Below are positions 1 to 8,387 of a stretch of DNA of 8,387 nucleotides, piece after piece. The notes beneath the pieces were generated by a model. The model searched no databases. It was not told where the DNA came from and saw only the letters and a program-made list of their open reading frames with translations. The position numbers and the translations under genes were made by a program. This stretch comes from DASVDK01 sp036381125 [NCBI: Thermodesulfobacteriota bacterium] (GTDB taxonomy: Bacteria > DASVDK01), in contig DASVDK010000150.1 of the NCBI GenBank assembly GCA_036381125.1, positions 1 through 8,387 of the forward strand. The letters are read 5' to 3'. Position 1 is the stretch's first letter. Every line of letters begins with the position of its first letter.

Positions 1-195
1 GAGGAGCGCATCGGCCAGGGGCGCGAGGCGGTCAAGGCCTACCTGAGCGAGCACCCCGAGCTGGCCGCCCGCATCGAGCAGCAGATCCTCGCCCACTTCG
101 GCGTCCAGCGGGGCGGCCCTGCGGTTGCGCCGGCGGCGGCCGAGGAGACGCCGCAGGAGGCGCCTACCACGAACGGACGGATGCGCTCGCGCTAG
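1..195 (+). CDS. recA: RecA recombinase, C-terminal fragment (5' end outside window)
   Basis: Only the last 64 codons and the TAG stop are present, in frame 1 from the first base. RecA forms ATP-dependent filaments on single-stranded DNA for recombination and induction of the SOS response. The visible part is the small C-terminal domain: the run EERIGQGREAV followed by a helix with YLSEHPELAARIE matches the usual GQGRENAK..FL.EHPE region just after the core. After about residue 42 of the fragment the sequence becomes an Ala/Pro/Glu-rich tail ending in a basic NGRMRSR. That is unlike the strongly acidic tail of E. coli RecA, though tails vary between lineages. The family usually has about 340-360 residues, so some 80% of the gene is missing. 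In many genomes recX or alaS follows recA; here neither does within the window. Identification rests on a short but characteristic stretch. Confidence 0.85.
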   Translation, partial: EERIGQGREAVKAYLSEHPELAARIEQQILAHFGVQRGGPAVAPAAAEETPQEAPTTNGRMRSR

Positions 196-210
196 AGGTC
201 AATCCCCTGG

Positions 211-238
211 GCCGGGCGGACGGGCCTCGACGCCCGGC
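211..238 (+). terminator. GC-rich hairpin after recA, possible terminator without a U-tract
   Basis: GCCGGGCG (211-218) and CGCCCGGC (231-238) are perfect 8-bp inverted arms around a 12-base loop, starting 15 bases after the recA stop. No T-run follows, so it is not a textbook intrinsic terminator. U-tract-less hairpins occur in GC-rich bacteria. It separates recA from the promoter at 311. Seen: the stem. Inferred: the terminator role. Confidence 0.4.
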
Positions 239-310
239 GACGTGGGACGAGGCGGTTTCGGGTGACTCCGGCGTGAGACGCATCACGGCGCGCCGGGCAG
301 ACTCGACCGC

Positions 311-339
311 TTGACCGGCGGCGCGCCTTCTGGCATACG
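311..339 (+). promoter_or_regulatory. Sigma-70-like promoter of the VWA-PP2C-kinase operon
   Basis: A -35 box TTGACC (311-316) is followed by a 17-base spacer and a -10 box CATACG (334-339), preceded by TGG (331-333) in the extended -10 position. The expected transcription start is near 346, giving a leader of about 36 bases before the GTG at 382. The -10 box is weak against TATAAT. The call is strengthened because the second VWA gene has the same boxes and spacer (minus strand, 4455-4483), with an identical 11-base block CTTCTGGCATA covering the end of the spacer and most of the -10 box. Confidence 0.55.
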
Positions 340-340
340 A

Positions 341-361
341 GGGCCCGCCCGTGTCGGGCCC
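341..361. promoter_or_regulatory. Inverted repeat just downstream of the -10 box (possible operator or leader hairpin)
   Basis: GGGCCCG (341-347) and CGGGCCC (355-361) are perfect 7-bp arms around a 7-base loop. They span the expected transcription start and end ten bases before the AGGAGG ribosome-binding site at 371-376. The position would suit an operator or a structure limiting ribosome access. The leader of the second VWA gene has only a weaker, different inverted repeat. GC-rich palindromes are common by chance here, so the role is inferred. Confidence 0.3.
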
Positions 362-381
362 CGTTCGCCAAGGAGGGCCAG

Positions 382-1212
382 GTGTACGCCGCCGAGATCA
401 GCCGTGGCAACCCGACCGCGTTCGTGTTCCTCATCGACCAGTCCGGCTCCATGGTCGACAGGTGGGGCGGCGGCGCGAAGAGCAAGGCCCAGGAAGTCGC
501 CGACGCCATCAACAACCTGCTCTACACGCTGGTGATGCGCTGCTCGAAGGGGGACGACGTCCTCGACTGGTTCCACGTCGGCGTCTTCGGCTACGGCGCG
601 AGCGTCGGCGCCTGCCTCAACGGCGCCGGCAGCAGCGAGGACCTGGTGCCGATCAGCCAGATCGCCGCCAACCCGGCGAAGCTCGAGGACCGGACGAAGA
701 AGGTGCCCGACGGCGCCGGCGGCCTGGTCGAGTCGGTCGTCAAGTTCCCCGTCTGGCTCAAGCCGGTGGCCAACGGCGGCACCCCCATGTGCGCCGCCTT
801 CGAGCGGGTGAAGGACGTCGTCGCGCGGTGGAGCGGCGAGCACAGCATGGCCTATCCGCCCACGATCATCCACGTCACCGACGGCGAGTCGACCGACGGC
901 GACCCGACCGAGATCATCGAGGCCCTCAAGAAGTCGGGCACGGAGGACGGCGACGCCCTCGTCTTCAACATCCACATCTCCTCGAAGGGGGGCGCCCAGG
1001 TCCGGTTCCCGGACGCCGAGGAGGGGCTGCCGGACGACTACGCGAAGATGCTCTTCCGCACCTCGAGCCTGCTGCCCGAGCCGCTGCGGCGCGAGGCGGC
1101 CAGGGAGGGCTTCGCCGTGACGGACGGCTCGCGCGGCTTTGCCTTCAACGCCGACCTGGTGCAGCTCATCCAGTTCCTCGACATCGGCACGCGGGCGAGC
1201 AACCTGCGGTAG
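382..1212 (+). CDS. VWA-domain protein of a TerY-P-type triad (VWA copy 1)
   Basis: This 276-residue protein is a single von Willebrand factor A domain with extra C-terminal helices. It has no signal peptide or membrane segment, so it should be cytosolic. VWA domains bind Mg2+ through a MIDAS site and mediate protein-protein contacts. The site looks complete: DQSGS at residues 19-23 (D19, S21, S23), T134 in NGGTPM, and D167 in HVTDGES. The GTG start is set by AGGAGG at 371-376, five bases upstream, and by the N-terminus MYAAEISRGNPTAF, identical in the paralog at 3580-4413. Twelve bases separate its stop from the PP2C gene, and the kinase follows directly. A VWA gene beside PP2C and a kinase is the arrangement described as the TerY-P triad (compare E. 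coli yegL, yegK/pphC and yegI). I infer an adaptor that presents targets to the kinase/phosphatase pair. The target is unknown. Confidence 0.88.
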   Translation: MYAAEISRGNPTAFVFLIDQSGSMVDRWGGGAKSKAQEVADAINNLLYTLVMRCSKGDDVLDWFHVGVFGYGASVGACLNGAGSSEDLVPISQIAANPAKLEDRTKKVPDGAGGLVESVVKFPVWLKPVANGGTPMCAAFERVKDVVARWSGEHSMAYPPTIIHVTDGESTDGDPTEIIEALKKSGTEDGDALVFNIHISSKGGAQVRFPDAEEGLPDDYAKMLFRTSSLLPEPLRREAAREGFAVTDGSRGFAFNADLVQLIQFLDIGTRASNLR

Positions 1213-1224
1213 GCATCGCGCCCG

Positions 1225-1953
1225 ATGACCCGCTGCCGCGGATTCTCCGTCCCGAAGTCGGGCCGGAAGGACGCGGAGAACGAGGACGCCTTCGAGGTCG
1301 ATCTCGATCGCGGCGCCGTCGCGGTGGCGGACGGCGCCACCGATTCCTCGTTCTCGCGGGCCTGGGCGCGCCTGCTCGTGGACACGTTCAGGGTCTGGCC
1401 CCTCGACCCGGCCGCCGACGCCCGGGCGCTGGAGGCGTGGCTCCATCGGCCGCAGGCGCTCTGGCGCCGGATGCTCGAAGGCCGCCCCCTTCCGTGGCAC
1501 GCGCAGCACAAGGTCGCGCGGGGCGCCTACGCGGCGCTCGTCGCGGCCGAGGTGCGCGCCGACGGCGACCACGTCTACTGGTCGGCGCTCGCGGTGGGCG
1601 ACTGCTGCCTCTTCGTCGTCGAGGATGATCGGCTCGAGGTCGCCTTCCCCATCGAGGACCCCCAGGCGTTCGGGTCGACCCCCTTCCTCCTCGGCACGAA
1701 CCCCGAGGCCAACCGCGGGGTGGCCGATCACCTGCGGCAGCGCACCGGCCGCGCGGCGCGCGGCGCCCGCCTGCTCTTCATGAGCGACGCCCTCGCGCAC
1801 TGGTTCCTCGCCGCGGCGCGCGGGGGGGAGCGCCCCTGGCGGACGCTCGACGAGGCCGAGGACGCCGGCGCCTTCGGCGCGCTGATCGGCCGCCTGCGCG
1901 AGGCCAGGGCCCTGCGCAACGACGACTCCACGCTCGTGCTCTGGGAGACCTGA
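1225..1953 (+). CDS. PP2C-family Ser/Thr protein phosphatase
   Basis: The 242-residue product has the signature blocks of metal-dependent PP2C phosphatases in order: NEDAF (residues 19-23, D21), ADGAT (35-39, D36 and G37), GDCCLF (125-130, D126), SDAL (187-190, D188) and RNDDSTLV (231-238, D233 and D234). These acidic residues normally hold two Mn2+ or Mg2+ ions that activate the water attacking phospho-Ser/Thr. It spans the catalytic domain only, near the usual bacterial length, with no signal peptide or membrane segment. It should reverse phosphorylation by the kinase encoded one base downstream, the E. coli parallel being PphC (YegK) beside YegI. The ATG at 1225 lies 12 bases after the VWA stop and has no clear Shine-Dalgarno site, so translation is probably coupled to the VWA gene. 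The domain call is firm; the substrate is inferred from context. Confidence 0.88.
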   Translation: MTRCRGFSVPKSGRKDAENEDAFEVDLDRGAVAVADGATDSSFSRAWARLLVDTFRVWPLDPAADARALEAWLHRPQALWRRMLEGRPLPWHAQHKVARGAYAALVAAEVRADGDHVYWSALAVGDCCLFVVEDDRLEVAFPIEDPQAFGSTPFLLGTNPEANRGVADHLRQRTGRAARGARLLFMSDALAHWFLAAARGGERPWRTLDEAEDAGAFGALIGRLREARALRNDDSTLVLWET

Positions 1954-1954
1954 G

Positions 1955-3415
1955 ATGGCCTGGCCCGGAATGGTCGAGTACTCGGCCGCCGTGCAGAACC
2001 AGCGGGCGAGCTTCCTCGCGCCGGAGCTGAAGGCCGCGAGCGTCGTCACCAACCGACTCGGCCTGCCGAAGGTCTGCTCCGGCGCGTTCGCGATCGTCTA
2101 CGAGCTGACGAACGGCCGGGACCGCTGGGCGATCCGCTGCTTCACCAGGGAGGTCGGCGACCTGATGGAGCGGTACGCCGCGATCGCCGAGCACCTCCGC
2201 AAGGCGGCGCTGCCGCAGTTCGTGCCGTTCGACTACCTCCAGGACGGCATCCTGGTGAACGGCAAGCCGTACCCGATCATGAAGATGCAGTGGGTCGAGG
2301 GGGTGCCGCTGGGCCGCTACGTCGAGCAGCACCTCGGCGACCCCGCCCGGTTGCTCGCCCTGGCGGGCCGGTTCGGCGAGCTGTCGGCCGCGCTCGAGAA
2401 GCAGAAGATCGGCCACGGCGACCTCTCCGCGGACAACGTCCTCCTCGTGAACGACGCCATCACCCTCATCGACTACGACGGGCTGTACGTGCCGGCGCTC
2501 GCCGGCCGGAAGGCGCGCGAGCTGGGGAACCCGGCGTTCCAGCACCCGCGGCGCGACGACACGATCTTCGGGCCGGAGGTGGACCGGTTCTCGGTCCTCC
2601 TCATCGCCACGGCGCTCGCGGCGCTCGCCGCCGACCCGGGCCTCTGGTCGCGGCACTCGGGCGGCAACGGGATCCTCTTCTCGCCGGCCGACCTGCGCAG
2701 CCCCGCCGGCTCGCCCCTCTTCAAGGCGCTGCGCGCGTCGGCGAACGCCGCCGTGCGCGGGCTGGCCGACGAGCTGGCACGCTGGTGCGAGGCGAAGCCG
2801 GGCAAGCTCGGCAAGCTGCCGCCGCTCGGCAAGCTCGCCGCGAAGGTCTCGCCGTCGGCCGCGCCGGCTGCCGCCGCGCCGGCGACGGTGTCGATCACGG
2901 TGGCCATCCCGAACGGCACGGCCGCGCAGCCGGCCGGGAGCGCCCCCCCGGCGCCGGCCGGGACCGCGCGAGTCGCCTGGTGGCGCCGCGGCGCGACCAG
3001 GGCCGCGGCGCCGCGGCAACCCGCGCCGGCTCCCGCGCCCGCCGCGGCTGCCGCGCCCGCACCGGTCGCCGCAGCCGCGCAGGCCGGCCCGGCGGTCGAC
3101 TGGACGGGGCCCTTCGCGACGGCCTTCGGCCTCGGCGTCTTCGCCGTCCTCCTCGCGCCCGAGACGCGCTCGCTGTCGGTGCTGCTCGTCCCCCTCCTGG
3201 TGGCGCTCGTGGCGGGGGTCGACGCCGCCTACCAGCGGAGCGGGGAGCCCGGGGCGCTGCGGGCGAGCGTGGGGGCGAGCGCGTTCGGCGCGGGGCTCTT
3301 CGGCGTGCTGCTGGCGCCCGAGACCGCGTCGGCGTCGATGCTCGCCCTTCCGGTGGTCCCCGCGCTCGTCTACGGCGCCAAGCGTGCGGCCGCGAGCGCG
3401 CCGCCGGGCCCCTGA
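1955..3415 (+). CDS. Protein kinase with Ala/Pro linker and C-terminal duplicated membrane hairpin
   Basis: This 486-residue protein carries a compact kinase-like domain at about residues 30-285. Visible elements are a glycine-loop-like CSGAFAIVYEL (41-51), a beta-3 segment WAIRCF (58-63) with R61 where VAIK kinases have lysine, a catalytic loop HGDLSADN (154-161; D156, N161), and LIDYDG (171-176), whose D173 corresponds to the DFG aspartate. GNPAFQHP (191-198) follows in the activation segment. Residues 297-382 form an Ala/Pro-rich linker. Residues 387-474 hold four hydrophobic stretches arranged as two similar hairpins, suggesting membrane attachment. The ATG lies one base after the PP2C stop, with GGGAG at 1943-1947 seven bases upstream. 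In TerY-P triads the kinase phosphorylates still unknown targets in a VWA-dependent manner; that is prediction, not seen here. The stop codon falls inside a repeat palindrome (3411-3426). Kinase activity is likely, though the Arg-for-Lys change leaves doubt. Confidence 0.85.
   Translation: MAWPGMVEYSAAVQNQRASFLAPELKAASVVTNRLGLPKVCSGAFAIVYELTNGRDRWAIRCFTREVGDLMERYAAIAEHLRKAALPQFVPFDYLQDGILVNGKPYPIMKMQWVEGVPLGRYVEQHLGDPARLLALAGRFGELSAALEKQKIGHGDLSADNVLLVNDAITLIDYDGLYVPALAGRKARELGNPAFQHPRRDDTIFGPEVDRFSVLLIATALAALAADPGLWSRHSGGNGILFSPADLRSPAGSPLFKALRASANAAVRGLADELARWCEAKPGKLGKLPPLGKLAAKVSPSAAPAAAAPATVSITVAIPNGTAAQPAGSAPPAPAGTARVAWWRRGATRAAAPRQPAPAPAPAAAAAPAPVAAAAQAGPAVDWTGPFATAFGLGVFAVLLAPETRSLSVLLVPLLVALVAGVDAAYQRSGEPGALRASVGASAFGAGLFGVLLAPETASASMLALPVVPALVYGAKRAAASAPPGP
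3125..3376 (+). repeat. Internal duplication coding for two hydrophobic hairpins of the kinase
   Basis: Kinase residues 391-421 (bases 3125-3217) and 444-474 (bases 3284-3376) align without gaps at an offset of 53 residues. By hand, 19 of 31 positions are identical, including F-G-x-G-x-F, VLLAPET, the S-x-S spacing and ALVxG. Each copy would form a pair of short hydrophobic segments around the APET turn. This looks like an in-gene tandem duplication of a membrane hairpin. Confidence 0.65.
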
Positions 3416-3518
3416 CCGGGGTCAGGTCTTTCCATTTTCCATGGGGTCAGGTCTTTCCATTTTCCATGGGGTCAGGCCTTGCCGTTTTCCAGACGGGAGA
3501 ACGTTGGGGGGCTGACCC
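3411..3518. repeat. Intergenic repeat array: three abutting 25-bp units with palindromic ends
   Basis: Two perfect 25-bp units (3418-3442 and 3443-3467) begin GGGGTCAGGTCTTTCC and continue with a T-rich half ending in CCAT. A third, degenerate unit (3468-3492) differs at a few positions. The left edge is the palindrome CCTGACC-GG-GGTCAGG (3411-3426), which contains the kinase TGA stop. On the right, CTGACCC (3512-3518) is inverted relative to the GGGTCAG starting the third unit. The T-rich halves contrast with the GC-rich surroundings. A single inverted copy lies at 7972-7997. The region separates the two convergent VWA units and could also act as a transcription barrier. It resembles short dispersed palindromic (REP-like) elements; that class is inferred. 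Confidence 0.8.
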
Positions 3519-3579
3519 TACTCGTTCTCCGCGGGCCGCAGCCGACCCGCCCCGGCGCCGCACTCCACCGGCAGACGCG

Positions 3580-4413
3580 CTAGCGGAGGGTCGACGCGCG
3601 CGTCCCGAGGTCGAGGAAGCTCACGAGGGAGACGAGGTCGGCGTTGAAGGCGAAGCCCCGCGAGCCGTCCGTCACGGCGAAGCCCTCCTTGGCCGCCTCG
3701 CGCCGCAGCGGCTCGGGCAGCAGGCTCGACATCCGGAAGAGCCGGCGCGCGTGATCGTCGGGGAGCCCCGTCTCGCTGTCGGCGAACCGGATCGGCGTCG
3801 CGCGCTTCGACGAGAGGTGGATGTTGAAGAGAAGGGCACGGCCGTCAGCCGTCTCGTGTCGCGTCAGCTTTGCCGCAGCCGCCGTCGGGTCGCCGTCGCT
3901 CGACCCGCCGTCGGTGACGTGGATGACCGTCGGCGGGTAGCCCATCGCGTGTGTCGCCACCCACTCGGCGACGACGCCGTCGAGGAGCGCGAGCGCCGCG
4001 CACATGGGGGTCTCGCCCTTCGCCACCGGCTCGACCCACACCGGGAGCCGCACGGCGACCTGGGTCGCCTCGCTCGCGGTCCGCTTGGCCTTCTTGATGC
4101 CGCCGTCGAGCCGGAGCGGGTGCTCCGCCAGTCGACTGATCGGCACGAGCGACTCGCCGGCGAGCGCCCCGCCGAGGCAGGGCCCCACGGTGGCCCCGTA
4201 GCCGAAGACGCCGACGTGGAACCAGTCGAGGACGTCGTCCCCCTTCGAGCAGCGCATCACCAGGGTGTAGAGGAGCGAGTTGACCGCGCCGGCCACCTCC
4301 TCGGCCTTGCTGCGCCGGTCGCTGCCGCCCCACGAGTGGCTCATGGAGCGGGACTGGTCGAGGAGGAAGAGGAACGCGGTCGGGTTGCCGCGACTGATCT
4401 CGGCAGCGTACAC
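3580..4413 (-). CDS. Second VWA-domain protein, paralog of the triad VWA (VWA copy 2)
   Basis: This 277-residue protein aligns end to end with the VWA protein at 382-1212, with about 66% identity by hand and one inserted residue near position 30. The best conserved stretches are the first 14 residues, a 28-residue block from LLYTLVMRCSKG onward, and the C-terminal SSLLPEPLRREAA and EGFAVTDGSRGFAFNADLV. MIDAS ligands are kept (D19, S21, S23, T135, D168), but the usually glycine position of DxSGS is arginine (DQSRS). The GTG start is supported by GGAGG (plus-strand CCTCC 4420-4424) six bases away and by the N-terminus shared with copy 1. It runs convergently to the kinase gene across the repeat array and has its own promoter. 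No second kinase or phosphatase lies beside it, so it probably works with the triad as an alternative or partner adaptor (inference). Confidence 0.87.
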   Translation of the reverse strand: MYAAEISRGNPTAFLFLLDQSRSMSHSWGGSDRRSKAEEVAGAVNSLLYTLVMRCSKGDDVLDWFHVGVFGYGATVGPCLGGALAGESLVPISRLAEHPLRLDGGIKKAKRTASEATQVAVRLPVWVEPVAKGETPMCAALALLDGVVAEWVATHAMGYPPTVIHVTDGGSSDGDPTAAAAKLTRHETADGRALLFNIHLSSKRATPIRFADSETGLPDDHARRLFRMSSLLPEPLRREAAKEGFAVTDGSRGFAFNADLVSLVSFLDLGTRASTLR

Positions 4414-4454
4414 GTTCGGCCTCCGCGCGAGGGCGCCTCGAGTGGCGCGCGCCC

Positions 4455-4483
4455 CCTATGCCAGAAGCCGAGGAGCGGGTCAA
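4455..4483 (-). promoter_or_regulatory. Promoter of VWA copy 2, twin of the triad promoter
   Basis: Read on the minus strand: TTGACC (4483-4478), a 17-base spacer, then CATAGG (4460-4455) preceded by TGG. The last seven spacer bases plus CATA form CTTCTGGCATA, identical to the block at 327-337, while the first ten spacer bases differ. The distance from the -10 box to the GTG is 41 bases, against 42 for copy 1. It starts 22 bases after the stop of the upstream transglutaminase-like gene, so VWA copy 2 need not depend on read-through. Confidence 0.55.
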
Positions 4484-4505
4484 GAACCGCGCGGCGAGAC
4501 GCCGG

Positions 4506-5204
4506 TCATTCGGGCCGAGGCTCCGGGTCGCGCCGCTGCGCGGCGAGCCGGACCTCCTGGTCGAGGCCCCGCCGGAAGGCGAGGGTGAAGGACGGCTCGG
4601 TGCCGAAGGCGCCCACCACGCCGCGCACGGCCGGCCGGTTCGCGACCCACACGGAGGGCCGCCAGCCGCTCCAGGGATCGCCGTCCGCCCGCCCGCGGTA
4701 CGTCCAGATGGACGCGCCGAGCCACTCGGGGCTCACGTGCTCGGCGAGGTCGGCGATCGAGGCGGCCTGCGCCGCCACGTGCCCCTCCGTGGAGACGTAG
4801 CCCCAGCCGTCCGCGGCCAGGTACGCGGCCACCATGTGCCCCGTGTTGCCCGCGCGGTCGGCCTCCTCTCGCCAGACGCTCACGAGCCAGGTGGGGTACC
4901 CCTGCTTCGCCAGCACGGCGGCCGCGAACCAGGCCCAGTCGTCGCAGTCGCCGGCGCCCTTCGAGAGGAACTCGTCGGGGGGGACGAAGCGTTCGGGCAC
5001 GCCGTAGAGGTCGCGGTCGTCGCGGAAGCTGAAGCGCCTCAGCATGTACGTCGCGACGGCGTCGGGGGAGTCGAGGTCGAGCGAGAGGTCGAGGAGCCAC
5101 GGCGACCCCGCCGTCCGGTGGACCGCCCCGGGCACGAGCAGGAGAGCGGCCAGACCGGCCATGGCGATTCGCCGCAGGCCACGGGATCGAACGAATCGGG
5201 CCAT
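4506..5204 (-). CDS. Secreted transglutaminase-like cysteine protease/amidase-fold protein
   Basis: This 232-residue protein has a basic start (MARFVRSRGLRR), a hydrophobic run at residues 13-27 and a likely signal-peptidase site near residues 27-33, so it should be exported. The mature part shows the transglutaminase/papain-like arrangement: GAGDCDDWAWFAA (residues 83-95) with candidate nucleophile C87, and TGHMVAAYL (121-129) with candidate H123. The third catalytic position is less clear: the usual W-x-x-D appears as WGYVST (134-139), with Ser in place of Asp. Such bacterial proteins act as peptidases, amidases or crosslinkers; the substrate cannot be read here. The ATG at 5204 has only a weak GGGG upstream, and no nearby in-frame alternative is better. 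It is divergent from the wall amidase across 93 bases, so a cell-envelope role is plausible but inferred. Confidence 0.75.
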   Translation of the reverse strand: MARFVRSRGLRRIAMAGLAALLLVPGAVHRTAGSPWLLDLSLDLDSPDAVATYMLRRFSFRDDRDLYGVPERFVPPDEFLSKGAGDCDDWAWFAAAVLAKQGYPTWLVSVWREEADRAGNTGHMVAAYLAADGWGYVSTEGHVAAQAASIADLAEHVSPEWLGASIWTYRGRADGDPWSGWRPSVWVANRPAVRGVVGAFGTEPSFTLAFRRGLDQEVRLAAQRRDPEPRPE

Positions 5205-5234
5205 GACCCCATGGTAGCAATACAACCGGGCGAG

Positions 5235-5263
5235 TTGACCGCGGAAATCGCCTCCGGTATAGT
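5235..5263 (+). promoter_or_regulatory. Strong sigma-70-like promoter of the amidase-rph-rdgB operon
   Basis: TTGACC (5235-5240), a 17-base spacer and TATAGT (5258-5263, five of six matches to TATAAT) predict a start near 5270 and a leader of about 28 bases to the ATG at 5298. The -35 hexamer is identical to those of both VWA promoters. The block CCTCCGGTATA (5251-5261) matches their CTTCTGGCATA at 8 of 11 positions. An in-frame GTG at 5262 overlaps the -10 box and so cannot be the start codon of this transcript. I found no clear promoter for the divergent gene in the same gap. Confidence 0.7.
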
Positions 5264-5297
5264 GCCGCACCCGCGTTCCCGGAGGCCCGTCGGTCGA

Positions 5298-6584
5298 ATG
5301 CGTCGTCACCCCGGCCACTCCTCGTTTCCCCTGCCGCGACTCGTCGTGGCGGCGGCCCTGGTGTTGCTCGCGCTCCTGGCGGGCGCCCGCTCGGCCGGCG
5401 CGGCCGCGCCGGCGTCGGGCGCCGAGCTTCGCGTCGGCGGCAACGTCTACCGTCTCACGCGCGCGGTCGCCCGCGACGGCCGGCGCTTCTTCTCGGCCGC
5501 CGAGGCGCTGCGCGTGCTCAAGCTGCGCCACGCCTGGGAGCCGGCCACCTCGCGACTCGCCTTCGGCAGCGGCAAGCGGGCCGGCATCGTCTGGGCCGGC
5601 ATCCCGAGCGTCACGGTCAGCCGGCAGCGCGTGCCGCTCTCGGCGGCGCCGTTCGTCCACAAGGACGAGCTGATGGTCCCGGTCGACTTCGCCGAGCGCG
5701 CCCTCTCCGCCGTGCTCGGCCGGCGGGTGACGGTCGCCTTCGCGGGGCCGGTGCCGCTCGCGCCGCCCGAGCGGGCCTTCTCCCTCGTGGTGCTCGATCC
5801 CGGTCACGGCGGCCGCGACACCGGCGCCATTGGGCCGCGCGGCACGCAGGAGAAGGACCTCACGCTCGCCATCGCGAAGCGGACGCGCGACATCATCGTC
5901 CGCGAGTCGGACCTCGAGGTCCTGCTCACGCGGGAGACGGACGTCTTCGTGCCGCTCCAGGGGCGCGTCGCCATGGCGAACGCCCGCGGGGCCGACCTCT
6001 TCGTGTCGATCCACCTCAACGCCGCGCCCTCGCGAGACGCCATCGGCACGGAGACCTACTTCCTGTCGGCGGTTGCCTCCGACGACGCGGCCCGCGCCTC
6101 GGCCGAGTTCGAGAACCGGAGTCTCGAGCTGGAGGAGACGCGTCCCGGCGCGCCGCCGGCCGACCTGGCCTTCATCCTGGGCGACCTCGCCCGCACGGCC
6201 TCGATCAGGCAGAGCGAGGCCTTTGCCGCGAGCCTCCAGGACCGTTTCGTCAGCGAGGCGCCCAGCGTGCGGGGCATCAACCGGGGCGTCAAGCAGGCGC
6301 CGTTCTACGTGCTCGTCGGCGCGCAGATGCCGGCCGTCCTGACCGAGGTCGGCTTCATCTCGAACCCGCAGCAGGAGGCGGCCCTGCGATCGCGCCGGGT
6401 GCAGGACGAGATCGCCCGCGCCATCGCGCGGAGCGTGCTCGCCTACCGCGACCAGGTGAACAGCGCCATGGGGCTGCCCGTGGGCGACGACATCGTCGGC
6501 CCGCGCCCCACGCCGGCCGCGCCGGTGCGCGGCGCGGCCGGCACGGCGACGACGCGTCCCGGCGCGCGGCGCACGGCCAACTGA
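5298..6584 (+). CDS. Secreted N-acetylmuramoyl-L-alanine amidase (Amidase_3, zinc-dependent)
   Basis: This enzyme cleaves the bond between N-acetylmuramic acid and L-alanine in peptidoglycan, helping daughter-cell separation and wall turnover. The 428-residue protein has a signal peptide (hydrophobic 16-30, Ala-rich cleavage region near 34-37). A domain at about residues 43-148 resembles the copper-amine-oxidase N-terminal-like stalk domain found in many exported wall proteins ([21 protein letters not shown]). The catalytic domain covers about 162-386: LDPGHGG (H170), QEKDL (E185), VSIHLNA (H239) as zinc ligands, and LTEVGFISN (E350) as the catalytic glutamate. A Pro/Ala/Arg-rich tail follows. 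The ATG is preceded by GGAGG at 5281-5285, an unusually long 12 bases away; no better start lies downstream of the promoter. rph starts one base after its stop. Function is secure; the exact AmiA/B/C-type role is not. Confidence 0.92.
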
Positions 6585-6585
6585 C

Positions 6586-7317
6586 ATGGCGGCCCCCGCG
6601 CGCCCCGACGGGCGCCTCCCCGATCAGCTCCGCGAGGTCCGATTCACGCGCAACGTCATGAAGCACGCGGAGGGCTCGGTCCTCATCGAGGTCGGGCTCA
6701 CGCGCGTCGTCTGCACCGCCTCGATCGAGGACCGGGTGCCGCCGTTCCTGCGCAACCAGGGGAAGGGCTGGGTGACGGCCGAGTACGCCATGCTGCCCCG
6801 CGCCACGCGCACGCGCACCCCGCGCGAGTCGAGTCAGGGGAAGGTCGGCGGCCGGACGCACGAGATCCAGCGGCTCATCGGACGTGCGCTCCGATCGGTC
6901 GTGACGCTCGACGCGCTCGGCGAGCGAACGATCTGGCTCGACTGCGACGTCCTCCAGGCCGACGGGGGCACGCGCACCGCGTCGATCACCGGCGCGTACG
7001 TCGCGCTCCACGACGCGCTCTCGACGCTGGTGAACCAGGGTGCCCTGCCGACCCTCCCGCTCGCCGACACCGTCGCCGCCGTCAGCGTCGGCCTCGTCGG
7101 CGGACGCGCGGTCCTCGACCTCAACTACGACGAGGACAGCGCCGCCGAGGTCGACATGAACGTCGTCATGACCGGCCGGGGCGACCTCGTCGAGGTGCAG
7201 GGCACCGCCGAGGGGGCGCCCTTCAGCCGGGCGCAGCTCGACGAGCTGCTCGCCCTCGCCGCCCGCGGCATCGAGGAGCTGACCCGCCGGCAGCGGCTGC
7301 TCCTCGGCGTGCGATGA
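6586..7317 (+). CDS. rph: Ribonuclease PH
   Basis: RNase PH is a phosphate-dependent 3'-5' exoribonuclease that trims tRNA precursors and other structured RNAs, working as a hexamer of dimers in the cytosol. The 243-residue length is typical. Recognisable blocks, matching the E. coli protein as I remember it, are [10 protein letters not shown] (residues 26-35), [35 protein letters not shown], the highly conserved [18 protein letters not shown] in the middle, [15 protein letters not shown], and VEVQGTAEG near the C-terminus, which belong to the phosphate and active-site region. The ATG follows the amidase stop by one base without a clear ribosome-binding site, implying translational coupling. 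Its stop overlaps the rdgB start. No truncation or odd residue was noticed. Confidence 0.96.
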
Positions 7318-7931
7318 CGCGGCTCGTCGTCGCCACCCGCAACCGGAGCAAGGCGGCCGAGCTGGTCGCGCTCCTCGCCGAGGCCGGAGCGCCCCGCGAT
7401 CTCCTCGTCGATACCCTGCAAGACCACCCCGACCTGCCGGATGTCGTCGAGGACGGGGACAGTTACGAGGCGAACGCCGCGAAGAAGGCGCGCGCCGCCG
7501 CGCGCGCCCTTGGCCTGCCGGCGCTCGCGGACGACTCCGGGCTCGAGGTGGACGCCCTCGGCGGCCGGCCGGGGCTCCACTCCGCGCGCTACCTCGGACC
7601 GGGCGCCGCGCCGGCCGACCAGGTGGCGGGGCTCCTCCGCGAGCTGGCCGCCAGACCGGGAGCGCCTCGCACCGCGCGCTTCGTCGCGGCGCTCGTGCTC
7701 GCCCTGCCCGACGGCCGCGAGGCGACGGCTCGCGGCGTGGTCGAGGGGACCATCGTCGAGGCGCCGCGCGGCGCCGGCGGCTTCGGCTACGACCCGATCT
7801 TCGTCCCGCGCGGCGAGCGGCGCACCTACGCCGAGATGGCCTCCGACGAGAAGGCCCGCACGTCGCACCGCGCCGAGGCCGCGCGCCGGCTCGCCCCGGA
7901 GATGTCTCGCCTCCTCGGCATCAGGTCTTGA
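7314..7931 (+). CDS. rdgB: dITP/XTP pyrophosphatase (RdgB/HAM1 family)
   Basis: This cytosolic enzyme hydrolyses non-canonical purine nucleoside triphosphates (ITP, dITP, XTP) to monophosphates and pyrophosphate, keeping them out of DNA and RNA. The 205-residue length fits the family. Visible motifs are [13 protein letters not shown] (residues 5-17, nucleotide binding), [10 protein letters not shown] (metal-binding acidic cluster), [23 protein letters not shown] (base recognition) and SHRAEA near the end. ATGA at 7314-7317 joins it to rph, a common pairing. The last three codons (Ile-Arg-Ser) and the stop lie in an intergenic repeat whose left arm TCAGGTCTT is at 7921-7929, so the C-terminal residues may come from repeat insertion. 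Function is secure. Confidence 0.95.
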
Positions 7932-7997
7932 CCCGCGGGGTCTGACTGCCGAACCCAGAGGGGGTCAGGCGGGAAAATGGAAAGACCTGATCCCATG
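7921..7997. repeat. Single inverted copy of the dispersed repeat, with palindromic arms, at the rdgB end
   Basis: Bases 7972-7997, read on the minus strand, match the repeat unit of the array at 3411-3518 at 25 of 26 positions (CATGGGATCAGG in place of CATGGGGTCAGG, then the same T-rich half). The copy sits between inverted arms: TCAGGTCTT (7921-7929) pairs perfectly with AAGACCTGA (7982-7990). Inside, GGGGTCAGG (7961-7969) pairs with CCTGATCCC (7986-7994) with one mismatch, and GACCC/GGGTC (7930-7934/7938-7942) forms a further small stem. The element could fold as a transcript-end hairpin for the amidase-rph-rdgB operon; no T-run follows, so that role is uncertain. Confidence 0.75.
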
Positions 7998-8051
7998 TGG
8001 TGGCGGTGCCCGGCGTTCGGGGCTACACTCTCGCTCTCGCCAACCGGGTGT

Positions 8052-8128
8052 CGGGGAGTGGCGCAGCCCGGTAGCGCACCTGCCTTGGGCGCAGGCGGTC
8101 GCGGGTTCGAATCCCGCCTCCCCGACCA
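8052..8128 (+). tRNA. tRNA-Pro (anticodon UGG), CCA encoded
   Basis: A full cloverleaf folds: acceptor CGGGGAG (8052-8058) with CTCCCCG (8118-8124); a D arm closed by GCGC; anticodon stem CCTGC/GCAGG (8079-8083/8091-8095) with loop CTTGGGC and anticodon TGG at 8086-8088; T stem GCGGG/CCCGC (8101-8105/8113-8117) around TTCGAAT. The discriminator is A8125 and CCA is encoded at 8126-8128. It reads CCN proline codons, chiefly CCA and CCG. A candidate -10 box TACACT lies at 8024-8029, but no good -35 box sits at the right distance, so its promoter is unresolved. Confidence 0.97.
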
Positions 8129-8387
8129 GATCTGTCGGCAAGCCCCTCCCTCCTGTGCGACTTTTCACCTGGACCCCGTCGCGCGCCCCGTGTGATAGTC
8201 GGCGTCAGATCCTGGAGCACCCGGCTGTCGACAACGGCGGGTGTGCGCGGACGCACCGGTAGGGAGGGCCGGCGCACGGCGCGACCCTCGCCTTTGCCCG
8301 TCCCGGCCGAGTCCGGCCGGAGAACCACCGGAGAACGATGGGCCCGGTCGCGCTCCTCCGGCCCGCCTCCCGGGCGGCGTCGCACCG
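8129..8387. other. 259-bp stretch after tRNA-Pro without a convincing gene
   Basis: Neither strand shows a recognisable protein or known RNA. It contains a candidate promoter (8170-8199), a small GTGCG-CGGA-CGCAC hairpin (8243-8256), and a possible start ATG at 8338 with GGAG at 8330-8333. That frame stays open to the window end for about 16 residues, too few to identify. No intrinsic terminator follows the tRNA. No integrase or duplicate of the tRNA 3' end is present, so there is no sign of an attachment site. It may be the leader of a gene starting near or beyond the edge. Confidence 0.5.
8170..8199 (+). promoter_or_regulatory. Weak promoter candidate with extended -10
   Basis: TGGACC (8170-8175), an 18-base spacer and GATAGT (8194-8199) with TG one base upstream of the hexamer (extended -10 form). 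Each box matches consensus at about four of six positions. It would give a transcript from about 8206 into the gene-less stretch at the window end. Chance matches of this quality are not rare. Confidence 0.28.

Follow-up and report, generated by a model that had tools for sequence, protein, structure and literature searches.

A duplicated TerY-type VWA gene convergent with a TerY-P-like triad: a probable alternative or competing adaptor specific to its lineage

Organization of the locus

The window, i.e. the whole stretch of 8,387 nucleotides that was analysed, carries a predicted TerY-P-like triad (VWA adaptor, PP2C-type phosphatase and Ser/Thr kinase) plus a second TerY gene. The triad begins just past the end of recA (RecA_C, 1-195), a gene not found at the other triad loci read. 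On the forward strand, the first gene, VWA1 (382-1212; 276 aa, GTG start), encodes a TerY-type VWA protein and is the slow-evolving copy. It is followed by a PP2C-type phosphatase gene (1225-1953; 242 aa; PADLOC PP2C, PDLC02222, E 5.9e-41; Pfam PP2C_2, 1.2e-08), and then by a gene encoding a Ser/Thr-kinase-like protein (1955-3415; 486 aa), whose match to PADLOC STK_OB (E 2.8e-78) is limited to positions 1-291 of the 562 of the profile. The second TerY-type gene, VWA2 (3580-4413, reverse strand; 277 aa), is convergent with the triad: three direct 25-nt repeats lie at 3418-3492 between the kinase stop at 3415 and the VWA2 stop at 3580. A hairpin follows the repeats at 3497-3529; folded as RNA, the entire segment 3405-3530 has a z of -2.14. 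The hairpin has no T run and is a possible two-way terminator. Within the 8.4-kb window, only the PP2C gene, the kinase gene and the repeats separate the two VWA genes.

Both VWA proteins match the PADLOC TerY profile (PDLC02224) over about the whole of its 277 positions, with E 1.4e-107 for VWA1 and 3.1e-88 for VWA2. In Pfam, VWA1 falls slightly below the cut-off of VWA_2 (9.5e-06) and slightly above that of VWA (3.9e-05). VWA2 alone has no match in Pfam or NCBIfam at E 0.01. The original prediction had described the second copy as about 66% identical to the triad VWA along its whole length, on the opposite strand, facing the kinase across a repeat array, and lacking its own kinase or phosphatase. 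All of this is borne out in the window: BLASTP aligns 183 identical residues out of 277 with one 1-residue gap (E 3e-138), and the next gene upstream of VWA2 on the reverse strand encodes a transglutaminase-like domain (4506-5204; 92 nt from VWA2). The gene had been placed at 3580-4483. Its 3580 end is right, but 4483 overshoots the start codon (4413) into the upstream region; a frame that overlaps the gene (3845-4483) is open as well. VWA2 is an intact open reading frame, and its GTG start aligns with that of VWA1. We considered VWA2 as the remnant of a second triad and rejected this, no piece of a PP2C or kinase gene being present on its side.

To the right of the transglutaminase-like gene come an amidase gene, an RNase PH gene, a Ham1-family gene and a tRNA-Pro. 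A further, inverted copy of the 25-nt repeat is present at 7972-7997, before the tRNA-Pro. With at most one mismatch, the repeat was found in 0 of 100 sampled Pseudomonadota genomes; it was found in no viral contig, and a literature search returned no paper on it.

The regions upstream of the two VWA genes have a 33-nt block in common (310-342 on the forward strand, 4452-4484 on the reverse strand), 79% identical. The local alignment score is 48, compared with a mean of 26.3 and a maximum of 47 for 500 shuffles. The block reads TTGACC - 17 nt - CATACG before VWA1 and TTGACC - 17 nt - CATAGG before VWA2, with the same 17-nt spacing and at similar distances from the start codons (48 and 47 nt, respectively). 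A promoter scan reported neither block.

A kinase without the OB-fold half

The kinase part of the third triad protein covers about residues 1-292. Where the OB-fold half would be, the protein has an Ala/Pro-rich linker and then a pair of hydrophobic repeats; at the DNA level, a repeat is found within the gene (3116-3183/3275-3342). No STK_OB match extends past position 291 of 562, and the alignment shows this half to be replaced. In comparison, 9 out of 10 other kinases cover at least 467 of the 562 positions in one stretch, and the remaining one (L026) does so in two stretches. Residues 293-486 contain no cysteine and have no Pfam match, which leaves no zinc ribbon there. The best 19-mer of the C-terminal hydrophobic repeats has a hydropathy of 2.08. 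The structure model has a mean pLDDT of 50.1, and residues 283-486 are under 50. The kinase of one sampled triad, L034, also stops matching the profile, at position 268, and has hydrophobic segments. This C-terminal part suggests that the window kinase may be a membrane-bound TerY-P kinase.

Two-copy TerY loci among relatives

We scanned genome contigs with two short peptide patterns, which gave three seed loci whose genomes guided the sampling. All sampled genomes belong to the Pseudomonadota, and the best VWA among them is 54% identical to VWA1. A protein query gave VWA matches in 3 of 299 Pseudomonadota genomes. The TerY profile gave matches in 8/399, 1/17, 3/249, 1/289, 1/197, 2/369 and 7/42 genomes, depending on the draw (these draws share genomes with one another and contain the genome on which they were centred). 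In total, TerY was found in 20 genomes and on 2 cyanobacterial plasmids (out of 72,556 plasmids). No VWA relative was detected in viral contigs in two scans, nor in phages.

From these 20 genomes and 2 plasmids, 23 TerY loci were read by BLAST and by a profile search of 967 open reading frames. At least 2.2 kb could be read past the kinase stop in 20 of the 23 loci; 630 nt were readable in L020 and none in L044. The original prediction had proposed that the second copy might belong to an extended four-gene form of the triad. This proposal finds no support in our sample, a second TerY gene being nearby in 0 of the 23 loci: each has a single one, counting a split gene once. G1628 is the one genome with two TerY genes; they lie on separate contigs, and each is accompanied by a PP2C and a kinase gene of its own. 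In another (G1733), the two TerY matches are pieces of one split gene; at this locus (L048, 9254-11166), the kinase frame is open but TerY and PP2C are both broken into two frames, through either decay or sequencing error. L044, on a 3.3-kb contig, has VWA and kinase frames with no PP2C frame of at least 70 aa between them. The second triad of G1628 is immediately preceded by a 497-aa open reading frame (L035, 266-1759) that matches Pfam VWA_4 (4.4e-12) and is not TerY-like by profile; a triad can therefore have an unrelated second VWA as its neighbour.

Origin of the second copy

VWA1 and VWA2 were sisters in all trees, with supports of 96/91 (17 rows), 99/99 (18 rows) and 100/99 (23 rows). 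Two loci were left out of the 23-row tree, of the residue alignment and of the clustering test below: L048, with its split VWA and PP2C genes, and L028, whose VWA (branch length 4.12) has no phosphatase or kinase gene in the stretch read. L002, the same as L001, was also left out of the alignment and the clustering test. The sisterhood points to one private duplication within the sample. It had been suggested that a tree of both VWA types might show two stable clades. The tree instead makes the window copies each other's closest relatives, and two old VWA clades are thus ruled out for the sample. In the 23-row tree, the VWA2 branch (0.57) is about four times longer than that of VWA1 (0.14).

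The two trees disagree about the kin of the triad. The VWA pair joins the group with OB-fold kinases at 88/87, below the starred level, whereas the PP2C tree, where branches are long, has the window on the membrane-kinase side of a 100/100 split.

Residues changed and kept in VWA2

The five MIDAS residues (D19, S21, S23, T135 and D168 in VWA2) are identical in both window copies and in all 20 other rows. From the 79 family-conserved columns kept by VWA1, 10 are changed in VWA2. Seven of these losses fall within residues 100-125, where there are nine conserved columns, compared with 3 of 70 elsewhere (hypergeometric test, 1.4e-6; in a sliding-window control, none of 2000 random draws was as extreme; the test uses VWA1 numbering for 100-125, one residue off VWA2 numbering). 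This remodelled segment, defined on an alignment of 22 rows, is encoded at 4039-4116 on the reverse strand. The family motif E-x-R ... D-G-x-G ... K-F is gone from it. D110 and G113 (VWA1 numbering) occur in all 20 of the other rows. Long stretches are common to VWA1 and VWA2 at both ends. G22R, a change next to the metal motif, was scored as the loss of a conserved column against 15 other rows but not against 20, and was given no weight.

Over all conserved columns, the excess of changes in VWA2 is not significant (10 vs. 4 in VWA1; binomial P = 0.18). In relative-rate counts, VWA2 is the faster copy against all 20 outgroups, with a chi-square above 3.84 for 10 of them. The structure model of VWA2 is weak (mean pLDDT 45.9); it places the changed segment in a low-confidence stretch (73-135) between strands at 65-72 and 126-129. 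A sequence and profile search of the PDB gave no match.

Constraint on VWA2 and exchange between the copies

The only indel between VWA1 and VWA2 is one codon long and in frame, and the frame of VWA2 is open. GC3 is 0.99 in VWA1 and 0.96 in VWA2. The differences between the genes are distributed as 65, 62 and 87 over the three codon positions, with a pairwise dN of 0.266 and a dS of 0.491, the latter compressed by extreme codon bias. When amino-acid changes are split by branch length and silent changes evenly, the whole-gene ratio on the VWA2 side is near 1, which would be compatible with relaxed constraint. In neutral simulations starting from VWA1, the combination of no stop codon, GC3 of at least 0.95 and MIDAS residues kept was obtained at frequencies of 0, 0, 0.002, 0, 0.0345 and 0.003 under six settings, for which we assumed 100 or 150 changes; an open frame by itself was retained in 6 to 40% of simulations. 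With its open frame, its GC3 of 0.96, its retained MIDAS residues and its clustered losses, VWA2 does not look like a gene in simple decay.

The two VWA genes, 74% alike, have an exact tract of 68 nt in common (529-596/4196-4263) and further exact tracts of 40 and 30 nt (1063-1133/3659-3729). Identity at silent sites is clustered (permutation tests: P = 0.047 for the longest run, P = 0.006 for the two longest; P = 0.036 at four-fold sites), whereas a test of the ends against the middle is not significant (P = 0.15 at four-fold sites, and 0.28). Gene conversion between the copies is suggested by these patterns.

Comparison with known systems

According to PMC11090510 (and to Gao et al. 2020 as cited there), stand-alone TerY-P systems with OB-fold kinases are antiphage systems. 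The window has the same VWA-PP2C-kinase gene order, and PADLOC models recognise its VWA, its PP2C and the kinase part of its third protein; it differs in its kinase, which has hydrophobic repeats at the end and no OB-fold half, and in its second VWA. The membrane-type triads from the order of G1628 (L034, L043, L045, L046 and L047) also have the gene order of the window; of all PP2Cs and kinases compared, theirs are the closest (33-37% and 40-44%, respectively). Their kinases are longer (622-843 aa), and each has one VWA.

In E. coli, YegI is described as membrane-bound and dephosphorylated by PphC (PMC13232886); biochemistry of YegL-PphC-YegI is cited in PMC13232886 and PMC12189002. This trio of E. 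coli K-12 (NC_000913) resembles the triad in its set of VWA, PP2C and kinase genes, and YegI resembles the window kinase in its C-terminal hydrophobic segments. YegL reaches a TerY profile at E 2.2e-6. The trio has only one VWA and is not matched by the PADLOC TerY-P models, and BLAST at E 0.01 matched neither YegI nor PphC to any window protein. A TerY-P island is also described in Helicobacter pylori (PMC4978471).

Duplicated TerY VWAs are described in Type III-A CoCoNuTs, where the MIDAS threonine is missing from the internal copy (PMC11090510). As in the window, two TerY-related VWAs, one of them diverged, belong there to a system with a TerY-P module. As described in that source, both CoCoNuT VWAs are in the operon, on either side of an ATPase gene, and the internal one is shorter, whereas VWA2 is convergent, full-length and retains its MIDAS residues. 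A CoCoNuT-like MIDAS loss is ruled out, since T135 is kept in VWA2. The 8.4-kb window contains no CoCoNuT genes, and no ATPase gene lies between its VWAs. Among the open-licence papers searched, we recognised no other description of two TerY VWAs.

Discussion

The original prediction had suggested that two adaptors, alternative or heteromeric, serve one kinase/phosphatase pair. Its core stands, as VWA2 is a true paralog with an open frame and its metal-site residues kept, and an alternative adaptor is its likeliest role. As far as its sequence tells, VWA2 is probably a real, functional and lineage-specific second TerY adaptor, presumably expressed, and acting as an alternative or competing one. 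We tentatively favour a duplicated adaptor in which VWA2 would serve the same kinase and phosphatase, its changed segment offering a different partner surface, because the copies are sisters, the MIDAS is kept, the losses are clustered, the frame is open, and both ends and the upstream block are common to the two genes. The adaptor gene would have been duplicated in this lineage together with its upstream block, in inverted orientation. VWA1 would have stayed the ordinary adaptor, while VWA2 would have kept the residues that define the fold and the metal site and replaced a contiguous family-conserved segment (100-125). It may dock on the same kinase and phosphatase through the surfaces still in common with VWA1, the changed segment presenting a different client or regulator. 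Against this reading, the sampled relatives contain no second two-copy locus, and the excess of VWA2 losses is small outside the segment.

The same absence of a second copy from all sampled genomes would be expected of a recent, redundant duplicate under weak constraint and heading to loss, with residues 100-125 as its most tolerant part. The fourfold longer branch of VWA2 fits this too, as would a whole-gene dN/dS that may approach 1 on its side. Nevertheless, VWA2 has no stop or frameshift and has kept its GC3 and MIDAS, and the changed segment is conserved in 20 other rows, so that it is not generally tolerant. A spare copy on its way out is rather unlikely.

The confinement of the losses mainly to one otherwise family-conserved segment, the rest being kept, could also mean that VWA2 docks like VWA1 and, without this segment, recruits no client, thereby damping or timing the output of the triad. 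As a convergent gene set apart from the triad, with an upstream block to itself, VWA2 could be controlled separately. However, client binding by residues 100-125 would have to be assumed, and we regard such a decoy role as unlikely.

It is very unlikely that VWA2 works with the transglutaminase-like gene and not with the kinase. The two genes are on the same strand with a short gap, but the common upstream block sits between them, so that the two need not be co-transcribed; moreover, no triad locus fetched contains a relative of the transglutaminase-like gene (these loci have no VWA2 relative either).

Because of the exact common tracts and the clustered silent identity, one may also imagine that the inverted VWA genes still recombine, flipping the PP2C-kinase pair behind the other upstream block as a DNA switch of adaptor identity, and copy exchange would then leave hybrid adaptors; conversion without inversion would do, only one orientation was observed, and such a switch is highly improbable.

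The change of one segment with the metal site kept points to residues 100-125 (E-x-R...D-G-x-G...K-F) as a candidate partner surface for the whole family. Duplicated TerY-type VWAs were already described in Type III-A CoCoNuTs (PMC11090510); the window adds a case of adaptor duplication beside a small, predicted stand-alone triad.
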